DNA of 64,000 nucleotides from positions 1 to 64,000 of the forward strand of contig VBGR01000038.1 in NCBI GenBank assembly GCA_005880695.1. The letters run 5' to 3'. Numbering within the stretch: the first letter of the stretch is position 1; the number at the start of each line of letters is the position of its first letter. The DNA is from Chloroflexota bacterium (lineage in GTDB: Bacteria; Chloroflexota; Dormibacteria; Dormibacterales; Dormibacteraceae). Below, piece after piece: positions 1 through 64,000 of the stretch. A program made the position numbers and the translations under genes. The notes under the pieces are model-generated. The model had not been told where the DNA came from, searched no databases, and saw only the letters and a list, made by a program, of their open reading frames with translations.

Positions 1-2
1 TC

Positions 3-587
3 GCCGCTACCGGCGCAGCGGCTGCCAACGCGGCCAAGCTCCGCCGTCCCGACCTGGCCCTGCTCGACTACGAACTGCCCGATATGGACGGACTCGAAGT
101 GCTCGAGCTCTTCAAGGAAGGAGCCGATCGTCCCCAATTTCCTGTCCTGATCCTGACTGGCGCCCGTTACTCCTCTGGCGACCAGGTGGTCGGCATCGAG
201 CGAGGCGCCGCCGACTACCTCGTCAAGGGACTCGATAACCAGGTTCTCCTGGCGCACATCAAGGCCAAGCTCCGGGAAGCGAATGCACGACCGACGCGCT
301 TGCGCCGAGGGCGCCTGCTGCTCGATGTCGGCTCTGGCCAGGCCTGGCTGGATGAGCGCCGACTTGACCTCGACCGCAAGCCCTTCCTGGTCCTCTACCA
401 CCTGGCCCTCGCAGAGGGAACCACGCTGAGTCGCGACGAGCTGCTGCGGCGGGTCTGGGACAGCGGATACGAGAAGTTCGAACGCTCAGTTGACCAGGCG
501 GTCTATAGCCTTCGGCAGGCGATCGGGGAGCCCGGCTGGGTCGAGACCGTGCACGGCTTCGGCTACCGTTTCGTCAGCCACCGCTGA
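3..587 (+). CDS. OmpR-family response regulator, 5' end cut by window edge
   Basis: Two-component DNA-binding response regulator. The frame is open from the window edge. The visible receiver part contains the phospho-acceptor context LLDYELPDMDG (Asp of DYELP), the switch region LTGA, and the late Lys in YLVKG. It is followed by a winged-helix effector domain (about residues 95-167 of the visible ATG-started part), ending in VETVHGFGYRFV, typical of OmpR/PhoB proteins. The start lies upstream of the window. Immediately downstream on the opposite strand is a decayed histidine-kinase tail, so this regulator has probably lost its convergent partner kinase here. The family assignment is firm; the signal is unknown. 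Confidence 0.9.
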   Translation, partial: AATGAAAANAAKLRRPDLALLDYELPDMDGLEVLELFKEGADRPQFPVLILTGARYSSGDQVVGIERGAADYLVKGLDNQVLLAHIKAKLREANARPTRLRRGRLLLDVGSGQAWLDERRLDLDRKPFLVLYHLALAEGTTLSRDELLRRVWDSGYEKFERSVDQAVYSLRQAIGEPGWVETVHGFGYRFVSHR

Positions 588-705
588 GGCGGCCAGCAGC
601 TCGCGGCCGACCTTGGTTCCGGCCAAGGGAAGCTAAACCGTGAAGAACAGCGCCCTTTCGCGGCGAGCCTTCGTAGATGAGCTTTCCGTGGTGCCCGCGC
701 CATAC
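588..705 (-). pseudogene. Histidine-kinase C-terminal remnant (copy 1)
   Basis: On the minus strand this stretch encodes a remnant of the last part of a histidine-kinase ATPase domain (HGKLIYEGSP) that matches the intact kinase at 4298-5770. A frameshift and a stop (TAG replacing the Gln codon of the intact gene) break it shortly after. It abuts the 3' end of the response regulator exactly as in the other two copies, so it is the tail of a former convergent regulator/kinase pair. Only the tail is left. Confidence 0.6.
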
Positions 706-873
706 AACCTCCTACATGGGAGCGTCGCCTTCTGCCCGGGCGCCAGGTCGAACCTGGTCGCTGACGGGGTATTCGACAGCTCAGCTTTAGAGCGCCGCCG
801 CGCCGCTCAGAGGACCTTTTGATTTGCGGCGGCCTGATCGGCTAGCGATACCCAATCGGTGCCGCAGGGGTGC

Positions 874-1795
<922 letters not shown>

Positions 1796-1968
1796 GGCGG
1801 CGACCAGGTCTCGAGCAGCTTTGGTTCCCGCCAAAGGGAGTTGAACCGTGAAGACGGCGCCCTTACGCGGCGAGCCTTCGTAAATTAGCTTGCCACGATG
1901 CCAGCGCACGACTGTTTCCTATATGAGCCGCTCAGGATCATCACCGAGACCGGCCGCGCCGCACCGGC

Positions 1969-2133
1969 ATGATGGTGGCCGTGGTCGTTCTCGGCGTGTC
2001 GAACATCCTGCTGATGGTCGCGGGCGCGGCGCTGGTGCTGGCCTACAAGCTCGAGGGAAAGTGGACGCGACGGCCGAAGCTCGTCGCGTCCATCGTGTGC
2101 GTGCTGGCGGCGGCCTGGCTGGTTTTCACTTAG
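1969..2133 (+). CDS. Possible small two-helix membrane protein or remnant
   Basis: A 54-codon frame beginning MMVAVVVLGVSNILL contains two hydrophobic segments (about residues 2-25 and 37-53) separated by a basic loop (KWTRRPK). This gives a plausible two-TM hairpin. No ribosome-binding site is evident, and the frame is open upstream without a clear start, so it may be the last part of a decayed membrane gene rather than a complete one. Its stop overlaps by four bases the convergent SDR gene. No family was recognised. Confidence 0.35.
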   Translation: MMVAVVVLGVSNILLMVAGAALVLAYKLEGKWTRRPKLVASIVCVLAAAWLVFT

Positions 2134-2948
2134 CCGTTCAGTCGCTGCTTTCGGAATTCAATGACGGTTCGCATCGTGTCGTCCGCGCCCGCCGCGCGGT
2201 TCATCGCCGGGCCGAGGCCCGGGAACAGGTCCATCACCGCCTTCAGCACTCGGCCGGGACCTGGCATGACCACCATCTCCGCCTTGTCCTTGTTGATCGC
2301 CGTGAGCACGGCGCGGCCGACCGCTCTCGCGGGTGAGGTGCCCGCGCTCGGCAGCTTCAGGCCGACCTCTTTCGCGGTGCGGTCGCCCTGGCCGGCATCG
2401 CGGATGGCGCCGAGAATCACTACCGACGCGCTCACTCCGCGCGCGCCGTAGTCGTTGCGCAGGACGCGCGTGAAGCCGATGAGGCCGTCCTTCGCCGCGG
2501 CGTACGCCTCGGTGTACGGAAACGAGACGCGGCCGGCGATTGACGAGATGTTGACGATGTGCCCGCGGCCCCGCGCCAGCATCCCTGGCAGCAGCGCGTG
2601 CGCGAGGTGGATCGGCGCCAGCGCGTTGAGGGCGATGATGGCTTGGTTCTGATCCCAGGTCATGGCGTCGAACTCGCGCTGCGGGTCGCCGCCGGCGTTG
2701 TTGACCAGCACGTCGATCCGGCCGTGCGCGCGCACGGCGGCGGCGGCCATGGCCTCGAGCTGCCGTGCGTCGGTCAGATCGGCCGGAATCGCCATCGCGT
2801 TGAGCTCCTTGGCCAGGTTTTCGATCTCGTTCTGCGACCGGCCCGTCAGAACGAGCCTGTAGCCAGCACGCGCCAGCTCGCGGGCGATGACCGGCCCGAT
2901 ACCACGCGAGGCGCCGGTGACGAGCGCAACTCCTGTTTCCCTGCTCAT
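2130..2948 (-). CDS. Short-chain dehydrogenase/reductase
   Basis: A classical SDR oxidoreductase of 272 residues. The Rossmann cofactor motif TGASRGIG lies near residue 11, the NNAG motif near 85, the catalytic Ser in NISSIAG, and the YxxxK pair in EAYAAAKDG. The ATG is preceded by AGGAGAT at good spacing, which decides the start over an upstream in-frame ATG. It is divergent from a MarR-family regulator, so the regulator probably controls this gene. The substrate cannot be inferred. The C-terminus carries an extra hydrophobic segment (VMDLFPGLGP), as in SDRs annotated as fatty-acid or ketone reductases. Confidence 0.9.
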   Translation of the reverse strand: MSRETGVALVTGASRGIGPVIARELARAGYRLVLTGRSQNEIENLAKELNAMAIPADLTDARQLEAMAAAAVRAHGRIDVLVNNAGGDPQREFDAMTWDQNQAIIALNALAPIHLAHALLPGMLARGRGHIVNISSIAGRVSFPYTEAYAAAKDGLIGFTRVLRNDYGARGVSASVVILGAIRDAGQGDRTAKEVGLKLPSAGTSPARAVGRAVLTAINKDKAEMVVMPGPGRVLKAVMDLFPGLGPAMNRAAGADDTMRTVIEFRKQRLNG

Positions 2949-3060
2949 CGAAACGATCTCCTGGAACTCTCGGCGCTCTGCACGCCCGTTGGGACCGATA
3001 ATGGGCACTGCGAACGGTTTATTCCACCAATGCTTAGCGGTTATTATGATGTCAATAGCG

Positions 3061-3540
3061 ATGGACGCCTATCCGAAGGCACTGGCAGGCAGGATCGGCT
3101 TCCTGCTGGCCCGCGCCCACCTCATTGCCCGCGGCAAGGCGGATGCGGCCCTGACCGAGTTCGGGCTGACGATGAAGGCGTACGCCGCCCTGGCCACGGT
3201 CGTGAGTGACGGCGCAGTGTCGCAGCAGTCGCTGAGCCGGCGGATCGGGATGGACCCAGCGACGATGGTCGATGTCATCGACTCGCTCGAGCGGTCGGGG
3301 TACGTCGTCCGCCGCCGCAACCCTCGCGACCGGCGCCGGTACGCGCTGCAGGCGACGCCGAAGGGCCGGGTGCTCTTCGCGCGCGCAGAGCGGGCAATCG
3401 CCGAGGCGGAGGTGGACACCCTCGGCGACATGGAGCCCGACGACGTTCACGCGCTGATGCAGCTGCTCGGGCGAATCGCCAACCCGCAGACGGACTTCCC
3501 GGCAACGGATGAGCTGGTCAGTCGAGCCCTAGGCCGCTGA
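3061..3540 (+). CDS. MarR-family transcriptional regulator
   Basis: A winged-helix repressor of about 159 residues. The MarR core is visible: SQQSLSRRIGMDPATMVDVI (recognition helix region) and the wing RRNPRDRRRYALQATPKG. The chosen ATG begins MDAYPKAL; another ATG 12 bases upstream is also possible. It is divergent from the SDR gene across about 110 bp that contains an AT-rich TTATTATGAT stretch able to serve as a -10 region. The arrangement suggests local control of the SDR in response to a small phenolic or lipophilic ligand, which is inferred from the family. Confidence 0.88.
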   Translation: MDAYPKALAGRIGFLLARAHLIARGKADAALTEFGLTMKAYAALATVVSDGAVSQQSLSRRIGMDPATMVDVIDSLERSGYVVRRRNPRDRRRYALQATPKGRVLFARAERAIAEAEVDTLGDMEPDDVHALMQLLGRIANPQTDFPATDELVSRALGR

Positions 3541-3660
3541 GCTCGCAGCAATCTTCCAGAGCCGGGCGGCGGCATCGTCGTCCTGAGCGAGCGTGCTCGG
3601 CACCACCCGTTTTCCACTGCGGAAGTACGCACCCGTCAAGTCCGAGTCCAGGACCGACGT
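3529..3660 (-). pseudogene. SDR C-terminal fragment
   Basis: On the minus strand about 43 codons read LTGAYFRSGKRVVPSTLAQD and then AARLWKIAAS before a stop. This resembles the C-terminal tail of retinol-dehydrogenase-like SDR proteins (G.YF..GK...PS..A.D...A.RLW). No upstream Rossmann portion is present in the adjacent 150 bases, so only the tail remains. Its end overlaps the tail of the MarR gene. The call rests on a short motif and is therefore tentative. Confidence 0.45.
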
Positions 3661-3811
3661 GGCGCTCGCGGCGCCCTTCTTTCGGCCGGCTGCTGGAACG
3701 GCCACGCGATCGTTATGAAGACGCGAAAGCCGCCGCGGGCCTCGCGTCCGAGGTCCGCGCTTATACTCGCCCGGTTCAATTCACTGGGTTCCACGCTGGT
3801 GAGGTGCGGGA

Positions 3812-4186
3812 ATGTTGGAGTCCTCGATGATCGTCGCTACAGTCCCTGTGACCGACCTCGACCGCGCAAAACGCTTTTATGCGGACACGCTCGGGCTCAA
3901 GGTTCTGTGGGAGAACCCGGCCTCGGTACGGCTTGGCTGTGGCGGTGGAACAGAACTCTCAATCTTCCGCCGAGGACCGAGCATGGCCGACCACACCCTC
4001 GCTCACTTCGAGGTGGGCGATATCGAGGCCGTGGTTCGCGAACTTGAGAAGCACGACGTCAAGTTCATTGACTATGGCGACGGCCCGCTGCAGACCACCG
4101 GCCACATCGCGCAAATCGGCCCGGCGAGAGGGGCGTGGCTCCGGGATCCGGACGGCAACATTCTTGGGCTTCGCCAGGCGTCGTGA
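3812..4186 (+). CDS. VOC-family (glyoxalase/bleomycin-resistance fold) protein
   Basis: A single VOC domain of 124 residues. It begins MIVATVPVTDLDRAKRFYAD, the usual first beta-alpha unit, and ends RDPDGNILGL, the usual closing motif with the metal-ligand Glu position replaced by Gly-Asn-Ile. The typical first His ligand is not evident either, so metal dependence is doubtful. An alternative ATG lies 15 bases downstream with GGAG before it. Members act as dioxygenases, glyoxalases or binding proteins. It stands alone, and the substrate is unknown. Confidence 0.85.
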   Translation: MLESSMIVATVPVTDLDRAKRFYADTLGLKVLWENPASVRLGCGGGTELSIFRRGPSMADHTLAHFEVGDIEAVVRELEKHDVKFIDYGDGPLQTTGHIAQIGPARGAWLRDPDGNILGLRQAS

Positions 4187-4284
4187 CGTTCGCCCAGCAC
4201 TGAACCGTCAAACAAACCACCTCCGCACGCGGTAAGCCGCGAATCAAGGCCTCGTCCCAGGGCGGCGTCGCGGAGCCGCAACTA

Positions 4285-4399
4285 GAAGTTCGAGCGCTCA
4301 GTTGATCAGGCGGTCTACCGCCTTCGGCAGGCGATCGGGGAGCCCGGCTGGGTCGAGACTGTGCACGGGTTCGGCTACCGCTTCGTCAGCCACCGCTGA
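4285..4399 (+). pseudogene. Response-regulator C-terminal remnant (copy 3)
   Basis: About 37 codons (KFERSVDQAVYRLRQ to YRFVSHR stop) are almost the same as the end of the OmpR-type regulator at the left edge. Everything upstream of this (receiver domain and most of the winged helix) is missing. It overlaps antisense the end of the intact histidine kinase. This is the third regulator tail in 4.4 kb. Confidence 0.8.
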
Positions 4400-5770
4400 G
4401 GCGGCCAGCAGCTCGCGGGAAGCCTTGGTTCCGGCCAAAGGAAGCTGAACAGTGAAGACGGCGCCTTTGGGCGGCGAGCCTTCGTAAATTAGCTTGCCAC
4501 GATGTTCGCGAATGATCCCGTATGAGGTGAATAACCCAAGACCACTGCCGGCGGGTTTGGTCGTGAAGTGCGGTTCGAAGAGCCGATCTCGTAGATCTTC
4601 GGCAATACCCGGCCCGTCATCGGCCACCCGAACCTGGGCCAACCTCTTGGTCTTGAAGACGGTCACAGTCACTCGGCCAGCCGTCGGCGCGGCTTCAACT
4701 GCATTGAGCAAGAGATTGGTGATCACCTCGCGGATCAGCGTTTGGTCAGCGTGCACAGGGATCGGCTCGAGGCCAGCCTTCGTCTCGATGCTGCAATCAC
4801 GATCTCGCATCCTGGATCGGACTCCGTTGATTGAGGCCTCGGCCAGTGCGCGAAGGTCAGCCGGGTCCTTCGCGAGGGCGAGCCTTGGGCTGGCGCCGAA
4901 GGATAGGCGGCCAAGGGAGTGGAGTGCGTCATCGACTGCCCCTTTCGCGCCGTCAGCCTGAGCCGCCGGCGGACTGGCCTGGGCAAGGAGGTCTTCGAGA
5001 TATGCCTTCGCAACCGCTAGGTGATTTCGGAGGTTGTGGATCATGCCCTCGGCGGCGCGTGTATAAGCAAGATGCCTCTGGGTGTCCGCGATTTGCGCCT
5101 CGAGAGCGACGCGGGTCTGGCGCTCGCGGATGGTTTCCGTCAGCACAACTGACAAGATGGCCACGATCGTCGCCAGCACATAGCCGCGCAGGGAGCCATC
5201 GATTAGGTTGGCTATAAGGATTGCCCCCAAGGCAAAGTAGACAAACGCCGCGAGGAAAGTTCGATTGAGGTTCCGACGGAAGACTGCTACGACGCCCTCG
5301 CCCGTGACGAGCTGGAAGTAAGCCGAGGTCAAGGCCCAGTTCAGAAGCGTCATGCTGACGACGACGACGACTGGGCTAAATCCAGCAATTTCCGGTCGCA
5401 TTCGTAGAACCCAAGCGACTGAGGAGCCAATCGTTATCCAGGCGAGCGGTGAACCCGTCTGGGCCAAATGACGATCAGGGTGAGCACGACCAACCCAGGT
5501 CAAAACCGATGTGAGCCCCACGACAAGAGCGAGCCGCGGCGGCAGAAGCATAGCCGTGGCCTCAGTGCCCATCAGAGTCAATCGAAGGGCACCACGTGGA
5601 AGACGTACCACGAAGAGCCCAAGTCCGACTACGAGCAGTGTCAGATAACCTGTCTTAAGCGCGAGTGGCCCACTAAACGCCGCTTGGCCCGGAAGTAGAA
5701 GTGCGATGATGGCGGCGGCAATTCCGGAGGCCAGTTCGAAAGCTCGCGCCTTGGGTTTCCACCCCCCCAT
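4298..5770 (-). CDS. Membrane sensor histidine kinase
   Basis: A kinase of about 490 residues. The start MGGWKPKARAFEL is preferred because upstream codons run antisense into the divergent regulator gene. The N-terminal half has about six hydrophobic segments (roughly residues 12-210) and acts as a membrane sensor. A short coiled linker follows, with the phosphate-accepting region GMIHNLRNHLAVAK. The ATPase domain has the N box NLLLNAVEA, G1 DDGPGI and G2 GSGLGL. It is divergent from a NarL-type regulator 64 bp away and is likely paired with it, although its 3' end adjoins the remnant of an OmpR-type regulator. Base composition is lower in GC than flanking genes. Confidence 0.9.
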   Translation of the reverse strand: MGGWKPKARAFELASGIAAAIIALLLPGQAAFSGPLALKTGYLTLLVVGLGLFVVRLPRGALRLTLMGTEATAMLLPPRLALVVGLTSVLTWVGRAHPDRHLAQTGSPLAWITIGSSVAWVLRMRPEIAGFSPVVVVVSMTLLNWALTSAYFQLVTGEGVVAVFRRNLNRTFLAAFVYFALGAILIANLIDGSLRGYVLATIVAILSVVLTETIRERQTRVALEAQIADTQRHLAYTRAAEGMIHNLRNHLAVAKAYLEDLLAQASPPAAQADGAKGAVDDALHSLGRLSFGASPRLALAKDPADLRALAEASINGVRSRMRDRDCSIETKAGLEPIPVHADQTLIREVITNLLLNAVEAAPTAGRVTVTVFKTKRLAQVRVADDGPGIAEDLRDRLFEPHFTTKPAGSGLGLFTSYGIIREHRGKLIYEGSPPKGAVFTVQLPLAGTKASRELLAASAVADEAVAEPVHSLDPAGLPDRLPKAVDRLIN

Positions 5771-5834
5771 GCGCGGGATGCTAGCACCTAGTATCCAAGC
5801 GGGGTGCGGCAGGCTGCTAAGCTCTCTCACGGTT

Positions 5835-6509
5835 ATGCCGAAATCAACGGTGGACGCCCCTGTTCGCGTCCTCGTTGTGGACGACAGGAGGCTTGCCCGG
5901 ATCGCTGCAAAGGCAATCCTTGACGAATCAGCGGACCTCGAATGGGCCGGTGAAGCCTCGTCCGGAAGCGAAGCACTCTCTCTGGTGCAGCGTGTCACTC
6001 CAGATGTGGTTCTACTGGATGTCGAGATGCCTGGATTGGACGGTGCGGCCACTGCCCGGCGGCTTAAGGAAGAGACCCCAGGCATTACTGTTCTCGCGTG
6101 GACGGTATCGGATCTCAGTGAAGATCTTCTGCGAATGATTGAGGCAGGTTGTGCCGGTTATGTCCTTAAGGAATCAGGCCCCACGGAACTGCAAACGGCG
6201 ATACGCGTTGCCCTCCGCGACGAGACGGCGGTCCCGCGTCGCATGTTAGGCGCCGTGTTACGTGAGGCCGCTCACTACGTGCCAGACAGGACTGATGCGG
6301 AGGTCGCCCTGACGCCGACCGAACACGAAATTCTTCGCTTGATGGCGCGAGGTTTACCTGCAAAGCAGATCGCGAACGCGATGGGTACGGCATCGTCATC
6401 TGTACAGACGCACGTCCGCAACATCTACCGTAAGCTTGACGCGAACAACCGAGCTGCCGCAATCGGCTTCGCGCTTAAACTTGGCCTAATAAGACTTTCG
6501 GATCTGTAG
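5835..6509 (+). CDS. NarL/FixJ-family response regulator
   Basis: A response regulator of 224 residues with a receiver domain (VLVVDDRR, phospho-acceptor Asp in VVLLDVEMPG, Lys in YVLKESG) and a C-terminal LuxR-type helix-turn-helix (LTPTEHEILRLMARGLPAKQ, then VQTHVRNIYRKL). The start at MPKSTVDAPV fits the short divergent gap. It is transcribed away from the membrane histidine kinase, and the two probably form one two-component system. The codon composition is AT-richer than the rest of the window, suggesting acquisition by transfer. The output genes are unknown. Confidence 0.92.
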   Translation: MPKSTVDAPVRVLVVDDRRLARIAAKAILDESADLEWAGEASSGSEALSLVQRVTPDVVLLDVEMPGLDGAATARRLKEETPGITVLAWTVSDLSEDLLRMIEAGCAGYVLKESGPTELQTAIRVALRDETAVPRRMLGAVLREAAHYVPDRTDAEVALTPTEHEILRLMARGLPAKQIANAMGTASSSVQTHVRNIYRKLDANNRAAAIGFALKLGLIRLSDL

Positions 6510-6541
6510 CCGCTAAAGTCTCACCGCCTATCCCTTGGTAC

Positions 6542-6564
6542 GGGAATAGCCGTTCCCCATTTTT
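6542..6564 (+). terminator. Probable rho-independent terminator after NarL regulator
   Basis: GGGAA and TTCCC pair around a six-base loop and are followed within two bases by TTTTT. The position 32 bp after the regulator's stop fits a terminator. The stem is short. Confidence 0.45.
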
Positions 6565-6880
6565 GATGAACGTCAGATCGCGAGTTTGTGGGAAGCGATT
6601 CAGGCGAGGCATGCGCACACTCTCTTGTGCGGGGTGTTGGGCAAGTTTAGAGACCAATCCTCGTTTCGTCTAATCATTAGGACGAACTTCCTAAGTCTCG
6701 GAAAAGGGAGCGTGTTGTAGGACATGTTGAGCTTTCTTCGCAAGCTACTGACCGTCAGCTCTCGCCCGCAGTCTGTCGGCGAGTGGCTCGTCTAAACTCG
6801 TAGCTGCCACGCGCCTGATTTTCGAGTAGTAGTCGTAGGGAGGCCCTTGAAGGAGCCTTCCTAGGCGATTTTTCGCCTGT
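6565..6880. other. Gene-free interval with inverted repeats
   Basis: No credible coding frame in about 320 bases. It holds a 25-base imperfect palindrome at 6663-6687 (GTTTCGTC-TAAT / ATTA-GGACGAAC) and a perfect 6-bp inverted repeat AGGCGA/TCGCCT with a TTTT loop at 6863-6878, lying directly upstream of the -10 box of the next gene. Either could be a regulator-binding site. The composition is AT-richer than average. Confidence 0.4.
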
Positions 6881-6886
6881 TAGAAT
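6881..6886 (+). promoter_or_regulatory. -10 box (TAGAAT), probable leaderless promoter
   Basis: TAGAAT preceded by TGT gives an extended -10 element. A GTG codon lies 9-10 bases downstream of the box (6896), so the transcript would begin at or just before the start codon. The same CTGTTAGAAT string precedes rpsF. No clear -35 is seen. Confidence 0.45.
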
Positions 6887-6895
6887 CTCGTGGCC

Positions 6896-8130
6896 GTGCG
6901 TTCGTTTGCGTCATTGGACCTGTCGACGCGGCTGTACGTCGGCTTAGTCGTGGTCGCCGGCGTCGCGCTCGTGCCGTTGGCGTGGCTCTTGCACCCGATC
7001 GACTTCGGGGCCCCCGTCCCGGGATCCGATTCGCATGTCCCCCTGATCTGGGAAGTTCTCTACCTTGCTGTGGGGGCACAGCTCGCCGGACTTATGCCAA
7101 TTCGGGGTACTCGAGGCGTTCACGTCCTAGCTACGCCACTTCTGATCGCGATCGCTCTTGTAGCCCCTGGCGCAGGCGTCGGCGTCGTGACTTGGCTCTT
7201 TACATACGATGGTCGACGACCAGGCAAAGATGTCGCTTGGTGGGCATTCCTCTTCAACAGGGCGAACTTGGCGATAACTCACGGACTGCCGTCTCTGCTA
7301 CTCGCAAACTTGTCTATACAACCAAGCCTCTTGGAACTGCCTACGCGCACAACTCTCCTGACGGTCGGCGTAATTCTGATTAACTTCCCGCTCACTGCCC
7401 GAATTTTCTCGCATTTGTCCGGTCGGTCAGTTGTACAAACGCTGATCGAAAATGTCGGCATTACGACAATCAGGTCGATGATGATTTCCGGGTTCGCCGG
7501 CGGCCTTCTGTTCCTAGTGCTCAAGCTGCCGGAGGGGTACATCATGGCCCCGGGGCTGTTCGGAATCTTGGTGGCGGTTCGCTCGAATATGGTGGACGCT
7601 CAGCAGCAGAGTGATGCGAGATTCCAGACTCTCCAGCTTGCCGCTCAAGCGCTAGATGCGCGCGACAGATATACCGAATCACACTCCGAACGTGTGGCGG
7701 ATCTGGCAGCACAGATTGCAGATGAACAAGGCTGGCGAGCTGACAGAGGACGAGTGGGAAGAAATGCGCCGGCACCCGAACGTGGGAGCCGACATGATTG
7801 CGAAACACTCTGCGCTGGCGAGCGTCGCACCGATGGTTCGCAGCCATCACGAACGCTGGAACGGCTCTGGCTATCCAGCCGGCCTCACTGGAGAGTCGAT
7901 CCCACTAGGCGCGCGCATTCTGGCAGTGGCGGATTCATTCGACACCATCATTTCGCCGCGTATCTATCGCCTCAGTGCCATGACGCACGAAGAGGCGGTG
8001 GACGACATTACGGCACGATCCGGCACCTGGTACGACCCAGTCGTCGTCAAGGCGCTGCGTCAGCTCTACCACGCTCCTGTGCTGCTCCAGGAAGAGGCGG
8101 AAGCAGCGCCCGCGTTCCGCCAACGCGGTG
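6896..8130 (+). pseudogene. HD-GYP phosphodiesterase gene broken by internal deletion
   Basis: The first frame encodes about six hydrophobic segments (residues 10-215) and the beginning of an HD-GYP domain: ALDARDRYTESHSERVADLA. Near 7725-7735 the reading continues only in another frame, as NKAGELTEDEWEEMRRHPNV, then HHERWNGSGYP (the GYP signature) and ARILAVADSFD. The roughly 20-25 residues that should carry the metal-binding HDxGK motif are absent, and a frame change sits at the junction. Cyclic-di-GMP phosphodiesterase activity is therefore not expected. The second part runs in frame into the following MFS gene. A sequencing error alone would not remove the missing codons. Confidence 0.8.
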
Positions 8131-8132
8131 CG

Positions 8133-9353
8133 ATGAAGCTGCTCTGGACGCGACCGCGCTTCGCCAGGTTGCTGCTCGGCACGACCGTGTCGAGCCTCGG
8201 CGACCCGTTGACCACCGTCGCCGCGTTGATTCTCGTCTACCAGGCTTCGCACGACGCGCGCGCGGTCGCCGGGACGTACATCGTCAAAGCTCTGGCGACG
8301 ATCCTGATCGGCGGTATCGCCGGCTCTTTGCCGGACCGCGTGCCGCGACTGCGGCTGATCTTCTTGCTCGAGCTCGCGCGTGCGGCCATCCTGCTCGCGG
8401 GCGGCATCCTGACCATCGCAGTGCCGGCCGTGCTGCAGATGTGGATCTGGTGGATCCTCCCGGCGCTCTTCTTGCTGGCGGCGATCAACGCCGTCGTCCA
8501 GCCGGCACGCCAGGCCGCCATCCCTGAGCTGGTCGAGCCTCGCGAGCTGGGCCCCGCCAACGCCTCGCTTACGGCAGCCGGCATGATCGCCAGCGCGGCC
8601 GGATACGCGCTCGCCGGCGTGCTCATCTGGCTGACCACCCAGATCTCCTGGCTCTTCGTCGTGGACGGCGTCACGTTCGCGCTGGCCGGTCTGTTGATCC
8701 TCGGGCTGGGCGACCTTGGCGGCGGTGTCCGCAAGGCCGGCCTGCTCTCCGGCGTCGCCCGGACCTGGGCAGTGAATCGTGCGCGCGTGCACCTTGTCAT
8801 CGCCGCCTTCGGAGCCTTTTTCCTGACGATGAGCTTCCCGACCCTGATCGCCCTCGCCTTCAAGCGCGTGCCGGACAACGGCGCTCAGGCCTACACCTTG
8901 CTGGAGGTCATGCTCGCCAGCGGCATCGTCGCCGGCAGCATTCTTGTGGGCCGGATGCGGAACGTCGGCACCATGCGCACGGTGGCCCAAGGCCTTGCCA
9001 TCACTGGGATCGTCAGCATCGGCGTCGCGTTGAGCCCGTGGTTTTGGCTGATCGCCGTCTTGCTTCTAATCGCGTCACTGGGCAACCCGATCTACCAGGT
9101 CGGCAACGTGACCGCGCTGATGGAGGCGACCGACTCTTCCAACCGCGGCGCCGTTCTCTCGTCGCGGTTCGCTCTCACCCAGCTGGCGATGGTGATCGGC
9201 ACGTCAACCGGAGGCTTCATCTCGGCCGTGGTCGGACCCGAGGCAACCTACGCCACGCTTGGAGTTGGACTCCTTGGCCTGGCGGCGGTGGCCGGCGTTC
9301 TCCAGCGCGGCGGAGAGCGCCCGGGCGTCAGTGAAGCGGAGGCGGCTCCCTAG
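8133..9353 (+). CDS. MFS transporter (DHA3/enterobactin-exporter-like)
   Basis: About 406 residues with 10-12 predicted membrane helices. The first segment, RFARLLLGTTVSSLGDPLTT, is typical of DHA3-type drug or siderophore exporters. The internal ATG (MKLLWTRPRF) is taken as the start, but the frame is open upstream into the broken HD-GYP domain, and no ribosome site precedes this ATG. It may therefore be translated as an HD-GYP-remnant/MFS fusion. Two related MFS genes occur later in the window (39781 and 54278). The cargo is unknown. Confidence 0.8.
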   Translation: MKLLWTRPRFARLLLGTTVSSLGDPLTTVAALILVYQASHDARAVAGTYIVKALATILIGGIAGSLPDRVPRLRLIFLLELARAAILLAGGILTIAVPAVLQMWIWWILPALFLLAAINAVVQPARQAAIPELVEPRELGPANASLTAAGMIASAAGYALAGVLIWLTTQISWLFVVDGVTFALAGLLILGLGDLGGGVRKAGLLSGVARTWAVNRARVHLVIAAFGAFFLTMSFPTLIALAFKRVPDNGAQAYTLLEVMLASGIVAGSILVGRMRNVGTMRTVAQGLAITGIVSIGVALSPWFWLIAVLLLIASLGNPIYQVGNVTALMEATDSSNRGAVLSSRFALTQLAMVIGTSTGGFISAVVGPEATYATLGVGLLGLAAVAGVLQRGGERPGVSEAEAAP

Positions 9354-9443
9354 AGCGGCACCTGTCTGCTCTATTGCGTGGTGTCTTGGTCATACTGGCG
9401 GTGCTTTTTTTGTTGGTGCCCCAGAACCGGATGAGACGGCGCT

Positions 9444-10586
9444 TTGTCAACTACCACTGATCCCACCGAAACCGCGCCGGCCGATCCGGCGGAACCCCGC
9501 CGCCGCGCTGGCCTGAGCCAAGAGGACATGGCCAGTTCGGCGCCCTCCCGGCGCGCCCGACGGCGTCTCCAGATCGTGGTCTCGGTGGCCGCCGCCGGGA
9601 TCGCCCTGGTGGTCCTCTACCTGGTCCGGGACGCCCTCGCGGCATTTGTGCTCGGCGCCCTGCTCGCCTTCCTGATCAACCCTGGTGTGGACTGGCTCGA
9701 GAACCATCACGTGCCCCGCGCGGCCGCGATCGCCTTGATCTTCACCGCCCTCCTGATTGGAGTCGCCGCCCTCGGGAGTGTCTTCGTCCCGCTGCTGACG
9801 ACCGAGATCCAACAGCTCCAGGCACAGGCTCCCGCGATCGCCAACCAGGCTCAGCAGCGGCTCACGCAGCTCCAAGGCCAGCCAGTCGAGATCTTTGGCT
9901 TCCGCGTCGACTGGACCACCTACGTCGACAACATCGACCGGCAGGCGGGCGCCTTCCTGCTGGGCCAGTTCGGCAATGCGCTGAGCATCGGCCTTGCGGC
10001 GATCAACGTCCTCCTCCAGATCCTGCTGATGCTGATCGTGGCCTTCCTGATGTCGCTCGAAGCGCATCAGATCTCGGATTTCGCTCGCCGCCTGGTGCCG
10101 CCCGATTACCGCGACGACTACGACGCGCTTCGCCCCAAGGTCAAGGCCATGCTCCGCTCCTACCTGCGCGGTCAGCTCACGATCGCCGCGATCATCGGAG
10201 TGGCGGTCGGCGTAACGCTGGCGCTCGAAGGCGTGCCTTTTGCCTTCGCACTCGGCGTGCTCGCCGGCATCACGGCGCTCGTCCCCTTCGTCGGTCCCTT
10301 CATCGGCGCCGTCCCGATCGTCCTGGTCGGCCTGTCGGTCTCCCCGCTGAAAGCGATCCTCGTCGCCGCCTCCTATTTCCTGATCGCGAACTTCGTTCTG
10401 CAGTTCCTCTACCCGCGCATCGTCGGCGCTGCCGTGCACCTCCCGGCGCTGGTGGTGATCGTGGCGTTCATCGCGGGGTTCAGCTTCGCCGGCATCCTTG
10501 GCATGTTCATCGCCATCCCGGTCGCGGCGACCATCGCCATCGTCTTCGAGCACATCTACCCGCGTGTCTACGGCTCCCAGGCGTGA
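9444..10586 (+). CDS. AI-2E family transporter (PerM-like)
   Basis: 380 residues from a TTG start. After a charged, Pro-rich N-terminus of about 50 residues there are two closely spaced helices, a soluble amphipathic segment (about 115-180, QQLQAQAPAIANQAQQRL) and a C-terminal block of five to six helices with the family signature GVPFAFALGVLAGITALVPF and VGPFIG. Members export small molecules or ions (AI-2, or Na+/H+ exchange in some homologues). It is the first gene of a translationally coupled run: its stop overlaps the start of the next gene by four bases. Confidence 0.88.
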   Translation: MSTTTDPTETAPADPAEPRRRAGLSQEDMASSAPSRRARRRLQIVVSVAAAGIALVVLYLVRDALAAFVLGALLAFLINPGVDWLENHHVPRAAAIALIFTALLIGVAALGSVFVPLLTTEIQQLQAQAPAIANQAQQRLTQLQGQPVEIFGFRVDWTTYVDNIDRQAGAFLLGQFGNALSIGLAAINVLLQILLMLIVAFLMSLEAHQISDFARRLVPPDYRDDYDALRPKVKAMLRSYLRGQLTIAAIIGVAVGVTLALEGVPFAFALGVLAGITALVPFVGPFIGAVPIVLVGLSVSPLKAILVAASYFLIANFVLQFLYPRIVGAAVHLPALVVIVAFIAGFSFAGILGMFIAIPVAATIAIVFEHIYPRVYGSQA

Positions 10587-11299
10587 AGATCGCGGTTCTC
10601 TCCGACATCCACTCCAACTGGCAGGCCCTGGAGGCTGTCGTGGCCGACATGCCGGAGGTCGACGCGATCATCTGCCTGGGCGATGTCGTCGGGTACGGCG
10701 GAGATCCGATCCGCTGCCTCGACTACGTGCGGGATAAGCGCTGGCCCACGCTGGTCGGCAATCACGACCGCGCCTGCACCGACGTCGACATCCTGGACTG
10801 GTTCAACGAAGACGCGGCGAAAGCCATCGAATGGACGGTCGCCCACCTCGGCAAAGACCGGCTCAAGTGGCTCAGCACCCTGCCTGACGTCGACCAGGTC
10901 GGCGACGAGGTGCTGCTCGTGCACGGGAGCCCCCGCGACCACATCTACGAGTACATCCTCGACAACCCCACGGCCGAGGCCAACCTCGACATGATCGACG
11001 GGCAGGTGTGCTTCCACGGCCACACCCACGTTCCGGGCATCTTCCGGCGCCGCAATGGCCAGCTGGTCCACGAGTACGACGTCGCCACCTTCGGTCTAAA
11101 GGGGCCCGAGCTCGTCAACCCCGGCTCGGTCGGCCAGCCTCGAGATGGCAACCCCGACGCCAGCTACGCCATCTGGGACCGGCACGCCAGTAGTTTCGAG
11201 TTCCGCAGGGTCGCCTACGACCGGGAGGGCGCCAAGCTGGCGATCCGCGACGCCAAGCTGCCGGACCGCTTCGCAGAGCGCCTCGACCAAGGTCGTTGA
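10583..11299 (+). CDS. Calcineurin-like metallophosphoesterase (YfcE/MJ0936 type)
   Basis: 238 residues starting at a GTG that overlaps the preceding stop. The metal-binding motifs of the superfamily are all present: LSDIHSN (D-x-H), GDVVGYG (GD), GNHD (GNHD), LVHGSP (H) and GHTHVP (GHxH). The length and motif spacing match the YfcE-like phosphodiesterase group, which hydrolyse phosphodiesters with two divalent metals in the cytoplasm. The substrate is unknown. Coupled to its neighbours by 4-nt overlaps on both sides, it is probably co-transcribed with the AI-2E permease and the GT87 gene. Confidence 0.9.
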   Translation: MKIAVLSDIHSNWQALEAVVADMPEVDAIICLGDVVGYGGDPIRCLDYVRDKRWPTLVGNHDRACTDVDILDWFNEDAAKAIEWTVAHLGKDRLKWLSTLPDVDQVGDEVLLVHGSPRDHIYEYILDNPTAEANLDMIDGQVCFHGHTHVPGIFRRRNGQLVHEYDVATFGLKGPELVNPGSVGQPRDGNPDASYAIWDRHASSFEFRRVAYDREGAKLAIRDAKLPDRFAERLDQGR

Positions 11300-12552
11300 G
11301 CTTCACCGCGGCGGGCCTCCGGCGCCTTGGCCTGGCCGCCGGAGGCGTCGCCTCCCTGGAGGCTGCCGCCTACTACCTCTTCACCTGGTGGCGAGTCTTC
11401 CAGGACGGGCTTCGCGGGCCTGACTTCTTCAGCTTCTATGCCGCCGCCCGCCTCTTCCTGAGCCGGGGCGGCGCCCACGTCTATGAACTGGCCGCCCAGC
11501 AGGAGTTTCAGGGCCAGATCGCCGCCCGCTGGGGCGCGGCCAGCTACGTCGTCCTGCCCTACATCCACCCGCCCTACTACACAGTCTTCATCGCGCCTCT
11601 CGGCTGGCTCGACTTCACGAGCGCCTATGTGGTCTGGGCGGCGGTCAACCTGGCGCTGGCCGCGGTCGCCCTGGCAGTTCTGCTTGACGCGGAAGATCTG
11701 AGCGGACGCGGGCGCCTCCTGGCAATCGCGGTGGCTGCCGGTTTCCTGCCTCTCTTCGTGACGCTCGTGCAGGGCCAGTCCGACCTGGTCGTCCTGGCTC
11801 CCCTCGCTCTCTCCTACCGCGCCTGGATAAGTGGCCAGGAGGGCCGCGCTGGCGTCCTGGCCGGCCTGGCGATGGTCAAGCCCCAGCTGCTCTTCCTCTT
11901 ACCTGTCCTTTTCTTGATCCGTGGCAGCTGGCGCGCCCTGGCCGGGTTCGGCGCCGTGGCCGCGGCGCTGGCAGGGGTCTCACTCGCGGCCTTCGGCCCT
12001 GCCGGGATCGGCGCATACCTGGGCGTCGTCGCCCCCTGGCTGCTGGGCGGCGCCGGCAACTGGCCGATCTCCGGGCAGACCGTGTACTCCCTGCGCGGAC
12101 TGCTCGACGGGCTGATCGGCATCCGCCCGACGGCGCTCGCAATCCTCGCCTTCCTGGCGATCGGCGTCGCGCTCGCGATCGCGTTTCGCCGCCCTCATCG
12201 GAGACTTGACTTCGCGCTCGTCATCGCCGCCTCGCTGGCTTTGAGCCCGTACCAGAACCTGCACGATCTGGTGCTCTTGCTCGTTCCGGGCTTCGCCCTG
12301 GCGCGAGCCCGGCCGCCGTCCCCCTACGTGCTGGCCGCCTGTCTCCTCGCTCTCGATCTCACGCTCTTCGTCGGCTCCGGTCTGGCACTCGCCGCCGTCC
12401 TGGCTCTGGCCGCCTACCTGCTTGTCGAGCGGATCCGGCTCCGCTCAGACGTCGAGGAAGATTCGCTTGCGCCAGGCCAGATAGACGACGATCGCGACGT
12501 TCAGAAGCAGGGCGCCGACTCGGAACGGGGTCACGCGGTGGAGCACCTCTAG
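11296..12552 (+). CDS. GT87/DUF2029-type membrane glycosyltransferase
   Basis: 418 residues with about ten hydrophobic segments. The N-terminal loop FQDGLRGPDFFSFYAAARLF contains the acidic D-F/D-F signature region of polyprenyl-phosphate-dependent mannosyltransferases. Further typical elements are YIHPPYYTVFIAPL and LAGLAMVKPQLLFLLPV. It starts at TTG overlapping the upstream stop. The last 36 residues (after LRSDVEEDS) are charged and run antisense into the convergent DUF2127 gene, so the functional protein may end in the membrane region. Likely role: mannose or arabinose transfer in envelope glycan synthesis, inferred from the family. Confidence 0.8.
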   Translation: MSFTAAGLRRLGLAAGGVASLEAAAYYLFTWWRVFQDGLRGPDFFSFYAAARLFLSRGGAHVYELAAQQEFQGQIAARWGAASYVVLPYIHPPYYTVFIAPLGWLDFTSAYVVWAAVNLALAAVALAVLLDAEDLSGRGRLLAIAVAAGFLPLFVTLVQGQSDLVVLAPLALSYRAWISGQEGRAGVLAGLAMVKPQLLFLLPVLFLIRGSWRALAGFGAVAAALAGVSLAAFGPAGIGAYLGVVAPWLLGGAGNWPISGQTVYSLRGLLDGLIGIRPTALAILAFLAIGVALAIAFRRPHRRLDFALVIAASLALSPYQNLHDLVLLLVPGFALARARPPSPYVLAACLLALDLTLFVGSGLALAAVLALAAYLLVERIRLRSDVEEDSLAPGQIDDDRDVQKQGADSERGHAVEHL

Positions 12553-12891
12553 GGCCTCGTACGGGATGCCCACGGTGGTGGCGAGGACGGTCAGGTACTC
12601 GGCCCAGCGCCGGCGCAGCGCCAGCCCGATCCCTTCGGTCGCCTCCAGGCCGGCGTAAACGATCAGGCCGACGGAAAGCGCGGTCAGGTGACGGTAGGTT
12701 CCGATCAGCAACAGCACCCTGTCGACGAGCCTCTGAAAAAAGCCCGAGCCGGTCTCCAGCACCAGGTCCTGCTGGGCCTCCAACGCCCACTGCGTCAGCA
12801 GCCCGCGCCGGCCGATCACGAGCAACGAGATCGCCAGGACGATCAGCACCGCCGCCTTGGCCAGCCGCTCGATGATGATCAGCCGGACCAC
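12445..12891 (-). CDS. DUF2127-family membrane protein
   Basis: About 148 residues from a GTG (VVRLIIIERLAKAAVL) with GAAGGA upstream. It has four hydrophobic segments; the pattern RLIIIERLAKAAVLIVLAIS and the later YAGLEATEGIGLALRRRWAE match DUF2127 membrane proteins. The function of the family is not known. It follows the UspA gene and converges on the GT87 gene with about 100 bases of overlap at the 3' ends. The start is uncertain because the frame stays open upstream, antiparallel to no other feature but overlapping the UspA end. Confidence 0.7.
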   Translation of the reverse strand: MVRLIIIERLAKAAVLIVLAISLLVIGRRGLLTQWALEAQQDLVLETGSGFFQRLVDRVLLLIGTYRHLTALSVGLIVYAGLEATEGIGLALRRRWAEYLTVLATTVGIPYEALEVLHRVTPFRVGALLLNVAIVVYLAWRKRIFLDV

Positions 12892-12968
12892 GGTGTCGGG
12901 CGGGGTTCCTTCGCTGCCGAGCTCCGCCCAGAGACGCCTCAGATACGGCGGTCGGCGGGCAGGCGCGC

Positions 12969-13409
12969 TTACTGCTCGAGGCGCTCGCGGAACAGGATCA
13001 CCCGGCAAGGGGCGAACTTGAGCACGTAGGGCACCGTCTTGCCGAGGTTGAACTCGCCGAAGCGCTTCTTGTAGGGGAGGCCCATGAAGATCAGGTCCGC
13101 CTTCCATTCCTCCGCCTCGCCGACCACCGCCGGGCCCGTCTCGCGCGCCTGGACGAGCTCGGTCTCGATTTCCAGCTCGTATTCGCCAGCCAGCTGCTCG
13201 GCGCGGTTCAAAACCTCTTCGCCCCGTTCCACCTCAGCCTCGATCACCGCCCCGAGGGGCAACGACCGGTTCACTTCCAGGATATGGACCGCGTAGAGCT
13301 TGGTCTGGCCGCGGCGGGCCAGCCGGCAGGCGATCCGCATGGTCTCTTCGTCCATGTTGTTGCCGCCTACCGGGACCAGGATCCGGGCAGCTTCCTGGTG
13401 GTGAGGCAC
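12969..13409 (-). CDS. Universal stress protein (UspA) family
   Basis: About 146 residues from a GTG that overlaps the stop region of the upstream small membrane gene (VPHHQEAARILVPVGG). A UspA fold is indicated by ILVPVGGNNMDEETM at the N-terminus and by KADLIFMGLPYKKRFGEF and PYVLKFAPCRVILF at the C-terminus. The ATP-binding GxxGxxxxGS motif is degenerate (GLPYKKRFGEF). These cytoplasmic proteins bind nucleotides or partner transporters. It is located between membrane genes and next to two TrkA-N proteins, which suggests a part in ion-transport control, by inference. Confidence 0.85.
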   Translation of the reverse strand: MPHHQEAARILVPVGGNNMDEETMRIACRLARRGQTKLYAVHILEVNRSLPLGAVIEAEVERGEEVLNRAEQLAGEYELEIETELVQARETGPAVVGEAEEWKADLIFMGLPYKKRFGEFNLGKTVPYVLKFAPCRVILFRERLEQ

Positions 13410-13410
13410 T

Positions 13411-13599
13411 TCAGGCCGCGCTCCGGCGCGCGAGCCGGCGGTAGACCACGTAGCCGCCGAAGCCAAGCAGCAGGACCGTCGAGATCAGCTCCAGGGCCAG
13501 CGTGAGTGTATCGGCCGGCCTATGCAGCAACGTGTAGGCGCCCACCCAGGCCCCGAAGAGGAGCGACAGCGCCCCCATGAATGTGAAGGGGAATCGCAT
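13411..13599 (-). CDS. Small two-helix membrane protein
   Basis: 62 residues (MRFPFTFMGALSLLFGAWVG...) with two hydrophobic helices (about 5-24 and 32-54) and a basic C-terminus RRLARRSAA, consistent with a two-TM protein with a cytoplasmic tail. The reading frame is open further upstream, but that region is antisense to the TrkA-N gene. An alternative ATG lies 27 bases upstream. It is coupled to the UspA gene downstream. No family was recognised. Confidence 0.6.
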   Translation of the reverse strand: MRFPFTFMGALSLLFGAWVGAYTLLHRPADTLTLALELISTVLLLGFGGYVVYRRLARRSAA

Positions 13600-13638
13600 T
13601 CGGTGAAATGCTAGCGATCCCTCCATAATCGATTCTTC

Positions 13639-14040
13639 GTGAACGTCGTCATAGTTGGCTGCGGCCGGGTCGGCGCGCGGCTCTCCCTGCAGTTCGTCCG
13701 CGAAGGCGACGACGTGACCATCATCGACCAAAACGCCGCCGCCTTTGCTCGCCTGGGCAACAACTTCGCCGGCAACGCGCTGGTCGGCAACGGCATCGAC
13801 GAGGACATGCTGCGCCGTGCCGGAATCGAAGAAGCCGACGTCTTCGTGGCCGTCACCGAGGGCGACAACCGCAACATCATGGCCTGCCAGATGGCGCAGC
13901 ACATCTTCAACGTGCCGCGCGTCATCTGCAAGATCAACGACCCGGTCCGCAACGAGGTCTACATGAAGCTGGGCCTGAAGACCTTCTGCCCGACCATCGT
14001 CGGGGCGGAAACCATCCATTCGATGATCGAGAAGGATTGA
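13639..14040 (+). CDS. TrkA-N (RCK-N) NAD-binding protein 1
   Basis: 133 residues from GTG. The Rossmann motif VVIVGCGRVGARLS at the N-terminus, the acidic strand end VTIIDQN and the later FVAVTEGDNRNIMACQMA are characteristic of TrkA/KtrA regulatory domains that gate K+ channels by binding NAD(H) or ATP. The protein consists of the RCK-N half only, with no TrkA-C. It is followed four bases later by a second such protein. CATAAT at 13622-13627 is a good -10 box, giving a very short leader. No K+ channel gene is present in the window. Confidence 0.9.
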   Translation: MNVVIVGCGRVGARLSLQFVREGDDVTIIDQNAAAFARLGNNFAGNALVGNGIDEDMLRRAGIEEADVFVAVTEGDNRNIMACQMAQHIFNVPRVICKINDPVRNEVYMKLGLKTFCPTIVGAETIHSMIEKD

Positions 14041-14044
14041 GCTT

Positions 14045-14488
14045 GTGTATGTGATCGTGATCGGCGGAGGCAAGGTGGGCTATTACCTGGCCCGCGACCT
14101 CCTCGAGCGGGGCGACGAAGTCCTGCTGGTCGAGAAGGACGCCATCCGCGCCGACTGGCTGACTACTCAGCTCGGCAGCATCGTCATGAACGGCGACGGC
14201 GACGAGATGTCGTTTCTCAGCACGACCGGCATCGAGCGCGCGGACTTCGTGATCGCCGCAACCGGTGACGACGAGGACAATCTGGTCGCCCTGCAGATCG
14301 CCAAGAAGCACTTCAACGTGCCCCACACGATCGCTCGCGTCAACAACCCGAACAACATCCGGATCTTCAAGATCCTCGGCGTCGACGAAGCGATCTCGGC
14401 TACCGAGCTCTTGCTCCAGGCGATGGAGCAGAAGATCCCGGATGACGAGGTAGAACCGCCCGACCAGCCCAAAATCGCCCGGGAATGA
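14045..14488 (+). CDS. TrkA-N (RCK-N) NAD-binding protein 2
   Basis: 147 residues from GTG, homologous to the preceding gene: VIVIGGGKVGYYLA, then VLLVEKD and FVIAATGDDEDNLVALQIA. It also lacks a TrkA-C domain but has a charged C-terminal extension (residues 125-147). The two genes are probably one transcription unit and may form a heteromeric gating ring for a Ktr/Trk-type K+ transporter encoded elsewhere. A perfect terminator follows immediately. Confidence 0.9.
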   Translation: MYVIVIGGGKVGYYLARDLLERGDEVLLVEKDAIRADWLTTQLGSIVMNGDGDEMSFLSTTGIERADFVIAATGDDEDNLVALQIAKKHFNVPHTIARVNNPNNIRIFKILGVDEAISATELLLQAMEQKIPDDEVEPPDQPKIARE

Positions 14489-14489
14489 A

Positions 14490-14516
14490 AAAGGTCCGCC
14501 CCTCTGGCGGACCTTT
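14490..14516 (+). terminator. Rho-independent terminator, bidirectional
   Basis: A perfect 11-bp stem (AAAGGTCCGCC/GGCGGACCTTT) with a five-base loop CCTCT directly follows the second TrkA-N gene. The A-rich left arm and T-rich right arm allow termination for both strands, which suits the convergent DUF5679 gene. Confidence 0.85.
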
Positions 14517-14537
14517 CTCGATCGACTCCGAAAGCCG

Positions 14538-14687
14538 TCAGCTGGCTTTGCCGATCTTGAAGATCTTGGTCCCGCAGTTGGGGCAGGTACCGGTGATGGC
14601 CGGCTTGCCGTTCTTCATCGTGATGTTTTGCGGATTCTGGATCTCAACATTCTTTTTGTCTTTAAGGCAATAGCCAGTCACTGCCAT
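14538..14687 (-). CDS. DUF5679 micro-protein (zinc-ribbon-like)
   Basis: A 49-residue protein: MAVTGYCLKDKK at the start, then KNGKPAITGTCPNCGTKIFK. Cys7 together with the CPNC pair gives at least three possible metal ligands. The length and the sequence KNGKPAITGTCP match DUF5679, a family of tiny proteins common in Actinobacteria and Chloroflexota with no known function. A GGTGAG ribosome site precedes the ATG. It is convergent with the TrkA-N operon across the shared terminator. Confidence 0.85.
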   Translation of the reverse strand: MAVTGYCLKDKKNVEIQNPQNITMKNGKPAITGTCPNCGTKIFKIGKAS

Positions 14688-14801
14688 TAGCTCACCATCC
14701 TTGACTCAAGATTTCGGGTGCCGCGGCGGGGTCTTGCGTATTCTACTGGCCCCTTTCCCTGAATACAACCTTAGATCAGATCAGGTGGCCGGTGCCGGTG
14801 C

Positions 14802-14807
14802 TACGGT
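14802..14807 (+). promoter_or_regulatory. -10 box of the MgtE-N/Nramp operon
   Basis: TACGGT is placed so that transcription would start at about 14814, exactly at the GTG start codon of the next gene. This gives a leaderless mRNA. There is no ribosome site upstream of the GTG, which supports this reading. Confidence 0.4.
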
Positions 14808-14813
14808 CATGCC

Positions 14814-16064
14814 GTGGTTTTCCTCTCCGAGCTCCTCGGCGCGGAGGTCGTCGATGTCGGCCAGCGGCGGGCCGGTCGGGTCCGGGACGTGACCGTCACG
14901 CCCATCGAGCCCTACCCCCTGGTGACGGGCATCGTGACGTCCAGGCGCCAGGCCCTCGTCGTGCCCTGGTCGGAGGTCCGCACCTTCGCCGCTCGCGAGG
15001 TGGCCCTCCGGGTGCCCCGGGAGGAGGTCTCGCCCTTGCCCGCGAATCCCGACGACATCTGGCTCGCGCGCGACGTGCTGGACAAACAGGTGATCGACAC
15101 CGACGGCCGCCGGGTGGTCCGGGTCAACGACCTCCAGCTGGTGGAGAGCGGGGGGCGGATGCTGCTCGTCGCCGCGGACATCGGCATGCGGGGTCTCCTC
15201 CGCCGGCTCGGCCTGGAGGTCGTCGGCAAACGGGTCGCCCGCCTGGTTGGCCGCGACCTGCCCATCGTGCTGGTTTCCTGGGACGCGGTTCAATCGCTCA
15301 GCGACCGCTCCCAGGACGCCGTGCGACTCCGGATCTCGGCGCAACGGATCGGCAAGCTCCATCCCGCCGACATCGCCGACATCGTCGAGGAGCTCTCGGC
15401 GAAGCAACGCAGCGCCATCTTCGAGTCCCTGACCGACGAGGTGGCGGCCGACACGCTGGAGGAGATGGAGCCGGAGGAGCAGGTCTCAGTGATCGAGCAC
15501 ATGGACTCCGAGCGCGCCTCCGAGATCCTGGAGGAGATGCCTCCGGACGAGGTTGCCGACATCCTGGCCGACCTTCCGGAGGCACGCGCCCACGAGATCC
15601 TCGGGCTGATGGAGAAGGACGAGGCCGACGACGTCCGGGAGCTGCTCGCCTTCCCGGAGGACACCGCCGGCGGGATGATGACCACCGAGTATGTGGCGGT
15701 CTCCGTTGGGCTCACCGCCCAGGAGTGCATCGACGCTCTCCGGGTGCTCGAGCCGGAGGCCGAGTCGATCTATTACGTCTACGTCGTGGACGAGGAGGAG
15801 CACCTGCGGGGCGTCCTTTCCCTCCGGGACCTGATCGTGGCCAACCCCAACACGCCCATCACGGAGTTCATGCGCCGCGAGATCGTCTCGGTCCCGCTCG
15901 AGGCCAGCGCGGAGGAGGTTGCCGCCGTGCTGACCAAGTACAACCTCCTGGCCGTGCCTGCCGTCGACGACGAGGGACGCCTGCGCGGGATCGTGACCGT
16001 CGACGACGCCCTCGACAGGGTTCTCCCTGAGGGTGTAAAGCGCCGCCTGCCCCGGGTTCGCTGA
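14814..16064 (+). CDS. PRC-barrel / MgtE-N / CBS magnesium-sensor protein without membrane domain
   Basis: 416 residues, soluble. Domains in order: two PRC-barrel-like units (about 1-75 and 85-160), an MgtE N-terminal superhelical domain (about 165-275, with repeats such as LHPADIADIVEEL and MEPEEQVSVIEHM) and a tandem CBS pair (about 285-400, TTEYVAVSV and MRREIVSVPL). In MgtE channels this N/CBS module binds Mg2+ and gates the pore. Here the pore domain is missing and the next gene, three bases on, is an Nramp-like transporter. It therefore probably acts as the Mg2+/metal-sensing regulatory subunit of that transporter. Confidence 0.88.
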   Translation: MVFLSELLGAEVVDVGQRRAGRVRDVTVTPIEPYPLVTGIVTSRRQALVVPWSEVRTFAAREVALRVPREEVSPLPANPDDIWLARDVLDKQVIDTDGRRVVRVNDLQLVESGGRMLLVAADIGMRGLLRRLGLEVVGKRVARLVGRDLPIVLVSWDAVQSLSDRSQDAVRLRISAQRIGKLHPADIADIVEELSAKQRSAIFESLTDEVAADTLEEMEPEEQVSVIEHMDSERASEILEEMPPDEVADILADLPEARAHEILGLMEKDEADDVRELLAFPEDTAGGMMTTEYVAVSVGLTAQECIDALRVLEPEAESIYYVYVVDEEEHLRGVLSLRDLIVANPNTPITEFMRREIVSVPLEASAEEVAAVLTKYNLLAVPAVDDEGRLRGIVTVDDALDRVLPEGVKRRLPRVR

Positions 16065-16067
16065 GAG

Positions 16068-17333
16068 GTGCTGGGCCGCCTCCGCCGGTTCCGCCGGCTC
16101 TGGATTCTGCTGGCGGTAATCGGACCAGGCCTGATCACGTCCAACGCGGACAACGACGCGGGCGGCATCGCGACCTACTCGCAGGCGGGTGCCCAGTTCG
16201 GCTACAAGCTGCTCTGGGTGCTTGTCCTCGTGACCATCTCGCTGATCGTCGTCAACGAGATGAGCGCCCGCCTGGGGGTCATCACCGGCAAGGGGCTAGC
16301 CGACCTGATTCGGGAGCGTTTCGGCGTGCGCAGCACCACCCTGGCGATGCTGCTCCTCCTGGTCGCGAACGCCACCACGACCGTCGCCGAGTTCGCCGGC
16401 GTCGCCGCGGGCATGGAGCTGCTCGGCCTCTCGCGGCTGCTGTCGGTGCCGGTGGCGGCCGTAGTCATCTGGCTGCTGGTGGTACGCGGCAGCTACCCGG
16501 TCGTCGAGCGGGTCCTGCTTTCGATCGGGGTCGTCTACGTCACCTACGTCGTGTCCGGGTTCCTGATCCGCCCCGACTGGACCGAGGTGCTGCGGGCCTC
16601 GGTGGTGCCTCAAGTAGTTCCCATCCGCGATTACTGGCTGCTCGCGATCGCGGTGACGGGCACCACGATCACGCCCTGGATGCAGTTCTACCTGCAGGCG
16701 GCGATCGCGGAGAAGGGCATCCCCAACGACCGCCTGGCGTACAGCCGGCTGGACGTGATCCTTGGCTCGCTGGTCACCGACTTCATCGCCTTTTTCATCA
16801 TCGTGGCGACTGCTGCGGTCCTCTTCGGACATATCCGGCCGGACCTGCTCGGTAACCTCGGAGCGGCCGACTACGCGCGGGCGCTGGCACCCGTCGCCGG
16901 TCCTTTCGCCACGCTCCTCTTCGCCGTCGGGCTGGTCGGCGCCTCGATCCTGGCGGGCTGCGTGGTGCCCCTGTCCACCGCCTATGCGGTGACTGAAGCC
17001 TTCGGGTGGGAGCGGGGCGTCGACCGCGGCATCTCAGAGGCGCCCGCTTTCTTCCTGATCTTCACGGGCCTGATCGTGATCGGTGCCCTGGCCGTAATAC
17101 TCCCCGGCCTGCCACTGGTCCGGGTGATCCTTCTGAGCCAGGACGTGAACGGGCTCATCCTCCCGGCGATCCTGATCTACATGCTGGTCTTGATAAACGA
17201 CCGCCGGCTGATGGGAAGGTTCACCAACGGCCCGGTCGCCAACCTCGTAGCTGGGGTGACCGTTGTGGCTTTGATCACGCTCACGCTCCTGCTGCTGGCC
17301 GCCTCCATCCCCGGCTCCCCCCTGACCGGCTGA
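16068..17333 (+). CDS. Nramp-superfamily divalent cation transporter, non-canonical
   Basis: 421 residues from GTG with about eleven membrane helices. The N-terminal region aligns to Nramp helix 1, but the canonical DPGN metal motif reads DAGG (NDAGGIATYSQAGAQFGY). In helix 6 the canonical MPHN reads TPWM (GTTITPWMQFYL). The Asp is kept, but the Asn and the Met ligand that favours Mn/Fe are not. Nramp-related Mg transporters show loss of the same Met. Together with the upstream MgtE-type sensor, Mg2+ or another hard cation is a plausible substrate. The transport function is an inference. Confidence 0.85.
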   Translation: MLGRLRRFRRLWILLAVIGPGLITSNADNDAGGIATYSQAGAQFGYKLLWVLVLVTISLIVVNEMSARLGVITGKGLADLIRERFGVRSTTLAMLLLLVANATTTVAEFAGVAAGMELLGLSRLLSVPVAAVVIWLLVVRGSYPVVERVLLSIGVVYVTYVVSGFLIRPDWTEVLRASVVPQVVPIRDYWLLAIAVTGTTITPWMQFYLQAAIAEKGIPNDRLAYSRLDVILGSLVTDFIAFFIIVATAAVLFGHIRPDLLGNLGAADYARALAPVAGPFATLLFAVGLVGASILAGCVVPLSTAYAVTEAFGWERGVDRGISEAPAFFLIFTGLIVIGALAVILPGLPLVRVILLSQDVNGLILPAILIYMLVLINDRRLMGRFTNGPVANLVAGVTVVALITLTLLLLAASIPGSPLTG

Positions 17334-17380
17334 GCCACTCGCTCCCAGCCGAAACTGGCTTAGTCGCTATCCGAATTACT

Positions 17381-17386
17381 TATAGT
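17381..17386 (+). promoter_or_regulatory. -10 box of the lipoprotein gene
   Basis: TATAGT sits 10 bases before the GTG start at 17396, so the transcript would have almost no leader. It matches the spacing seen at 6881 and 14802. Confidence 0.45.
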
Positions 17387-17395
17387 GGGTCTGTT

Positions 17396-18535
17396 GTGTG
17401 GGGGATCTGGTCGCTGGTCCTCCTGGTCCTGCTGCTGGTGATCTCCTGCGAGGAGCCCCTCTACAAGGTCGATGCTCCCAACCAGGCTGGCGTGAGCCTG
17501 CAAGTCCGCCAGGTCGCGGTCGACCAGCGGGCGCACCGCCTCTACGCCTCCAACACGACCATGAAGGCGGTCGATATCTACGACATCTCCGAGGCGGCGG
17601 CCAAATTCGAAAAATCCATCCCGCTCGGCGTCGAGCCCTTCGGCATCGTGCTGGCTCCCGACCTCGGCAAGCTGTTTACCGGCAACAGCGACAGCACCCT
17701 GGCGATCATCGACGTGGCGCCCACCTCCAGCCGCACCGACCGCCTCCTCGCCAAGGTGCCAACCGGGGGCAAGACGCGCGCGGACCTGCTCACCTACGAC
17801 ATCCGGGAACGGAAGGTCTACCTGGCCAACCCGGACGAAGGTTTCGTGACCTCGGTCGACGCGATCCGCAACCAGGCGTTGCAACGCATCGACCTCGCCA
17901 AGGGCCTCCGTCAGCCGCGCTACGACCCCGCCGACGGGATGGTCTACATCACCGACGCCGACAGCAACCTGCTCTTCCAGGTGGACCCGCACCGGGACGC
18001 GCTCGTGCAGAAATGGACGGTCCCGGGAACCTGCCTCCCGGCTGGGTTCGCGATCGACTCCAAGCGTCAGCGGGCCCTGATCGGTTGCACGACGCCCGGC
18101 ATGCAGCTGACCTTGCTCTGGGACCTCGCGCATCGCCGGCTGCTGAGGCGGTTTCCCCAGGTCGGCCAAGCCGAGCAGGTCATCTACGATCCGGCGGTCG
18201 ACCGGTACCTGGCCGCTGGCTCGAGCGGCGGATCCAGCGCCTTAGCTGTCTTCACCGGCGACCCTGTCACGTTCGCCGGCTCGGTTCAGACCCAGGCCGA
18301 CTCCCGAGCCGTCGGCTATGACGAGGCCCACGGGCGGTTTTACGTGCCGACCGCCAAGCCAGGCGAGGGCGGTCTGATCGGCGGCCCGCTGCCAACTGGC
18401 GAGGCGCAGTATCCGGTCAGCTGGGTACTGATCATGCTCAGCGTCCCTCTGGTCCTTTTGGGGGTGATCGTGTTCTTCTACGGGCGGCGGCGGACCCGCG
18501 AAGGGGCCGCCGGCGGCAGCCCCATCGTCACCTGA
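17396..18535 (+). CDS. Beta-propeller lipoprotein with C-terminal anchor
   Basis: 379 residues. The N-terminus is a short lipoprotein signal, LVLLVLLLVISC, with the Cys of the lipobox near residue 18. It is followed by repeated YVTN/NHL-like beta-propeller blades (VDQRAHRLYASN, LTYDIRERKVYLAN, YDPADGMVYITD, YDEAHGRFYVPT). A hydrophobic helix (WVLIMLSVPLVLLGVIVFFY) with a basic tail ends the protein, so both ends are membrane-linked and the propeller faces outside. It is probably a binding or sensing protein rather than an enzyme. It converges on the macro-domain gene with an 8-bp overlap. Confidence 0.8.
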   Translation: MWGIWSLVLLVLLLVISCEEPLYKVDAPNQAGVSLQVRQVAVDQRAHRLYASNTTMKAVDIYDISEAAAKFEKSIPLGVEPFGIVLAPDLGKLFTGNSDSTLAIIDVAPTSSRTDRLLAKVPTGGKTRADLLTYDIRERKVYLANPDEGFVTSVDAIRNQALQRIDLAKGLRQPRYDPADGMVYITDADSNLLFQVDPHRDALVQKWTVPGTCLPAGFAIDSKRQRALIGCTTPGMQLTLLWDLAHRRLLRRFPQVGQAEQVIYDPAVDRYLAAGSSGGSSALAVFTGDPVTFAGSVQTQADSRAVGYDEAHGRFYVPTAKPGEGGLIGGPLPTGEAQYPVSWVLIMLSVPLVLLGVIVFFYGRRRTREGAAGGSPIVT

Positions 18536-19058
18536 AGCGCTGGCCGAAAGCCGACTCGAATTCTTGAACGGCCGGCTCGCCGAAGAGGACGAAACGGACC
18601 TCGCGCGGCGCGCCCTCCTCCGCGGCTGCCTTGCTGACGCACTCAGCCATCACCTCGGCGCAGTCACGCATGGGAAGTCCGGCGATCCCGGCACCGACCG
18701 CGGGCACGGCCAGGCTCCGGAGCTGGTGCTCGCGGCTCAGCCGGAAGACCTGGTCCATCGCCGCGCCGAGTGAGTCTTTCGAGGCGCGGCCGCCGAGGTG
18801 CATGCTGGCGGCGTGGATCACGTGGCGGGCTTTTAGGTCGCCGGCGCCCGTCAGAGCCGCCTCACCCACCTTGATTGGACCGTGCCGATCGCACTCTCGC
18901 TGGATTTCTGGACCGCCCTTGCGTGCGATCGCACCCGCCACTCCAGCGCCCAGCTGAAGGTCGTTGTTGGCGGCGTTCACGATCGCGTCCACAGCCTGCT
19001 CGGTGAGGTCACCCTCGACCACGCTTACGACCGTCTCGCGGATTCGCCATTCAGGCAT
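18528..19058 (-). CDS. Macro-domain (ADP-ribose-binding/hydrolase) protein
   Basis: 176 residues starting MPEWRIRETV behind a GGAGGTGTG ribosome site. Macro-domain hallmarks are VVEGDLTEQAVDAIVNAANN with the Asn pair, LGAGVAGAI (the GVAGAI phosphate loop), ARHVIHAAS and AVPAVGAGIAGLP. Such proteins remove ADP-ribose from proteins or nucleic acids, or hydrolyse O-acetyl-ADP-ribose, in the cytoplasm. The start lies 34 bases inside the upstream PfkB gene, which suggests translational coupling to it. Confidence 0.92.
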   Translation of the reverse strand: MPEWRIRETVVSVVEGDLTEQAVDAIVNAANNDLQLGAGVAGAIARKGGPEIQRECDRHGPIKVGEAALTGAGDLKARHVIHAASMHLGGRASKDSLGAAMDQVFRLSREHQLRSLAVPAVGAGIAGLPMRDCAEVMAECVSKAAAEEGAPREVRFVLFGEPAVQEFESAFGQRFR

Positions 19059-19924
19059 GCCCACACCTCCTCGACTCGTTCCTCGAGTTGGTCTGCGGTG
19101 GCCTGGCCCAAGCCCCGGACCCCGATGTCGGAGATTGCGATGGAGGCGCAGGCCACTCCATAGACGAGTGCGTCGGCCAGGCCTTCGGGCTGGCCGCCGG
19201 TCTCCAGCCAGCGGGCCAGGAACCCGCCCGCCAGCGCATCGCCAGCTCCGGTGACGTCGAGTACCGGGCGCTCCGTCAGCGCCGGGACGTGCAGCGCGCC
19301 GGTCGGGGTCCAGGCGGTGCAGCCGCGCGCCCCGGCCTTTACGACCAGGCCGGAGAGTTCGCTGGCGGACCGGAAGTCGGCGGCTCGCCGGACGTCGCCG
19401 CCGAGTGCTGCGAGCTCTTCTTCGTTCGCGAAGAACCAATCGCAAGCCTCCAGCAGCTGGCTCGCCGCGGGGGGCCGACCTCGCAGGTACGAGCGCATGG
19501 AGTCGCCGGCCAGCAGCGCGGCCTCCTCAAGCCTGGCGGCGGCCAGCGCCTGCCGGTCGGGTCGCATCGAGCCCACGAAGGCCCAGCCTTCGAAGCCGGC
19601 CGGCGGCTGCGGCTCCCAGACGTCGTAGATGGAGTCCCGGCTGCCGAGATCCAGGTTGGACCCTCGCTGCTGGCGGGCGGACCAGTGATAGGTGGGAGCG
19701 TCCACGACACCCAGCAGAGCAAGGTCGATCGAACGGCCTGCGGTTACCTCGTGAATGCGTTGGGCGTCCGAGCGGCCGACCGGCGCGCAGACGGAGACCG
19801 GCCGGATCAGGCTCGCGGCAAGCGCGAAGTAGATCGCCGAGCCGCCGAGCTCGTCTTCCACTCTGCCGAAGGGACCTTCGAGGTCGTCGAGGGCGATGGA
19901 CCCGCAGACCAGCAGGCCGGCCAT
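19025..19924 (-). CDS. PfkB-family carbohydrate/nucleoside kinase
   Basis: 299 residues. The N-terminal VCGSIALDDL and the C-terminal signature LDVTGAGDALAGGFLARWL (catalytic Asp of the GAGD anion hole) define a ribokinase-like PfkB kinase that phosphorylates a sugar or nucleoside with ATP. The glycine pair GGSAIYFALAASL is in the substrate region. It is coupled to the macro-domain gene downstream and follows a PHP gene nine bases away; all three may form one unit. A link to ribose/ADP-ribose turnover is suggested only by context. Confidence 0.9.
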   Translation of the reverse strand: MAGLLVCGSIALDDLEGPFGRVEDELGGSAIYFALAASLIRPVSVCAPVGRSDAQRIHEVTAGRSIDLALLGVVDAPTYHWSARQQRGSNLDLGSRDSIYDVWEPQPPAGFEGWAFVGSMRPDRQALAAARLEEAALLAGDSMRSYLRGRPPAASQLLEACDWFFANEEELAALGGDVRRAADFRSASELSGLVVKAGARGCTAWTPTGALHVPALTERPVLDVTGAGDALAGGFLARWLETGGQPEGLADALVYGVACASIAISDIGVRGLGQATADQLEERVEEVWACLNGESARRS

Positions 19925-19933
19925 TGAAGAACC

Positions 19934-20554
19934 TCAGCCGCGGCGGTGAGAGCCGCTTTCGGCCGTCCGCCGGAGCGCCGCCCGGGGCAGCCTCTCGAGG
20001 AACTCGGCTGGGCTTGTGAAGGGCTCGATCTCCAGCCAGCTGTGGCCCAGCTCGGAGGCCGCGTGGGCGTCGGAGCCGCAGCCCACCGGTTTCCCGAGGT
20101 CGCGGGCCATCTCCTCGGCGGCGAGGTTGGCGCCGGCGTCACACCAGGGGTTGTAGGCCTCGATCACGTCGATCCTCTCCGCCAGGCGGACCACGCGCTC
20201 GGGCAGGAAGTGGGAGCGCCAGCGGTCGAATGGGTGTGGCAGATAGACCAAGCCGCCCATCTCGTGGACCTGGTCCATCACCTCCTCGGCCCGCTGCCAG
20301 GGGCGGATGCTGCGGGTGATGAAGAGGCCGATCACCTCGCCCTCGGTAGTCTTCACCTCTTCTCCGACGATGGCCAGCTCGGGCGCCAGCTCCTGCAGCT
20401 TCAGGGCCCCCTCGGCGGTGTTGTGGTCGGTGAGAGCGATCCGGTCCAGCCCGACCTCGGCACAGCGTGCCACCAGGTCTTCGAGCTGGGTGCGGCTGTC
20501 GTGGGAGAAGCGGCTGTGGAGGTGAAGGTCCACCTTCCAGGACTGGCCGGGCAA
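19934..20554 (-). CDS. PHP-domain phosphoesterase
   Basis: 206 residues from TTG. Metal-binding motifs of the PHP superfamily are present: VDLHLHSRFSHDSR near the N-terminus, ALTDHNTAEG, LPHPFDR and CGSDAHAASELG near the C-terminus. These are metal-dependent phosphoesterases of the YciV/RNase AM type, stand-alone here. It is upstream of the PfkB and macro genes in the same direction with tight spacing. Confidence 0.9.
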   Translation of the reverse strand: MPGQSWKVDLHLHSRFSHDSRTQLEDLVARCAEVGLDRIALTDHNTAEGALKLQELAPELAIVGEEVKTTEGEVIGLFITRSIRPWQRAEEVMDQVHEMGGLVYLPHPFDRWRSHFLPERVVRLAERIDVIEAYNPWCDAGANLAAEEMARDLGKPVGCGSDAHAASELGHSWLEIEPFTSPAEFLERLPRAALRRTAESGSHRRG

Positions 20555-20569
20555 GTCAGCCGGCTTTGG

Positions 20570-20926
20570 CTAGCGGCGGAAGAGCGGGATGACCTTGGCC
20601 TCCCGCCGGGAGCGTACGAGCTCGCCCATCAGGACGCTCTGCGCCCGAAACAAGACTTCCATCACCTGGTCCGGCCGGCGATCGCGGCCGAGCTCACCGT
20701 GGAGGTCGCGGTCGGTGTGGTTGATGACATGGGCGATGCGCGGCATCAGCCAACCCGGGACGATCCGGACGTTCTGGATGAGGCACTCCTCCAGCCAGTA
20801 GAGGAGCTGGTCAGCCTCCTGCATCAGGTTGCGGGGCTTGGAGCCCAGCTGCCGGCGCCGGTGCCAGAAAAGGGCTCGGTTCTGCTCCTCGACGGTCTCC
20901 TGAATCATGGCGGGCTTGCTGGCCAC
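20570..20926 (-). CDS. Conserved-looking hypothetical protein
   Basis: 118 residues, basic, mostly helical (QEADQLLYWLEECLIQNVRI, then GWLMPRIAHVINHTDRDL), with no signal peptide or membrane segment. The start MASKPAMIQE is chosen; a second ATG six codons later is possible. It ends 15 bases before the PHP gene and may be co-transcribed with it. Trp/Arg/Asp-rich content and the absence of Cys argue against metal binding. No family was recognised. Confidence 0.6.
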   Translation of the reverse strand: MASKPAMIQETVEEQNRALFWHRRRQLGSKPRNLMQEADQLLYWLEECLIQNVRIVPGWLMPRIAHVINHTDRDLHGELGRDRRPDQVMEVLFRAQSVLMGELVRSRREAKVIPLFRR

Positions 20927-20957
20927 TATACCAGCGGACTTGGGACCCTCAGCCCGG

Positions 20958-21539
20958 TCAGTTTGCCTGTGGGTAGCAGAGCGTTCGCCACCCGTCGGCG
21001 GCCGGGATGAGATGGACCTGACGGTCTAAGCTCAGCTCCCGCCGCTCCAGTTTCAAGCGGTAGCGGACGGCGAGGCGAGCCACGTTGCGATAAGTCCGGT
21101 TCCGGTGGCGATCGGTCCACTCGGGGACGATCTCGACAGCGAACACTTCCGCCTCCAAGAGCTCGGCCGCGCCGGCCTGGCGACGCATCTCCTCCACGAA
21201 GCGGTCCTCACCGCCCCAGGAGCGCTGCGCATCCTCGGCGAGCATCGACCACATCTGCTCGTATCGACCCTCGCGTTGCAGCCGAGTGAACCGCATCTCG
21301 AACGCGCCGGGCGCGATCGACTCGGGTGCCGGCGGCCGGAAGGGTGTTACAGGCGGGGGCTGGGCGGCGGTGGTGGCGCGCACGGGCAGGTGTCCGATCG
21401 AGGTGTTGGTGAACCGCGCGAACTCGTCAGCCGGCCAGGTGGTGAAGTGGCCCGCGATACGGGTCAGCTGCTTTTCGAGCGTTTGCCAGCGGCGCAGCGG
21501 CGCGGCGAGCTCGGAGACCAGCGAGCGGATCGAGGACAA
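20958..21539 (-). CDS. Hypothetical protein with NTF2-like C-terminal domain
   Basis: 193 residues from TTG. The first about 75 residues are helical and low in hydrophobics, then a Pro-rich linker (QPPPVTPFRPPAPESI). The C-terminal about 110 residues (FTRLQREGRYEQMWSMLAED to WRTLCY) resemble an NTF2/SnoaL-like alpha-beta cone, in which a helix is followed by long strands ending in a Trp-containing strand. No catalytic residues can be assigned. It starts near an AT-rich stretch (TGTATACAT) that may hold its promoter. Confidence 0.55.
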   Translation of the reverse strand: MSSIRSLVSELAAPLRRWQTLEKQLTRIAGHFTTWPADEFARFTNTSIGHLPVRATTAAQPPPVTPFRPPAPESIAPGAFEMRFTRLQREGRYEQMWSMLAEDAQRSWGGEDRFVEEMRRQAGAAELLEAEVFAVEIVPEWTDRHRNRTYRNVARLAVRYRLKLERRELSLDRQVHLIPAADGWRTLCYPQAN

Positions 21540-21593
21540 GCGGTCCAGATGTTGTGTGATTTCCCCAGACTGTATACATCATGTGGACAAACC

Positions 21594-21806
21594 TCAAGAC
21601 TTCGGCTGGTGTGCCCGCCGCCTCCGAGCGGGCGGGGGCAGAGCTCTTTCCAGGTCGTCGATCACAGTCGGATCGAGGCGCTTAGCGCTGAGAGCCTTCT
21701 CGAGCAGAGCGTTGAGCCGGTAGAGCTCTTCGGTCGGGAGGTCGGGGAGGAGAGAGCGGGCCCGTGCCACCGCGCGGGAGAGGCGCTCTCGCTCGCTTCT
21801 TTTCAA
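21594..21806 (-). CDS. Small basic helical hypothetical protein
   Basis: 70 residues from a TTG that overlaps the preceding stop by four bases. Sequence features are LSRAVARARSLLPDLPTEELYRLNALLEKAL and a very basic C-terminus (PPARRRRAHQ). It is probably a soluble helical protein. Tight coupling to the glycerol-3-phosphate dehydrogenase/Fe-S pair is the main reason to accept it. No family was recognised. Confidence 0.5.
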   Translation of the reverse strand: MKRSERERLSRAVARARSLLPDLPTEELYRLNALLEKALSAKRLDPTVIDDLERALPPPARRRRAHQPKS

Positions 21807-22216
21807 GCTTGCGCCAGACGTCGGACGATCGCCGCCACGGCCGGCAGCGGCACGCCGACCGGACAGGCGGCGGCCGCCTCGGCGAGGTCGGCGGAGGCGG
21901 GCCCGTCGAAGTCGGCGGCTGTGGCCGGCAGCAGGTGTAGAGGCCGCAGGTAGGCGGTTGCCAGGTCAGGTACATAGGTCTGGCCGAGCCGGCCCGCTAC
22001 TAGCGCGCAAACGCCGCAGTTGATGCAGCGCGACATCTCAGGAAAGAGCGCGCGCTCTCGGGCCGTAAGGTGTTCGTAGTGGTCAGCCGCGTAACGGGCG
22101 CGGACCTCGGCCACGCCACGGGGCGGGGCGCGCCGGATGGTCCGGCGGACCTGGTGGCGGGCATAGGCGACCGCCAGCCTGGCGAGCGCCGCGGTGCGCT
22201 GACGAGGGTCGGCCAC
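21803..22216 (-). CDS. Small Fe-S protein partner of glycerol-3-phosphate dehydrogenase
   Basis: 137 residues from a GTG two bases after the dehydrogenase stop. The protein contains CINCGVC near residue 64-70 and a later ACPVG Cys near 118, a pattern like one [4Fe-4S] cluster with a distant fourth Cys. The rest is helical (LARLAVAYARHQVRRTIRRA). It may replace the electron-transfer role of GlpC in anaerobic dehydrogenase complexes, passing electrons from FAD to the quinone pool. It is much smaller than GlpC, so this is inferred from context. Confidence 0.65.
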   Translation of the reverse strand: MADPRQRTAALARLAVAYARHQVRRTIRRAPPRGVAEVRARYAADHYEHLTARERALFPEMSRCINCGVCALVAGRLGQTYVPDLATAYLRPLHLLPATAADFDGPASADLAEAAAACPVGVPLPAVAAIVRRLAQA

Positions 22217-22218
22217 GG

Positions 22219-23829
22219 TTACCTGTACCCCCGGCGAGCACCGTAAGAGAGCTCCTCCTGGGCCCACCCCCGACGATTCAGGACGGGCGCGCGCCCGACC
22301 CAGAGGCTCTTGATGAAATCGCAGGCCGCCTCCCGCTGCTGGGAGGGGCTCCAGTCGAGCTCGCGCCCGATCACCTGGGCGGCGCGCTCGACGCAGGCCG
22401 CGCCAGCGCAAGGGCCGGCGGCCAGGCCCACGCGGCGAAAGGCGTCGGCCAAAGTCAGCACCTGCTCCTGGCGGGCGGCCCAGATCAGCTCCGCCTCCGA
22501 TAGAGGCTCGCAGCGGCAAACGAGCCCCGATGTTCCACGTTTTACATCGAGGACCGCGGCCGCCCGGCAGCCATGCCGGGTCTGGAGCCTGGCCACTGCC
22601 AGCGCGGTGAGGCCGTGTGCCCGCGCCAGCGCCGCCGCCGGCTCGAGGTCAGCTTCCGAACCCGGCAGCGGCGCCGTTCCCGTCGTGCAGCGCTCATCGA
22701 TCCGCAGCTCGCGGGCGATCAGGTCGGTAGCGTCCTCCGCCATCAGGCGGTACATCGAGAGCTTGCCGCCGGTGACCGTCACCAGCCCGCTGACTCCGTC
22801 CGGCTTCCGGTGGTCGATGATCTCGTAGCGCCGCGAGAGGTCGTCCTCGTTCGGCCGCCACTGAAAGAGAGTGGGCCGCACGCCGGCCGTCACTCGCACC
22901 GCTCGGTGCTGGCGCAAGGCCGGGAAGACGCGGTCGAAGCCTTCGAGGATGTAGTCGACCTCGTCTGGCAGAACATCGAGGTCGTCCGGGTCACCGTAGA
23001 AGTCGTCGTCGGTAGTCCCGGCCAGGGTGAAGTTGCCGTGCGGCACCATCAGGATGTCCCGGCCGTCCACCGCCTCTCCGCTGACCGCGAAGTTGGAGAG
23101 CCGCCGGTCGTAGACGATGTGCACGCCCTTGGCCGGCCGCAGTTTCACGACTGCGTCCGCCAGCCTGGCGACCCCCTCCGACCAAGGTCCGGTGGCGTTG
23201 ACCACGACCTTGGCCTGGACCTCGCCGGTGGCGGCATCCGGACCGCGGTAGCGAACTCCGACGACTCGCGCGCCGTCCCGCAGCAGGCCGGTGACACGCG
23301 TGTGGTTGAGCGCTTGGGCGCCGTGCTCGATTGCATCCTGAACATTCGCCCAGGCCAAGCGGTGAGGGTCCACTCCCCACTCCTCCATCGTCACCGCTCC
23401 GAGCAGGTTGGGAGCCAGGCCCGGCTCCAGCTCAAGGGCTTGCTCAGGGTTGAGCCGGACGTGGGGATGGGAGAGCTTGAGTGGTTGAAACCGGTCATAG
23501 ACCTCCATCGCGGTCTCCATCCGCTCGAGGTTGTTCCGGTCACCTGGCAGGACCGGGATCAAGAAGACCACTCGGTGGACCATGTGCCGGGCGATGCGCA
23601 CGATCTTGCCGGCGTCTTCGCAGCTGAGTTTGGTGGTCTTCCAGTCGAACTGAAGGTAGCGGGGACCGCCGTGGATCATGCAGCTCGAGGAGCCGCTCGT
23701 CCCCCCGCCGTAGTCCTCCTTCTCGAGCAACAGCACGGAAGCGCCCCGCCGGGCCAGGTCGCGCGCCACCCCGGCGCCGGTCACCCCTCCCCCGATGACG
23801 ACGACGTCGTGAGCGCTAGGCGCGCTCAC
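22219..23829 (-). CDS. glpA: FAD-dependent glycerol-3-phosphate dehydrogenase with BFD-like [2Fe-2S] domain
   Basis: 536 residues from GTG. The N-terminal FAD motif VVVIGGGVTGAGVARDLARR is followed by the DAO fold with GVRPTLFQ and VTVTGGKLSMYRLMAEDA. A C-terminal BFD-like domain carries CRCEPLSEAE and GPCAGAAC, the four-Cys [2Fe-2S] set of anaerobic-type GlpA. It oxidises sn-glycerol 3-phosphate to dihydroxyacetone phosphate. Downstream is a coupled small Fe-S protein, and no GlpB is present. The gene contains an AT-rich operator-like 16-mer within the codons for the second domain. Confidence 0.9.
   Translation of the reverse strand: MSAPSAHDVVVIGGGVTGAGVARDLARRGASVLLLEKEDYGGGTSGSSSCMIHGGPRYLQFDWKTTKLSCEDAGKIVRIARHMVHRVVFLIPVLPGDRNNLERMETAMEVYDRFQPLKLSHPHVRLNPEQALELEPGLAPNLLGAVTMEEWGVDPHRLAWANVQDAIEHGAQALNHTRVTGLLRDGARVVGVRYRGPDAATGEVQAKVVVNATGPWSEGVARLADAVVKLRPAKGVHIVYDRRLSNFAVSGEAVDGRDILMVPHGNFTLAGTTDDDFYGDPDDLDVLPDEVDYILEGFDRVFPALRQHRAVRVTAGVRPTLFQWRPNEDDLSRRYEIIDHRKPDGVSGLVTVTGGKLSMYRLMAEDATDLIARELRIDERCTTGTAPLPGSEADLEPAAALARAHGLTALAVARLQTRHGCRAAAVLDVKRGTSGLVCRCEPLSEAELIWAARQEQVLTLADAFRRVGLAAGPCAGAACVERAAQVIGRELDWSPSQQREAACDFIKSLWVGRAPVLNRRGWAQEELSYGARRGYR
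22531..22546 (-). promoter_or_regulatory. Operator-like word TGTAAAACGTGGAACA, site 1
   Basis: This 16-mer inside the dehydrogenase gene (minus orientation) is identical to the one at 26585. It fits a palindromic frame TGT-N3-ACGT-N3-ACA typical of LacI-type operators. Binding is not shown. Confidence 0.25.
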
Positions 23830-23836
23830 AAGCTCC

Positions 23837-25861
23837 TCACTCTTTGGACGCGTGCTCCTTCTGCCAGGTTTCGATCAGGGGCTTGGCGAGGTGCTGCGGC
23901 ATCTCCTCGCGGTGTGAAAAACGTTTTACAAAGGTGCCCCGACCTTGCGTCATGGAACGCAGGTCGAGTGCGAACTTCGCGAGTTCCGATTCGGGCACCT
24001 GCGCGCGGACGGTCGTCGTGCCGTCGCCGGGCTCCGTGCCTGAGATCTTCCCGCGGCGGCCGTTCAAGTCGCTCATGATGTCGCCCAAGAACCTGTCCGG
24101 GACGCTGATCTCGGCGTCCATGATGGGCTCCAGGATGACCGGGCTGGCGTCGAGCGCCGCCCGCCGCATGGCAACGCCACCGGCGAGCTGGAAGGCCATG
24201 TCGCTGGAGTCGACTGTGTGGTACTTGCCGTCGAGCAGTGCGACCTTGACGTCGACCATCGGGTATCCGGCCACGACGCCCTTGTCCATCGCATCGCGCA
24301 CGCCTTTTTCGACCGAGGGCCGGAAGTTCTGGGGGATGGCGCCGCCGAAGATCTTGTCCTGCCAGACGAAGCCCTCGCCCCTGCCCGCCGGCGAGATCTC
24401 GATCGTCGCGACCGCGTACTGGCCGTGGCCGCCCGACTGCTTGACGTGCCGGCCTTCGGCCTTGGCAGTACCGGCCACAGTCTCTCGATAGGCGACCTTC
24501 GGTGGCTCGGTGGTGGCTTCGACACCGTACTTGCGCTTGAGCTTCTCGATGATCACGTCCAGGTGCACGTCACCGAGGCCGGAGATGAGCAGCTGGTGGG
24601 TCTCCTCGTTGCGGTCGACATGGAGGGTTGGATCCTCTTCGGCGAGGCGGGCCAGGCCGGTCCCGATCTTGTCCTCGTCGCCGCGCGACTTCGGGAAGAT
24701 GGCCAGCGTGTAGACGGCGTGCGGAAGCTCGATCTCAGGCTCGGCTGCAGCGGCCCGGTCGCCGACGGTGTCGCCCGTGAGCGTGTGCTGGAGCTTTGCG
24801 ACGGCGCCGATGTCGCCGGCACAGACTTCGGGCGTGTTGATGTGCTCCTTCCCGCGCGGGAAAAAGAGCGAGCCGACGCGTTCATCGACGTTGCGCGCGA
24901 CGTTCCGGAGGGGCTGGTCAGACCGCAGGCAGCCCGCCAGGACCTTGAAGTAGGAGACCCGACCGACGAAGGGGTCGGCCGTTGTGTTGAAGACCAGCGC
25001 CTTGGCCGGACCGTCAGCCGGCACCGATGGCGGCGGGAAGAGCTCGATGACTGTGTTCAGCAAGGTGCGTACCCCGAGCAGCTTGGTCGCCGAGCAGCAG
25101 ACCACCGGGGCGACGCTGCCGGCGACGATGCCCTCCCGTAAACCCTTCTGAATCTCCGCGTCGCTCAACTCACCTTCGTCGAGGTACTTCTCGAGGAGCT
25201 CGTCATCGCCTTCGGCGGCGGCTTCCATGAGCTGGGCGTGGTATTCCTCGACGCGGCCTTTGAGATCGTTCGGGATGTCCGTCTCCTGGGCCTTGCCGTC
25301 GCCCCCGCTGACGATGGCTTTCATGCTCAGGAGGTCGACGACGCCGTTGAAGCCGGCCTCTGAGCCGATCGGCACTTGAATCGGCACCGGCTTCGGCCGC
25401 AGCGCTTCTCGAAGTGAGCTGACCACCGCGAAGAAGTCGGCGTTCTCCTTGTCCATCTTGTTGACCACGACCAGGCGGGGCTTGGAGTCGCGATTGCAAT
25501 GCTCCCAGGCGATCTCGGTTCCGACCGCCAGAGCTGAGTTGGCGCTCACCACGATCAGGGCGCCCTCGACGGCGCGGAGAGCCGTCACGACCTGGCCCGC
25601 AAAGTCGAAGAAACCTGGCGTGTCGAGCAGGTTGACCTTGTGGCCGTCGTGCTCGAGATGACCGGCCCCGGCCGCGATGGAGATTTTGCGGCGCGACTCT
25701 TCCGGCTCGAAGTCCAGGGCAGAGGTTCCGGCGTCGGTGGAGCCCAGCCGCGGAAGGCTGCCGCCGACGTGGAGAAGGGCCTCGGCTAGGGTCGTCTTGC
25801 CCTCGTGCGAATGCCCCAAGATCGCGATGTTTCGGATCTTGTCAGGGGCGAGCTTGGGCAC
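23837..25861 (-). CDS. EF-G-like translation-factor GTPase (FusA2-like)
   Basis: About 674 residues from GTG (VPKLAPDKIRNIAIL); the further upstream frame has no ribosome site and TACACT 14 bases upstream can be a -10 box. GTPase motifs: G1 GHSHEGKT, G3 DTPGFF, G4 NKMD. EF-G domains II-V follow, ending QGRGTFVKRFSHREEMP. The variant P-loop GHSHEGKT and short length separate it from housekeeping EF-G (AHIDAGKT-type). Paralogues of this sort are thought to act in ribosome recycling or stress translation. Which of these applies cannot be told here. Confidence 0.9.
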   Translation of the reverse strand: MPKLAPDKIRNIAILGHSHEGKTTLAEALLHVGGSLPRLGSTDAGTSALDFEPEESRRKISIAAGAGHLEHDGHKVNLLDTPGFFDFAGQVVTALRAVEGALIVVSANSALAVGTEIAWEHCNRDSKPRLVVVNKMDKENADFFAVVSSLREALRPKPVPIQVPIGSEAGFNGVVDLLSMKAIVSGGDGKAQETDIPNDLKGRVEEYHAQLMEAAAEGDDELLEKYLDEGELSDAEIQKGLREGIVAGSVAPVVCCSATKLLGVRTLLNTVIELFPPPSVPADGPAKALVFNTTADPFVGRVSYFKVLAGCLRSDQPLRNVARNVDERVGSLFFPRGKEHINTPEVCAGDIGAVAKLQHTLTGDTVGDRAAAAEPEIELPHAVYTLAIFPKSRGDEDKIGTGLARLAEEDPTLHVDRNEETHQLLISGLGDVHLDVIIEKLKRKYGVEATTEPPKVAYRETVAGTAKAEGRHVKQSGGHGQYAVATIEISPAGRGEGFVWQDKIFGGAIPQNFRPSVEKGVRDAMDKGVVAGYPMVDVKVALLDGKYHTVDSSDMAFQLAGGVAMRRAALDASPVILEPIMDAEISVPDRFLGDIMSDLNGRRGKISGTEPGDGTTTVRAQVPESELAKFALDLRSMTQGRGTFVKRFSHREEMPQHLAKPLIETWQKEHASKE
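23915..23930 (-). promoter_or_regulatory. Operator-like palindrome TGTAAAACGTTTTTCA, site 2
   Basis: A near-perfect 16-bp palindrome (one mismatch from TGTAAAACGTTTTACA) lies inside the end of the EF-G-like gene, encoded by AT-rich codons that are rare here. It shares TGTAAAACGT with the words at 22531 and 26585. Confidence 0.25.
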
Positions 25862-25963
25862 GAAGAACAAGTGTAGTGAGCGGCTTTGCGCTCGGCCGGA
25901 CGGCCCGGACCGGCCCGGTCGGTTTGAGCCGGAAGTCGCTTCGGGTAGCATGGTGACTGTCAG

Positions 25964-26188
25964 ATGAGCAAGCGCAGCGCGTCGGTGGACGAGATCGTGG
26001 CCGCGATCGAGGCGGCCCGCGACAAGGTCATGTCAGACGAAGTCAAGTCGCTGACCAAGCTGGGTATCCCCAAGGCGATGGCCTACCAGGTGATCGCCAA
26101 CCGCTACCACCAGACGACCAACAACCAGGACGAGGCTGAGCCGGACTTCGACGCCGGGCATCCGCCCTCCTGGGAAGAGATCGGCTAG
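25964..26188 (+). CDS. Small acidic hypothetical protein
   Basis: 74 residues (MSKRSASVDEIVAAIEAARD...). An N-terminal helical part is followed by LGIPKAMAYQVIANRYH and an acidic tail ending PPSWEEIG. TAGCAT at 25946-25951 is a suitable -10 box 12 bases before the ATG, so the leader is very short. It is divergent from the EF-G-like gene and upstream of an HTH regulator in the same direction. No family was recognised; composition and the promoter support a real gene. Confidence 0.6.
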   Translation: MSKRSASVDEIVAAIEAARDKVMSDEVKSLTKLGIPKAMAYQVIANRYHQTTNNQDEAEPDFDAGHPPSWEEIG

Positions 26189-26205
26189 GGACCGCGCCGG
26201 GCGCG

Positions 26206-26589
26206 ATGAACCGCGCAGAGCGGTTCAACCGGCTACTTTCGATCCTCTCCGAGGTGGTGAGGCATCCCGGCCAGCATCCGTCCGAGCTGGCGGGCGCCTG
26301 TGGCGTCTCCGAGCGCACGCTCCGGCGCGATCTGGCGGAGCTCCGCCGCCTCGGGTTCGAGCTTGCCTACCTCGACGGCTATCAGCTCCAGGGCCGGCTC
26401 AACCTCGATGGCAGCGTCACACCCCGGACCTGGGCGCTGCCGATCGTTTACGAGCAGCAGTTGCGGCTCCTGCGCTCGAGCTTCCCGGCCTTGGTGGCCG
26501 ACGCTGTCCAGTCCGAGGTTGAAGCCCAGGCTCCGGCCGCCCTGGCGGAGCTTTTCTCGCGAGCCATCGCCAGGATGGCTAGTTTGTAA
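26206..26589 (+). CDS. HTH_11/DeoR-type transcriptional regulator, short form
   Basis: 127 residues. A winged HTH occupies residues 1-70 (RFNRLLSILSEVVRHPGQHP, then SERTLRRDLAELRRLGFELA), as in DeoR/WYL-type regulators. The remaining 55 residues (EQQLRLLRSSFPALVADAVQ) may form a short dimerisation segment, and there is no WYL ligand domain. It is upstream of the M24 peptidase with three bases between, and an operator-like word overlaps its own stop. It is probably a local regulator of the peptidase operon. Confidence 0.75.
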   Translation: MNRAERFNRLLSILSEVVRHPGQHPSELAGACGVSERTLRRDLAELRRLGFELAYLDGYQLQGRLNLDGSVTPRTWALPIVYEQQLRLLRSSFPALVADAVQSEVEAQAPAALAELFSRAIARMASL

Positions 26590-26600
26590 AACGTGGAACA
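26585..26600 (+). promoter_or_regulatory. Operator-like word TGTAAAACGTGGAACA, site 3
   Basis: Identical 16-mer to 22531-22546 (opposite strand), placed over the stop codon of the HTH gene and the GTG start of the M24 peptidase. See the corresponding finding for the caution on chance repeats. Confidence 0.25.
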
Positions 26601-27738
26601 AGCCCCGGCGCTGCTGCTGATCAACGCCGGCGAAGACTCCGAGTTCTTCTACGCCACGCGGTTCCTGACCGAAGACCCGGCCCTGTACATCCGGTTCGGT
26701 GAGGGAGACGACGTCCTGGTCCTGAACGTGATGGAGATCGAGCGGGGTCGCCAGACGAGCACGGCTAGCCAGGTTGTGGACCGGGCTGAACATGGCTGGC
26801 GCGAGGACCTGGACGGCTACCAAGCCTGGGCTCAGCTGGCAGCCGGGCTGCTCCGCGAGCGGGGCCAGGCGCGGGCACGGGTTTCCGGCCGCCTCCCCGC
26901 CGCCTATTACGAGGAGCTGAGAAGCGCCGACGTCGACCTCGAGCTGGACAAAGCCCTTTTCGTTGCGCAGCGGCGACGCAAGTCGGCTGAGGAAGCCGAC
27001 TGGATCCACGCCGCTCAGCGGGCCGCCGAGGCGGCCTGTGCCGAGATCGTGAACCAGCTCGCCGCCGCCGAGGTCAAGGACGGCGACCTGTGGGCCGATG
27101 GCCGGCCCCTCACGTCCGAGCGATTGCTGACCGCAGGGCAGGCGGCCCTCAACCAGATCGGGTATTCCTGCGACGACATGATCGTCGCCGGCTCGCCGCT
27201 CTGCGCGATGCCGCACTGGCGCGGCGAAGGGCCGATTCTGGCCAACGCGCCGGTGATCATCGACATCTTCCCGCGCGGACGCGTCTCCCGCTACCACGGC
27301 GACCTCACCCGGACGGTCGTCGTCGGCGAGACAAGTGCGGACGTCCAGCGCATGCACCTGGCGTGCCTGGACGCGCTGGCGGCCGCGATCGCCGCGATCC
27401 GGCCCGGCGTCAACGGCCGGGCCATCCACGAGGCGGCCTGCAAGGTCCTGGTCGGCCACGGGTTCGGCACCGTCACGCCCGGCTTTGAGGGGTCGCCCGA
27501 GGTGGCGCTGATGACTCACTCGACCGGGCACGGCGTCGGCCTCGACGTGCACGAGCTGCCGGTTCTCCGCCCTGTTGACATGCTGCTCGAGGAAGGTGAC
27601 GTCGTCACAGTCGAACCCGGGCTCTACAAGGAGGGACTGGGTGGTGTGCGGGTGGAGGACACGGGCATCGTCACCGCCGACGGCTTTCGCAACTTCACGT
27701 CGCTGACCCGGAGCCTGGACCCGAAGGCCTACCGCTAA
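26593..27738 (+). CDS. M24-family metallopeptidase (Xaa-Pro dipeptidase-like)
   Basis: 381 residues from GTG. The C-terminal pita-bread domain carries the five metal ligands of the family: Asp in IIDIFPR, Asp in HGDLTRT, His in HSTGHGVG, Glu in VEPGLY and Glu in VRVEDTG. The N-terminal about 130 residues form the creatinase-like domain. Such enzymes cleave Xaa-Pro dipeptides or act as aminopeptidase P in the cytoplasm with two Mn or Co ions. It follows an HTH regulator with three bases between, and is followed by an XRE regulator. Confidence 0.9.
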   Translation: MEQAPALLLINAGEDSEFFYATRFLTEDPALYIRFGEGDDVLVLNVMEIERGRQTSTASQVVDRAEHGWREDLDGYQAWAQLAAGLLRERGQARARVSGRLPAAYYEELRSADVDLELDKALFVAQRRRKSAEEADWIHAAQRAAEAACAEIVNQLAAAEVKDGDLWADGRPLTSERLLTAGQAALNQIGYSCDDMIVAGSPLCAMPHWRGEGPILANAPVIIDIFPRGRVSRYHGDLTRTVVVGETSADVQRMHLACLDALAAAIAAIRPGVNGRAIHEAACKVLVGHGFGTVTPGFEGSPEVALMTHSTGHGVGLDVHELPVLRPVDMLLEEGDVVTVEPGLYKEGLGGVRVEDTGIVTADGFRNFTSLTRSLDPKAYR

Positions 27739-27754
27739 GGCCACCCGGCGCGGC

Positions 27755-27771
27755 GTAAAGTATCGCTTTAC
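27755..27771 (+). promoter_or_regulatory. Inverted repeat overlapping XRE gene promoter
   Basis: GTAAAG-TATCG-CTTTAC is a perfect 6-bp inverted repeat with a 5-bp spacer, ending two bases before the ATG of the XRE gene. TAAAGT inside it could be the -10 box. The site would be suited to autorepression by the encoded HTH protein. Confidence 0.5.
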
Positions 27772-27773
27772 AG

Positions 27774-28379
27774 ATGGAAACACTCGGCGACCGCGTGCGA
27801 CGCCTGCGAACCCAGCGCGGGATGAGCCTGGCCAAGGTCGCGGGCGGCGACTTCAGCCGCGCGTTCCTGAACCAGGTCGAGCTCGGCAAGAGCAGGCCTT
27901 CGGTTCGCGTGCTGCGGGTGATCGCAAACCGGCTGGGCGCGCCCGTCGAGTACCTGCTCGACGGCGCCACCCCCACGCTCGACCGCGAGATCGCCCTCGA
28001 ACGGGCCCGGATCCAACTCCTGCGAGGCCGATTCAAAGCCTGCCTCGCCGAGCTCGAACCGGCCTTCGACGCCCACGAATGGCCGCTCGGTGTCGACGCC
28101 CGGATGACCGCGGCGCAGGCGCTGCGGGCCCTCGGCCGGGAGGCTCAAGCCCTCCGGCTCCTCGAGGAGCAGCGGGCGGCGATCTCGGCCCGGGCCGATA
28201 AGCCCCGGCTCCGGAAGCTGCGGGACCTGCTGAAGGCAAAGCCCGTGCGTGCGATCCCAGCCGATGCTTACCTGCGCCAGGCCGACCGCTGGCTGGCGGC
28301 CGGAGAGGGCGCGGCCGCACTCGAGAACTACCGGGCCGCCCGGACGCTTCTGGAGGCTAGAGCCCCTGCGGGAACGTGA
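27774..28379 (+). CDS. XRE-family regulator with helical repeat domain
   Basis: 201 residues. The N-terminal HTH_3 domain (residues 1-64) reads METLGDRVRRLRTQRGMSLA, then SRAFLNQVELGKSRPSVRVL. It is followed by a TPR-like helical region (LERARIQLLRGRFKACLAEL, AAQALRALGREAQALRLLEE, DRWLAAGEGAAALENYRAAR). Proteins of this layout bind peptides or partner proteins through the repeats. The inverted repeat directly upstream suggests autoregulation. It converges on the next gene, with the two ends overlapping by about 20 bases. Confidence 0.85.
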   Translation: METLGDRVRRLRTQRGMSLAKVAGGDFSRAFLNQVELGKSRPSVRVLRVIANRLGAPVEYLLDGATPTLDREIALERARIQLLRGRFKACLAELEPAFDAHEWPLGVDARMTAAQALRALGREAQALRLLEEQRAAISARADKPRLRKLRDLLKAKPVRAIPADAYLRQADRWLAAGEGAAALENYRAARTLLEARAPAGT

Positions 28380-29019
28380 ACGGCGTTTGCGGGGTGTCGG
28401 GTGGCGCTATTTCCAGGGTGATCTGCGTGTGATTACCGGACGGCCCCAGATCGACATTGCGCGGGTTGCCCGTATAGGGCTTGCCGTCAACGATGACTTT
28501 CAGGCTCTGGCCTTTCGCCACGGTCAGCGTCGCCAGGTGTGTGGAGTCGAGCCGGACGGAGGAGTTGGAGATGTGCCAGACGTCGAAGAAGTCGCCCAGA
28601 GTGAACCGCCGCTTCGCCGCGGACGCGGGCGCCTCGATGTGGATGATCCCGTCGGTGTAGTGCGTATGCAGCCAGTAGAAGCAGGATCCCGAGGTGACGT
28701 AGCCGGTGGTCTGGTCGGTGACCGGGTTGGAGACGCCGATCGCGCCCGGGACGTTGACCTGGCTGCCCAGGTAGATGATCTCGAGGTGCGCGTGGTAGTG
28801 GGCGGCAGCCTGCTCCCCGGCTGTGCACTGGATCGCGCTCACCGGCCGGGTCGGGCTGGCCTGGACCGTGAGCTGGTTGTAGACGAAGACGCCGGCCAGC
28901 GCGATGACGACGAGCGAGCCCATCACCACGGGCAGAACCGGGATCCTGTCGTACCAGCTCTGCCGCCGGACCGGGCGGCGATCACGGCGCAGTTGCTGCT
29001 TTCGCTTGGACTTACTCAT
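28357..29019 (-). CDS. Membrane-anchored His-rich exported protein
   Basis: 220 residues. A basic N-terminus (MSKSKRKQQLRRDRRPVRR) precedes one signal-anchor helix (PVLPVVMGSLVVIALAGVFV), and the rest is outside the membrane. It contains HYHAHLEIIYLG, then CFYWLHTHYTDGIIHIEAP and FTLGDFFDVW. The clustered His and acidic residues look like a metal-binding site in a beta-rich domain. Similar proteins with the HxH...WLHTH pattern occur in Actinobacteria and Chloroflexota without a defined function. Metal binding is inferred from residues only. Confidence 0.7.
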   Translation of the reverse strand: MSKSKRKQQLRRDRRPVRRQSWYDRIPVLPVVMGSLVVIALAGVFVYNQLTVQASPTRPVSAIQCTAGEQAAAHYHAHLEIIYLGSQVNVPGAIGVSNPVTDQTTGYVTSGSCFYWLHTHYTDGIIHIEAPASAAKRRFTLGDFFDVWHISNSSVRLDSTHLATLTVAKGQSLKVIVDGKPYTGNPRNVDLGPSGNHTQITLEIAPPDTPQTPFTFPQGL

Positions 29020-29057
29020 GGGTTCCAGGGCACCGGGGTCGGCCCGCGCCGCCCTGT

Positions 29058-29063
29058 TAGAAT
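29058..29063 (+). promoter_or_regulatory. -10 box of the rpsF-ssb-rpsR operon
   Basis: TAGAAT preceded by CTGT, the same ten-base string as upstream of the gene at 6896. It lies about 85 bases before the rpsF start, so this transcript has a leader with a GGAGAGGAGA ribosome-site region. Confidence 0.5.
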
Positions 29064-29143
29064 AGCCGGGTCCTTTCTGGTCCCGGCCGGAGGTGCCTCC
29101 GTTGGTCCGGGGCTTGAACCATGGAGAGGAGATAGCCAAACCC

Positions 29144-29605
29144 TTGCGGGATTACGAGATCCTGTACATCGTCCGGCCCGACGTGGAGGAGGCCGACCTT
29201 CCGGAGACCACCAAGAAGGTGGAGTCGCTGATCGAGAGCCTCGGCGGCAGCGTGCAACGCACGAACATCTGGGGAAAACGGCGCCTGGCCTATGAAGTGA
29301 GCCACCTTCGAGAGGGCCACTACGTCCTCACCGACTTCGAGATCGACGCCGGCCGGGTGCCCGAGATGGAGGCGACCCTCAAGATCTCGGACCAGGTCTT
29401 CAGGCACCTCATCGTGCGCAAGCCGCCCGCCACCCCAGCGCCGACCGCCGCGCCGCCGCCGCCGGCCGAGGCAGCTGAAAGCGCAGCCGTGGAAACGGCC
29501 GCGCCCACTGAGCCGGACGGCGGCCAGCCACAAGAACCGGTCGTTGCGACCGGCAGCACGGAAGCCTCCGAGGTGGAGGAGGAGGGGGACAATGGCCAGC
29601 CTTAA
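29144..29605 (+). CDS. rpsF: 30S ribosomal protein S6 with acidic C-terminal extension
   Basis: Starts at TTG ([13 protein letters not shown]), with a strong GAGAGGAGATAG purine tract upstream. The S6 fold spans about residues 1-95: [13 protein letters not shown], then [12 protein letters not shown] and GHYVL, ending [14 protein letters not shown]. It binds 16S rRNA together with S18. A Pro/Ala/Glu-rich tail of about 55 residues extends beyond the usual length. It is the first gene of the ribosomal/ssb operon, and its end overlaps the ssb start by 14 bases. Confidence 0.92.
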
Positions 29606-30035
29606 CAAGGTGCTGCTGATGGGGCGCCTGACCCGCGACCCGGAGATGCGCTACACGCCGAGCGGGCAGCCGGTGAGCTCCTTCTCGATCGCCACCAACC
29701 GCTATACGGTGGGTAACGATGGCGAGAAGAAGGAATTCACCGATTACCACAACATCGTGGCCTGGAACATCGGCAAGCGGAACCTGGCCGAGCAGGTCGC
29801 CCAGTACCTCCACAAAGGGTCCCTGGTTTACGTGGAGGGCAGGCTCCAGACTCGCTCCTGGGAGGGCCAGGACGGGCAGAAAAGGCGCACCACCGAAGTG
29901 ATCGCGAACGACGTCCAGTTCCTGGAGCCCCGCCAGAACGGCGGCCGGCCCGCTGGAGCCGGAGCCACCGATGAGCTGCCGGCGATGGCCGAGGAGACGG
30001 CCCGTGACGTCGACCCTGACGAGATCCCTTTTTAG
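29592..30035 (+). CDS. ssb: Single-stranded DNA-binding protein
   Basis: 147 residues ([20 protein letters not shown]). The OB fold spans about 1-110: [29 protein letters not shown] and [18 protein letters not shown] short disordered linker ends in the acidic tip DPDEIPF, which recruits replication and repair partners. Its ribosome site lies within the rpsF tail, so the two are translationally coupled. It coats single-stranded DNA during replication. Confidence 0.95.
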
Positions 30036-30062
30036 TTAAGTAAGGACGTAGCAAGAAGCAAG

Positions 30063-30305
30063 ATGCCCCCCCGCGACGGCAAGCCGAAACGAGCGCACCG
30101 CAAGGTCTGTGCCTTCTGCGTGGAGAAGGCCGACCACATCGATTACAAGGAGGTCTCGCGCCTTCGGCGCTACATCTCCGAGCGGGGTAAGATCCTGCCC
30201 CGGCGGGTGACGGGCACCTGCGCGCGGCACCAGCGGACGCTCACGCAGGCGCTGAAACGGGCCCGGCAGATCGCCTTGATCCCGTTCACCAGCGACCAGA
30301 AGTAG
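30063..30305 (+). CDS. rpsR: 30S ribosomal protein S18
   Basis: 80 residues: [19 protein letters not shown], then [20 protein letters not shown] and [21 protein letters not shown]. This is the complete S18 signature, with two Cys pairs (CAFC and the later single Cys), a Zn-ribbon-like variant. It pairs with S6 on the 30S platform. It is the last gene of the rpsF-ssb-rpsR unit; rplI, often next in other bacteria, is not here. Confidence 0.95.
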
Positions 30306-30322
30306 AGGCGCCGATCCGCAGC

Positions 30323-31498
30323 ATGATCTTCCAGCCGCAGCTCCGCATCCCCGGTCCGACGCCGCTCCCCGACCGGGTCCTGCGGGCGATGTCCCGCCCC
30401 ATGATCGACCACCGCGGGCCCGAGTTCGCCGCGATCTTGAAAGAGATCAGTGCCGGCGTGAAGGAGGCCATGGCCGCCCCGGCGGCGGCCGACCTGCTCG
30501 TCTTCACCTCCTCCGGCACGGGGGCGATGGAAGCGGCGGTCGCCAACCTCGTCTCGCCCGGCGAGCGCGTGGTGGTCTGCACCTGCGGGGCCTTCGGCGA
30601 GCGCTTCGCAGACATCAACCGCGCCTTCGGCGCCGACGTGGTCAAGCTCGAGGTCGAGTGGGGCCAGCCCGTCGAGCCCGACGACCTCCGCGACCTGCTC
30701 GCCTCCCACCCGGAGGTTGAGAAGGTCTTCCTTACCCACAACGAGACCTCCACCGGGCTCACGAACCCGCTCCAGGCCCTGGCTCGGGTGGCCGGCCAGG
30801 CGGGCAAGATCGTGGTGGTCGATGCCATCTCCTCGGCCAGTTCGATGCCGGTGGAGATGGAAGCCTGGGGCCTGGATGTCGTGATCTCGGGCAGCCAGAA
30901 GGGCTGGATGGCTCCGCCCGGGCTGGCCTTCGCGGCGATCGGCCCGCGGGGCTGGGAGGCCGCCGCCCGGGCGACGTCGCCCCGCTACTACTTCGACTGG
31001 CGCTCGGCCAGGACCTGGGCCGAGAAGGGCTTCACCCCCACCACTCCGTCGGTGAGCGTGGCCTTCGCGGTCCAAGAGGGGCTCAAGCTGCTGAGCGAGG
31101 AGGGCCTGCAGAACGTCTACGCCCGCCACCGCCGGCTCGGCGAGGCTTGCGTGGCGGGACTCCAGGCAGCGGGATTACAGCCCTTCGCCGCCGAAGGCTA
31201 CCGGTCGGCCACGGTGACCTCGGCGGTGCTGCCCGAGGGCATCGACACCGACGCCTTCCGGGCCCTGCTCCGGGAGAAGTACGGCGTCGTCATCGCATCC
31301 GGTCGGGGCACGGCCCCGGTGAGCGCCCGGATCGTCCGGGTCGGGCACCTCGGCGCCGTCAGCGAGGGCGACATCGCGATCGTGCTGTGGGCCGTCGAGC
31401 AGGCGCTGGAGGAGCTCGATTTCCGGGCGGCCGACGGGCGCGCCCTGAACGCGGCCCAGCCGCACCTGACCGGTACGGAGGCCGTAGCCGCCCACTAG
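30323..31498 (+). CDS. Class V aminotransferase (serine/alanine-glyoxylate or phosphoserine type)
   Basis: 391 residues, PLP fold type I. N-terminal RIPGPTPLPDRVLRAMSRPM and DHRGPEF, the cofactor Lys in SGSQKGWMAPPG, and the C-terminal RIVRVGHLGAVSEGDI are typical of the alanine/serine-glyoxylate aminotransferase group. It precedes serA, so it may work as the transaminase of serine synthesis in place of SerC, or in glyoxylate detoxification. Its stop codon is part of the left arm of a long inverted repeat. Confidence 0.88.
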   Translation: MIFQPQLRIPGPTPLPDRVLRAMSRPMIDHRGPEFAAILKEISAGVKEAMAAPAAADLLVFTSSGTGAMEAAVANLVSPGERVVVCTCGAFGERFADINRAFGADVVKLEVEWGQPVEPDDLRDLLASHPEVEKVFLTHNETSTGLTNPLQALARVAGQAGKIVVVDAISSASSMPVEMEAWGLDVVISGSQKGWMAPPGLAFAAIGPRGWEAAARATSPRYYFDWRSARTWAEKGFTPTTPSVSVAFAVQEGLKLLSEEGLQNVYARHRRLGEACVAGLQAAGLQPFAAEGYRSATVTSAVLPEGIDTDAFRALLREKYGVVIASGRGTAPVSARIVRVGHLGAVSEGDIAIVLWAVEQALEELDFRAADGRALNAAQPHLTGTEAVAAH

Positions 31499-31707
31499 GG
31501 GTGAGGCCGAAAAGGGGGGCCGAGCCAGGTGGCGATCCTCGCGAGCCGAGCCGTAGGAGGAGGCGCAGCGAGCGAATCAGTAGATTCGTGAGCGAGCATC
31601 GTGGAGTCGTGAATACCCGTGAGCCGACACCCGGATCGGCCGCCAGGGCGCCAGATGGCCGGCCGCGCCTCGAAATCGAGGCGCGGATCCTTTTTCGGTC
31701 TCACCCC
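31498..31707 (+). ncRNA. Structured 210-nt element between aminotransferase and serA
   Basis: The two ends pair over about 18 consecutive base pairs with two G-U wobbles: GGGGTGAGGCCGAAAAGG at the left against CCTTTTTCGGTCTCACCCC at the right. Inside are a CGAATC-AGTA-GATTCG hairpin near 31573-31589 and a strong GC hairpin at 31663-31686 followed by a T-run. No coding frame explains it. It could be a cis-acting leader of serA, an independent structured RNA, or a small mobile element with terminal inverted repeats. No target-site duplication is obvious. Confidence 0.55.
31663..31695 (+). terminator. Terminator-like hairpin inside the element upstream of serA
   Basis: CCGCGCCTCG-AAAT-CGAGGCGCGG forms a perfect 10-bp stem with a four-base loop, then ATCC and TTTTT. 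It lies 32 bases before the serA start. Its T-run is also the pairing partner of the AAAA in the outer stem, so termination and outer-stem pairing may compete. Confidence 0.6.
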
Positions 31708-31726
31708 AAGTGCCGTTGAGTCTCTG

Positions 31727-33295
31727 ATGCCGGCCATCCTGGTGGCCGACAGCCTGGCCGACGACGGCCTCCGGAGGCTCCGCCAGGCCGGCGAGGTCGA
31801 AGTCCGGACCGGGCTCACCGAGGCCCAGCTGGTCGAGGCCATTCCCGCCTTTGACGCCCTGGTCGTGCGGAGCGCAACCAAGGTTGGCGAAAAGGTCTTG
31901 GAGGCGGGACGGCGGCTGCGCGTCGTGGGCCGGGCCGGCGTGGGCGTCGACAACATCGATATCGACGCGGCCACCCGTCGCGGCATCCTGGTCGTGAATG
32001 CGCCCAGGGGCAACATCACGGCAGCGGCTGAGCACACGATCGGGCTGCTGCTGGCGGTGGCGCGCTGGATCCCGCAGGCCGACGCCTCCGTCCGGCGCGG
32101 CGAGTGGCAGCGCGCCCGCTTCACCGGGGTGGAGATCCGGGGGAAGACGCTCGGCATCGTCGGCCTCGGCAACATCGGCACGGAAGTCGCCAAGCGGGCG
32201 CAGGGGTTGGAGATGGACGTGATCGCTTTCGACCCCGTCGTCCCGCAGGAGCGGGCCGAGCAGTTCAACGTCGAGCTGGTCGGCCTCGAGGAGCTCCTCG
32301 GCCGGGCCGACTTCATCACCGTCCACGCACCGCTGACCGAGAAGACGCGCGGCCTGATCGGGCCCCGCCAGCTTGCCCAGATGAAGCCCGGCAGCCGCCT
32401 CGTCAACGCCGCGCGGGGCGGGATCGTCGACGAAGCCGCGCTGGCCGCCGCCCTGGCCAAGGGGCAACTGGCGGCCGCCGCTGCAGACGTCTTCGAAGAG
32501 GAGCCGGTGAGCGCCGGGAATCCTCTCCTGCAGCTGCCGAACTTCATCGCAACGCCCCACATCGCGGCGTCCACCGAAGAGGCCCAGACCTCGGTCGCCT
32601 TCGACGTCGCCGAGGAGGTGGCGGCTGTTCTGAACGGGGAGCTCCCGCGCTACTCCGTCAACGCGCCCGCCGTGGCGCCGGAGGAGCTCGCCTTTCTCAA
32701 GCCCTTCGGCGAGCTCGCCGAACGGCTCGGCTCCCTTTACGTGCAGCTCGTGGGCGGCCGGGTGGCCGACCTGGAGCTGGATTTCGAGGGCGAGGTCGGG
32801 GAGCGGGACGTGGCGCTCCTCACCGCCGCCGCGATCCGAGGCCTGCTGGCGCCCTTCACGGAGGAGCGCATCAACACCGTCAACGCCCGGCTCCTGGCGT
32901 CAGGTCGGGGGATCAAGCTGAGCGAGCGCCGGAGCCCGAAGCCCGACAGCAGCTACCCCAGCCTGGTCAGCCTCCGGGTGGGCGGCTTCGAGGTCGCAGG
33001 TACCGTTCTCTTCGGGGAGCCGCGCGTGATCCGTATCGAGGCCTTCCGAGTCGACCTCGTGCCCGAGGGTCGCTTCCTCGTCAGCCGTCACGCCGACCGC
33101 CCCGGCGTGGTCGGGCGCTTCGGAACGATCCTCGGCGGCCACGACATCAACATCGCCTCGATGCAGGTCGGCCGGGACGCTCCCCGCGGCCGCGCGCTGA
33201 TGATCCTCCAGGTGGACGACCCCGTCGGGGCGGACGTGCTCGAGGAGCTGCGCGGCGTGCCCGGCATGGCCGACTTGAGGTACGTCGAGCTCTGA
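31727..33295 (+). CDS. serA: D-3-phosphoglycerate dehydrogenase
   Basis: 522 residues (MPAILVADSLADDGLRRL). Domain order: N-terminal substrate lobe, NAD-binding Rossmann lobe (TLGIVGLGNIGTEVAKRAQG), catalytic Arg in NAARGGIVDE, Glu in EEEPV and His in TPHIAASTEEAQ. An intervening ASB domain (about 315-440) is followed by a C-terminal ACT domain (SRHADRPGVVGRFGTILGG) that senses serine. The length matches the long SerA form. It catalyses the first step of serine synthesis from 3-phosphoglycerate. It follows the class V aminotransferase and a structured leader. Confidence 0.95.
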   Translation: MPAILVADSLADDGLRRLRQAGEVEVRTGLTEAQLVEAIPAFDALVVRSATKVGEKVLEAGRRLRVVGRAGVGVDNIDIDAATRRGILVVNAPRGNITAAAEHTIGLLLAVARWIPQADASVRRGEWQRARFTGVEIRGKTLGIVGLGNIGTEVAKRAQGLEMDVIAFDPVVPQERAEQFNVELVGLEELLGRADFITVHAPLTEKTRGLIGPRQLAQMKPGSRLVNAARGGIVDEAALAAALAKGQLAAAAADVFEEEPVSAGNPLLQLPNFIATPHIAASTEEAQTSVAFDVAEEVAAVLNGELPRYSVNAPAVAPEELAFLKPFGELAERLGSLYVQLVGGRVADLELDFEGEVGERDVALLTAAAIRGLLAPFTEERINTVNARLLASGRGIKLSERRSPKPDSSYPSLVSLRVGGFEVAGTVLFGEPRVIRIEAFRVDLVPEGRFLVSRHADRPGVVGRFGTILGGHDINIASMQVGRDAPRGRALMILQVDDPVGADVLEELRGVPGMADLRYVEL

Positions 33296-33304
33296 AGGGC
33301 GGCC

Positions 33305-34450
33305 GTGGCTGACGTCAGGGCGCTGCGCGGGGTTCGCTACGACCAGGAGCGGGTCCCTGACCTGGGCCTGGTGGTGGCGCCGCCCTACGACGTCATCCCG
33401 GAGGAAGAGCTGCCGGCGCTGTGGCAGCGCTCGCCCTACAACGTCGCCCGGCTGACCCGGCCGGGCGACGACTACGAGGGCGCTGCTGAGCTGGAGCGGA
33501 CCTGGCTGGCCGAAGGCGTGCTGCGCCAGGACCCCGAGCCGTCCATGTATGTCCACGAGCACGAGTTCGAGGGCGGCAGCCGCCGTGGAATCCTGGCGGC
33601 CGTCCGGATCGTCCCTTACGAGGCGGGCGAGGTGCTGCCCCACGAGCGGACGCACCGCGGGCCCAAGGAGGACCGGCTTGCGCTCTATCGGGCTACCAGG
33701 ACGAGCTTCGAGCCGCTCTGGATGGTCTACCAGGGTGAGGGCAGCGAACTCCCGGCGCTGCTGGGGCAGGAGCGCGGCGAATCCGATCTCAGCTTCGACT
33801 TCGCCGGCCAGCGCCACCGCATCTGGAAGGTGGGGCCGGGCGAGTGGGTCGACCGGGTCAGCGCCGCCTTCAGAGGGCGGCGGCTCCTGATCGCCGACGG
33901 CCACCACCGCTACGAAACGGCACTCGCTTATGCCGCGGAGGCAGGCGGACCGGCCGACGCCTCGTCCCGGTTTGCCCTCGTCCTGCTGGTCGACCTCGGG
34001 GACCCCGGCCTGCGCGTCCTCCCGACGCATCGCGTCCTGCGCTGGGCGCCGGTCACGGTGGTGGGTGGGGAAGCCAAAGAGTCCCTGGCGGAAACCCTGG
34101 CTGCCCTGGACGGACAGGTGGCCGCCGGGCACTACGCGAAAGGCCGCTTCCAGGTGCTCCCGCTGGAAGGCGAGCAGCCGCTGGTCGAGCTGCACCGGCA
34201 GGTGATCGATAACCAGCTCGGCAAGCGGGCCGCGGAGGAGGTCCTCATGTACACGCGGGATCCCGCGGAAGCTGTGCGCTGGGTGGACGAGGGCCGCGGA
34301 CAGGCCGCCTTCTTCCTGGCGCCGCCCGACCTGGCCGTGGTTTTGAAGCTGGCCCAAGCGGGCACAACTCTTCCGCAGAAGAGCACTTACTTCGATCCGA
34401 AGCCGCCCAGCGGCATGCTGTTGCAAAGGCTCGACCAAGCCACCCTCTAG
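33305..34450 (+). CDS. DUF1015 family protein
   Basis: 381 residues from GTG. N-terminal VRALRGVRYDQERVPDLGLVVAPPYDVI and internal IADGHHRYETALAYA are the signatures of DUF1015 (PF06245), soluble proteins often found next to serA in diverse bacteria. A role in serine metabolism has been suggested from this neighbourhood alone. The His-rich GHHRYET motif is conserved and may be catalytic. It lies nine bases after serA and is probably in the same operon. Confidence 0.9.
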   Translation: MADVRALRGVRYDQERVPDLGLVVAPPYDVIPEEELPALWQRSPYNVARLTRPGDDYEGAAELERTWLAEGVLRQDPEPSMYVHEHEFEGGSRRGILAAVRIVPYEAGEVLPHERTHRGPKEDRLALYRATRTSFEPLWMVYQGEGSELPALLGQERGESDLSFDFAGQRHRIWKVGPGEWVDRVSAAFRGRRLLIADGHHRYETALAYAAEAGGPADASSRFALVLLVDLGDPGLRVLPTHRVLRWAPVTVVGGEAKESLAETLAALDGQVAAGHYAKGRFQVLPLEGEQPLVELHRQVIDNQLGKRAAEEVLMYTRDPAEAVRWVDEGRGQAAFFLAPPDLAVVLKLAQAGTTLPQKSTYFDPKPPSGMLLQRLDQATL

Positions 34451-34463
34451 AGTTCTTATAAAG

Positions 34464-34820
34464 ATGCCCATCTACGGATACGAATGCGAGCAGTGCGGCC
34501 ACCAGCTGGAGGTGCTCGCGGCGATGTCCGACCCGCCCCTCAAAACTTGTCCGGAGTGTCTGGGCCGGCTGCGCAAGCTCTTCTACCCGGCCGGCATGAT
34601 CTTCAAGGGCAGCGGCTTCTACACGACTGACTACAAGAACTCTGGTAGCCGCTCGGACTCGAAGTCGGAGTCGAGGTCGGAATCGAAGTCGGAATCGAAG
34701 TCCGAATCGTCGGAATCGAAGTCCGAAGGCAGGTCAGAGTCGAAGTCCGATACGAAACCCGAATCGAAGCCTGCGCCCAACGCGAACTCCAAATCGGGCT
34801 CGGGCGGCGGGGTATCCTAG
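34464..34820 (+). CDS. FmdB-type zinc-ribbon protein with Ser/Lys/Glu repeat tail
   Basis: 118 residues. The first about 60 residues are an FmdB-family regulatory zinc ribbon: MPIYGYECEQCG and KTCPECLGRLRK give CxxC pairs, then FKGSGFYTTDYK. The remaining tail is a low-complexity run of Ser-Lys-Ser-Glu units of about 45 residues. The ribbon presumably binds zinc. TATAAA is directly before the ATG. It is upstream of thioredoxin. Confidence 0.88.
   Translation: MPIYGYECEQCGHQLEVLAAMSDPPLKTCPECLGRLRKLFYPAGMIFKGSGFYTTDYKNSGSRSDSKSESRSESKSESKSESSESKSEGRSESKSDTKPESKPAPNANSKSGSGGGVS
34653..34779 (+). repeat. In-frame degenerate tandem repeat (TCGAAGTCGGAA-type)
   Basis: About ten near-copies of a 12-base unit (TCGAAGTCGGAA with TCGGAATCGAAG shifts) encode the Ser/Lys/Glu tail of the FmdB protein. 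Interruptions and one extra TCG show slippage history. There is no spacer structure, so it is not CRISPR. Confidence 0.7.
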
Positions 34821-34825
34821 CGGTC

Positions 34826-35155
34826 GTGGGCGGTGTCCCGGCGGTCTCCGACGCCGAGTTCGAAGCCGTTGTCCTGCAGGCGGACATCCCGGTGCTTGTC
34901 GACTTCTGGGCGGCCTGGTGCGCACCCTGCCGGATGATCGCCCCTATCGTCGAGGACCTCGCCGGCGAGTTCGGCGAGAAAGCCAAGGTGCTCAAGCTCG
35001 ACATCGACGCCAACCCGGAAACCCCGGCCCGGCTCGGGGTCATGAGCATTCCCACCGTGATTCTCTTCAAGGACGGCCACGCGGTGGAACGCGCGGTGGG
35101 CTACCGGCCGAACATGAAGGTGGATCTCAAGGCGAAGCTGACCTCGCTCTTCTAG
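34826..35155 (+). CDS. trxA: Thioredoxin
   Basis: 109 residues from GTG. The fold is complete: VLVDFWAAWCAPCRMIAPIV with the redox pair WCAPC (a variant of WCGPC), then KLDIDANPETPARLGVMSIP with the cis-Pro, and TVILFKDG. It reduces disulfides in cytoplasmic proteins. It sits six bases after the FmdB gene and directly upstream of the tRNA-Sec gene. Confidence 0.95.
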   Translation: MGGVPAVSDAEFEAVVLQADIPVLVDFWAAWCAPCRMIAPIVEDLAGEFGEKAKVLKLDIDANPETPARLGVMSIPTVILFKDGHAVERAVGYRPNMKVDLKAKLTSLF

Positions 35156-35163
35156 CGCGCCTG

Positions 35164-35263
35164 GGGGACGTTCGGGGGCTGGTGCCTCTCGCGGTCTTCA
35201 AAACCGTCTGTGGGGCGGTGCTGAGCCGTCCCAGGTGGGTTCGATTCCCATCCGTCCCCGCCA
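35164..35263 (+). tRNA. selC: tRNA-Sec (anticodon UCA)
   Basis: A 100-nt tRNA-like sequence with encoded CCA. The acceptor arm GGGGACG(T) pairs with (C)CGTCCCC (seven pairs and one mismatch, then discriminator G). The D stem is six base pairs (GGGGGC/GCCTCT) with a four-base loop TGGT. The anticodon arm GCGGT-CTTCAAA-ACCGT has TCA at 35198-35200. A long variable arm of eight pairs (TGGGGCGG/CCGTCCCA) and a T arm GTGGG-TTCGATT-CCCAT complete it. The six-pair D stem, extended acceptor, long variable arm and UCA anticodon together identify selenocysteine tRNA. It lies nine bases after trxA, about 10 kb upstream of the Sec-containing formate dehydrogenase. Confidence 0.93.
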
Positions 35264-35306
35264 GCGCCCGGGAAGGAGATGAGACCTTCGAGGAGCAGCC
35301 CAGGAC

Positions 35307-35939
35307 GTGAAAACCGCGCGGGGCAGCGACCCCGCCTACACCGAACCTGCCTCCGCAGCTGTGATCGCCAAGGTTGCGGCCGCGCTGGAGTCCAACAACA
35401 TCGAAGCCGTCGTCGTCGACACGGGTGAAGAGGCGCGCCGGCGCATCCTGGAACTGCTGCCCGCAGGCGCTGAGGTGCACTCCGGCGTGTCGAAGACGTT
35501 GCAGGATCTCGGCCTCTTCGCGGAGCTGCACGACTCCGGGCACTTCGACTCCGTGCGCACGCGCTATCTGAAGATGGACCGGGCCACCCAGTCTCGTGAG
35601 ATCCGCAAGCTGAGCAGCGCTCCCGACTTCATGCTCGGCTCCGTCCAGGCCCTCACCGAGGAGGGCGCTCTCGTGGTGGCCTCCTACTCGGCCAGCCAGC
35701 TCGGCCCCTACGCCAGCGGCGCCGGCCGGGTTCTCCTGGTGGTGGGCAGCCAGAAGATCGTGCCCGACCTGGAGGCTGCGATGCGCCGGATCGACGAGCA
35801 CGTCTTCCCGTACGAGGACGCCCGGCTCCGGGCGGCGCTCGGAGTCGGGACCAAGAAGGCGAAGGTGCTGATCATCAACGCCGAGGCAAGGCCCGGCCGA
35901 ACCACTGTCTTCCTCGTCCGGGAGCCGGTTGGTGTCTAG
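35307..35939 (+). CDS. LUD-domain protein (LutC/YkgG-like)
   Basis: 210 residues from GTG. The LUD (DUF162) fold is visible: ALESNNIEAVVVDTGEEARR, AEVHSGVSKTLQDLGLF, then VVASYSASQLGPYASGAGRV and GSQKIVPDLEAAMRRIDEHV. Related LutC/YkgG proteins are parts of lactate-oxidising complexes or are NAD-linked of unknown role. No LutA or LutB is nearby, so the pathway cannot be assigned. It directly follows the selC gene; the relation may be accidental. Confidence 0.85.
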   Translation: MKTARGSDPAYTEPASAAVIAKVAAALESNNIEAVVVDTGEEARRRILELLPAGAEVHSGVSKTLQDLGLFAELHDSGHFDSVRTRYLKMDRATQSREIRKLSSAPDFMLGSVQALTEEGALVVASYSASQLGPYASGAGRVLLVVGSQKIVPDLEAAMRRIDEHVFPYEDARLRAALGVGTKKAKVLIINAEARPGRTTVFLVREPVGV

Positions 35940-35990
35940 CCTGGACATAACCCAGGTCGCCGCCCGGGCGTTATCCACGGCTGGAACCAC

Positions 35991-36236
35991 ATGAGGCTCG
36001 ACGTCATCTTTTCGGCGACCGCGACCGGGTTCTTCGGCGCGATCTTCCTGTTGCTCGCATTCGAGTCCTGGGCCCTGCTCACCGGGCAGCGGCCGATCAG
36101 CGATTACGTCCACGACACCGTCCGTGCCTACCCGGGCTGGGCGTTCGCCATCTCGATAGTGTTGGGGATGCTGCTGGGCCACTTCCTCTGGGGTCCCGCC
36201 CGGGGAGCAACCTCGCCTTCAGGCGACCGCGGATGA
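35991..36236 (+). CDS. Small two-helix membrane protein, paralogue A
   Basis: 81 residues with hydrophobic segments at about 8-30 and 48-66, joined by TGQRPISDYVHDTVRAYPGW, ending MLLGHFLWGPARG. Homologous to the next gene, with the matching elements TGR.P...VR.......A..IV.GMLLGHLLW. The gene end overlaps the next start (ATGA). No family was recognised. The tandem pair may form a small membrane complex. Confidence 0.65.
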   Translation: MRLDVIFSATATGFFGAIFLLLAFESWALLTGQRPISDYVHDTVRAYPGWAFAISIVLGMLLGHFLWGPARGATSPSGDRG

Positions 36237-36451
36237 ACCTCCAGTTCAACCCTCCAGCGATCCTCTCTCTCATCTTCACCGTCCTGGCGCTGGTCGCCTT
36301 CCTTCTGATGCTCCAGGAGACGCTCGCCATCGTCACGGGCCGCGACCCGCTCACAAATGGCGTGCGCGCGGTCGCCCGGCGGGTCCCCCGGCTGACCTAT
36401 GCCCTCGCCGTCGTGATCGGGATGCTGCTCGGCCACCTGCTCTGGCCGTAG
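36233..36451 (+). CDS. Small two-helix membrane protein, paralogue B
   Basis: 72 residues, hydrophobic at about 9-31 and 52-70, with the loop TGRDPLTNGVRAVARRVPRL and the end GMLLGHLLWP. It is a tandem paralogue of the preceding gene by shared loop and C-terminal motif. The start overlaps the upstream stop by four bases, so it is translationally coupled. Function unknown. Confidence 0.65.
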   Translation: MNLQFNPPAILSLIFTVLALVAFLLMLQETLAIVTGRDPLTNGVRAVARRVPRLTYALAVVIGMLLGHLLWP

Positions 36452-36460
36452 CGGTCGGGA

Positions 36461-37879
36461 TCAGCCGCTGATGATCGGCCGCCGCCCCTCCGCCGGGTTC
36501 GTCGGCAGCCGCTGGCTGCCGCTGTCTGCGCTGCGCTCCGGGTGGGCCATGTCCACGTGCTTTGTCTCCGGCCCCAGGGCCGCGCCGACGAGGATCAGCA
36601 GGCCGCCGACCGCCAGCAGCGGGATTTGCGTGTACTTGTAAGGCATGAACGCCGCCAGCCACAGCATCACGAAGCTGTAGAAGGCGGGCAGGACCACCGC
36701 CAGGCTGTAGCCGATTCCAAAGCCCGAGGCGCGGATGCCGATGCGGAAGCGCTCGTTGATGTAGGCGCTCATCAGGCCCCAGCCGGAGACCGTAAGCACC
36801 GTCACGATGGTGGCGAGCGCGATCGTCTCGGCGATGTTCGAGCGGGCTGTTGCAATCTGCACCAGTAGCACGTACGCCGAGGTGCTGACGAAAGTGATGA
36901 GAACGCCCAGAAGCATCAAAGTCGGCCGTCGACCCAAACGCTGGCCGATGACCCCGAAGAAGAGGTAACCGCCCACCAGCACGACGTTGGCGATGAGCAG
37001 GACCTGGGTCACGGTCGTGCTGGACATGCCGGCGGTCTTCGTGAGCACCTGCGGCAGAGTGCTGATCGTCGCGTTCAGCGACAGCCAGAAGCCGGACATG
37101 ACCAGGAACACCTGGAGGAACGCTTTCCGCGACTCGCCGCTGAAAAGGGTCCCGATCGGGTTCTCTGTCTTGTCGGATTCCAGCCAGGACCTCGACTCCG
37201 GGACGCGGCGGAACCAGAGCGCGAACCCGAAGGCGATCAGGGCGCCGACGACGAAGGGCACGCGCCAGCCGAACTGCACGTAGGGCGAGTTGACGCCGCC
37301 CTTGACGGGGGTCAGGTACAGCATCAGCGCCGTGAACAGCGAGATGACCACATACGCCGCCGGGTAGCCGGCCTGGATGACGGCGCTGTAGAAGCCGCGC
37401 TTTGCTTTCGGGCAGTACTCCATGGCGAGAGGGCTGGCGGCCGTGTACTCGCCGCCCAGGAAGATGCCGTCGACCAGCCGGAGCAGGATGAGAAGGATCA
37501 AAGCAGTCATTCCGAGCGTCGGGTAACCGGGAAGGAAGGCGATCAGGAGAGTCACGACTCCGAACCCGGTGACCGCGATCAGCGTGGTTCTGCGACGTCC
37601 GATCCGGTCACCGAGGTGACCGAAGATGAAGGCCCCGATCGGCCGGCCGACCAGCGTGACCGCGAAGACCACATAAAAGAGGGTCGTGGCGATCGTGGGG
37701 GCCAGGTGCTTGGGTTGGAAGTAGATCAACGCCGGCGTGAGCGCCACGACCGGCAGGTAGACGTCATACATATCGACGAAGAATCCAACCGTCGCGCCCA
37801 GGATTGTTTTCTTGGCCTCGGGGGTCAGGGGCTCGTCCAGGTCGGCCGTTGCGGTGCCGCCGATAGCTGTCTCAGCCAT
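36461..37879 (-). CDS. MFS metabolite:H+ symporter (MHS/ShiA-like)
   Basis: 472 residues, about twelve membrane helices. Features of the metabolite:H+ symporter family include LGATVGFFVDMYDVYLPVVA in helix 1, GHLGDRIGRRRTTLI in loop 2-3, and LGGEYTAASPLAMEYCPKAK. Members take up organic acids, shikimate, proline or aromatic acids with protons. A GAGGTAG ribosome site precedes the ATG. A 10-bp palindrome lies about 45 bases upstream of the start. The substrate is unknown. Confidence 0.88.
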   Translation of the reverse strand: MAETAIGGTATADLDEPLTPEAKKTILGATVGFFVDMYDVYLPVVALTPALIYFQPKHLAPTIATTLFYVVFAVTLVGRPIGAFIFGHLGDRIGRRRTTLIAVTGFGVVTLLIAFLPGYPTLGMTALILLILLRLVDGIFLGGEYTAASPLAMEYCPKAKRGFYSAVIQAGYPAAYVVISLFTALMLYLTPVKGGVNSPYVQFGWRVPFVVGALIAFGFALWFRRVPESRSWLESDKTENPIGTLFSGESRKAFLQVFLVMSGFWLSLNATISTLPQVLTKTAGMSSTTVTQVLLIANVVLVGGYLFFGVIGQRLGRRPTLMLLGVLITFVSTSAYVLLVQIATARSNIAETIALATIVTVLTVSGWGLMSAYINERFRIGIRASGFGIGYSLAVVLPAFYSFVMLWLAAFMPYKYTQIPLLAVGGLLILVGAALGPETKHVDMAHPERSADSGSQRLPTNPAEGRRPIISG

Positions 37880-37921
37880 GCCGTTCTACCTCGCTTTGGG
37901 CATGCGCTAATACCCTTTAAT

Positions 37922-37931
37922 TTGATATCAA
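37922..37931. promoter_or_regulatory. Palindrome TTGATATCAA in the MFS/FMO divergent region
   Basis: A perfect 10-bp palindrome in an AT-rich stretch between divergent genes. It is placed as an operator could be for the MFS gene, but there is only one copy and it is short. Confidence 0.3.
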
Positions 37932-38019
37932 CGCTAGCAGATGCGGCAGGCTGCCAGCCGCGCGAAGTAGGTCTGGCCGAGCTAGCCCACCCAAAGCCCG
38001 GCGCGCGCGCGTCAGATCA

Positions 38020-39177
38020 ATGAAACGCATTGACGAACCCGATGTGATCGTGGTCGGCGCGGGCCCGGCCGGCCTGGCCGCAGCAGCCGAAGCTCGTCGG
38101 GCTGGCCTCAGGGTCGAAATCCTGGAGGCGGCCGACTCGGTGGCCACCAGCTGGCGCGGCCACTATGACCGGCTCCATCTGCACACGACCCGCCGTCTCT
38201 CGAGCCTGCCAGGGATCCCGATCCCCGAGCGGATGGGACGCTGGATCGCCCGCGACGATTTCGTCGCCTACCTCGAGGAGTACGCACGCCAGATCGAGGT
38301 GCCCATCGCCTGCGGGACGCGCCTCGAGCGGCTGGACCGCGGTGCTCAGGGCTGGCGGCTGCTGACGAACCGCGGGCTCCGGGAAGCGCCTCAGGTCGTG
38401 GTCGCGACGGGCTATAACCACACGCCGCGGCTGCCGGACTGGCCGGGCGCGGATGCCTTCGAGGGTGAGCTGGTTCACTCCTCGCGCTACCGCAACGCCG
38501 AGCCCTACCGGGGTCGCGACGTGCTCGTCGTGGGAGCTGGGAACTCCGGCGCCGAGATTGCGACCGACCTCGTCGAAAGCGGCGCCGGCCAGGTCTGGAT
38601 CTCGATCCGGACGCCGCCCAACATCGTCCGGCGCGACAACCCGGGTGGCATCGCACCGCAGCACCTCGGCATCCTTATGTGCCGCCTGCCGGTGCCGGCG
38701 ATCGATGCGCTGAGCCTGGTCATGCAGAGGCTTTTCATCGGCGACCTCTCCAGGTGGGGCATCCGCGCGCCGGAAAAGGGAGTCGGCACGCGTGTCCAGG
38801 AGGAGCAGATCCCACTGATCGATGTCGGCTTCCTCGGCGAGGTGAAGCGAGGCCGGATCAAGGTAGTGCCCGGGGTGACCGCCTTCGAGCGGGAGTCCGT
38901 GATCTGCGGCGACCGGCGGGTCCGGGCTGCCGCCGTCATCGCCGCCACCGGGTACAGCCGCGGCCTCGACCGGCTGGTCGGGCATCTGCAGGTTCTCGAC
39001 CCGCGAGGACGCCCGGCCCGGCACGCGCCCGACTCGCACCCGCAAGCACCCGGCCTTTACTTCATCGGCTACTCCAACCCGATCACCGGCAACCTGCGCC
39101 AGATCGCAATCGACGCCCGGCGCCTGGGCAAGGTGCTGGCCCAGCAGGCGGAGCGTCCGCTTGCGGTAACCGCGTGA
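38020..39177 (+). CDS. Flavin-containing monooxygenase-like oxidoreductase
   Basis: 385 residues. First dinucleotide motif VIVVGAGPAGLAAAAEARRAG (FAD) and second VLVVGAGNSGAEIATDLVES (NADPH), with the FMO-type intervening W-RGHYDRLHLHTTRRLSSLPG and VVATGYNHTPRLPDW. The final motif PGLYFIGYSNPITGNLRQIA is typical of YUCCA-like bacterial FMOs. It probably oxygenates a lipophilic amine, sulfide or ketone using NADPH and O2. It is divergent from the MHS transporter, which could import the substrate; this is inferred. Confidence 0.88.
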   Translation: MKRIDEPDVIVVGAGPAGLAAAAEARRAGLRVEILEAADSVATSWRGHYDRLHLHTTRRLSSLPGIPIPERMGRWIARDDFVAYLEEYARQIEVPIACGTRLERLDRGAQGWRLLTNRGLREAPQVVVATGYNHTPRLPDWPGADAFEGELVHSSRYRNAEPYRGRDVLVVGAGNSGAEIATDLVESGAGQVWISIRTPPNIVRRDNPGGIAPQHLGILMCRLPVPAIDALSLVMQRLFIGDLSRWGIRAPEKGVGTRVQEEQIPLIDVGFLGEVKRGRIKVVPGVTAFERESVICGDRRVRAAAVIAATGYSRGLDRLVGHLQVLDPRGRPARHAPDSHPQAPGLYFIGYSNPITGNLRQIAIDARRLGKVLAQQAERPLAVTA

Positions 39178-39190
39178 GGTAACCAGTTCG

Positions 39191-39718
39191 GTGAGCTACC
39201 GGGTTCGCACCGTCGACGTCTTCACGGCGCGGCCGCTGGCCGGCAACCAGCTTGCGGTGGTGCTGGACGCCGACGGCCTCGACCCCGGCAAGATGCAGGA
39301 CTTCGCGCGGGAGATGAACATCTCGGAGACCACCTACGTGCTGGCTCCGGCGGACCCGGCACACGCCGCGCGGGTCCGGATCTTCACTCCCACCGCCGAG
39401 CTGGCCTTTGCGGGCCATCCGACCATCGGCACGGCCTGGGTCATCCGGGACGAGGGCCTGATCCCGGCCGGGGCGGAAAGTCTCGTCCTCGAAGAGGGGA
39501 TCGGCCCGGTGCCCGTCCGGGTCGACGCGCAGGCCGAGCCGGCGGTCCTCTGGATGACGCATCCGGAAGTCAGCGAACAGGGAACGCGCATGGGAAGACA
39601 GAGCTTCCTCAAGATTCGCCTCGCCTATTCCAGCGCCGACCTGCCCTCCCTCATTGAGGTCGGCGGCAGCGTCAGGCCGGTGCTGAGCGGCGAGCTCGCG
39701 GACGGCATCCTGGACTAA
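39191..39718 (+). pseudogene. PhzF-family isomerase with central deletion
   Basis: 175 codons, in frame. The N-terminal lobe is well preserved: VRTVDVFTARPLAGNQLAVV, the catalytic-type Glu in MNISETTYV and FAGHPTIGTAWVI. After about residue 118 (WMTHPEVS) the sequence jumps to the usual C-terminal end EQGTRMGRQSFLKI and VGGSVRPVLSGEL. The second lobe with its GSAxxPL/EDPATGS region, roughly 100-110 residues, is absent. PhzF needs both lobes to form the active site, so activity is doubtful. The missing segment is a clean in-frame deletion. Confidence 0.75.
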
Positions 39719-39780
39719 CCAGCCGCCGCGCGCAATCATTTGCCGCGCTCACGCGTTAGGCGACTAGCCGTGAGGGAGAG

Positions 39781-41082
39781 ATGACTGTTTTCGGCCTGCT
39801 TTTCAACGACCATCTACCGCGTCATGGCGCCTTTCGGCGGCTGCTCCAGGGCCAGGTCCTGTCCACCTTCGGCGGCCAGATGGGCGCTCTTGCCATCCCC
39901 ACCGTCGCGATCGTCTCGCTGCACGCCAGCCCGATGGAGGTCGGCATCCTGGCGGCGCTGCCCTGGCTGCCAGCGCCGCTGGTCGGCCTTCCTGTCGGCG
40001 TGATCATCGACAGGCTCCCGCGCCGGCCGGTCATGATCGCCTCGGAGGTCGGGCGCTGGCTCATGCTGGCCGCGCTGGCCTTCGGCGTCCTGACCGGGAC
40101 CATCACCCTGCTCCAGCTCTTTGTCGTGGCCACCGTCACCGGCATCCTTGGCGTCTTTTTCGACACCGCCTACATGGCGTACGTGCCGGCGACGCTGGAA
40201 GGGGACGAGATCCTCCACGCCAACTCAGCCATCACCGTCGCCAAGGCCCCCGCCCTGGTTGGCGGCCCGGCCCTCGCGGGCTTCACGATCCAGGCGCTGG
40301 GTCCGGCGGGCGCGCTGATCGCCAACAGCGCCGGCAACCTGCTCTCCGGCCTCTTGCTGGTCTCGATCCGGGGGCCGGAAGGACCCGACCGGCGCCGTCG
40401 CCGGCGATCGCTTTTCGAGGAGCTTCGGGAGGGCGTCGACGTAGTTGTCAAGAACCCCGTCCTGCGAACCATCGCGACCGCCACCGGCGTCTCCAACGTC
40501 GGCGTCTTCATGTTCGCCTCGGTCAGCCTGGTCTTCGCCTATCGCCTGCTCCTGCTGCCGCCCTGGCTGGTCGGGGTCGTGCTGGCGGTCGGCAACCTTG
40601 GATTCGTCCTGGGCGCGGCCGCCGCCCCGGCCTGGGTCAGGCAGCTGGGCCTCGGGCGGACGCTGGCTCTCTCTCAGCTTTTTCTGGCCCTGAGCCTCTT
40701 CACGGCGCCGCTCTCGATGTTCGGCATGCCCTTCGTCCTGCTGGCCGCCTCTCAGCTGCTCCAGAACGTGAACAGCGAGATCTACAACCTGAACCAGGTC
40801 AGCCTTCGCCAGGCCATGACGCCCGCCCACCTGCAGGGCCGGATGAATGCCACCGTCCGGGTTGCGATCCTGGGCGCCATCCCGATCGGGACCCTGCTGG
40901 GCGGCTACCTCGGGACCACGCTGGGCGTGGTCCAGACGATGCTGATCGGCGCCAGCATCTGCCTGCTGGCCCCGCTCTTCATCCTTTCCGGCCCACTGAT
41001 TCGCCTCCGCCAGCTGGAGACGCCCCCGAAGCCGGAGCCGGAGCTGGTCCTCGAAGGCCAGCTCGTGGACGCGCCAGCTTAG
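39781..41082 (+). CDS. MFS transporter (DHA3-like), paralogue 1
   Basis: 433 residues with about twelve helices. N-terminal FRRLLQGQVLSTFGGQMGAL and PVGVIIDRLPRRPVMIASE, and later YNLNQVSLRQAMTPAHLQGR-type loop, mark a DHA3 exporter of the macrolide-efflux type. The gene at 54278 shares the same signature loop and is a paralogue. A basic cytoplasmic loop (GPDRRRRRRSLFEEL) divides the two halves. It is probably a drug or metabolite exporter; cargo unknown. Confidence 0.88.
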   Translation: MTVFGLLFNDHLPRHGAFRRLLQGQVLSTFGGQMGALAIPTVAIVSLHASPMEVGILAALPWLPAPLVGLPVGVIIDRLPRRPVMIASEVGRWLMLAALAFGVLTGTITLLQLFVVATVTGILGVFFDTAYMAYVPATLEGDEILHANSAITVAKAPALVGGPALAGFTIQALGPAGALIANSAGNLLSGLLLVSIRGPEGPDRRRRRRSLFEELREGVDVVVKNPVLRTIATATGVSNVGVFMFASVSLVFAYRLLLLPPWLVGVVLAVGNLGFVLGAAAAPAWVRQLGLGRTLALSQLFLALSLFTAPLSMFGMPFVLLAASQLLQNVNSEIYNLNQVSLRQAMTPAHLQGRMNATVRVAILGAIPIGTLLGGYLGTTLGVVQTMLIGASICLLAPLFILSGPLIRLRQLETPPKPEPELVLEGQLVDAPA

Positions 41083-41159
41083 GCTGTCCTGCTCCCGAGG
41101 GCAGCCTAGACTGGCTAGGCCGCCGTCAGTTTCCCACTGAGCTTGAGGAGGCATGACAG

Positions 41160-41441
41160 ATGCCCGTCTACGTCACCCTCATCCGCTGGACCGATCAGGG
41201 CCGTAAGAACGCCGCCGACCTGCCCGACCGCGTCGATCAGGTGACCGAACGGATCAAGCAGGCGGGAGGCAAGGTGATCGGCAACTACCTGACCATGGGG
41301 CGGTTCGATCAGGTCGCGGTCATCGACGTGCCGAATGACGAGACCGCCGCCAAGCTCGCCCTCGTCGTGGCCGGCCGCGGCAACGCCGTGACGGAGACGA
41401 TGCGCGCCTTCACCATGGACGAGGTTCGCAAACTCAAGTAA
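41160..41441 (+). CDS. GYD-domain protein
   Basis: 93 residues: MPVYVTLIRWTDQGRKNAAD, then GGKVIGNYLTMGRFDQVAVI and RAFTMDEV. This is the GYD domain (PF08734), a small dimeric ferredoxin-like fold of unknown role. An AGGAGGC ribosome site stands before the ATG. It is convergent with the TetR gene and overlaps it by eight bases. Confidence 0.88.
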   Translation: MPVYVTLIRWTDQGRKNAADLPDRVDQVTERIKQAGGKVIGNYLTMGRFDQVAVIDVPNDETAAKLALVVAGRGNAVTETMRAFTMDEVRKLK

Positions 41442-42033
41442 GCGTCGGGCCGCGCTCCGGCCGGACCCGCCGGAGCAGGTCGCCGAGCGCCCCGGTCAGC
41501 ACCCCTAGCAGCTCATCTCGAGCCAGCTCGCCATGCTCGATCCAGTCCAGGCTGGCGGCTTCGACGAGCCCGATCCATCCTCGCAGCGCCGTGCGCAGGC
41601 GCGGATCGGCCGGATCCAGGCTGAGGCCCTGGCGGAGGCGATCCAGGACCGTCCGCCGGAAGTCCTCGGCGATCGCCGCCACCTCCGGGTCCGTCCCGAT
41701 GCCGCCTCTCAACACGGCGCGGTAGGCCGGCGCGTGCTCCCTTACGTAATCGAGATAGGCGCCCAGCGCGCGGCGGAGCTGGACGTCGGGTGGCTGGCCC
41801 GGCTCGGGCTCGGTGGCTGCCAGCATGCTCGCGGCGGCCTTCTTCAGCGCCGCCGTGTAGAGCTGGCGCTTGCTCGGGAAGTAGTGGTAGAGCAGGCCCT
41901 TCGAGACTCCGGCCTCGGCGGCCACGTCGTCCATCGAGAAGTCGTCGTACGGCCGCTCTGTGAAGAGCCTGAAGCCAACCTCGAGCAGCTGCGCCCGTCG
42001 GGCGTCCGGCTGGAGCCGGAGGTGGATCGCCAC
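41434..42033 (-). CDS. TetR-family repressor
   Basis: 199 residues from GTG (VAIHLRLQPDARRAQLLEVG). A TetR N-terminal HTH is evident: FRLFTERPYDDFSMDDVAAE, then AGVSKGLLYHYFPSKRQLY. The C-terminal ligand domain is helical. It follows the large membrane-protein gene by five bases; a perfect palindrome at that gene's start is its likely operator, so the pair is autoregulated. The long open frame continuing upstream of this start is antisense-type noise from the neighbouring gene. Confidence 0.9.
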   Translation of the reverse strand: MAIHLRLQPDARRAQLLEVGFRLFTERPYDDFSMDDVAAEAGVSKGLLYHYFPSKRQLYTAALKKAAASMLAATEPEPGQPPDVQLRRALGAYLDYVREHAPAYRAVLRGGIGTDPEVAAIAEDFRRTVLDRLRQGLSLDPADPRLRTALRGWIGLVEAASLDWIEHGELARDELLGVLTGALGDLLRRVRPERGPTLT

Positions 42034-42038
42034 AGCGG

Positions 42039-43790
42039 TCAGGAGATCGCGGGACGCCGTGCGGCCCGCCGAGCCGGCTCCGGCTCGGTCGTCGCCTGCC
42101 GCGCGACCGCCTGGAACGCCCAGCCCAGCGCGGCCACCCAGAGCGCGACCAGCGCCACGAAGGCCGTGTAGGCCACCAGCGCCGGCAGCGGCGAGCCGCC
42201 GTGCGACTCGCGCATCAGCAACTGGCTCGCCGGCTGGAAGGTCGCGGCCCGGCCTTCGTCGGGCGCGGCCACTTCGTGCAGGCCGTACTGCGGGTCGGGC
42301 GGCATCGATACCGGCGCCGCCTGGACCACGTCGCCGCGACCGTTGAAGACGAGGACCTTCCAGTTGCCGCCCACCGGGACCGGACCGGAGGCCCGGTAGT
42401 GACCCGGCGAGGTCTCGACCAGGCGGGCGTGCTGGACGCCCCCGCCCTGCCAGGCGACGAGCTCGAACCAGTCGCTGCCGCGGACGGCGGCGGGCGGGTT
42501 CACGTCGACCGTGACCAGGATGTCGCGCGCCTGCGAGTAGACCCCGTTCCGATCCCGCACCGTGTGTGAGGCGCCGACCTGCTGCGAATGCATCGTCAGG
42601 CGCGCCGGCGTGGCTTGCCTGGCCGGCAGGTGGATGACGAGAAGTCCCGCCATCACCGCCAATGCCAGCGCCACCGCGGGTGCGGGGACGCCGGCCCGCC
42701 CACCGCCGACGACCCGGCCCATCGCCATACCGACCGTGGCAGCGACCGGCCCCATGAGCAAGGCCAGCCAGAGGTAGGGCAGCAGCGGCGCGCCCCAGGG
42801 ATGCTGGTACCAGAGGTTCACCCAGAGCCATTCGGTCGCCAGTCCGACGACGGCCGCCAGCAGTCCGCTCACCGCGGCCAGCGCCAGCGAGCTCCACCTG
42901 GCGAAGTAGAGGAATGCGCCTTCGACGGCAAGGGCCTCGCCGAGGTAGAGCGGGAAACGGGCAAAGCCGTGGCCGAAGCCCGGACCGACCAGCACCGAGA
43001 CGAGCAGTCGCAGGAAGAGGAAACCCGCCACCATGGCGAGCGCGCCGCCGCGGCCAAGCGCCGCGCGGGCGGCGACCAGGCCGACCCCGGCTGCGGCGAC
43101 GATCAGGAGCGGGTGGAAGAGCAGCTGGAACTGCGGGATGCCGAAGTCGAATTCGAGCTGGAAGGTGGAAAGCCCGATCAGGACCGCCCCGGCGAGCCAC
43201 CAGCGGGCCTTCGCCGTGCCCACAGGGCCGGCCTCCGCGGCCATCAGCCAGATCGCGATGGGGGCCAGCGAGGCCCCGCCGATCATCATCAGGTGGGTCG
43301 GGCTCCACATCGTCACATCGATGCCGTACGTCTTGTGCCACCAATCGTCGAGCGGGAACCCAGCCTGGGCGCCGGCGCTCACGAGCAACAGCGGCAGCGC
43401 CGAGTAGGGCACTCGCAGCTCCCGGCCGGCCAGCCGGAGGCGGAAACCGACAGGGGCGCGCTCAACCGACGCGAGCAGGATGGCGAGGGCCCCCGCCGCG
43501 CCCATGCCCGCCAGCCCGATCAGGATCATCGTGTGGGCGACAGTGAAAAGAATCGCGTCGCGGCCGAGGTCGGCGTGCCAGCCGACGTCCCAGTGGAAGC
43601 CGATCAGAGCCACCGCGAGAGACCAGGTCCCGACCACGACGCCGGCCCCGGCCCAGGTGGGCAGCCCCAAACCCTTCTCGGTCCCGACCCTCCAGAGCCA
43701 CGCCGCGAGGGCGGCAAGGACGACGAAGGGACCCAGGGCGATCAGCCATTGGAGCGGGTCGTGCGTCTGGACCAGGGTGCTCAGATTCAC
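42039..43790 (-). CDS. Polytopic membrane protein with C-terminal extracytoplasmic domain
   Basis: 583 residues from GTG with a perfect GGAGGT ribosome site. About twelve hydrophobic segments fill residues 20-400. A soluble beta-rich stretch follows (about 405-530; DILVTVDVNPPAAVRGSDWF, ETSPGHYRASGPVPVGGNWK), then a final helix and a basic tail. The membrane part carries conserved-looking His/Trp loops (WDVGWHADLGRD, PLDDWWHKTYGIDV, MWSPTHLMM). The soluble part resembles a YtkA/FixH-type domain. The function is unknown; copper or redox handling is a speculation from the His/Trp loops. It is transcribed with the TetR gene. Confidence 0.75.
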   Translation of the reverse strand: MNLSTLVQTHDPLQWLIALGPFVVLAALAAWLWRVGTEKGLGLPTWAGAGVVVGTWSLAVALIGFHWDVGWHADLGRDAILFTVAHTMILIGLAGMGAAGALAILLASVERAPVGFRLRLAGRELRVPYSALPLLLVSAGAQAGFPLDDWWHKTYGIDVTMWSPTHLMMIGGASLAPIAIWLMAAEAGPVGTAKARWWLAGAVLIGLSTFQLEFDFGIPQFQLLFHPLLIVAAAGVGLVAARAALGRGGALAMVAGFLFLRLLVSVLVGPGFGHGFARFPLYLGEALAVEGAFLYFARWSSLALAAVSGLLAAVVGLATEWLWVNLWYQHPWGAPLLPYLWLALLMGPVAATVGMAMGRVVGGGRAGVPAPAVALALAVMAGLLVIHLPARQATPARLTMHSQQVGASHTVRDRNGVYSQARDILVTVDVNPPAAVRGSDWFELVAWQGGGVQHARLVETSPGHYRASGPVPVGGNWKVLVFNGRGDVVQAAPVSMPPDPQYGLHEVAAPDEGRAATFQPASQLLMRESHGGSPLPALVAYTAFVALVALWVAALGWAFQAVARQATTEPEPARRAARRPAIS

Positions 43791-43812
43791 TATTGACCTC
43801 CAGTCAATAGTG
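43788..43812 (-). promoter_or_regulatory. TetR operator: perfect 10-bp inverted repeat over the start region
   Basis: CACTATTGAC-CTCCA-GTCAATAGTG is a perfect palindrome with a five-base centre. On the coding strand its centre is the GGAGG ribosome site and its end is the GTG start codon of the membrane-protein gene. TetR binding there would block initiation directly. Confidence 0.75.
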
Positions 43813-43859
43813 TACACGAAGTCACCTAAGGTGATAGTCGGGCTATCGGGGAAGGCGAG

Positions 43860-45167
43860 CTACTCGAAGGCGGCGAGGTAAGGCCGCTCGGCCGCCCACA
43901 TCTCGTCGAACAGCTGGCTGATCTCTTCGAGGGAGCAGACCGCCGCCGTCAGCGGGTCGAGCATCAGAGCCAGCTTGGCCTTGTCGCGGTCGCGCTCCAG
44001 CAGCGCCTGGACGACGAGCTCGTGGACCGCCATATGGGAGCGGTTCAGGGCCGCCAGCTGCTCCGGCAGCGGGCCGAACTGGCACGGGTGCAGGCCCTGC
44101 CCATCGACCCGGCAGGCGACCTCGACGCAGCCTGGCGGCAGGTTCTCGATCAAGCCTCCATTGCTGACGTTGCCGTAGATCTCGAGCGGCCTGTCCAGCT
44201 CGATGGCTTCCACGATGTACGACGCGTATTCGTGGCCCCGGTCGATCTCGAGAGGCACGTCGCCGTGCAGCATCTCTCGAACATGCCTGGCGCTGGCTTC
44301 CCGCCAGTAGGGCCAGTTGTGGGCGTAGAAGCCGGACTCGCCCAGGTAGCCCGGACGGGTGTACTTCTCGAGCAGGTCGCGACGCTTGCGGAAGTAGGGG
44401 ACGTACTCCGAGAAGTGCCCGCTCGACTCGGTCACGAAGGCCCCGAGGTGGAGCATCGCCTCGAAGCGCACCGGCTCCTGCTCATAGAAGTCGGGGTCGA
44501 CCGCCAGCTCGCGCAGGCGTGGATAGAGATCCTGGCCGTCGTGCGCCAGCTTGGTGAACCAGGCGTTGTGATTGATGCCGGCGCAGCGCCACTCGAGCTC
44601 CTCATACGGGACGTCGAGGAACCCAGCCAGCAGCCGCGAGGTGCCCTGCACGCTGTGGCAGAGCCCGACCACGGACAAGTCCGTCGTCCGGTCTGCGGCC
44701 AGCGTCAAGATCGACATCGGGTTGGTGTAGTTCATGACCACGGCAGCCGGGGCCAGGCGCTGTGTGTCGGCCACGATCGCCAGCCAATCGGGGCCGGTGC
44801 GGAGGGCCTTGAAGATGCCACCCGGGCCGATCGTGTCGCCGATGCACTGGTCGACCCCGTACTTGAGCGGGATCTCGTAGTCGGGTTCGACGCAGGCCAG
44901 CCCGGCCACCTCGATCGAGTTGATCAGGTAGTCGGTGCCGGGGAGCAGCTCCTCTCGATCGGTGGAGGTCTGGACCTCCCAGTCCTTGCCTGAGACCTTC
45001 ACGACCTTCTCGGTGATCCGCCGGGAGAGGTCGAGGCGCTCCGCGTCGAGGTCGACGAGCGCGAAGGTGCCGCCGTCGAGCCCTGGCGTTGCGACCAGGT
45101 CGGTGATGACCCGGGCTGCGAAAACCGAACTGCCGGCGCCGATGTAGGTGATCTTCGGGTTGGGCAT
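43860..45167 (-). CDS. GH4-family NAD-dependent glycosidase
   Basis: 435 residues (MPNPKITYIGAGSSVFAARV). GH4 hallmarks are the NAD motif ITYIGAGSSVF, the NYTNPM motif, the metal-binding Cys in GLCHSVQGTSRLLAGF and the His in CAGINHNAWFTKL. Enzymes of this family cleave alpha- or beta-glycosides (alpha-glucosidase/galactosidase/glucuronidase group) by a redox-elimination mechanism with NAD+ and Mn2+. It is divergent from the formate dehydrogenase operon, with 50 bp between starts. The substrate is not determined. Confidence 0.92.
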   Translation of the reverse strand: MPNPKITYIGAGSSVFAARVITDLVATPGLDGGTFALVDLDAERLDLSRRITEKVVKVSGKDWEVQTSTDREELLPGTDYLINSIEVAGLACVEPDYEIPLKYGVDQCIGDTIGPGGIFKALRTGPDWLAIVADTQRLAPAAVVMNYTNPMSILTLAADRTTDLSVVGLCHSVQGTSRLLAGFLDVPYEELEWRCAGINHNAWFTKLAHDGQDLYPRLRELAVDPDFYEQEPVRFEAMLHLGAFVTESSGHFSEYVPYFRKRRDLLEKYTRPGYLGESGFYAHNWPYWREASARHVREMLHGDVPLEIDRGHEYASYIVEAIELDRPLEIYGNVSNGGLIENLPPGCVEVACRVDGQGLHPCQFGPLPEQLAALNRSHMAVHELVVQALLERDRDKAKLALMLDPLTAAVCSLEEISQLFDEMWAAERPYLAAFE

Positions 45168-45217
45168 AGGGAACGCAGGATAAAGAATCCGGAAAGGCGG
45201 CCGCATAGACTTCGGGC

Positions 45218-47119
45218 ATGGGCGGCGACCGGCTGACTCAGCCGCTGGTCAAAGAAGGCGGCGAGCTCCGGCCGGCGACCTGGGAAGCAGCCCTCGACCG
45301 GGCAGCGGCCGGCTTTCGCCGGGAGCTGGCCCGGAGCGGGCCGGCAGGCTTCGGCCTCTTCAGCTGCTCGAAGGCGACCAACGAGCTGAACTTCATCACA
45401 CAGAAGTTCGCCCGTCAGGTGATGGGCTCCAACAATGTCGACAGCTGCAACCGGACTTGACACGCTCCGAGCGTCGTCGGTCTGGCGACAGTGTTCGGAG
45501 CAGGAGGCGGAACCAGCTCCTATCGGGAGATCGAGACCGCTGAGCTGATCGTGCTCTGGGGATCGAACGCGCGTGAGACCCATCCGATCTTCTTCCACCA
45601 TGTGCTGAAAGGCGTGCGCAACGGTGCCCGCCTGATCGTCATCGATCCACGCCGGACCAGCTCGGCTCGCTGGGCCGACCTCTGGCTCGGGCTCGAAGTC
45701 GGCTCCGACATCGCGCTCGCCAACGGGATCGCCCACGAGATCATCCATGCCGGACTCGCGCGGGAGGACTTCGTGCGGCGCGCGACTGCCGGCTTCGATG
45801 ACTACCGGCGCTGCGTCGAGGCTTACCCGGCGGAGCGCGCGGAGCAGCTGACGGGCATCCCTGCCGGCGTGATCCGCGAGGTCGCCCTGGCCTACGCCCG
45901 GGCGACGCGCGCGCAGATCTGCTGGACCCTCGGAATCACCGAGCACCACAACGCTGTCGACAACGTGCTGGCGTTGATCAACCTCGCGCTGCTGACCGGC
46001 CACGTCGGCCGGGAGGGCTCTGGCCTGAATCCTCTGCGAGGCCAGAACAACGTCCAAGGTGGCGGCGATATGGGGGCTATACCCAACCGGTTACCCGGGT
46101 TTCAGGACGTCGAAGACGTCGAGCTGAGGGCGCCCTTTGAGGCCGCCTGGGACTGCGTCATCCCGCCGCGTCGCGGCCTCCACCTGAGCCAGATGTTCGA
46201 CGCCATGGAACGCGGCGAGCTGACCTCCCTGTACGTGGTCGGCGAGAACCCGGCCGAGTCGGAGGCCGACCAGCACCGAGCCCTCCGCTTGCTCGGTGGC
46301 TTGCAGCATCTCGTGGTGCAGGACATCTTTCTGACGCGCACGTGTCAGCTGGCCGACGTCGTCCTGCCCGCGACGGCGTCCTGGTGCGAGGGCGAGGGCA
46401 CGGTGACCAACAGCGAGCGACGCGTGCAGCGCGTGCGCAAGGCGGTCGAGCCGCCGCCGGGAGCGCGCGACGATCTCGAGATCGTGGCTCAGCTCGCTGG
46501 CCGCTTGGGCCGCCCCTGGGGCTACGGCTCGGCCGAGAAGGTCTGGGCTGAGCTGCGCGGGCTCTCGCCGATGCACCGAGGCATGACGTATCCACGGCTG
46601 GAGGCGCTCGACGGCATCCAATGGCCGTGCCCGAGCGAGGATCATCCCGGCACTCCCACCCTCCACACCCGGCTCTGGGCGGAGCCGCGAGGCGGACCGC
46701 CAGCTCCCTTCAGCGTGGTCGAGCACGAACCACCGGTGGACGAGCTCACTCCCGACTTCCCGATCCGTCTCACGACCGGGCGCCGGCTCGATTCCTTCAA
46801 CACCGGCGTGCAGTCGAGCCGCTATGCCTCGCCGCTCCGGCGCGGCGAAAGCATCGACCTCCACCCGGAGGACGCGACCCAGCTCGGCGTCGTCGAAGGC
46901 GAGCGCGTCCGCGTCGTCTCGCGCCGGGGCGCGCTGGACGCGCCGGTCCGCCTCGACCCAGGGCTGCGGCCAGGCCTGGCGTTCATGACGCTCCACTTCC
47001 CGGACGAGGTGCCAACGAACGTCCTCACGATCGACGCCTACGACCCCAAGTCGGGCACGGCCGAGTTCAAGGCGACCGCGATCCGCGTCGAACCGCTGGC
47101 TGAGCCCGCGACAACCTAG
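45218..47119 (+). CDS. fdhA: Formate dehydrogenase catalytic subunit, selenocysteine-containing, lacking N-terminal [4Fe-4S] domain
   Basis: 633 residues if UGA at 45458-45460 is read as selenocysteine (residue 81). The context SCNRT-U-HAPSVVGLATVFGAGG matches the Sec-His of formate dehydrogenases, and the frame is continuous on both sides. The usual next elements are present: LWGSNARETHP, RGQNNVQGGGDMGAIPN (bis-MGD binding) and the C-terminal cofactor domain. The protein begins at GGDRLTQPL, exactly where the normal N-terminal Fe4S domain would have ended; E. coli FdhF has Sec at 140, about 60 residues later. That missing domain is at the end of the gene at 48868-49725. It oxidises formate to CO2. 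Confidence 0.93.
45461..45501 (+). promoter_or_regulatory. Bacterial SECIS element of fdhA
   Basis: Directly after the UGA: lower stem GCTCCGA/TCGGAGC (7 bp), an internal loop, then upper stem GTCGTC/GGCGAC (6 bp, one G-U) with the apical loop GGTCT. In E. coli fdhF the SelB-binding loop is also GGUCU, and its first G lies at the same distance (position 22 counting the U of UGA as 1). Confidence 0.9.
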
Positions 47120-48868
47120 ATGGACGTCAAGCTCAGCGGCGCGACCGCTTCCGACGTCGAGCGAGCGGCCGTCGCGACAGTCCTCGGGCCGGAGCCGCCT
47201 CAGGCCGGCCGGGTCGTCCGGGCGGGCCGCGCCCAGCGGGAGCAGCGGCACCTCCTGCTGCCGGCGCTCCACGCCCTCCAGGACAGCGTCGGTTGGGTGA
47301 GCCGGGGCGCTGTCGACCACCTGGCCGAGCGGCTCGGCGTCGCGCCGGCCGAGATCTACGGCGTGGCCAGCTTCTACCACCTGCTCGCAACGGAGCCCCA
47401 GCCGGCGCTGGCGGTACACGTCTGCGATGACGTCGCCTGCCGCGCGGCCGGGGCCGGCGCGCTCCTTGGCCAGCTCGGCGAAGCAGTCCAGCGGAGCGCC
47501 TGCCTCGGTCTCTGCGACCGCGGGTCGGCGGCTTTGGTGCGGCGATCCGGTCCGCCGGGGGAGCGGATCGATGTGGCCGTGGCGCCGGTGACGGCCTTGC
47601 AAGTGGCCGGGTTCCTGGGGGGCGAGGCGCCTCCCGAGCTAGCGGCAGCCGACATCCCGCCGCCGCAAGCCGGCAAACCTGGTCTGCGCCTGCTCCGGCG
47701 CGCTGCGGGAGAAGTCATCACCACGGTCGACGACTACGAGGCGGCAGGCGGCCTGGCCGCGCTGCGCCGTGCGCTCGAGCAGGGCCCCGACTGGGTGCTG
47801 GCCGAGGTCAAGGCGGCGGCACTGGTCGGCCGCGGCGGCGCCGCTTTTCCGACCGCGCGCAAGTGGGAGGCGGTGCTGCGCGCTCCGTCCCGGCCCCACT
47901 ACGCGGTCTGCAACGCCGATGAGTCCGAGACCGGCACCTTCAAGGACCGGGTACTCCTGGAGCGCGACGCCTTCGCAGTCCTGGAGTCGCTCGCCATCGC
48001 AGGCTTCGCGACCGGAAGTGAACACGGCTTCCTCTACGTGCGCGACGAGTACCCGCTGGCTCGCGCCCGCCTCCAGGCTGCCATCGAGGCGCTACGCCAG
48101 GCCGGGTGGCTGGGAGCCGCGGTCGGCGGCCCTGGTTTTGCCTTCGACGTCGAGCTGCGGCGGGGTGCCGGCGCCTACATCTGTGGAGAGGAGACCGCCC
48201 TTTTCAACTCCATCGAGGGCCGCCGGGGCGAGCCCCGCAACAAACCCCCGTTTCCGGTCGAGAGCGGGCTCTTCGGACAGCCGACGGCCGTCAACAACGT
48301 GGAGACGCTGGTGGCGGTCCTGGAGGCGCTCCGGGTCGGCGGTTCCGCCTCGACGAAGCTCTTCTGCGTGTCCGGGGCGGTGGTTCGCCCGGGGGTGTAC
48401 GAGGTCGAGCTCGGGACCACCTTGCAGGCGTTGATCGAGCTAGCGGGTGGGCTCCAGCCGGGCCGGCGGCTGCAGGCCGTCCTGCTCGGAGGCGCGGCGG
48501 GCTCACTGGTCGGGCCGAGCCGGCTCGACCTGGAGCTCTCCTTTGAAGCGGCGCGCGCCGCCGGGTTGAGCCTCGGGTCGGGCGCGGTCGTCGTCCTCGA
48601 CGAGAGCCTCGACTTGAGTGAGGTCGTGCTTCGGATCGCGCGCTTCTTCCGAGAGGAGTCCTGCGGCCAGTGCGTGCCTTGCCGGGTGGGCACCGTGCGC
48701 CAGGAAGAAGCGCTCCGACGCCTTTTCTCTGGGCGGCCGCTCGGCAGCCGCGAGGATGAGCTGGTGCGGCTCAGCGACGTGGCCGAGGTGATGCGCGACG
48801 CCTCCATTTGCGGGCTCGGCCAGACCGCGGCGATCGCCGTCCAGAGCGCTCTCAGAGGGCTCAGTTGA
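47120..48868 (+). CDS. NuoE-NuoF fusion: NAD-binding diaphorase subunit of formate dehydrogenase
   Basis: 582 residues. The N-terminal about 155 residues form a NuoE-like [2Fe-2S] thioredoxin domain (Cys in CDDVACRAA and CLGLCDRG). Then comes the NuoF part: GRGGAAFPTARKW for FMN/NAD, GAYICGEETALFNSIEG and the [4Fe-4S] motif ESCGQCVPCRVGT with the later CGLG Cys. It takes electrons from formate and reduces NAD+. It starts immediately after the fdhA stop and overlaps the start of the next gene by one base (TGATG), so the three genes are one translationally coupled operon. Confidence 0.92.
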   Translation: MDVKLSGATASDVERAAVATVLGPEPPQAGRVVRAGRAQREQRHLLLPALHALQDSVGWVSRGAVDHLAERLGVAPAEIYGVASFYHLLATEPQPALAVHVCDDVACRAAGAGALLGQLGEAVQRSACLGLCDRGSAALVRRSGPPGERIDVAVAPVTALQVAGFLGGEAPPELAAADIPPPQAGKPGLRLLRRAAGEVITTVDDYEAAGGLAALRRALEQGPDWVLAEVKAAALVGRGGAAFPTARKWEAVLRAPSRPHYAVCNADESETGTFKDRVLLERDAFAVLESLAIAGFATGSEHGFLYVRDEYPLARARLQAAIEALRQAGWLGAAVGGPGFAFDVELRRGAGAYICGEETALFNSIEGRRGEPRNKPPFPVESGLFGQPTAVNNVETLVAVLEALRVGGSASTKLFCVSGAVVRPGVYEVELGTTLQALIELAGGLQPGRRLQAVLLGGAAGSLVGPSRLDLELSFEAARAAGLSLGSGAVVVLDESLDLSEVVLRIARFFREESCGQCVPCRVGTVRQEEALRRLFSGRPLGSREDELVRLSDVAEVMRDASICGLGQTAAIAVQSALRGLS

Positions 48869-49725
48869 TGTCCGCCGAACTGGCCCTCAGCATCGACGGC
48901 CGCGACATACGGGTGGCGCCCGGGACGACGCTGCGGGAAGCCTGCCAGCTGGTCGGGACCGAGATCCCGACCCTCTGCTTCAACCCGAACTTCACCGCTG
49001 CCAACGCCTGCCGCCTCTGCGTCGTCGAGCTGGAGGGCGCGCGCACCCTGGTGCCGGCCTGCTCTCGAGCCGTCGAATCCGGCATGCGGATCCAGACCGC
49101 CTCCGACCGCGTGCGGCACTCCCGGCGGCTGGTGTTGGAGCTTCTCGGCTCTTCGGTCGACCTTTCGTTGGCGCCAGACCTGGGCGAGCTGCTGCGGGAG
49201 TACGGCGGACGGCCCGAGCGCTTCAGCGAAGCTGGATCCGCCACCGTCGAGCAGCCGGTCAAGGTCGACAACGAGCTCTACGTGCGCGATTACTCCCGCT
49301 GCGTGCTCTGCTACCGCTGCGTGCAGGCCTGCGGCGTAGAGGCCCAGAACACGTTCGCGATCTGGGTTTCCGGTCGTGGATTCGAGGCCCGCATCTCGAC
49401 CGAGTACGACGCGCCGCTCCCCGATTCAGCCTGCGTGTACTGCGGCAACTGCATCGAGGTCTGTCCGACCGGCGCGCTGATGTTCAAGTCGGAGTTCGAC
49501 CTGCGCGCGGCGGGCACCTGGGACGAAGGTCGCCAGTCGACGACGACCACGATCTGCTCCTACTGCGGGGTGGGCTGCAGCCTCGACCTGGTGGTGCAGG
49601 ACAACCAGATCGTTCGGGTCAACTCCCCTGAGGGCAACGACATCACGCTTGGCAACCTCTGCATCAAGGGTCGCTTCGGCCACCAGTTCGTGAGCGAGCC
49701 GAAGCGGCGGGAGCGATCCAGCTAA
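48868..49725 (+). CDS. Fe-S electron-transfer subunit carrying the relocated Fe4S domain of FdhA
   Basis: 285 residues. Modules in order: a [2Fe-2S] plant-ferredoxin-like domain (ANACRLCVVELEG with flanking Cys), two [4Fe-4S] motifs (RCVLCYRCVQAC and SACVYCGNCIEVCPTG), and a C-terminal molybdopterin oxidoreductase Fe4S domain (TICSYCGVGCSLDLVVQ and GNLCIKGRFGHQFV). In canonical NAD-linked FDHs these all precede the Mo domain in one polypeptide. Here the chain ends at the junction and continues as a separate protein starting at fdhA's GGDRLTQP. The two subunits must dock to rebuild the cofactor-proximal cluster. Confidence 0.9.
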   Translation: MSAELALSIDGRDIRVAPGTTLREACQLVGTEIPTLCFNPNFTAANACRLCVVELEGARTLVPACSRAVESGMRIQTASDRVRHSRRLVLELLGSSVDLSLAPDLGELLREYGGRPERFSEAGSATVEQPVKVDNELYVRDYSRCVLCYRCVQACGVEAQNTFAIWVSGRGFEARISTEYDAPLPDSACVYCGNCIEVCPTGALMFKSEFDLRAAGTWDEGRQSTTTTICSYCGVGCSLDLVVQDNQIVRVNSPEGNDITLGNLCIKGRFGHQFVSEPKRRERSS

Positions 49726-50021
49726 GCGCTGAGGTAGTGGCGGACTGTCGGGGGGCCGTCCAGCAGGCCCATGCCTGGCGCCGTGCGCTCGCGGTATTCG
49801 GGGTGGTTGACCATCGCGTCGAGCGCCGCCTGGTCCCGCCAGCGCGAGATGATCGCGAAGGTTCCGGGCTCCTCCTTGACCCGGCAGAGCTGGGCGCCGA
49901 AGCAGCCGTCCAGCGTGTTCAACCAAATCACCGCCGGGCGCTCAGCCTCCTCCAATTCCTCTTCCGCGCCGGCTTTCAGCCTGCCGCCAAAGATTCTCAC
50001 GATCGTGGCGTGATCTGTCAT
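49722..50021 (-). CDS. Antibiotic-biosynthesis-monooxygenase (ABM) fold protein
   Basis: 99 residues. MTDHATIVRIFGGRLKAG, then LDGCFGAQLCRVKEEPGTFA and SRWRDQAALDAMVNHPEYRE match the small dimeric ABM ferredoxin-like domain, where a W-x-D/D-Q-x-A-L-D helix lines the pocket. Members act as quinone-forming monooxygenases or haem-degrading enzymes, or have no known activity. It is convergent with the formate dehydrogenase operon and divergent from a TetR gene that may control it. Confidence 0.75.
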   Translation of the reverse strand: MTDHATIVRIFGGRLKAGAEEELEEAERPAVIWLNTLDGCFGAQLCRVKEEPGTFAIISRWRDQAALDAMVNHPEYRERTAPGMGLLDGPPTVRHYLSA

Positions 50022-50045
50022 GTCACAAGCCTACCGCCCACCGAT

Positions 50046-50065
50046 TCAATCAAGTGTTTAATTGA
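50046..50065 (+). promoter_or_regulatory. TetR-type operator at the regulator's own start
   Basis: TCAATCAA-GTGT-TTAATTGA is an imperfect palindrome (7 of 8 positions) just before the GTG of the TetR gene and between it and the ABM gene. It shares the TCAATCA half with the site at 50704. Confidence 0.5.
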
Positions 50066-50070
50066 CCGCT

Positions 50071-50682
50071 GTGAGTCAGGCGGCCAGAGAGGATCGTCGG
50101 CAGGAGCTGGTTCGGGCGGCTTACTCCCAGATCGCGGAGCGCGGATTCGAAGGGCTTCGGACGCGCGAGGTGGCGGCCGGCGTCGGCGTCAACATCGCGA
50201 CGCTGCACTACTACTTTCCGACGAAGGAAGCCTTGATCCGCGGTGTCGTCGAACACGCGATGGGGCGTTTTCGCACCACGCTCGCGCCGCATGGCTCCCC
50301 GGCTGATCAGCTTCGCAACCACCTCCGTGCGGTCCGCAAGCTGCTGCGCGAGGAGCCAGGGCTGGGTCTGGTCCTGGGCGAGCTGAACCTCCGCTCGGCG
50401 CGCGATCCCGCGATCGCGGGCATCATGCGGCAGACCTACGACGCCTGGCACCAGACCCTTCGCGGCCTCCTCCGCCGGGCCGTGAAGGAAGGCCACCTGC
50501 CGCCCGAGATCGACACCGACGAGGTGGCGGCTCTCGTCGTCGCGGCCCTGACCGCCATGACGCTGCCGACGCTCTCGAGCTCGCCTCGGACCGACCAGGC
50601 CCTGCGCCAGCTCGAGCGCTGGCTGGGCGTCTCGACGCCTCGGGCGAAGAAGGGGAATGGAGTCCCTCCAGCAAGTGATTGA
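50071..50682 (+). CDS. TetR-family regulator
   Basis: 203 residues from GTG (VSQAAREDRRQELVRAAYSQ); an upstream TTG is also in frame but falls inside the operator. The HTH is visible as IAERGFEGLRTREVAAGVGV and NIATLHYYFPTKEALIRGVV. The rest is a helical ligand domain with DTDEVAALVVAALTAMTL. Palindromes with the half-site TCAATCA lie before this gene and before the downstream DDN-like gene, suggesting that it controls both. Confidence 0.9.
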   Translation: MSQAAREDRRQELVRAAYSQIAERGFEGLRTREVAAGVGVNIATLHYYFPTKEALIRGVVEHAMGRFRTTLAPHGSPADQLRNHLRAVRKLLREEPGLGLVLGELNLRSARDPAIAGIMRQTYDAWHQTLRGLLRRAVKEGHLPPEIDTDEVAALVVAALTAMTLPTLSSSPRTDQALRQLERWLGVSTPRAKKGNGVPPASD

Positions 50683-50703
50683 TTGATCTGTTAGTCTGAA
50701 ACC

Positions 50704-50719
50704 TCAATCAACTGATTGA
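50704..50719 (+). promoter_or_regulatory. TetR-type operator before the DDN-like gene
   Basis: TCAATCA-AC-TGATTGA is a perfect 7-bp inverted repeat, with another TGATTGATTGAT stretch 30 bases upstream. It lies 17 bases before the ATG and next to the AAGGAGG ribosome site, where a bound repressor would block expression. Confidence 0.55.
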
Positions 50720-50735
50720 CGTAAGGAGGCAGATC

Positions 50736-51188
50736 ATGGCTGCTCGCGCCCCGTTTTTCGTCGGAATCTTCAATCCCGTTGCTCAGCGCCTGCTCGGAGC
50801 CGGCGTCCCGCTCGGCCCCAACGCTCTGCTCACCGTTCGCGGCCGCAAGACGGGCCGGCCGCGGAGCACGCCCGTGGCGCTGGTCGAGGTGGGCGGCCGG
50901 CGCTGGGTCGCCGGTACTTTCGGCGACGTCAACTGGGTCCGCAACTTACGGGTCGCGCGCGCGGGGCGGATCGCCGCTCACGGACACGAGGATGCCGTCC
51001 AGGCAGCGGAGCTGACCCCGGAAGAGGCGGCCGGGTTCTTCAAAGACGTCCTCGGACCCTACATCCGCCGCGTACCGCTCGGACCCTGGATGATCGGGTC
51101 GGTACTGGGCGCCTCCGAGATCCTCGACGATCCCGACCAGGCGGCCCGGCGGATACCGGTCTTCGAGCTGACCCCGGCGGCAGGCTAA
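50736..51188 (+). CDS. DDN-like F420-dependent nitroreductase family protein (DUF385)
   Basis: 150 residues with an AAGGAGG ribosome site. N-terminal NALLTVRGRKTGRPRSTPVA and GRRWVAGTFGDVNWVRNLRV are typical of the deazaflavin-dependent nitroreductase (split beta-barrel) family. They use reduced F420 to reduce quinones or nitro compounds, protecting against oxidative stress. It is controlled by the adjacent TetR. An LLM-type F420 protein also occurs at 62068. Confidence 0.88.
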   Translation: MAARAPFFVGIFNPVAQRLLGAGVPLGPNALLTVRGRKTGRPRSTPVALVEVGGRRWVAGTFGDVNWVRNLRVARAGRIAAHGHEDAVQAAELTPEEAAGFFKDVLGPYIRRVPLGPWMIGSVLGASEILDDPDQAARRIPVFELTPAAG

Positions 51189-52153
51189 GCGGCGGCGGCC
51201 GGCTGCAGGCGGGCCGGCTGGCGGGCGTTGGCGAAGTCGAGTGCCGCGATCGCCAGCCAGAGGACGGCGATGCCGGCCACCTGCCAGCTCGTGATCGACT
51301 GGCGTGGCGTGACCAGGTAGAGATTGACCAGGACGCCGGTGATCGGGAACGCCAGCTCGGCCAGGGTGGCCAGCGAAGCTGGTGTGCTGGCCAGGCCGCG
51401 GTAGTAGAGCAGGAGCCCGATCAATCCCGGCACCAGGGCCAGCTCGAAGTAGATCGGCACGTCGGCGGCCCGGTACTGGCCGAAGGCCCCGAGCCCGCCG
51501 ATGAGGGGCAGTACGACGGCGAGGGCCGGGAGTCCGAAAGTGAAGCGCAGTGCCGTCAGCGTTGTGAAACCGACGCCGGCAAGGGCGTAGCGCCCGAACA
51601 CGGTGGCGCTGCCCCAGAGAGCCGCGGCGGCGACGGCGAAAACCGCGGCCAGGACGTGGAAGTCGGCCCAGGCCCGCTCGGGGTGGAGCGGGTCGGGGAT
51701 GGCCAGCAGGTAGGCGCCGACCAGCGCCACCGGCACCCAGAGCCAGGCCTGGGGCGAGATCCGCTCGCGCAGCCAGAGGTTGGCCAGCACGATGGCGAAG
51801 AGCGGCTGCACCTTTTGCAGCAGCAGCGTTTCGATGAAGTGCCCATAGCCGAAGGAAAGCGTGAACAGCACGGTGGCGAGCGCCGAGGCGCCGACTCCGA
51901 TCGCTGCGATCGCCTGCCATTGGGCCGCATTCAGCCGCCTGATCTCGTGCCGCGCCCGCCAGAGCAAGGGCAGGCAGAGGATCACCAGGATCAGATGCTC
52001 CATGAAGACCAGCTGGGTCGACTGCACGAGCCGGTCGGACGAGAGGTGCCTCAGGAGCGGCGCCCGAAAGAGCGCGTCGGTTCCCCAGAGCATCGCCGCG
52101 AGCGCGACCAGGATGACTGCGAACCGATCGATGAGGCGGTCCAAGGGCGGCAA
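51185..52153 (-). CDS. EamA/DMT-family permease
   Basis: 322 residues from TTG (LPPLDRLIDRFAVILVALAA) following a GGGAGGAC purine region. Ten hydrophobic helices form two EamA repeats, as in drug/metabolite exporters. The typical first-repeat end LRERISPQAWLWVPVALVGA and the second-repeat element LAELAFPITGVLVNLYLV are present. The substrate is unknown. It starts two bases after the HxlR stop, so it is probably translationally coupled to and controlled by that regulator. The C-terminus overlaps the convergent DDN-like gene by four bases. Confidence 0.85.
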   Translation of the reverse strand: MPPLDRLIDRFAVILVALAAMLWGTDALFRAPLLRHLSSDRLVQSTQLVFMEHLILVILCLPLLWRARHEIRRLNAAQWQAIAAIGVGASALATVLFTLSFGYGHFIETLLLQKVQPLFAIVLANLWLRERISPQAWLWVPVALVGAYLLAIPDPLHPERAWADFHVLAAVFAVAAAALWGSATVFGRYALAGVGFTTLTALRFTFGLPALAVVLPLIGGLGAFGQYRAADVPIYFELALVPGLIGLLLYYRGLASTPASLATLAELAFPITGVLVNLYLVTPRQSITSWQVAGIAVLWLAIAALDFANARQPARLQPAAAA

Positions 52154-52155
52154 GG

Positions 52156-52464
52156 TTATAACTGTCCTCCCGCCGCTCGTCTTCCCGCCCACTCGGCAAC
52201 GGGCGTCAGGAGGCCCGCGAGCTGCTCCCCGGTGGCGGTCAGGCGGTGGGTGCCGTCTCCCTCTCGGATGACGAGGCCGGCCTCTCGGAGCTCGGCCAGC
52301 CGCTGGCTCAGGACGCTTGGCGACATCCCGTCGCAGCGATCCTGGAGGGGCCGGAAGCCAAGCCGTCCGAGGCGCAGCTCCCATACGATGCGAAGGGCCC
52401 AGCGCCGTCCGAGGAGGTCAAGGGCGGCCGCCATCGGCCGGCTTACGGTTTTCGTAGCGGGCAC
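52156..52464 (-). CDS. HxlR-type winged-helix regulator
   Basis: 102 residues from GTG. The HxlR core is evident: ALDLLGRRWALRIVWELRLG, RFRPLQDRC-type helix, then MSPSVLSQRLAELREAGLVI and a wing GDGTHRLTATG. The N-terminal Cys that senses electrophiles in HxlR homologues is not seen. It is the first gene of a two-gene unit with the EamA permease and is divergent from the enoyl-CoA hydratase gene. Confidence 0.88.
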   Translation of the reverse strand: MPATKTVSRPMAAALDLLGRRWALRIVWELRLGRLGFRPLQDRCDGMSPSVLSQRLAELREAGLVIREGDGTHRLTATGEQLAGLLTPVAEWAGRRAAGGQL

Positions 52465-52504
52465 TGAAAGGCAAGGCTAGACCAAGTGATGAGGTGAACG
52501 GGCG

Positions 52505-53281
52505 ATGAGCGTGCGGGCGGAGAAAAGGAGAGCGATCACGGTCATCACCATCGACCGCCCTGAAGTTCGCAACGCGATCGACCACCTGACGGCGCAGGCG
52601 TTACGCGCCGCCCTCCTCGACTTCGACGGCGACGCCGGCGCCGCGGTGGCGGTGCTGACGGGGGCGGGCGGCGTTTTCTGCGCCGGCTTCGACCTAAAGG
52701 CGATCGGCGATCCCGACCGCCAGCCCCAAATCAGGCCCGACGGCCCGCCGCCGATGGGTTTTTCGGACCTGTTGCTGACCAAGCCGGTGATCGCCGCCGT
52801 CGAGGGCTATGCGGTGGCGGGCGGCCTCGAGCTGGCGATCTGGTGCGACCTCCGGGTCGCCGCCGAGGACGCGGTCTTCGGAGTCTTCAACCGGCGTTGG
52901 GGGGTGCCGCTCATCGATGGCGGGACGGTGCGCCTACCCCGGCTTGTCGGCCAGGGCCGGGCTCTCGATCTGGTGCTGACGGGGCGGGGCGTGGCGGGCG
53001 CCGAAGCCCAGGGCATGGGCCTGGTCAGCCGGCTGGTCCCCAAAGGCAAGGCACTGGCTGCCGCCCTCGAGCTGGCCGGCGAGCTGACCGGCTTCCCGCA
53101 GGATGGCCTCCGTTCCGACCGGCTCTCGGTCCACGAGCAGTGGGAGCTCCCCCAGCGGCTGGCCTTCGACAACGAAAGGCGGCGCGGGCTGGAGTCGATC
53201 GCCTCTGGCGAGTGGGTGAAAGGCGCGTCGCGGTTCGCGTCGGGCCAGGGCCGCCACGGCAAGCCGGGCGCGCCAGGCTAG
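52505..53281 (+). CDS. Enoyl-CoA hydratase/isomerase (crotonase) family
   Basis: 258 residues. Crotonase fold: ITIDRPEVRNAIDHLTAQAL, the first oxyanion-loop region GGVFCAGFDLKAIGD, and VEGYAVAGGLELAIWCDLRV. The catalytic Glu positions of true hydratases are not obvious (RWGVPLIDGGTVRL where Glu is common), so isomerase, hydrolase or another CoA chemistry is possible. It is soluble and acts on acyl-CoA thioesters. It is divergent from the HxlR-EamA pair by about 40 bp; no other beta-oxidation gene is near. Confidence 0.88.
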   Translation: MSVRAEKRRAITVITIDRPEVRNAIDHLTAQALRAALLDFDGDAGAAVAVLTGAGGVFCAGFDLKAIGDPDRQPQIRPDGPPPMGFSDLLLTKPVIAAVEGYAVAGGLELAIWCDLRVAAEDAVFGVFNRRWGVPLIDGGTVRLPRLVGQGRALDLVLTGRGVAGAEAQGMGLVSRLVPKGKALAAALELAGELTGFPQDGLRSDRLSVHEQWELPQRLAFDNERRRGLESIASGEWVKGASRFASGQGRHGKPGAPG

Positions 53282-53288
53282 CCGCCCG

Positions 53289-54254
53289 CTAGATCCAGCC
53301 CCGGCGGCGGAAGAAGTAGAGCTGGATCGCGGTGGCGCCGACCATCGTCCCGAGGCCGATCCAGAAGGCGATGTAGGGCGGCTCCAGAACCTGCGTCAGA
53401 TAGGCGAAGTTCATGCCGTAGAAACCGGTCAGGAAACTTAGCGGCAGGAAGAGGCTGGCGATCACGGTCAGCGCCTTCATCGTCTGGTTGAGACGGTTGG
53501 AGACGGTCGACAGGTAGACATCCATCGCGCCCGTGAGCAGGTCCCGCAGCGAGTCCACCTGCTCGTACTGCCTGATGATGTGGTCGTAGACGTCGCGGTA
53601 GTAGATCGACATGTCCTGCTGCTGGTCCTCGAGCGACGCGCTGATCAGCCGCTGGAAGAGATCCCGCTGGTTGCCCAGCCGCTGGCGGAGCTGGGTGACG
53701 GAGTGCTTCAGCTCGTAGATGGTGTGCAGGGTCGTCGGCTCGGCGCGCTCGATGATCTGGTCCTGCAGGTCGTCGATCACGGCGTCAAGCCGCTCCAGGA
53801 TCGGAAACAATCCGTCGACCAGGTGGTCCACCACCAGGTAGGTCAGGAACTGAGGGTTCCCGCGGGTCAGCTCAGGATTCTTCTGCCAGCGTTCGCGGAG
53901 CTCGGCGAGGTGCTTCTCCTTGAACTTGTGCACGGTGACCAGGTGGTCCTTTGAGAGGAAGAGGTCGTACTCCAGGAACTCGATCTCGCCCTGGCCCTCC
54001 CAGTGGGCCACGGACATGACCATGAACGAGTAGCCGCGGTACTCCTCCAGCTTCGGACGCTGGTTACCGTGACGCACGTCCTCGATGGCGAGCTGATGAA
54101 AGTTGAAGGTGTGCTCCAGGATCTCGAAGTCTTCGGCGTCCGGGGACTCGATATCCAGCCAGAAGCCCTCTTCGTGGCAGACGTCGAGGTGGTTCTTGAG
54201 CGTCCTCTTGTTCGGCTCGTGGTAGGCGCCCTTGGTCGTGATCAGGGTACGCAT
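53289..54254 (-). CDS. corA: CorA magnesium/cobalt channel
   Basis: 321 residues (MRTLITTKGAYHEPNKRTLK). The large N-terminal cytoplasmic alpha/beta-helical funnel is followed by two C-terminal helices. The pore motif YGMNF (FLTGFYGMNFAYL) lies between them, and the basic RRRGW end is typical. The pentameric channel imports Mg2+. It is a second Mg system in the window, besides the MgtE-N/Nramp pair. The starts of this gene and the divergent MFS gene are 24 bp apart. Confidence 0.93.
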   Translation of the reverse strand: MRTLITTKGAYHEPNKRTLKNHLDVCHEEGFWLDIESPDAEDFEILEHTFNFHQLAIEDVRHGNQRPKLEEYRGYSFMVMSVAHWEGQGEIEFLEYDLFLSKDHLVTVHKFKEKHLAELRERWQKNPELTRGNPQFLTYLVVDHLVDGLFPILERLDAVIDDLQDQIIERAEPTTLHTIYELKHSVTQLRQRLGNQRDLFQRLISASLEDQQQDMSIYYRDVYDHIIRQYEQVDSLRDLLTGAMDVYLSTVSNRLNQTMKALTVIASLFLPLSFLTGFYGMNFAYLTQVLEPPYIAFWIGLGTMVGATAIQLYFFRRRGWI

Positions 54255-54277
54255 CGGCGCATGCGACCATACCCGTT

Positions 54278-55549
54278 TTGATGGCGGCCCCAACATTCCT
54301 CGACCGTGCGCTCGGGGGTCGCCTCTGGCGCGACCGGGGCTTCCTGCTGCTCTGGACCGGCCAGGCGGTCAGCGAGGCCGGGACCCAGGTCACCGCCCTG
54401 GCGCTGCCTTCGGTCGCGATCCTGGTCCTGCACGCCGGCGCCTTCCAGGTCGGCACCCTGGCGGCCCTCGAGTTTCTCGCCTTCCCGGTTCTGGGCCTCA
54501 TCGCCGGCGTCTACGCCGACCGACTCAAGCGACGGCCGATCATGATCGTCTGCGACCTGGCCCGCCTGCTGCTGATCGCCAGCGTGCCGGTGGCCGCCCT
54601 GCTCCACGTCCTGGCCATGAACCAGCTCTACGTCGTGGCTCTGCTGGTCGGCATCGCCAATGTTTTCTTCGACGTCTCCTACCAGTCCTACCTGCCGGCG
54701 CTGATCCCGCGCACCGACCTGGTCGAGGGCAACAGCAAGCTGGAGGTGAGCAGGTCCGCGGCGCAGCTCGCGGGTCCCGCGCTCGCCGGCTTCCTGATTC
54801 AGGCCATCGGCGCAGTCGAGTCGCTCTGGGTGGACGCCGCCTCCTTCGCCATCTCGGCGGCCTCGCTCTTCGGGATCCGCAAGCCGGAGCCGGCGCCGCA
54901 GCCGGGGACCGCCGCAGGGGAGTCGGGCTTCTGGCGTGAGATGTGGGAGGGCATCCAGGTCGTGATCGGGAACCCGACCCTCTGGAAGATCGCCGGCTGT
55001 ACGGCCACCAGCAACCTGGGCAGCAACATGATCTGGGCTCTCTTCCTGCTCTTCGCCTATCGAACCCTGGGCCTGAGCCCGAGCCTGGTCGGCCTGATCT
55101 TCGCCGGGGGAGCGGTCGGCGGCCTGCTTGGCGCCCTCAGCGCGGGAGCCGTGACGCGCCGCCTGGGCCTCGGCCTGACGCTTTTCGTGACGATCACGAC
55201 GGGCGGGCTGGCCGCGTTTTTGATCCCGCTTGCCCAGCTCGGCCTTGCCGTCCCCCTGCTCGTCATTTCAACAGCGGTGTCCTTCCTTTGCACGCCGATC
55301 TACAACATCGGCCAGGTCAGCCTCCGGCAGGCGATCACGCCCGACCGGGTCCAGGGCCGCATGAACGCCACCATGCGCACGGTCGTCTGGGGCACGCTGC
55401 CCGTGGGTGCCTTCCTGGGCGGGATCCTCGGGTCAGTCATCGGCATCCTGCCGACCATGTACATCGGCGCGGCTGTCACCACCGCGGCCGCATTCTGGAT
55501 CCTGCTCGGCCCGATTCGCTTGAAGGAGGCGCCGGCGCCCGTCGCCTGA
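54278..55549 (+). CDS. MFS transporter (DHA3-like), paralogue 2
   Basis: 423 residues, about twelve helices. N-terminal LLLWTGQAVSEAGTQVTALA and AGVYADRLKRRPIMIVCDLA match the drug-efflux DHA3 group, and the loop YNIGQVSLRQAITPDRVQGR is nearly the same as in the gene at 39781 (YNLNQVSLRQAMTPAHLQGR). The two are paralogues. Cargo unknown. It is divergent from corA with 24 bp between starts, leaving little room for separate promoters. Confidence 0.88.
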   Translation: MMAAPTFLDRALGGRLWRDRGFLLLWTGQAVSEAGTQVTALALPSVAILVLHAGAFQVGTLAALEFLAFPVLGLIAGVYADRLKRRPIMIVCDLARLLLIASVPVAALLHVLAMNQLYVVALLVGIANVFFDVSYQSYLPALIPRTDLVEGNSKLEVSRSAAQLAGPALAGFLIQAIGAVESLWVDAASFAISAASLFGIRKPEPAPQPGTAAGESGFWREMWEGIQVVIGNPTLWKIAGCTATSNLGSNMIWALFLLFAYRTLGLSPSLVGLIFAGGAVGGLLGALSAGAVTRRLGLGLTLFVTITTGGLAAFLIPLAQLGLAVPLLVISTAVSFLCTPIYNIGQVSLRQAITPDRVQGRMNATMRTVVWGTLPVGAFLGGILGSVIGILPTMYIGAAVTTAAAFWILLGPIRLKEAPAPVA

Positions 55550-55811
55550 CTTCTGCACCCGGCGCGGAACTGAAAAGGAGCGTAAAGGCCCTTCCGCTCA
55601 GGCACGTGCGCCGCAGCGCGCGGCAGGCGGGCCGAGTGGCCCGCTCCGGATAGAACAGAATCAAGCCGCCGCAACCCGAAAACCTGAGTCCCGCCTTAGC
55701 ACGTTGTTAGCTTCGGTTGGAGTACTCGTCGGCGAGATGGCCTGAACCCTGAACAAAACTTCAGGCCCGTATTCGGGCGGCGGCGCGATCCAGATCTAGC
55801 TTTCTCGCAGG
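55550..55811. other. Gene-free interval with a GC hairpin
   Basis: About 260 bases without a convincing frame. It contains a perfect 7-bp hairpin GCGGGCC-GAGT-GGCCCGC at 55627-55644 with no T-run after it, and an AT-richer stretch near 55660-55760 that may carry the promoter of the following GH43 gene. Confidence 0.4.
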
Positions 55812-56756
55812 ATGCGGCTGGCGGGGATCGCGGTCACGATCGCGGCGATCCTCGGGTCATTCTTCACTCCTCAGCAGCCGGCCCCAGAGCCGGTCCCGGC
55901 GCATGTGGGCCCGGTCTTCGCGGCCGACTTCCCCGACCCGACGGTGCTCCGCGTGGGCGCGACCTACTACGGCTACGGGACCGCTACCGCCTGGCAGCAG
56001 CCCGGCCGCCTCTTCCCAATCCTGGAGTCCAAGGACCTCGTGCACTGGAGCTACGTCGCCGACGCCTTCAGCGCGCCCCCGGCCTGGAGCATCGGCAGCT
56101 GGTGGGCGCCGAGTGTGCTCCACCGCGGCGGCGCCTTCTACCTTTATTACGGCGCCACCGCCCGGAGCGGCATCCACTGCCTGGCGGTCGCTCTGGCCTT
56201 CAGCCCGACCGGGCCCTTCGCAGACCAGGGCACGATTGGCTGCGGCGACGGATCCGCCAGCGGCTACATCGACCCGGCACCCTTTCTGGACGGCAAGAAC
56301 GCCTACCTCTACTACTCGGTCGACGGCCCGCGGCACAGCATCTCGGTGCAGCGTTTGCGGCCCGACCTGCTCGGCTTCGAGGGCCCCCGCAGCGAGCTCT
56401 TCGGTGTGACCCAACCCTGGGAGAGCGGCAGCGACAGCACGGTCGAGGCGCCCTGGGTGATCAAGCGCGGAAGCCTTTTCTTCCTGACCTACTCCGGCAA
56501 TGACTGGCGCGCCGACTACGCCGTCGGCGTGGCCACCTCGAAGAGCCCGCTGGGACCCTTCGTCAAGTCCCTTGCGAACCCCATCCTGCAGACGCAAGCC
56601 GGCCTCGCCGGTCCCGGCGGCGGCTCGGTCGTGGACGATCCCAGGGGCGGCCTCTGGTTCGCCTACCACGCCTGGACGGCGGGCGGCCGCAGCCTCCGAG
56701 TCGACCGCGTCAGGATCCGCGGCGCCGCGCTGACCGTCGTCCCGACGGGCACCTAA
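55812..56756 (+). CDS. Secreted GH43-like glycoside hydrolase
   Basis: 314 residues. An N-terminal signal (RLAGIAVTIAAILGSFFTP) precedes a five-bladed beta-propeller: FAADFPDPTVLRVGATYYGY contains the catalytic-base Asp of GH43 (DPTV), SSWWAPSVL-type strand IGSWWAPSVLHRGGAFYLYY, the pKa-tuning Asp in GYIDPAPFLDG, and VEAPWVIKRGSLFFLTYSG with the acid Glu. These three residues support an active arabinanase/xylosidase-type enzyme acting outside the cell. It begins the envelope-glycan block. Confidence 0.85.
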   Translation: MRLAGIAVTIAAILGSFFTPQQPAPEPVPAHVGPVFAADFPDPTVLRVGATYYGYGTATAWQQPGRLFPILESKDLVHWSYVADAFSAPPAWSIGSWWAPSVLHRGGAFYLYYGATARSGIHCLAVALAFSPTGPFADQGTIGCGDGSASGYIDPAPFLDGKNAYLYYSVDGPRHSISVQRLRPDLLGFEGPRSELFGVTQPWESGSDSTVEAPWVIKRGSLFFLTYSGNDWRADYAVGVATSKSPLGPFVKSLANPILQTQAGLAGPGGGSVVDDPRGGLWFAYHAWTAGGRSLRVDRVRIRGAALTVVPTGT

Positions 56757-56879
56757 CCCGCGCCCGCCAGCGACCCTTAAGCGGGCGCCCCCCCGCAACG
56801 CTTTCTGGTACTTTGGATATAGGGAAATGCCCCAGTCTTCATATCCGTTATTTGCACATGCCTGCGCGCGGGGGAGAAC

Positions 56880-58385
56880 ATGCTGAACGGTCCTGGGAGC
56901 CAGCGAGACCATGTCGTCGTCATGGGAGCTGGGCCGGCCGGACTCACGGCCGCATACGAGCTCAACAAGCACGGCGTCGCCGTCACGGTCCTGGAACAGG
57001 ATCCCAAATACGTGGGCGGAATCGCCCGCACCGTCGAGCACAACGGCTACCGCTTCGACATCGGCGGGCACCGTTTCTTCTCCAAGAACCAGGAGGTCGA
57101 GGACCTCTGGACCGAGATTCTCGGCGAGGAGATGCTGACGCGGGGAAGGCTCTCCCGGATCTATTACCGCGGCCGCTATTTCGACTACCCGCTGAAAGCC
57201 ACCAACGCGCTCTTGAACCTGGGCCTGCTGGAGACGGCCCGCTGTATGAGCAGCTATGCGCTGGCCCGGGTGAGCCCTGTCCGTGAGCCCCGGACCTTTG
57301 AGGACTGGGTCTCCAACCAGTTTGGCAAGCGGCTCTTCGAGATCTTCTTCAAGACCTATACAGAGAAGGTCTGGGGCATCCCGACGAGCGAGCTCTCCGC
57401 CGACTGGGCCGCCCAGCGCATCAAGGGCCTCGACCTCTTCGAGGTCATGAAGAACGCTCTCCTGCCGCACCGCAACGGCAACGGCAACGGCGACCGGGGT
57501 GCCGTGATCAAGACGCTGATCGACCAGTTCCGCTACCCGCGTCTTGGCCCCGGCCAGATGTGGGAGCGCGTCGTCGAGCTGCTGAGCGAGTCGGGCGCCC
57601 ACGTGCGAATGGGGGAGAAGATCGTCGCCATCGAGCGCGACGGGAGCGGTGTGACAGCGCTCCGGACAGAAGGCGGCGAGAGCGTCCCGGGCACTGGTTT
57701 CATCTCCTCACTGCCGATCCGCAAGCTGGTCATGGCCCTGCATCCGGCCGCTCCTGATGAGGTCCTGGCGGCAGCCAAAGCGCTCCGTTACCGCGACTTT
57801 CTGACAGTCGCCCTAGTCATCGACCGCGCCGAGATGTTCCCCGACAACTGGGTGTACATCCACGAGCCCGGGGTGAAAGTGGGCCGCCTCCAGAATTTCA
57901 AGAACTGGAGCCCGCACATGGTCGCCGACGGCTCCAAGACCTGCATCGGCTTGGAGTACTTCTGCTTCGAGGGCGACGGGCTCTGGTCGGCCGACGACGC
58001 CGACCTCGTGAAGCTGGCGACCAGCGAGCTGGCCGAGCTCGGCATGTGCCGCCCCGAAGAGGTGGTCGACGGCGTGGTCGTGCGCGTGCCCAAGGCTTAT
58101 CCGGTGTATGACGACGAGTACCAGCGCCACGTCGCCACGATTCGGGACTACCTCGGCGCCGCCGTGCCCAACCTCCACCTGGTCGGCCGCAACGGCATGC
58201 ACAAGTACAACAACCAGGACCACTCGATGATGACCGCGCTCGTGGTGGCGCGGAACATCGCGACCGGGGCCGGACTCGACCCCTGGAAGGTCAACACGGA
58301 CGCCGAGTACCACGAGGAAGCGAGAGACACCGAGCTGGAGCGGTCCGGCCGTCAGGCGCCCCGCCGGCTCGAGATCGCTTCCTAG
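56880..58385 (+). CDS. FAD-dependent UDP-galactopyranose-mutase-like/amine-oxidase oxidoreductase
   Basis: 501 residues. The FAD motif VVVMGAGPAGLTAAYELNKHG is followed by GIARTVEHNGYRFDIGGHRF. The UGM-like features YPLKATNAL, KTYTEKVWGIP and the C-terminal GRNGMHKYNNQDHSMMTALV match the NAD(P)/FAD oxidoreductase group found next to glycosyltransferases. It probably modifies a sugar or polyprenyl-linked intermediate. It lies upstream of three membrane glycosyltransferases. A GATATA near 56815 could be its -10 box. Confidence 0.88.
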   Translation: MLNGPGSQRDHVVVMGAGPAGLTAAYELNKHGVAVTVLEQDPKYVGGIARTVEHNGYRFDIGGHRFFSKNQEVEDLWTEILGEEMLTRGRLSRIYYRGRYFDYPLKATNALLNLGLLETARCMSSYALARVSPVREPRTFEDWVSNQFGKRLFEIFFKTYTEKVWGIPTSELSADWAAQRIKGLDLFEVMKNALLPHRNGNGNGDRGAVIKTLIDQFRYPRLGPGQMWERVVELLSESGAHVRMGEKIVAIERDGSGVTALRTEGGESVPGTGFISSLPIRKLVMALHPAAPDEVLAAAKALRYRDFLTVALVIDRAEMFPDNWVYIHEPGVKVGRLQNFKNWSPHMVADGSKTCIGLEYFCFEGDGLWSADDADLVKLATSELAELGMCRPEEVVDGVVVRVPKAYPVYDDEYQRHVATIRDYLGAAVPNLHLVGRNGMHKYNNQDHSMMTALVVARNIATGAGLDPWKVNTDAEYHEEARDTELERSGRQAPRRLEIAS

Positions 58386-58417
58386 CCCTCCCGACGCTGG
58401 TTCAGGAGCCAAGCTCC

Positions 58418-59599
58418 ATGTCGCGTGCTATCGGCGATCGCGCAGCCCGGCTGCGCACCGTGGCGGTCTCGCTGCCGCAGCAAGCACTACTGCGGGACGC
58501 CGCCGCTGTCTGGCTCGGACCCAGGATCGCGCTCATCTCCCTTACGTTCTTCACTGTCGTTCTGGCCGCGTACTGGGGGCACCGCGGGTACGTGGGCTGG
58601 AACCAATGGGACACGCATTGGTACCTGCAGATCGCCAGGGACGGATATTTCTCGGAGCGGAGCGCCAACTTCTTTCCGCTCTATCCGCTGCTGATCGCCG
58701 GGCTCTCCTTCTTCCTCGCGGGTGGCCACCCCGCTACTGACGCGCTGCGTCTTTTCAGCGCACTCGCAATCAGCAACCTGAGCGCTCTGGTGGCGGTCTG
58801 TGGAGTCGCCTGGCTGGTTCGCCTGGAGGGCGGCTCCCGCTCGACGGCGCTGGCGGCGATCCGCCTGCTGGTCGCCTACCCGCTGGCCTTCTTCCTGGTC
58901 GCGGGATACACCGAGCCCGTCTTCCTTGCGCTCGCGGTCCTCACCTTCATCGCCGCTCGGAAGGGAGCCTTCGCCTGGGCCGCGATACCCGCTTTTGCGG
59001 CCGCACTCGTGCGCCCGTCCGCCGTCATCCTGGTGCTGCCACTGGCATTTGAGCTAGCGCGCCAGCGAGGCTGGCGACTGCCGCGGACCGCCCGCGGCTG
59101 GGGCGAGATTGTTGTGGCGCTGGCGGCTGTCCCAGCCGGCCTCGGCTGCTACATGGCCTTCCTCTGGCTGCGCTTCGGCGATCCCCTTCTCTTCCTGCAT
59201 ACCCAGCAGCGCTACTGGCACCACGAGCTGCTGCCGCCCTGGTCGACAGTCCGGCTCATCGTCGAGCACTTGCGCGGCAATGGAGGGCTCCTGCCGCTGG
59301 ACATCTCGCTCCTGCTCCTCTTCGTTGCGGGCACGGTCCTGCTGGCCCGCCGGCTGCCGGTTCCCTATGTGCTGTACATGGCCGGGCTGCTCTACCTGAC
59401 CATCGCCAGCCCCCAGCCGCGAGACCACGACGTGATCATGTCGGCCGGCCGCTACCTGACCGCTGGGTTCCCGGTGCTCATGCTGGCGGGTCAGTTGGTC
59501 GCCGGCCGGTCCTGGCTGGAGATGCCGCTGCTGGCGACGGGCTTCATGCTCCAGGCCGCTCTCGCGTTCACCTTCCTGATGGGCGGCCCGATCCTGTGA
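58418..59599 (+). CDS. Membrane mannosyltransferase, PIG-V-like
   Basis: 393 residues with about ten helices. The luminal-type loop NQWDTHWYLQIARDGYFSER with the WD pair and FFPLYPLLI is characteristic of PIG-V/GT76-like polyprenyl-phosphate mannosyltransferases. Later elements YTEPVFLALAVLTF and LRFGDPLLFLHTQQRYW also match. A paralogue starts at 63147. Coupled by a GTGA overlap to the next glycosyltransferase. Likely function: sugar transfer to an envelope glycan from a lipid-linked donor (inferred). Confidence 0.85.
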   Translation: MSRAIGDRAARLRTVAVSLPQQALLRDAAAVWLGPRIALISLTFFTVVLAAYWGHRGYVGWNQWDTHWYLQIARDGYFSERSANFFPLYPLLIAGLSFFLAGGHPATDALRLFSALAISNLSALVAVCGVAWLVRLEGGSRSTALAAIRLLVAYPLAFFLVAGYTEPVFLALAVLTFIAARKGAFAWAAIPAFAAALVRPSAVILVLPLAFELARQRGWRLPRTARGWGEIVVALAAVPAGLGCYMAFLWLRFGDPLLFLHTQQRYWHHELLPPWSTVRLIVEHLRGNGGLLPLDISLLLLFVAGTVLLARRLPVPYVLYMAGLLYLTIASPQPRDHDVIMSAGRYLTAGFPVLMLAGQLVAGRSWLEMPLLATGFMLQAALAFTFLMGGPIL

Positions 59600-61410
59600 T
59601 CCTCGACCAGCCGCTGCTCCGGCCTCTGGCCGATCTTCGGACGGGTGTCCGCTGGCGCTACCTGGGCGCTTACCTGCTGGCCCTCGTTCCCGCCCTCGTC
59701 ATCGCGTTCGCGCAGCCTGTCTGGTCGCGGGTCGACGAGGCGCAGCACACCGACGTGGTCGTCCAGTACGCGCACGGCGTCTACCCGATCGAGGGCCGCA
59801 CCAAGATCCGGCCGGAAACCCTGGCCCTCATGCAGGAGACCGGCATCTACCGCTGGTCACTGCCAGGCGCCGCTCCGCTGCCCGGCCAGCGCGACCCGAA
59901 CACGTTCGGGGCCCCGCCGAGCACGCAGCCCGGCTCCTCCGAGTTTCGGGCCTGGGTCAGAAGGCATCTCTGGGGCTACTCCTACGAGGCGATGCAGCCG
60001 CCGCTCTTCTACTGCCTGGCGACGCCCGTCTGGATCGCCGGCAACGCGGCGGGTGGAGCTCTTGGCGGCGTCTATGCGGTTCGCGTCCTGAACGCCCTCC
60101 TGCTCGCTCTTCTGGGGCCGATCACCTTCGCGATCGCGCGTCTGGCGCTGCCTGGCGTGCCACGGCTTGCACTGCTGTCGGTGACCGGGCTGGCTGTCCT
60201 CCCGGGCCTGGTGCTGAACGGGTCGCAGGTGGGCAACGACACGCTTGTCGCGGTCCTGGGCGGAGCCGCGGTCCTGATCGCCGCCCGCGGCGCCGTCCAG
60301 GGCTGGCGACCGCGCCTCGCCGTGCTGCTCGGGCTCGCCTTCGGCGGGGCGCTGCTCACCAAGCCAACCGCGGCGGGCCTGGCGCCCGCCCTGGCACTGG
60401 CCTTCCTGTGGCCCGCCGGCACGCCTGGCGGGGAGCGCCTCCGGGCGGCCCTCCTGGCGGCTGGCGTCGGCCTGGCGGTGCTTGCGCCCTGGTTACTGGT
60501 GAACGAAGCGATCTACGGCCAGCCGGTCCCGGGCCGGGCCACCCGGCTGCTGCTGGGCCAGGTCTTCGCAGCCCCGAGCCTGAGCCTGAGCTATCTGGCG
60601 AGGTCCGCCAAGAACGCGTTTGCCACCTTCCTGACGGGCGAGCCCTACAACACCATGGTTCTGGTCCGGCCCTTGGGCTACATAGGTGCGGCCTGGGCAG
60701 TGTTGGCGGTGGTCGGATCGGCCCGCCTGCTGCGCCGGGCAGGCTGGCCGCCGGCCCTCCTACTGCTCCTGGCGGCGGTCGCCGGACAGGCCGCATGGTT
60801 GGCCGTCCAGCCCTACCTCTCCCAGGTCGGGGGACTCATGCCCGGGCGCTACCTCTACCCGGCGGCGGCACCTGCCCTGGTGCTCCTGGTAGCCGGCGCC
60901 TGGGAGTTTCGCCGGCTGCGGGTCGCGGTGCTCGGTGCCTACCTGGCCCTGGCGGTCGTCGCGCTCGCCGCGTTCAGCGCCGGGATCACCGGCAGCCAGC
61001 CCGACCCGCGCTCCCAGCCGCCGCCGGGCGCCGTCGCGGTCAGCGCCGAGAACTCCTTCGCGGGCCTCCACCTGCTGGCGGACCGTGTCGTGCTCGCCGA
61101 CGGCGGCCGGCTGGCCTGGGTCCACCTGACCGTCCGGGACGAGTCCAGCCAGCCGGTGGACTGGAACCCCTCGGGCTCCGGACTCCTCGGCGACGGTACA
61201 GCGGTCCGGGCCGTCTATTCGGCCTCGTCGCCGTTTCCGGAACGGCTCCAGCCTGGCGCCGAGGCAACGGGCTGGATGGAGTTCAGGTTCGACCGGGTCC
61301 CGCCGCAGAAACCGGAAACCCTGAAGCTGGTCTTCAGCGACGTGGCCCCGGCCGACTACTCAACAGTGCTGCCGTCGCTGCCGCTCTGGATCGACCTTCG
61401 GGCCGTTTAG
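59596..61410 (+). CDS. DUF2142-like membrane glycosyltransferase
   Basis: 604 residues from GTG with about twelve helices and a C-terminal soluble beta domain (about 465-604, WVHLTVRDESSQPVDWNPSG). The early loop PVWSRVDEAQHTDVVVQYAH contains the D-E pair used by GT-C enzymes (as in DxD/DE motifs of ArnT/DUF2142 proteins), followed by the YEAMQPPLFYCLATPVW region. It is GT-C type, using polyprenyl-phosphate sugars. It is coupled to the upstream PIG-V-like gene. Its stop overlaps by four bases that of the convergent rhodanese-CBS gene. Confidence 0.82.
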   Translation: MILDQPLLRPLADLRTGVRWRYLGAYLLALVPALVIAFAQPVWSRVDEAQHTDVVVQYAHGVYPIEGRTKIRPETLALMQETGIYRWSLPGAAPLPGQRDPNTFGAPPSTQPGSSEFRAWVRRHLWGYSYEAMQPPLFYCLATPVWIAGNAAGGALGGVYAVRVLNALLLALLGPITFAIARLALPGVPRLALLSVTGLAVLPGLVLNGSQVGNDTLVAVLGGAAVLIAARGAVQGWRPRLAVLLGLAFGGALLTKPTAAGLAPALALAFLWPAGTPGGERLRAALLAAGVGLAVLAPWLLVNEAIYGQPVPGRATRLLLGQVFAAPSLSLSYLARSAKNAFATFLTGEPYNTMVLVRPLGYIGAAWAVLAVVGSARLLRRAGWPPALLLLLAAVAGQAAWLAVQPYLSQVGGLMPGRYLYPAAAPALVLLVAGAWEFRRLRVAVLGAYLALAVVALAAFSAGITGSQPDPRSQPPPGAVAVSAENSFAGLHLLADRVVLADGGRLAWVHLTVRDESSQPVDWNPSGSGLLGDGTAVRAVYSASSPFPERLQPGAEATGWMEFRFDRVPPQKPETLKLVFSDVAPADYSTVLPSLPLWIDLRAV

Positions 61411-62093
61411 CTCCTTCGATCCAGCAGCAGCTTTTCGGCGTCCTGGCGGCCGAGGATACCGACCAGCCGGCCGTCGGGATGCGTGATCAGGGCACTCTCG
61501 AAGCCACGCGACTTCATGCGCTCTACCAGCTCTTCCAGGGGGACGTCGGGGCGGTAGGTGCCGGGACCTGGTTCCATGACGCGGCCGGCAGGGGCGTCAG
61601 GATCGTCACCCACCTTGGCGCGCCGTAGGCGGCCGAGCAGGATGCCCTCGTCATTGACCACAGCCGCCTGGGTCCAGCCCGCCTCGGCCATCCGCTCGAG
61701 GGCAACGCTGACAGGTTCCAGCAGCCCGCAGCTCGGGACGTCCGGCCGCATCGCGTCGGCGACGACCGCGACCTGCCGGCCGGCCATCGGCAACCCGAAA
61801 GCCGACCACTCGGCCTTACCCGCCGTGTAGTCCCAGACGTCCTCGAAGCCGAGGCTTTCGAGCCGCGACGCGGCTCGTGGGCTCATGTCTCAAACCGTGT
61901 CGTTGCAGTAGACGATGATCGGCCGGGTGCGGTCGAGCCGGCTCGCGCTCTGCTCATCGAGCTCCTTCAGGGGCAAGCTTTCAGCGAGCGCCAGATGGCC
62001 CTGCTCGTAGTCGGCGGTGGGCAGCACCTCGAGCAGCTGGGCACCCTCCTGGAGCAGCCGCTGGACGTCAGCCCGGCTTGCGCTGCGTGGCAT
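61407..62093 (-). CDS. Rhodanese-CBS protein, candidate selenoprotein with in-frame UGA
   Basis: 228 residues if UGA (61890-61892, residue 68) is read through as selenocysteine. Residues 1-102 form a rhodanese domain: SRADVQRLLQEGAQLLEVLP, then IIVYC-NDTV-U-DMSPRAASRLESLGF and VWDYTAGKAEW. The catalytic-type Cys63 is five residues before the UGA; I recall Cys at the UGA position in family members (YC-x4-C-D-x-SPRAA), but no alignment was run. Two CBS motifs (DAMRPDVPSCGLLEPVSVAL and AGRVMEPGPGTY) fill the rest. Frame and homology continue across the UGA, and a SECIS-like hairpin follows. The start overlaps the LLM gene by 26 bases. The alternative is a recent nonsense mutation. Confidence 0.75.
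61859..61877 (-). promoter_or_regulatory. Candidate bacterial SECIS of the rhodanese-CBS gene
   Basis: A perfect 8-bp stem CGAGCCGC/GCGGCTCG with a three-base loop GTC, G in first position. The loop begins 20 bases after the UGA (position 24 counting U as 1), within the range accepted for bacterial SECIS elements. It lacks the GGUCU loop of fdhA and also encodes conserved residues, so this is weaker evidence than the fdhA element. Confidence 0.55.
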
Positions 62094-63072
62094 TGACGGC
62101 CGGGAGCACCTCCTTCGCATAGAACTCCAGGAAGCCCTCCTGGTCGGGGCCGACCTGGTGGACGAAAACGTGCTCGTAGCCGGCACCTTGGAACTCCTGG
62201 AGCGCTTTCGCGTGGGGTTCCGGGTCCGGGCCGAGCACGATCTTTCTGGCCACCTCCTCCGGCCTGACCAGGCGGCAGGCGGCTTCGAACTGGGAAGGCA
62301 GCCGGAGCTCGCTGCGGAGCGGGCCCGGGACGCCGGCCAGCGGCCACCAGCGGTGCGCGGTCTCCAGCGCCCGGTCGCGGTCCGGCGCCCAGCAGGCGGC
62401 GACCTGTCCGTACCGCGGCTTGCGGCCGCCGCCGGCTCCGCTGAAGGTCTGCGCCAGCTCCTGGTCGGGCTCCACCGCGATCAGGCCATCCCCGATCCGG
62501 CCCGCAAGCTCGGCTGACTTCCGGCCGCCGGCCGCAACCAGGATCGGCGGGACGGGTTCAGGCAGGGTGTAGACGCGAGCGTCCTCCACCGTGTAGTGGC
62601 GGCCGCGCCAGCTGCGGAGCCCGCCCTGCCAGAGGTGGCGGATCAGGGCGACCGCCTCTTCCAGCATCTCCAGGCGGACATCGATGGGCGGCCACCTGGC
62701 ACCCACGACGTGCTCGTTGAGGTTCTCGCCGGTGCCGACGCCGAAGAGAAACCGGCCCTCCATCAGCACCGAAGTCGTCGCCGCGGCCTGCGCCAGCACG
62801 ACCGGGTGGATCCGGATCAGCGGGCAGGTGACCGCCGTGCCGATGCGCAGGCGCTCGGTCGCCTGCGCGATGGCGCCCAGCACGCTCCAGACGAACGGGC
62901 TCTGACCCTGCTGGTCGATCCAGGGATGAAAGTGGTCCGAGATCATGGCGAAGCCGAAGCCCAGCTCCTCGGCTCGGTGCGCCACCCTGACCAGGGCAGC
63001 CGGCCCCTGCTCCTCGGAGGAGAGGCTGATTCCCACCTCGAACGCCCGAGGGATCGCGGCCATAAAAGTCAT
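62068..63072 (-). CDS. LLM-class F420-dependent oxidoreductase (FGD-like)
   Basis: 334 residues (MTFMAAIPRAFEVGISLSSE; an ATG three codons later is possible). The luciferase-like TIM barrel shows ISDHFHPWIDQQGQSPFVWS, RIGTAVTCPLIRIHPVVLAQ and FLFGVGTGENLNEHVVG, motifs of the F420-dependent glucose-6-phosphate dehydrogenase/TIGR03557 group. It transfers hydride between F420 and a sugar or alcohol substrate. The end overlaps the start of the rhodanese-CBS gene by 26 bases, so the two are probably co-translated. Confidence 0.9.
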   Translation of the reverse strand: MTFMAAIPRAFEVGISLSSEEQGPAALVRVAHRAEELGFGFAMISDHFHPWIDQQGQSPFVWSVLGAIAQATERLRIGTAVTCPLIRIHPVVLAQAAATTSVLMEGRFLFGVGTGENLNEHVVGARWPPIDVRLEMLEEAVALIRHLWQGGLRSWRGRHYTVEDARVYTLPEPVPPILVAAGGRKSAELAGRIGDGLIAVEPDQELAQTFSGAGGGRKPRYGQVAACWAPDRDRALETAHRWWPLAGVPGPLRSELRLPSQFEAACRLVRPEEVARKIVLGPDPEPHAKALQEFQGAGYEHVFVHQVGPDQEGFLEFYAKEVLPAVNATQRKPG

Positions 63073-63146
63073 CTTGACAGCAACTCCATCAGCTTTGCTG
63101 TTACCAGGACTCCAAGCTTTCCGGGAACGCTTAGGATTCGGGAGCG

Positions 63147-64000
63147 GTGCGCCGCCTGCTTTTGCTGCACGCAGCCGGGCTCTGGGCCGCCACCCGCGTC
63201 GCCTTCGCCGTGCTCACGGTCGGCTGGCTCCTCGCTCTGCCCGAGGGCCGGCACGTCTCACACGATGCCCTCCGCTCCTGGCTGCAGTGGGACACGGGCT
63301 GGTACATCGTCATCTCCCGGTCCGGCTACTTCTCCACCCAGAGCGCCGGTTTCTTTCCGCTCTACCCGCTCTTGATCGCTGTCTTAGGGGCGCCCTTTGG
63401 GACCGGCGACCTCGCCCGCCTGATGGTGGGGCTCGCGATCAGCAACCTGGCGGCGCTGGGCGCCTTCCTGGCGATCGCGCTGATCGCCAGCCAGGAGGAC
63501 GGCGGCGAGCTGCCGGCAGGCCGCAGCCTGCGCATGCTGGCGGCCTACCCTTTCGCCGTCTTTCTGGCGGCCGCCTACACGGACGCCCTCTTCCTCGCCC
63601 TGGCCGCCTTCGCGATTTACTTCGCCCGGCGTGGCGGCTTCCGCCGGGCCGCCGGTCTGGCCTTCCTGGCCGCGCTGGCCCGGCCGACCGGGGTCGTCCT
63701 GATCCTGCCGCTGCTCTGGGAGCTGGGCAGGCGGCATGGCTGGCGGCTGCGGCGCCACCTGCTGCCGACGGCGCTCCTGCTGGCGGCGGCCGTGCCGCTC
63801 GCCTACGCCGTCCTCGCCGCCTACTTCCTCTACCGGTTCGGAGACCCCCTCCAGTTCCTGCACTCGCAGGAGCGGTACTGGGGCCACACGCCCGAGCCGC
63901 CCTGGGTGACGGTGTCGCTGGTCCTGACGAACATCGTGCGTGGCCACTCCGGGCTGCTCCTCCTGGAGGCCGGCACCTGGCTGGCGTTTGCCGCCGTCCT
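63147..64000 (+). CDS. PIG-V-like membrane mannosyltransferase, 3' end beyond window
   Basis: A GTG-started frame runs open to the window edge (about 284 residues). It is a paralogue of the gene at 58418: LQWDTGWYIVISRSGYFSTQ, FFPLYPLLIAV, AAYTDALFLALAAFA and YRFGDPLQFLHSQERYWGH align closely. It has hydrophobic helices throughout. Divergent from the LLM gene by about 75 bp. It belongs to the same envelope-glycan block. Confidence 0.85.
   Translation, partial: MRRLLLLHAAGLWAATRVAFAVLTVGWLLALPEGRHVSHDALRSWLQWDTGWYIVISRSGYFSTQSAGFFPLYPLLIAVLGAPFGTGDLARLMVGLAISNLAALGAFLAIALIASQEDGGELPAGRSLRMLAAYPFAVFLAAAYTDALFLALAAFAIYFARRGGFRRAAGLAFLAALARPTGVVLILPLLWELGRRHGWRLRRHLLPTALLLAAAVPLAYAVLAAYFLYRFGDPLQFLHSQERYWGHTPEPPWVTVSLVLTNIVRGHSGLLLLEAGTWLAFAAV

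Follow-up and report, generated by a model that had tools for sequence, protein, structure and literature searches.

A rhodanese-CBS fusion gene with an in-frame UGA, very probably representing a selenoprotein family of new domain architecture

Locus features

The window, by which we mean the whole stretch of 64,000 nucleotides that was analysed, carries near its end a gene for a protein of 228 residues, counting a predicted selenocysteine (Sec) at position 68, in which a rhodanese domain is followed by a pair of CBS domains (Table 1). The initial annotation gave the right coordinates for this candidate selenoprotein without a strand, which is the minus one; the plus strand of the same interval does not encode the rhodanese-CBS protein. 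Its description of two open stretches in the same frame, split by a single UGA, was borne out, with one frame running from the ATG to the TAA and codon 68 as the only in-frame UGA. The residues around this codon read ...IIVYCNDTV-U-DMSPRAASRLESLGF, giving an active-site loop C-N-D-T-V-U, and the UGA lies five residues past the catalytic-type cysteine, as had been claimed. This cysteine, Cys63, occupies what we take to be the standard catalytic position of rhodaneses. The flanks of the UGA are conserved on both sides in an alignment of 31 homologues from start to end, in which a third cysteine, Cys122, is nearly invariant.

The Pfam rhodanese model PF00581 matches the protein with 42.9 bits (gathering cut-off 22.2), and its match spans codon 68, in keeping with the proposal of one rhodanese domain continuous across the UGA. 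The CBS model PF00571 scores 51.5 bits against a cut-off of 24, in two stretches. The structure model has a mean pLDDT of 95.5, and its Foldseek matches include CBS pairs and the rhodanese BH2092. Immediately upstream lies a gene for an F420-dependent LLM-class oxidoreductase, the last 26 nt of which overlap the start of the fusion gene.

Table 1 Features of the window discussed in the text
Feature	Position	Strand	Basis and remarks
Rhodanese-CBS gene, predicted selenoprotein	61407..62093	-	ATG at 62093 to TAA at 61407-61409; 31 homologues aligned
In-frame UGA, codon 68 (predicted Sec)	61890..61892	-	TGA in 109/111 distinct sequences, TGC in 2
Cys63 TGC, rhodanese active-site Cys	61905..61907	-	codon is TGA in 18/109 Sec members
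SECIS-type hairpin	61859..61877	-	arms 61870-61877 and 61859-61866; loop GUC 61867-61869
Rhodanese domain, residues 8-98	61800..62072	-	PF00581, E 7.2e-11
CBS pair, about residues 108-225	61419..61772	-	PF00571, two stretches, E 1.3e-13; Foldseek
F420-dependent LLM-class oxidoreductase, upstream gene	62068..63072	-	TIGR03557, E 2e-133
selC, tRNA-Sec, anticodon TCA	35163..35263	+	ARAGORN
Formate dehydrogenase alpha frame with UGA	45209-47116		in window

Selenocysteine machinery

Two further statements of the initial annotation, that the genome has a certain Sec enzyme and that selC is in the window, agree with the tRNA-Sec and the UGA-containing formate dehydrogenase alpha frame found there. 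The genome has selA, selB, selC and selD; selB adjoins selA on another contig, so that the lack of selA or selB, which had been named as an argument against a selenoprotein, does not apply. Among the other genomes that carry the fusion, selA exceeds the cut-off in 37 of 38 (the miss being G095), in addition to the window's own. It is also present in 27 of 34 comparison genomes without a fusion match, and selA is thus necessary rather than telling.

Conservation of codon 68

Relatives were collected in three overlapping sets of loci, which together comprise 111 distinct sequences. The first set came from a phylum sample of 400 genomes, the window's own included, 291 of which had some match at E <= 1e-3, mostly short; column 68 is TGA in all 40 best loci of this sample (L001, L017-L055). 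The family alignment, used as query against contigs, confirmed 104 relatives, and the best 80 of these have TGA in 78 cases and TGC in 2; a first contig scan with a single protein as query found no relatives, and none were found in the viral contigs scanned for the family. In the third sample, 393 genomes from the class to which G405 belongs, 15 genomes were carriers at E <= 1e-30; their 21 loci (one gene being present as two loci) all have TGA at the column. The same UGA, which the initial annotation had proposed to look for in related genomes, is therefore found in all but two of the 111 distinct family sequences, even at identities to the window protein as low as about 40%. The carriers are mostly Chloroflexi and Dormibacteraeota, with some Actinobacteria and others, and nearly all are metagenome-assembled.

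It had also been proposed to ask whether homologues have Cys where the UGA stands, a non-Cys residue counting against a selenoprotein. Within the family Cys is the only alternative to Sec that was seen. A Streptomyces sample, made up of 295 genomes from the same genus as G400, contained 21 genomes with matches at 1e-20. Five of these matches are full-length fusions, the other 16 cover the rhodanese part only, and all 21 relatives have Cys at both columns, 63 and 68. Two Streptomyces genomes with Cys fusions were compared for selA, and one has no match while the other has one over the cut-off. In a further sample, the 297 genomes of the G407 sample, the only full-length match was in G407 itself; three other loci (L209-L211) match the rhodanese part, again with Cys at both columns and with a CBS match of the tail that is below the cut-off or absent. 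C-x4-C is the usual state of the other rhodaneses fetched, and neither Sec nor Cys stands at the column in two remoter rhodaneses, L003 and the second domain of L214. In a tree of 90 members, built by a quick method and rooted at the midpoint, the 6 Cys fusions make up one side of a branch with SH-aLRT support of 96.

Codon 68 is a stop under translation table 11 and a few family members are frame-shifted (L054, L171/L176), as one might expect if the UGA were a nonsense mutation in a pseudogene or a base error in the assembly of one genome. This explanation is nevertheless vanishingly improbable, given the identical codon in nearly every family member, the synonymous constraint just 3' of it that is described below, and the selection on the second part of the gene. 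In the comparison with the nearest relative found (L017, 87% identical) dN/dS is 0.34 upstream of the UGA and 0.14 downstream; judged from this one pair of sequences, constraint is no weaker beyond the UGA than before it. Purifying selection thus persists downstream and the 87% relative keeps the UGA, so the gene does not show the simple mutation with damage in close relatives that the initial annotation had named as a warning sign.

A second possibility is that two proteins are made, a rhodanese half that stops at the UGA and a second protein, with the rest of the rhodanese and the CBS pair, that starts at Met70. The window does have ATG at codon 70, where 75 of 109 members have a codon of the start type (ATG, GTG or TTG), but the remaining 34 have none there, the split would break an active-site loop that is conserved on both sides, and the Cys forms are read without interruption through column 68. 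We consider it extremely unlikely.

Hairpin downstream of the UGA

The initial annotation had noted a perfect 8-bp hairpin with a G-first loop at a distance suited to a bacterial SECIS, and this hairpin, CGAGCCGC-GUC-GCGGCUCG, was confirmed, with its first arm beginning 12 nt past the UGA codon. Across the family its form is CGAGCCGC-G(U/G)(G/C)-GCGGCUCG. Taken alone, the hairpin of the window is ordinary for a sequence of its base composition, with z -1.57 and an equally good fold in 17 of 200 shuffles. Synonymous variation was compared over 67 columns in 76 sequences that are less than 80% identical. Four codons are nearly fixed, namely GCC at codon 74 (100%), GCG at 75 (97%), CGG at 77 (99%) and CTC at 78 (95%), while the same codons have an overall use of 36-42% in the same genes (p 7e-26 to 2e-32 each), and these four form the core of the hairpin. 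The next strongest columns are codon 72 (2e-9) and codon 73 (2e-8), the latter in the outer stem; the rest are at 1e-5 or weaker.

All 14 distinct members with Sec at both loop columns retain the five innermost pairs, as do 83 of 84 with a single Sec, and the sixth pair of every one of the 98 is either A-U or G-U. Another 10 distinct members include 4 without the closing pair and 1 (L170) without an inner pair. The loop is G-first in 84 of 84 single-Sec and 10 of 14 double-Sec members, the other four double-Sec members having the loop UUG. Codon 76 ends in the G that closes the loop in 104 of 108 sequences; it is TGG, GCG or TCG in 102, GTG or TTG in 2 and TGC in 4. The hairpin thus has the properties of a bSECIS-type element, being downstream of the UGA, with G in the loop and under selection.

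The hairpin is also found in relatives that have Cys at the column. The Cys form L138 retains all 8 pair positions, and seven pairs are retained in L209 and L211, with the base pairs changed, and in L210. It may be a relic of a recent change from Sec to Cys in these forms, or reflect a different role of the RNA. Its retention in L209-L211 slightly lowers the selenoprotein reading and slightly raises another, in which the UGA is read through with a different residue, by a near-cognate tRNA for Trp or by a suppressor, and the hairpin serves readthrough and not Sec insertion. A hairpin could stimulate readthrough, and the loops that are not G-first in four members would fit it as well. We nonetheless regard such readthrough as very unlikely, since the forms without UGA have Cys at the column and never Trp, and selA, selB, selC and selD are present in the genome. 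On the strength of the codon, hairpin and gene comparisons, the gene is almost certainly intact, with UGA68 decoded as Sec by SelB and tRNA-Sec under the direction of the hairpin 12 nt on.

Members with two in-frame UGAs

Codon 63 is also UGA in 18 of the 109 distinct Sec members, giving a U63-x4-U68 loop with the two UGAs 15 nt apart. In the tree of 90 members the 13 double-Sec members require at least 3 changes. For the 27 nt that surround the second UGA, the median folding energy is -9.35 kcal/mol in the 18 double-Sec members and -3.70 kcal/mol in the 91 single-Sec members (p 2e-7), and the shuffle z of the same 27 nt is -2.31 against 0.10 (p 9e-9), both p-values being overstated as the sequences are related. 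Four of the 18 have a z above -1, and there are single-Sec members with equally good folds, the best at -10.9. One group of double-Sec members has the loop UGAGACAU, with the second UGA inside it, closed by a stem that is either GGGCUC/GAGCCC or GGACUC/GAGUCC; the two forms differ by a compensatory change that falls on the third positions of Gly and Ser codons. With one G-U pair permitted, this 6-bp register is complete in 9 of the 18 double-Sec members and in none of the 91 with a single Sec; 5 of its 6 pairs are present in 2 members of each kind. Another four double-Sec members have CGGAY/GUCCG with the second UGA between. A single hairpin common to every double-Sec member was considered and dropped, the 6-bp register being complete in only half of them. 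Counting any predicted hairpin of -5 kcal/mol or better, 15 of the 18 double-Sec members have the second UGA unpaired inside one, as do 19 of the 91 single-Sec members. Separately, in the folds of three loci (L184-L186) of TsoB, a known selenoprotein compared below, the same stretch is paired.

We tentatively propose, at somewhat less than even confidence, that the double-Sec members carry nested recoding signals. A hairpin just after UGA63 would hold UGA68 in its loop, with the main hairpin following within a few nt. Each UGA would be served by a separate SECIS, and the two would act one after the other, the ribosome melting the first hairpin and bringing the second into place. This would be a natural dual recoding, in which both residues of a redox pair switch between Cys and Sec.

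Proposed function and gene neighbourhood

The protein is most likely a C-x4-U rhodanese that moves or reduces sulfane sulfur, which matches the suggestion in the initial annotation of a Cys-x4-Sec redox pair joined to a CBS regulatory pair. The predicted Sec68 lies in the long active-site loop of the rhodanese domain. Cys63, which is Sec in some relatives, would accept a sulfane sulfur and become a persulfide; Sec68 would act as the resolving residue, forming a Cys63-Sec68 selenenylsulfide while sulfide is released or the sulfur passed on, and a thioredoxin-type reductant would reset the pair. We hold these steps, taken as a whole, to be modestly favoured. The CBS pair might bind an adenine nucleotide and so tune or sense the activity, a role that we put at even chances. 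Selenoprotein and proposed working together form the best overall explanation of the locus, and as such we think it highly probable.

Neighbouring genes were compared by Pfam at E <= 1e-5, with 35 genes upstream (36 selected, L116 left out) and 27 downstream (30 selected; L081, L108 and L122 left out). No conserved operon was found, clusters formed by similar neighbouring ORFs, shadow frames included, occurring in at most 13 of 80 loci. Upstream, no Pfam family among the 25 listed out of 32 goes beyond 3 of 35 genes, a count reached by Pirin, MFS and pyridine-nucleotide disulfide oxidoreductases, while Bac_luciferase and cation efflux occur once each; downstream, no family exceeds 2 of 27, with MerB in one. 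The proposed chemistry therefore has no support from the neighbourhood.

The protein could also be a selenoprotein in which Sec68 is itself the sulfur- or selenium-accepting catalytic residue, or a ligand of a metal or metalloid, and not the resolving partner of Cys63. The U-x4-U members show that Sec is possible at both columns, and the single MerB and cation efflux neighbours and the disulfide oxidoreductases would be in keeping with such a role. These neighbours are rare, however, and Cys63 is at what is presumably the catalytic position, which the domain match supports; we see this alternative as a real possibility, though a minority one. Resolution of a Cys63 persulfide by Sec68 is the reading that we prefer.

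The locus adds a selenoprotein family with Sec in nearly every member found, and reading the UGA as a stop would split the gene into two fragments in these lineages. As either residue of the one active-site loop, or both, can be Sec, the family offers a test bed for the contribution of selenium to persulfide chemistry, and its two UGAs 15 nt apart allow a test of the decoding of both closely spaced Sec codons.

Comparison with known systems

None of the NCBIfam models reaches its cut-off with the window protein, and the best E-value of the 31 alignment members to any model is 4.5e-13. All 31 match weakly the model of TsoB (NF045694), a rhodanese/DsbD fusion-like selenoprotein reportedly from the work of Haft and Tolstoy in 2025. 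TsoB has the same long active-site loop, of the form FY-U-x4-U-xx-S-xx-AA in 14 of 14 loci chosen for their in-frame TGAs (another match over the cut-off has no stops), and its two-Sec loop is the state of the double-Sec members of the family. The window protein is not a TsoB: it scores 27.7 bits, over residues 53-116 only, against a model of 572 positions with a cut-off of 805 bits, and the family has a CBS pair and mostly C-x4-U, whereas TsoB is far longer. The rhodanese_LYCAU model (NF041203), for a rhodanese-related (seleno)protein, matches 23 of the 31 weakly. It has C-x-U, 126 positions and a cut-off of 115, and the window protein, with C-x4-U and 22.3 bits, is not a member.

BH2092 (PDB 3NHV/3O3W) shares the loop spacing as C-x4-C, with Cys at the Sec column of the family, but is a Cys-only chain of 144 residues in which no CBS pair is matched. 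CBS pairs of the AcuB, MgtE and arabinose-5-phosphate isomerase type have the fold of the C-terminal half, joined to other partner domains. In the G407 sample, UGA stands at the same column in 5 of the 30 loci fetched (L223, L224, L225, L232 and L236, none of them the fusion, and L223, L224 and L232 nearly alike) and also in the second domain of L228, so that Sec at +5 recurs in rhodaneses.

A review of 2026 (PMC13188914) tabulates 119 families and subfamilies, among them five rhodanese forms, and lists rhodanese_LYCAU as CxU. Rhodanese-like selenoprotein forms 1, 2 and 4 of its Table 1 (UxxS, UxxG) have Sec in a rhodanese, as the family does, with no CBS pair named there. The U-D-M-S of the window agrees, as far as the table text goes, with UxxS, the motif written for form 1, which may share the Sec column of the family. 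The term 'CBS' is absent from the main text and the 119-family table of this review. Sec rhodaneses or sulfurtransferases are also named in PMC1088965, PMC9312934, PMC5029168 and PMC2398784, where 'CBS' is absent from the text available, and some of their marine rhodanese entries may include members of the rhodanese-CBS family. In the available text of two further papers, rhodanese appears only within a reference (PMC1794560), or neither rhodanese nor CBS is mentioned (PMC12013277). No rhodanese-CBS selenoprotein was found in the literature searched, as available; other papers or supplements may include one. C-x4-U and U-x4-U loops also occur in rhodaneses that are built otherwise, such as TsoB and others found in this analysis. 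What is new is thus the domain architecture, the kind of Sec rhodanese being known, and we conclude that the gene very probably represents a real selenoprotein family.

Conserved features of the rhodanese-CBS fusion

Besides Cys63 and Sec68, the fusion protein carries a third cysteine at residue 122, located in the linker preceding the CBS pair, which is nearly invariant in the family alignment and is also found in five of the six Streptomyces Cys fusions. Three Cys relatives with a degenerate CBS-like tail (L209, L210 and L211) occur in the sample of 297 genomes around G407. They retain a hairpin at the SECIS place, with base pairs changed in two of the three; it may be left over from a Sec codon that these relatives no longer have.

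An extra hairpin surrounds the second UGA (codon 68) in 14 double-Sec homologues, with UGA at codons 63 and 68 (L064, L071, L078, L086, L094, L095, L109, L124, L125 and L128; L162, L164, L167 and L168), and occurs among them in two different registers.

Other rhodaneses

UGA at the same column, five residues after the catalytic Cys (YC-x4-U), was also observed in rhodaneses of other architecture, namely L223, L224, L225, L232, L236 and the second domain of L228. A rhodanese paralogue in the window's own genome has C-x4-C (YCRGPYC), a motif type known from ArsR-rhodanese regulators.

Formate dehydrogenase and selD

Coordinates of features in the genome of the window
Feature	Contig	Position	Strand	Remarks
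Formate dehydrogenase alpha frame	VBGR01000038.1	45209-47116	+	In-frame UGA at 45458; TIGR01591
Rhodanese paralogue (L002)	G000:C104	88-348
selD match (L013)	G000:C39	19684-20592		One in-frame TGA

The UGA of the formate dehydrogenase frame lies within a U-H-A-P motif. Its TIGR01591 score, 644.6 bits, is slightly below the cut-off of 666.25, and the match begins at profile position 52, the frame thus being without its initial part. The TGA inside the selD match makes it a candidate Sec-containing SelD by likeness.
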